Source: Gemmatimonadota bacterium (lineage in GTDB: Bacteria > Gemmatimonadota > Gemmatimonadetes > Longimicrobiales > UBA6960). Taken from it: DNA of 5,612 nt. The stretch's first letter is position 1. Each line of letters begins with the position of its first letter. A program made the translations under genes and the position numbers. The stretch is from positions 1-5,612 of the forward strand of contig JAHWKH010000183.1 in assembly GCA_019347995.1 (NCBI GenBank). Direction: 5' to 3'. The notes beneath the pieces are model-generated. The model was not told where the DNA came from. It made no database searches and saw only the letters and a list, made by a program, of their open reading frames with translations. Shown here piece by piece: positions 1-5,612 of this stretch.

Positions 1-1079
1 ACGTTGCCGAGCTCGACGTCGTATACGACGTCCCTGTATTCGCCGTCCAGCAGCTCCCAGGACCACGACTCGTCGTTGTCCCAGCGCACGAAGCCACGCC
101 AGCGCTCCCCGTCGTCGGTGATCACCTCGCCGCGCAGACGCCGACCGCCGTCGAAGTCGGCGTAGGCGGCATGCCGGTCGGGAGCGTGGAAGCGCAGCGA
201 TGCGAAGGCGTCCCAGTCCACCTGGACCTGGCCCAGGGAGGGGTCGGAGACCTGGATGCCGCGATTGCGGTGGTCGACGTCGTTGCTGTCGTCGAGCTCC
301 AGCTCCTCCCCGCCGACGAGGACGACCCGGGCACAGCAGGAGCCGGCCCTCTCGATGGCCGCCACCTCGCCGAAGGGGACCTCGCGGTCGCGGCCGCGCT
401 CGTCGCCGTCCAGGACGTCGGACGTGAGGGCCTCGTCCAGGTCCCAGCTCACGTAGCCCGTGTAGGCGTTGCCCCAGCGGTCGGTGAGCGTGCCGTGCAG
501 GCGGCGGGCGGCGGGACCGTCCGCGGCGGCGGGGGCGGCCATGAACTCCACCACGTCCAGGTCGCGCCAGCGCAGATCCACCGAGCCGCCCGCCGCATCC
601 TCGATCACGACGCTCCGGAGCTGGGCGCCGAGGTCGGTCGAGCCGCCCCGCAGCTCGATCTCCTCCCCGCTCTTCAGGGTGAGGAGCGCCTGGTCATCGC
701 CGGACACGGCGAGGGAGCGGAGGTGGCCGAAGCGGATGCCCGACTCGGCGCTGCGGGGAGCATCCCAGTCGTCCTCGTCCCAGGACACCCTCAGGCCGAA
801 GATCTCGAAGCCACCGCCGCCGTCGTGCCGCTCGCCGTCCCGCCCCGCCAGCTCGGCGGCCTCGTCGACCCACTCCCGGGGCATGGCCTTCGAGCCGTTG
901 AGGAGGTCCGCCCAGCTCGCCTCGTTCCTGTCCCAGCGGAGGTATCCTTCCCGCACCTCGCCGGACGCCGTGACGACCCGGGCGTAGATGCGATCGGCCG
1001 CGGACTCCTGGGCGGATGCGCCTCCGGCCAGGCCCGACGCCACGAGGAGCGTGGTGAGAGTTCCCGTGAGCGCGCGCAT
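1..1079 (-). CDS. Secreted repeat protein of unknown function (3' end beyond window)
   Basis: An open minus-strand frame of 359 codons runs from ATG at 1079 off the left edge without a stop. Residues 1-23 look like a Sec signal peptide: MR start, hydrophobic Leu/Val/Ala core, ASA before Gln24. The mature protein is acidic and Trp-rich. A motif of the form G-[YF]-x-x-W-D-x-x-E recurs at residues 45-53 (GYLRWDRNE), 208-216 (GYVSWDLDE) and 329-337 (GFVRWDNDE). Each is preceded by a strand-like stretch such as LHGTLTD or LRGEVITDDG. After the first two motifs come beta-rich segments: a [FG]-rich strand, a G-G/S-G-E-E-[IL]-E-L turn near 137-143 and 256-262, then a W-x-x-[LF] strand. This indicates a tandem domain of about 160 residues, the third copy being cut by the edge. 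GAGG nine bases upstream supports this start; an in-frame ATG at 1088 is the alternative. I cannot name a function. A periplasmic or surface beta-protein is inferred. Confidence 0.82.
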   Translation of the reverse strand, partial: MRALTGTLTTLLVASGLAGGASAQESAADRIYARVVTASGEVREGYLRWDRNEASWADLLNGSKAMPREWVDEAAELAGRDGERHDGGGGFEIFGLRVSWDEDDWDAPRSAESGIRFGHLRSLAVSGDDQALLTLKSGEEIELRGGSTDLGAQLRSVVIEDAAGGSVDLRWRDLDVVEFMAAPAAADGPAARRLHGTLTDRWGNAYTGYVSWDLDEALTSDVLDGDERGRDREVPFGEVAAIERAGSCCARVVLVGGEELELDDSNDVDHRNRGIQVSDPSLGQVQVDWDAFASLRFHAPDRHAAYADFDGGRRLRGEVITDDGERWRGFVRWDNDESWSWELLDGEYRDVVYDVELGN

Positions 1080-1115
1080 CGTCCTCATCCTCGTCCGGGG
1101 TTGCCATGGGGGGTC

Positions 1116-1144
1116 CGTCCACCGGCCCGTACGAGACGTGGACG
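1116..1144. repeat. 7-bp inverted repeat between the eamA remnant and the repeat-protein gene
   Basis: CGTCCAC at 1116-1122 is the exact reverse complement of GTGGACG at 1138-1144, with a 15-nt spacer. It lies in the 74-bp gap between the stop of the transporter remnant and the start of the secreted repeat protein. No T-run follows on either strand, so an intrinsic terminator is not supported. It could be an operator, a weak hairpin or chance. Confidence 0.3.
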
Positions 1145-1153
1145 CAGCCGGTT

Positions 1154-1525
1154 TCATGGACGCGGAGATCGATGTCTCCGGTCCGGACGCACCCCCACGG
1201 CGATGCCCGCCAGGATCAGCGCCCCGCCCACGAACGTGGTGGCCGGCGGAACCTCGCGGATCGCCGGAAGCGCCCACGCGAGCAGCGTGGCGCCCACGGG
1301 CTCGCCCAGCATGGCCAGGTTCGCCACGTAGGCGGGAACGTAGCGCAGGGCGTAGTTCACTCCGGTGTGGCCGACCATCATGGGACCCGCCGCCAGGGCC
1401 AGGAACAGCATCCACTCCCGCGCCGGATAGCCGGTCATCGCGACGCCGGGATGCAGCGCCACCACCCCGGTGAGCGCGGCGGCCGCCACGCCCAGAAGGG
1501 TGTTGAAGAAGGGGAGCGGCCCGCG
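1154..1525 (-). pseudogene. EamA/DMT-family transporter, C-terminal remnant lacking its N-terminal half
   Basis: The minus-strand frame is open from 1525 (just after an in-frame TAA at 1526-1528) to TGA at 1154-1156, giving 123 codons. It has four hydrophobic segments: FFNTLLGVAAAALTGVV, then MLFLALAAGPMMVGHTGVNYAL, then YVANLAMLGEPVGATLLAW, then FVGGALILAGIAVGV. The GH-x-x-x-N-x-A-L, L-x-x-L-x-E-P-V and GG-A-L-I-L-x-G motifs are typical of the second EamA repeat in drug/metabolite transporters, which usually have ten segments and about 300 residues. Only the last four segments remain. There is no credible start: the first GTG is at 1489, inside a membrane segment and without a ribosome-binding site. 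The frame is lost where the hairpin element begins, and no N-terminal half is visible on the far side of that element. I infer a broken gene, by insertion plus deletion or by an assembly join. Confidence 0.8.
1495..1516. repeat. Left terminal inverted repeat of the hairpin element
   Basis: It starts GAAGGGTGTTGAAGAAGG and ends GGAG, and its exact reverse complement lies at 1847-1868. Read on the minus strand it stays in the transporter frame and encodes LPFFNTLL. It may therefore be either the transposon end or original transporter sequence. Confidence 0.8.
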
Positions 1526-1555
1526 TTACGGGCACCACGGGGTGCTCTCCTAGGC

Positions 1556-1614
1556 GGCGCCCCGAAGGCATAGCGACAACGCTTCGCGTTGTTACCGCTA
1601 CGGCGAGGGGCGCC
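1556..1614. repeat. Internal palindromic unit A (GGCGCCCC ... GGGGCGCC)
   Basis: GGCGCCCC (1556-1563) and GGGGCGCC (1607-1614) are inverted repeats framing a nested hairpin. TAGCG (1571-1575) pairs with CGCTA (1596-1600), and ACAACGC (1576-1582) pairs with GCGTTGT (1586-1592) around a TTC loop. On the minus strand the tip reads GCGAAGC, known from DNA oligonucleotide studies as an exceptionally stable mini-hairpin. This unit is related to the block starting at 1730. Confidence 0.72.
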
Positions 1615-1633
1615 AACGACGGAGAGGGCGGGC

Positions 1634-1655
1634 ACCACTTGCGTAGGCAAGTGGT
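1634..1655. repeat. Internal hairpin with a 9-bp stem
   Basis: ACCACTTGC (1634-1642) pairs perfectly with GCAAGTGGT (1647-1655) around a four-base loop GTAG. It is one of the series of compact hairpins inside the element. No T-run follows. Confidence 0.7.
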
Positions 1656-1687
1656 CCGGCTGCCCGTAACCCGAAGGGCGCAGGGGG

Positions 1688-1707
1688 ACCACCACCTTCG
1701 TGGCGGT
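1688..1707. repeat. Internal hairpin with an 8-bp stem containing one mismatch or wobble
   Basis: ACCACCAC (1688-1695) faces GTGGCGGT (1700-1707) around CTTC. The single A:C mismatch on the plus strand becomes a G:T (G-U in RNA) wobble on the minus strand, where the loop reads GAAG. The structure is slightly better on the minus strand. Confidence 0.55.
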
Positions 1708-1729
1708 GCCCGCGGCCTCATGCGGCGTC

Positions 1730-1774
1730 GGCGCCCCATCGCGACCACGCTTCGCGTGGTGCCCGCTACGGCAT
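1730..1774. repeat. Internal palindromic unit B, diverged copy of unit A
   Basis: It begins GGCGCCCC like unit A, then ACCACGC (1744-1750), TTC, GCGTGGT (1754-1760), then a CCGCTACGGC stretch also found in unit A. Relative to unit A the third stem pair changes from A-T to C-G on both arms, so pairing is kept. The minus-strand tip is again GCGAAGC. Confidence 0.68.
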
Positions 1775-1815
1775 CGCCTCAAGGGCCCCTCCTTGCCTGA
1801 GACTCGCAAGAGGTA

Positions 1816-1832
1816 ACAGCCCGAAGGGCTGT
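1816..1832. repeat. Internal hairpin with a 7-bp stem and GAA triloop
   Basis: ACAGCCC (1816-1822) pairs with GGGCTGT (1826-1832) around GAA on the plus strand. It is the hairpin nearest the rpoZ side of the element. It is not followed by a T-run in either direction, so it is not a standard terminator for rpoZ. Confidence 0.68.
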
Positions 1833-1846
1833 CCGCGCGCGCGCCA

Positions 1847-1868
1847 CTCCCCTTCTTCAACACCCTTC
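1847..1868. repeat. Right terminal inverted repeat of the hairpin element
   Basis: It starts CTCCCCTTCTTCAACACC and ends CTTC, and is the exact reverse complement of 1495-1516. It lies 48 bp downstream of the rpoZ stop codon. Flanking bases (CGCCCA before the left repeat, ACCCCT after the right) give no convincing target-site duplication. Confidence 0.8.
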
Positions 1869-1916
1869 ACCCCTGGCGGGCCGGCGACGCGGTCACGGGG
1901 AACGCACCGAGATCTT

Positions 1917-2135
1917 CTAGAGCTCGTCCCTGAGGCGGCGCTTCACCAGGCGGAACTCGAGCTGTCCGGAGGTGAGGGCCTCCAGGGCGCGGGTCGTGAG
2001 CTTCTTCTCCTCGCCCAGCGGGAGGGTCTCCCGGGGCAGCGAGTTGAGCTCGCGGGCGTACTTGGCGGAGGCCAGGACGCCCAGGTACTTGCTCCCGGTC
2101 GTGCTCGCCACCTCGTCGGGCGTGAAAACGCGCAT
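1917..2135 (-). CDS. rpoZ: DNA-directed RNA polymerase omega subunit
   Basis: A 72-residue protein beginning MRVFTPDEVAS and ending RLRDEL. The omega subunit helps assemble and stabilise core RNA polymerase by chaperoning the beta-prime subunit. Support comes from its size, the helix SKYLGVLASAKYARELN (about residues 14-30), where omega proteins carry a lysine/arginine-containing A-A-K-x-A-R-x-[IL]-N segment, and KLTTRALEALTSGQLEFR (about 45-62), matching the conserved T-x-x-A-[LI]-x-E/A-[IL]-x-x-G stretch. Position is strong supporting evidence, since omega genes very often follow gmk. ATG at 2135 is preceded by AGGAG at 2142-2146 with a 6-nt spacer, and only 12 nt separate it from the gmk stop, so co-transcription is likely. 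coaBC, often found next in this order, is absent; the hairpin element starts 48 bp after the stop. Confidence 0.88.
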   Translation of the reverse strand: MRVFTPDEVASTTGSKYLGVLASAKYARELNSLPRETLPLGEEKKLTTRALEALTSGQLEFRLVKRRLRDEL

Positions 2136-2147
2136 CGTGTGCTCCTG

Positions 2148-2813
2148 TCAGCTGATGTTGGAATACCGTTCGTCCAGGACCTGTCCCATGGCGTCCCGCA
2201 GGCGGGCCACCTCGTCGGCCAGCTCCCGCGTGCGGACCGGCCGATGGGCCTCCGCCCGCACCACCGACCGGACGGCGGACACCGCCTCGTCCAGGTCGTC
2301 GTTCACCACCACGTAGTCGAAGTCGGCGGCGCGCTCCAGCTCGTCGCGCGCGCTGCGCAGGCGACGCGCCACCTCCTCCGGCCGTTCCGTGCCCCGCTTC
2401 TCCAGCCGCTCGAGGAGCGTCTCCAGCGAGGGCGGGAAGACGAAGACGAGCACCGCCTGCGGCTCCTGCTCGCGGATCTGGCGCGCGCCCTGGACGTCGA
2501 TGTCCAGGACCACGTGCTCGCCCCGCTGCGCCGCCGCCTCGAGGTTCGCTCGCGGCGTCCCGTAGAGGTGGCCGTGCACCTCGGCCCACTCCACCAGCGC
2601 GCCCGCCTCGATCATCGCTTCGAACCCCGCCCTGTCGACGAACTGGTAGTCGACGGTGTCCCGCTCCCCCCGGCGTGGCGGCCGCGTCGTCGCCGACACC
2701 GAGAAGACGAACTCCCGGGCGGTCCGCACCAGCGCACGGGCGATGGTGGTCTTCCCCGTGCCGCTGGGAGCGGCCAGCACCACCGGGAACGCCCTGCCCG
2801 CCAGCGAGGTCAC
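2148..2813 (-). CDS. gmk: Guanylate kinase
   Basis: Guanylate kinase phosphorylates GMP to GDP with ATP, an essential cytoplasmic step in GTP and dGTP supply. The frame gives 221 residues, slightly longer than the usual 200-210. The P-loop APSGTGKTT lies at residues 15-23. The GMP-binding region follows with SVSATTRPPRRGE (38-50), D-x-V-D-Y-x-F (52-58) and EWAEVHGHLYGTPR (75-88), all close to the family consensus. LDIDVQGARQI (103-113) is the conserved strand and turn after it, and VFVFPPSLETLLERL with RRL near 150-170 forms the lid region. I chose GTG at 2813 because it starts just before the conserved domain, is preceded by GGAG with an 8-nt spacer, and overlaps the yicC stop as GTGA. The longer upstream open frame antisense to no gene but inside yicC is not needed. 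Translational coupling to yicC is inferred. Confidence 0.95.
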   Translation of the reverse strand: MTSLAGRAFPVVLAAPSGTGKTTIARALVRTAREFVFSVSATTRPPRRGERDTVDYQFVDRAGFEAMIEAGALVEWAEVHGHLYGTPRANLEAAAQRGEHVVLDIDVQGARQIREQEPQAVLVFVFPPSLETLLERLEKRGTERPEEVARRLRSARDELERAADFDYVVVNDDLDEAVSAVRSVVRAEAHRPVRTRELADEVARLRDAMGQVLDERYSNIS

Positions 2814-3700
2814 TCCACGTTCTCCAGCTGCTCCCGCAGCCGCTCGATCTCTTCCTTCAGGCCGACCGCGGCGTGGGCGATGGAGGCGTCGTTGGCCTTG
2901 GAGCCGATGGTGTTGGCCTCCCGATGCATCTCCTGCACCAGGAACGACAGGCGCTTGCCCACCGGCTCGTCGGAATCCGCCGCCAGCATCTCGCGGAAAT
3001 GCTCGATGTGGGCGCGGAAGCGCACGATCTCCTCGTTGATGTCCCACTTCTCGGCGAGGTACGCCACCTCGCGGGCGAGCCGGTCCTCGTCGACCTGCTC
3101 CTGGCCCCCCAGCTCGCGGACCGCCTCACGGAGGCGGTCGCGCTCCGCCAGCAGGCGCTCCGGCGCCCGGGACGCCACGCGGTCGAGCCCGGCCTCCATG
3201 GCGGCCAGGCGCCCCTGCAGGTCCTTCTGGAGGCGCGCCCCCTCGGACTCGCGCATGGCCACCAGCTCGTCCAGCGCCTCGTGGGTCACGTCGCGCAGGA
3301 GGTCCTCGTCCACGTCCACGTCGTCCCGGCGGGGCTCCGGCGCCCGGAAGATCTCTCCGAAGCGCGCCACCATGGCCACGTCCACCTCGCCCGGCAGAGC
3401 AAGCTCGTCCTTGAGGCGCGTCAGGAGCGCGCGGTAGCGCGCCGCCCTCTCCACGTCGAGCTGGGGCATGTCGCCCCGATCCGCCTCCGCCTGCTCCAGG
3501 GTGAGCGAGTACGTCACGTGCCCCCGGGACAGCCGCGGGCGCAGCCACCCCTGGATGGCCGCCTCGTGCCGGTCGAAGCCGGGGGGCGTGCGCACGTGGG
3601 GGTTCAGGTAGCGGTGGTTGACGGTCCTGATCTCGACGCGCAGCAGCCCGTGCTCCGTCTGGCGCTCCGCGTCGCCGTACCCGGTCATGCTCCGGATCAT
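2810..3700 (-). CDS. yicC: YicC/YloC-family endoribonuclease
   Basis: A 296-residue protein, normal for the family. It opens with MIRSMTGYG, the near-invariant YicC N-terminus, followed by EIRTVNHRYL at about 23-32. The C-terminal DUF1732 part carries DINEEIVRFRAHIEHF (220-235) and QEMHREANTIGSKAND (256-271), the family signature. The charged, Glu/Arg-rich middle (about 130-215) is predicted helical. YicC homologues are reported to be RNA-binding endoribonucleases; in Escherichia coli YicC promotes degradation of the small RNA RyhB. The targets here are unknown. ATG at 3700 has GGAG four bases upstream and coincides with the conserved N-terminus, so the longer open frame extending to 4141 is not used. 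It heads the yicC-gmk-rpoZ cluster. Confidence 0.95.
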   Translation of the reverse strand: MIRSMTGYGDAERQTEHGLLRVEIRTVNHRYLNPHVRTPPGFDRHEAAIQGWLRPRLSRGHVTYSLTLEQAEADRGDMPQLDVERAARYRALLTRLKDELALPGEVDVAMVARFGEIFRAPEPRRDDVDVDEDLLRDVTHEALDELVAMRESEGARLQKDLQGRLAAMEAGLDRVASRAPERLLAERDRLREAVRELGGQEQVDEDRLAREVAYLAEKWDINEEIVRFRAHIEHFREMLAADSDEPVGKRLSFLVQEMHREANTIGSKANDASIAHAAVGLKEEIERLREQLENVE

Positions 3701-3725
3701 GCGGCTCCCGCCGGTCTTTTGCGTG

Positions 3726-3743
3726 GCCCGCCCCGTGGCGGGC
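3726..3743 (-). promoter_or_regulatory. GC-rich hairpin in the yicC leader
   Basis: GCCCGCC (3726-3732) pairs perfectly with GGCGGGC (3737-3743), loop CCGT. It begins about seven bases downstream of the TATACT box, so it would sit at the extreme 5' end of the yicC mRNA, ending 25 nt before the start codon. No T-run follows, so it is not an intrinsic terminator. A stabilising 5' hairpin is a guess. Confidence 0.4.
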
Positions 3744-3749
3744 GGAAAA

Positions 3750-3755
3750 AGTATA
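3750..3755 (-). promoter_or_regulatory. Candidate -10 box of the yicC-gmk-rpoZ promoter
   Basis: On the minus strand TATACT matches the sigma-70-type TATAAT in five of six positions and stands out in very GC-rich surroundings. It lies 49 bp before the yicC ATG, inside the 143-bp gap after the toxin gene. No good -35 is found 16-18 bp upstream; TTGCGA is 27 bp away, too far. The start point would be near 3743. Confidence 0.42.
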
Positions 3756-3843
3756 GCGGAATGCTGCCCGCTTCCGTATCCCTCGCAAACCATCGTCCGC
3801 GCGAGCCGGCCGCGCGCGGGATCGCCCGGAAAGTCGACCGCCG

Positions 3844-4266
3844 TCAGGGAAGGACTTCGAATCCCAGGCGCGTCGCATTCTCGAGGACATGCTGGTCCAG
3901 GGACAGCACGGCGACGTCCGGCGCGGCCGAGCGGGCCACGAGGGCGCAGGCCAGGTGGAGCGCGTCCAGGGTGCGCACCGGCTCCAGTGGGAAGGGCCGC
4001 CGCGCCCGCTCCGTGACCGCCTCGTCCAGCGTGAGGATCGTCCAGCGGGCGGCGGCCCTCGAGAGGTGCGCCCCCTGGTCGGCCCGGGCGGCCTCGGAAA
4101 GGAGGCCGGAGCTCCAGGCGCGGATCAGGACCCGCTCGCATTCGACCAGCGTGAGGTCGGATGCCACGATCCGCTCCGCGCCGCCCAGCGCCTGGGCGAC
4201 CTCGTCTCCGCGCGCCTCCCCCAGGAGCCAGGCCAGCACGGCGCTGGACTCCGCGTAGACGATCAC
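3844..4266 (-). CDS. vapC: PIN-domain ribonuclease toxin, VapC-like
   Basis: A 140-residue PIN-domain protein, the normal size for VapC toxins. These are magnesium-dependent ribonucleases that cut tRNA or rRNA when not bound by their antitoxin. The four acidic positions can be placed: Glu6 in VYAESSAVLAWLL, Glu42 in T-L-V-E-C-E-R, Asp101 in LDALHLACAL, and Asp124 in LSLDQHVLENA. The first is Glu where most PIN domains have Asp; this variant occurs in VapC-like proteins beginning Y-A-E-S-S-A-x, so the protein is not necessarily inactive. The start is GTG at 4266, immediately before the first conserved strand; I see no clear ribosome-binding site. It follows a Phd/YefM-like antitoxin gene in the same direction with a 42-bp gap, the standard antitoxin-first order. 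Target RNA is unknown. Confidence 0.88.
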   Translation of the reverse strand: MIVYAESSAVLAWLLGEARGDEVAQALGGAERIVASDLTLVECERVLIRAWSSGLLSEAARADQGAHLSRAAARWTILTLDEAVTERARRPFPLEPVRTLDALHLACALVARSAAPDVAVLSLDQHVLENATRLGFEVLP

Positions 4267-4308
4267 GCGCCGCTGCGACCGGGCCCGCCGAGCGAGCGTC
4301 GCCGCCCG

Positions 4309-4602
4309 TCAGCGGCCGCCGCGTTCGGCATCGAGGAGGTCCTTGGAAGAGCCGGCGGAAAGGGCAGGAGCCCTGGGACGGTAGAGCTCGGGCTCGTGGG
4401 AGCCCCCGCCCGCCGCCCGCCCCTCGCGGACCAGCGCTTCCAGGCCGGCGGCGGGCTCGGGCAGCCGTGTGGTGGCACCCGGCGGGGCCATCTCGGCGAC
4501 GACGGTGCCTCGGTCGGTGATGAGCACCGACTCCCCCGCCTCCACCAGGCGGATGTAATGGGAGAGCTTGTTCTTCAGCTCACGGATTCCCACGGTGCGC
4601 AT
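4309..4602 (-). CDS. Type II antitoxin, Phd/YefM family
   Basis: A 97-residue protein. Residues 1-41 (start MRTVGIRELKNKLSHYIR, then V-E-A-G-E-S-V-L-I-T-D-R-G, then V-V-A-E-M-x-P) form a classic Phd/YefM DNA-binding domain: a helix with the R-E-L-K-N-K-L-S pattern and the G-x-x-V-x-I-T-x-x-G turn. The rest is Pro/Gly/Ala-rich and ends SSKDLLDAERGGR, resembling the toxin-binding tail in VapB-like antitoxins of this type. It should neutralise the downstream PIN toxin and, bound to it, repress the operon. ATG at 4602 is well placed at the conserved N-terminus. The bases just upstream on the coding strand read TTCCTCCC, so there is no Shine-Dalgarno sequence. A leaderless or very short-leader transcript is possible. 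Confidence 0.88.
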   Translation of the reverse strand: MRTVGIRELKNKLSHYIRLVEAGESVLITDRGTVVAEMAPPGATTRLPEPAAGLEALVREGRAAGGGSHEPELYRPRAPALSAGSSKDLLDAERGGR

Positions 4603-4611
4603 GGGAGGAAC

Positions 4612-4632
4612 GTAGCCTCATGTGGCTACATG
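4612..4632. promoter_or_regulatory. Palindromic candidate operator of the toxin-antitoxin operon
   Basis: GTAGCC (4612-4617) and GGCTAC (4624-4629) are inverted repeats, spacer TCATGT. A second, overlapping pair is CATGT (4619-4623) with ACATG (4628-4632). Together they make a 21-bp interlocked palindrome ending ten bases before the antitoxin ATG. Phd/YefM-type complexes autoregulate by binding such palindromes in their promoters. On the minus strand TTGCCC and TACGTT could be -35 and -10 hexamers, exactly 17 bp apart, with the palindrome in the spacer; those matches are weak. Confidence 0.6.
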
Positions 4633-4680
4633 GGCAATCTGTCTCCCCGGAGGAGCTCCCGCTGGCCCGGGTGCGCCCCT

Positions 4681-5280
4681 TCAGTTCCACAGCGTCCAGC
4701 GCACCCCGTACAGGGCCCGCGTGCGCGGCAGCAGCCGGTCGGGGAAGTCCTGGTTGCGCTGGCGCACGCTCGCGTTCTCCCAGCGGATGAAGATACGCAC
4801 CGTGACCACGCGCACCTGCAGGAAGGCGTACCAGCTCTGATAGAACGGCACGGTGGCGGGGACGAGGGCCGCCTGGGGGTCCTCGTCTGGCTGCACCTCG
4901 GCCGCGAGCGGCACCACCATGGGGTCGCGCCCCTCCACACCCAGGCCACCCCACACCTCGAGGTTCTCCGACTCCATGAAGACGTCGTGGAAGTCCAGGG
5001 CGGCCTGGTACTGGCGCCGGGGGAGGTAGCGGGCGCCGCTCTCCCACTGCTGGAGCGAGCCGGTCAGGGCGAAACCCTCGGGGGCGAACGGGACCGGGAC
5101 GCGCCCCGCCACCTCCCAGCCGGCCATGTCGACGCCCGGATGGGTCGTGTCGAAGGTGATGTAGAAGTGATGCTCGCCCGGCAGCCCGTGCTCGGCGACA
5201 TGGCCCAGCACCTCGGCCATGACCCCGCGCATCGCGCGCTCCATGAACCGCCCGTAATTGATGCCGCCGCGCTCGCTCAT
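4681..5280 (-). CDS. Hybrid frame: SspB-like N-terminus joined to an outer-membrane beta-barrel C-terminus
   Basis: A 199-residue frame from ATG at 5280 to TGA at 4681-4683. Residues 7-52 resemble SspB of the alphaproteobacterial type, the cytoplasmic adaptor that delivers ssrA-tagged proteins to ClpXP: a helix Y-x-x-F-M-x-x-A-M-R-G-V, then HGLPGEHHFYITFDTTHPGV (31-50). A normal SspB should continue with an EEMTIVLQHQFW-like strand region, which is missing. From about residue 56 the sequence is instead barrel-like: LTGSLQQWE (72-80), QAALDFHDVFM (92-102), alternating strands VRVVTVRIFIRWENAS (156-171), then R-L-L-P-R-T-R-A-L-Y-G-V-R-W-T-L-W-N. The aromatic end and R-x-x-P-R/G-[RT] turn are typical of TonB-dependent-receptor-like C-termini. 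There is no signal peptide, so a barrel end here cannot be exported. The join lies near 5110-5130. I infer a gene fusion by deletion or an assembly join, and probably no working protein. Confidence 0.6.
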   Translation of the reverse strand: MSERGGINYGRFMERAMRGVMAEVLGHVAEHGLPGEHHFYITFDTTHPGVDMAGWEVAGRVPVPFAPEGFALTGSLQQWESGARYLPRRQYQAALDFHDVFMESENLEVWGGLGVEGRDPMVVPLAAEVQPDEDPQAALVPATVPFYQSWYAFLQVRVVTVRIFIRWENASVRQRNQDFPDRLLPRTRALYGVRWTLWN

Positions 5281-5441
5281 GGCAGTCGCACCCCCTCGGA
5301 TGCTCAGGACCATAACCGATTCGGCCCGGCGGGAAAGGCCGGATGCGGATGCAACCGCCTCGTGCGCGCCGCGCGGAGTGACCACACCCGATTCGCCGTG
5401 ATAGCGTCCCGCGCGGGAGACGAGGGCACGCGCATCTAGTC

Positions 5442-5449
5442 GGAGGAGG
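5442..5449 (+). promoter_or_regulatory. Strong ribosome-binding site of the DUF1326 gene
   Basis: GGAGGAGG lies eight bases before ATG at 5458. It is the best Shine-Dalgarno match in the window and fixes the start of the rightmost gene. Confidence 0.8.
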
Positions 5450-5457
5450 CACCGGCC

Positions 5458-5612
5458 ATGACTTCCTGGGAGATCGAAGGACAGGAATTCGTCAACTGCA
5501 ACTGCAACTACGCCTGCGGCTGCCAGTTCAGCGAGCCGCCGACGCACGGCGACTGCAAGGCGATCGGCACGTTCCGGATCGAGCGCGGGCATCACGGCGA
5601 TATTCGGCTCGA
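5458..5612 (+). CDS. DUF1326-domain protein, N-terminal part
   Basis: The frame runs from ATG at 5458 off the right edge (51 codons visible). It starts MTSWEIEGQEFVNCNCNYAC, then G-C-Q-F, PPTHGDCKAIG and a FRIERGHHGDIRL stretch. The N-C-N-C pattern, C-x-C pair (Cys14, Cys16, Cys20, Cys22), the T-H-G-D-C turn (29-33) and the I-E-x-G-H-x-G-D-[IV]-x-L strand (41-51) are the recognisable beginning of DUF1326, a family of about 200 residues with no established function known to me. The cysteine cluster suggests metal binding or redox chemistry, which is inference. It is the only plus-strand gene and is divergent from the SspB-like frame, with 177 bp between the two starts. Confidence 0.85.
   Translation, partial: MTSWEIEGQEFVNCNCNYACGCQFSEPPTHGDCKAIGTFRIERGHHGDIRL

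Follow-up and report, generated by a model that had tools for sequence, protein, structure and literature searches.

Non-autonomous DNA transposons of the MITE type are usually viewed as worn-down copies of one transposon that remain tied to that transposon. In bacteria, MITEs that come from or are moved by IS5-family insertion sequences are short and gene-less, occur in multiple copies, and carry terminal inverted repeats equal to those of the transposon. According to PMC5493358, the target duplication of IS5 is Py-T-A-Pu, most often CTAG. Among the REP palindromes, the CGTC class is also described without a dedicated transposase (PMC3733652). The element described here is one copy of a MITE family found in the order of its nearest relative. 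Its kind is already known; what is new is a conserved foldback core, the unlike ends borne by related cores, and small hairpins nested in the element. No description of this family was found in titles or the beginnings of abstracts, subscription papers being mostly beyond reach.

The window, that is, the whole stretch of 5,612 nucleotides analyzed here (contig JAHWKH010000183.1 of a Gemmatimonadota bacterium), contains an element of 374 bp without a plausible gene or transposase gene (Table 1). A preliminary description had reported exact 22-bp inverted repeats 330 bp apart that enclose a gene-less mosaic of hairpins. The repeats were found as described, with 22 of 22 positions complementary and a spacer of 330 bp, and no plausible gene was present within the 374 bp. 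The arms can be extended to 31 nt at 94% (1495–1525 and 1838–1868). With spacers of at least 100 bases, exact inverted repeats reach 22 bases in the window; the longest ones in 100 first-order Markov shuffles reached at most 17 bases and averaged 13.2. As single-stranded DNA, the 374 bases gave −132 kcal/mol, compared with −88.45 (sd 4.19) for 100 shuffles (z −10.39). The dense folding of the mosaic was thereby borne out; the mosaic consists of two foldback modules in inverted orientation, together with five mini-hairpins that belong to a second repeat family. The 15 bases from position 1496 of the left end (AAGGGTGTTGAAGAA) are identical to those of the element L291 in genome G006. The flanks, CCAG and CACC, form neither a duplication nor YTAR, and the insertion site of this copy is not clean. 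A blastn search against plasmids and phages gave no match, and the patterns searched in viral contigs and genome contigs had no match in either.

Table 1. Coordinates of the element, its parts, and its flanks in the window
Feature	Position	Strand	Basis or remark
Whole element	1495..1868	.	1496–1867 if the flanking G/C is counted in a 4-bp target duplication
Left terminal inverted repeat, end class A	1495..1516	+	Exact repeat and end comparison
Foldback module A, split by mini-hairpins 1 and 2	1523..1672	+	Covariance model R1 matches 1545–1626
Mini-hairpin 1, GACA..TGTTACC form	1575..1596	+	Pattern search
Mini-hairpin 2, GACC..GGTGCCC form	1630..1656	-	Pattern search
Second arm, boundaries approximate	1679..1834	-	Inverted, diverged copy of module A in relatives
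Mini-hairpin 3, GACC..GGTGCCC form	1687..1711	+	Pattern search
Mini-hairpin 4, GACC..GGTGCCC form	1743..1764	+	Pattern search
Mini-hairpin 5, GACA..TGTTACC form	1812..1833	-	Pattern search
Right terminal inverted repeat	1847..1868	-	Exact repeat
Left flank: 3' part of EamA transporter gene, 5' part absent	1154..1494	-	Pfam and relatives
Right flank: 48 bp, then rpoZ (omega subunit)	1869..2135	-	Gene annotation and related loci

Copies were sought in 154 genomes of the order of G001, the genome that carries the nearest yicC relative of the window (L022). A blastn search with the element interior matched 26 of the 154 genomes, and the ten matched loci that were read showed similar ends or cores. 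The 18-base end AAGGCTGTTGAAGAAGTA occurred exactly in 20 genomes, 47 times in G093 (26 forward and 21 reverse), and the reversed pattern, used as a control, was absent from all 154. Among 30 loci fetched by this end, 14 contained a second, inverted end within 700 bp, and many of the others were solitary ends or contig ends. The solitary end of L143 reads CTAGAAGGCTGTTGAAGAAGTACAGCCTTCTAG and is perhaps a scar of deletion or excision. Thirty-three elements with distinct flanks, ranging from 97 to 543 bp, were extracted; four of these (L142, L262, L263, and L264) are short forms of 97–167 bp with both ends present, and L123 is the long form of 543 bp. The flanks were complete in 28 elements, of which nine had identical 4-bp flanks, 17 had an identical inner 2 bp, and 19 lacked the 4-bp duplication; TA was present at 41 of the 56 ends. 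When the flanks were shifted by 4 to 20 bases as a control, inner-2 identity fell to 3, 3, 5, 2, and 0 of 30. These identities and the TA frequency, compared with the shifted controls, indicate a CTAG-like target, which fits the IS5 duplication as given in PMC5493358. An empty site was searched for at one site by comparing the joined flanks of the L281 element (G087, CTAG at both ends) with the 154 genomes. Positions 1–454 of 454 matched G085 at 84%, whereas G087 itself matched as two pieces. At the junction, G085 has CTAC and lacks the element, with a 23-bp gap on one side.

Transposons with matching tips were found in the same order. DUF772 transposase loci were present in 39 of the 154 genomes, and 27 newly fetched and five older loci were scanned for inverted ends. 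The transposon L222 is 1.48 kb long, has CTAG on both sides and the ends AAGGCTGTTGAAGAA and AAGGCTGTCGAAAAA, and encodes a 461-aa DUF772/DDE transposase that scores 249 bits with the IS1182 profile (cut-off 270) and 173 bits with IS5_4 (cut-off 140). Compared with this transposon from another genome, the window tip matched at 14 of 15 bases and the class A tip at 15 of 15. L223 and L224 have ends similar to those of L222; the transposase of L223 is broken, and that of L224, like that of L222, is IS1182-like just under the cut-off. The transposases of L227 and L228 score 328 and 324 bits with IS5_4; the ends of these transposons contain GGAAGCTCTGCACA and share 14 identical bases with one end of each of three MITEs (L271, L274, and L285). 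The transposon L227 and the MITE L285 reside in the same genome, G153. Two further MITE end classes are matched by L151 and L232 (10/10 and 13/15, respectively). When 16 MITE ends, including two identical 15-base pairs (window and L291, L271 and L285), were compared with 11 transposon ends, 10 beat all 5000 letter shuffles and four had 1–9 shuffles as good; the ends of L282 (73/5000 shuffles as good) and L292 (384/5000) had a weak match or none. Among 37 fetched PF01609 loci (L151–L187) from 13 element-rich genomes, no transposon had class A ends on both sides, and one similar end was present, in L153. An R1 search of 23 transposon loci detected no foldback module. An ISNCY-type transposase (469 bits) in L154 (G084) lies between ends GAGTCCGTCCCAAAAC beside TAG, a similar target; its ends were the best match of none of the 16 MITE ends compared.

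The preliminary description had suggested an undescribed element mobilized by a transposase elsewhere in the genome, and had named multiple copies, empty sites in relatives, and a transposon with matching ends as the evidence to look for. All three were found in relatives: the AAGGCTGTTGAAGAAGTA end in 20 and the module (see below) in at least 51 of the 154 genomes, the empty L281 site with its adjacent gap, and the ends of L222. The suggestion thus receives support in part, and MITE, a term that the preliminary description already mentioned, is the appropriate name for the family. Numerous copies with paired ends, duplications of the CTAG type, a single empty site, and transposons sharing the ends make movement by a transposase encoded elsewhere the best reading, and the ends and targets suggest that this transposase belongs to the IS5/IS1182 group. 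They fit a DDE transposon.

The interior of the element has a common architecture. A covariance model, R1, was built from the first arm of 16 sequences with the window left out. It matched the first arm of the window with 43.1 bits (E 1.3e-7) and gave no match in the second arm. R1 matched at least 51 of the 154 genomes of the order, with at most 25 candidates scored per genome. In a phylum sample, 51 of 395 genomes were matched; 36 belong to the order list, and the other 15, several of which matched weakly, do not. In 25 of the 56 fetched non-window sources, in which a few elements are counted twice, R1 also matched the second arm on the opposite strand, with up to 68 bits. The reverse strand of the self-complementary first arm reaches at most 41.2 bits with R1, and 14 of the 25 second-arm matches score higher, indicating that the element is an inverted module pair between ends. 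The base unit is about 271 bp long and comprises, between the ends, two inverted copies of a foldback module of about 106 nt. The window copy is about 100 bp longer because of the five mini-hairpins of 22–27 bp.

Compensatory changes maintain the pairing of the core. In A1, an alignment of 17 elements including the window, with the structure taken from one member (L087) and with near-copies among the rows, 85.9% of the cells were paired, compared with 75.9% in the shuffled control and 36–45% with slid partners, the slid comparison being inflated since the fold derives from that one member. Changes on both sides were observed in 52 of 101 pairs and 162 cells (29.9 and 55.9 in the shuffled control). 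The internal loops of the core hold invariant unpaired bases. The pairing may be kept at the DNA or at the RNA level.

The ends of the related cores are unlike one another. Among 30 loci fetched by R1, 21 had a clear end pair, five a weak or short pair, and four none; CTAG was present at one or both ends in 18 of the 21 clear-pair loci. The inner end and the module were alike while the outer bases differed, falling into the classes AAGGCTGTTGAAGAA, GGAAGCTCTGCACA, GAGCCCGTGGTAGAA, CAGCCCGCGGTAGAA, CAGGTCGCTGAAAAA, and AAGCCTGATCGGA, with further outer bases GAGCCTGTCCGAGTA in L083 and L304. Related cores therefore bear at least six unlike end types, several of which match different transposons, suggesting that tips have been exchanged. 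On a tree of 33 modules, in which L270 and L086 are one element, the end classes need 15 changes, where the least possible is 8 and the shuffled mean is 18.4. Good support was obtained for 7 of the 29 inner branches, which makes the number of exchanges uncertain.

All five mini-hairpins of the window lie inside the element. Among the listed alignments of relatives with and without the inserts, they replace a few bases. A strict pattern gave five matches in loci fetched by the end pattern alone, two of which are one element, and all five lay in an element or just inside its one end. The same search gave one match (L291) in 82 kb fetched by R1 and none in 872 kb of yicC neighborhoods. From these counts, the mini-hairpins are enriched in the elements and absent from most of them. 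A looser pattern of one stem type matched 29 of the 154 genomes, 18 times in G002 and 16 times in G007; the reversed form of this pattern, used as a control, gave a single match in each of 16 genomes, so that single loose matches are chance-like. A 22-bp mini-hairpin, GACCACGCTTCGCGCGGTGCCC, was also observed at the same place in several broken IS91-type transposase genes (L153, L196, L197, and L206, in genomes G002, G065, and G095), where it shifts the frame. L206 and L196 carry the Zn_Tnp_IS91 and Y2_Tnp domains, and L196 has a second copy of the hairpin where L206 has about 90 further codons.

On the minus strand, the left repeat of the window copy directly adjoins what is left of an EamA gene, its 3' part, and continues its frame, which the preliminary description had overlooked; Pfam EamA gives 34 bits on this frame and covers profile positions 29–132 only. 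The minus-strand neighbors of the element include an SspB-like gene, a Phd antitoxin and PIN pair, yicC, gmk, and rpoZ. The pair of PIN toxin-like and Phd antitoxin-like genes lies between the SspB-like gene and yicC (window 3844–4602, minus strand), and the PIN protein had no match in 80 related loci (L001–L080); SspB-like, yicC, gmk, and rpoZ are all present in 62 of these 80. The nearest yicC relatives among species genomes are mostly Gemmatimonadota/Gemmatimonadetes MAGs, with the best identity, 69%, in L022. EamA was found in none of the 80 yicC loci (flanks up to 6 kb, shorter near contig ends), 71 of which contain rpoZ. EamA relatives matched in 32 of the 154 genomes, and most are open frames of at least 290 residues. 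The two flanks of the window copy thus appear unrelated and do not seem to belong together, and the junction between the EamA remnant and rpoZ is either a rearrangement or an assembly join. We rejected the idea that the inverted repeat is merely EamA coding sequence copied in reverse: in 18 EamA loci of relatives, the region beside the element end reads VYG- or IYG-like with no LPFF, and other elements bear the same ends.

As a whole, the observations are very probably best explained by a MITE with a conserved foldback core, an IS5/IS1182-group helper, exchanged ends, and nested mini-hairpins. The main rival to exchange is that one ancestral end diverged and the transposon ends diverged along with it, which we consider rather improbable. 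The end types do have the CTAG-type target in common, some are alike (C and C2, B and B2), and the end labels cluster on the tree (none of 200 shuffles gave so low a number of changes). Against such co-divergence, the sister modules L267 (class A) and L276 (class C2), with support of 97/81, have the inner end in common and differ in the outer ~15 bases, and the tip-matching transposons score differently, L227 and L228 lying over the IS5_4 cut-off and L222 and L224 being IS1182-like. Another reading makes the core a structured RNA gene or element (a regulatory RNA, ribozyme, or terminator) that rides in MITEs and is selected as a transcript. The strong covariation and the invariant loop bases favor it, and the kept internal-loop mismatches argue against mere self-correction of palindromes. 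In a 53-row MAFFT alignment of the first arm, G-U outnumbered A-C by 34:13 at pairs that are at least 80% Watson-Crick and by 36:26 at those of at least 60%, but over all first-arm pairs the ratio was 69:73. In the alignment A3, it was 62:25 for all pairs and 38:25 for well-paired ones; however, A3 was fitted with an RNA model favoring G-U and contains related rows, and this model also served to find the rows of A3 and of the MAFFT set. For the inner pairs of A1, with the reference left out, the ratio was 39:42. A control of ten tRNAs gave 12:0, yet the tRNA finder admits only G-U. No covariance model of Rfam 15 matched the element at the gathering threshold, the sole weak match (E 1.5) falling far under its gathering score. 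Given some excess of G-U at the best pairs, the core may act as RNA, but we regard selection on a transcript as unlikely.

A further reading, in which a REP-associated tyrosine transposase made the element as a REP/BIME-type cluster, is highly improbable. In size, the five mini-hairpins correspond to REP palindromes, and they are dispersed in other genomes. They are, however, only inserts in an element with long ends and target duplications whose core lacks them, and their tags are not the GTAG or CGTC of the REP classes given in PMC3733652. A Y1 transposase was found as one fragment in one of the 12 genomes searched, and a REP/RAYT origin of the whole element was rejected. The mini-hairpins do resemble the REP palindromes inserted in other palindromes (GTAG-15, GTAG-23, and CGTC-1; PMC3733652) in that small palindromes are nested in larger ones; they differ in their tags, GACC..GGTGCCC and GACA..TGTTACC, and in their location in a transposable element. 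A false join deserves more weight, though we hold it to be the less likely case: the element would be real, and the assembler would have linked a copy in EamA to a copy behind rpoZ. The absence of EamA from all 80 related loci, its mostly full-length relatives elsewhere, and the lack of a duplication common to both flanks favor this. In addition, three fetched G093 contigs stop within 3 bases of an element end, indicating that the family breaks assemblies, and some other copies are located where contigs end. On the other hand, both window ends are identical over 22 bases and show the same differences from the class A consensus, as for one copy, although identity is also expected if two copies came from one subgroup, and real recombination between copies would give the same picture. 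The family also marks spots at which draft genomes from this group are interrupted or possibly misjoined.

For the MITE reading, we propose the following mechanism. A transposon elsewhere would supply a DDE transposase of the IS5/IS1182 group, and this enzyme would recognize the outer ~15 bases of each end and insert the element at CTAG-like sites, duplicating TA or YTAR. Between the ends, the two inverted modules of about 106 nt would each fold back. In the history of the core, the ends would have been exchanged, so that the same core came to carry tips of different transposons; where one end gained a new tip, snap-back repair of the foldback may have transferred a copy of it to the opposite end. 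The second family of 22–27-bp hairpins would have entered the window copy five times. This copy connects the EamA remnant with the stretch behind rpoZ, through recombination of two copies or through an assembly join. A further reading, which we regard as somewhat less likely than not, is that a gene-less foldback chassis persists in the order by swapping tips to suit whichever IS5/IS1182-group transposase is active, that the foldback allows a tip to be copied from end to end, and that the chassis also gathers parasitic mini-hairpins. If a core is kept by pairing in at least 51 of 154 genomes and bears unlike ends that match different transposons, an element of this kind would be able to exchange its ends and so outlive its helper. 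Since the ends are near-identical within a copy and unlike between copies, the snap-back copying idea is directly testable.

The element shares with IS5-family MITEs the short, gene-less form, the multiple copies (in relatives), and terminal inverted repeats matching those of transposons, and differs from them in that its core is an inverted pair of a conserved foldback module and that related cores carry several unlike ends. With the IS1182/IS5-group insertion sequences of the order (L222, L223, L224, L227, L228, and L232), it has the same or similar tips and mostly CTAG-type flanks in common; these encode a transposase (broken in L223), whereas the element does not. Judged by title, it also resembles TIMEs and mosaic non-autonomous transposons (PMC4133298), which are gene-less inverted-repeat elements moved in trans, but from the title and the beginning of the abstract, TIMEs are derived from Tn3.
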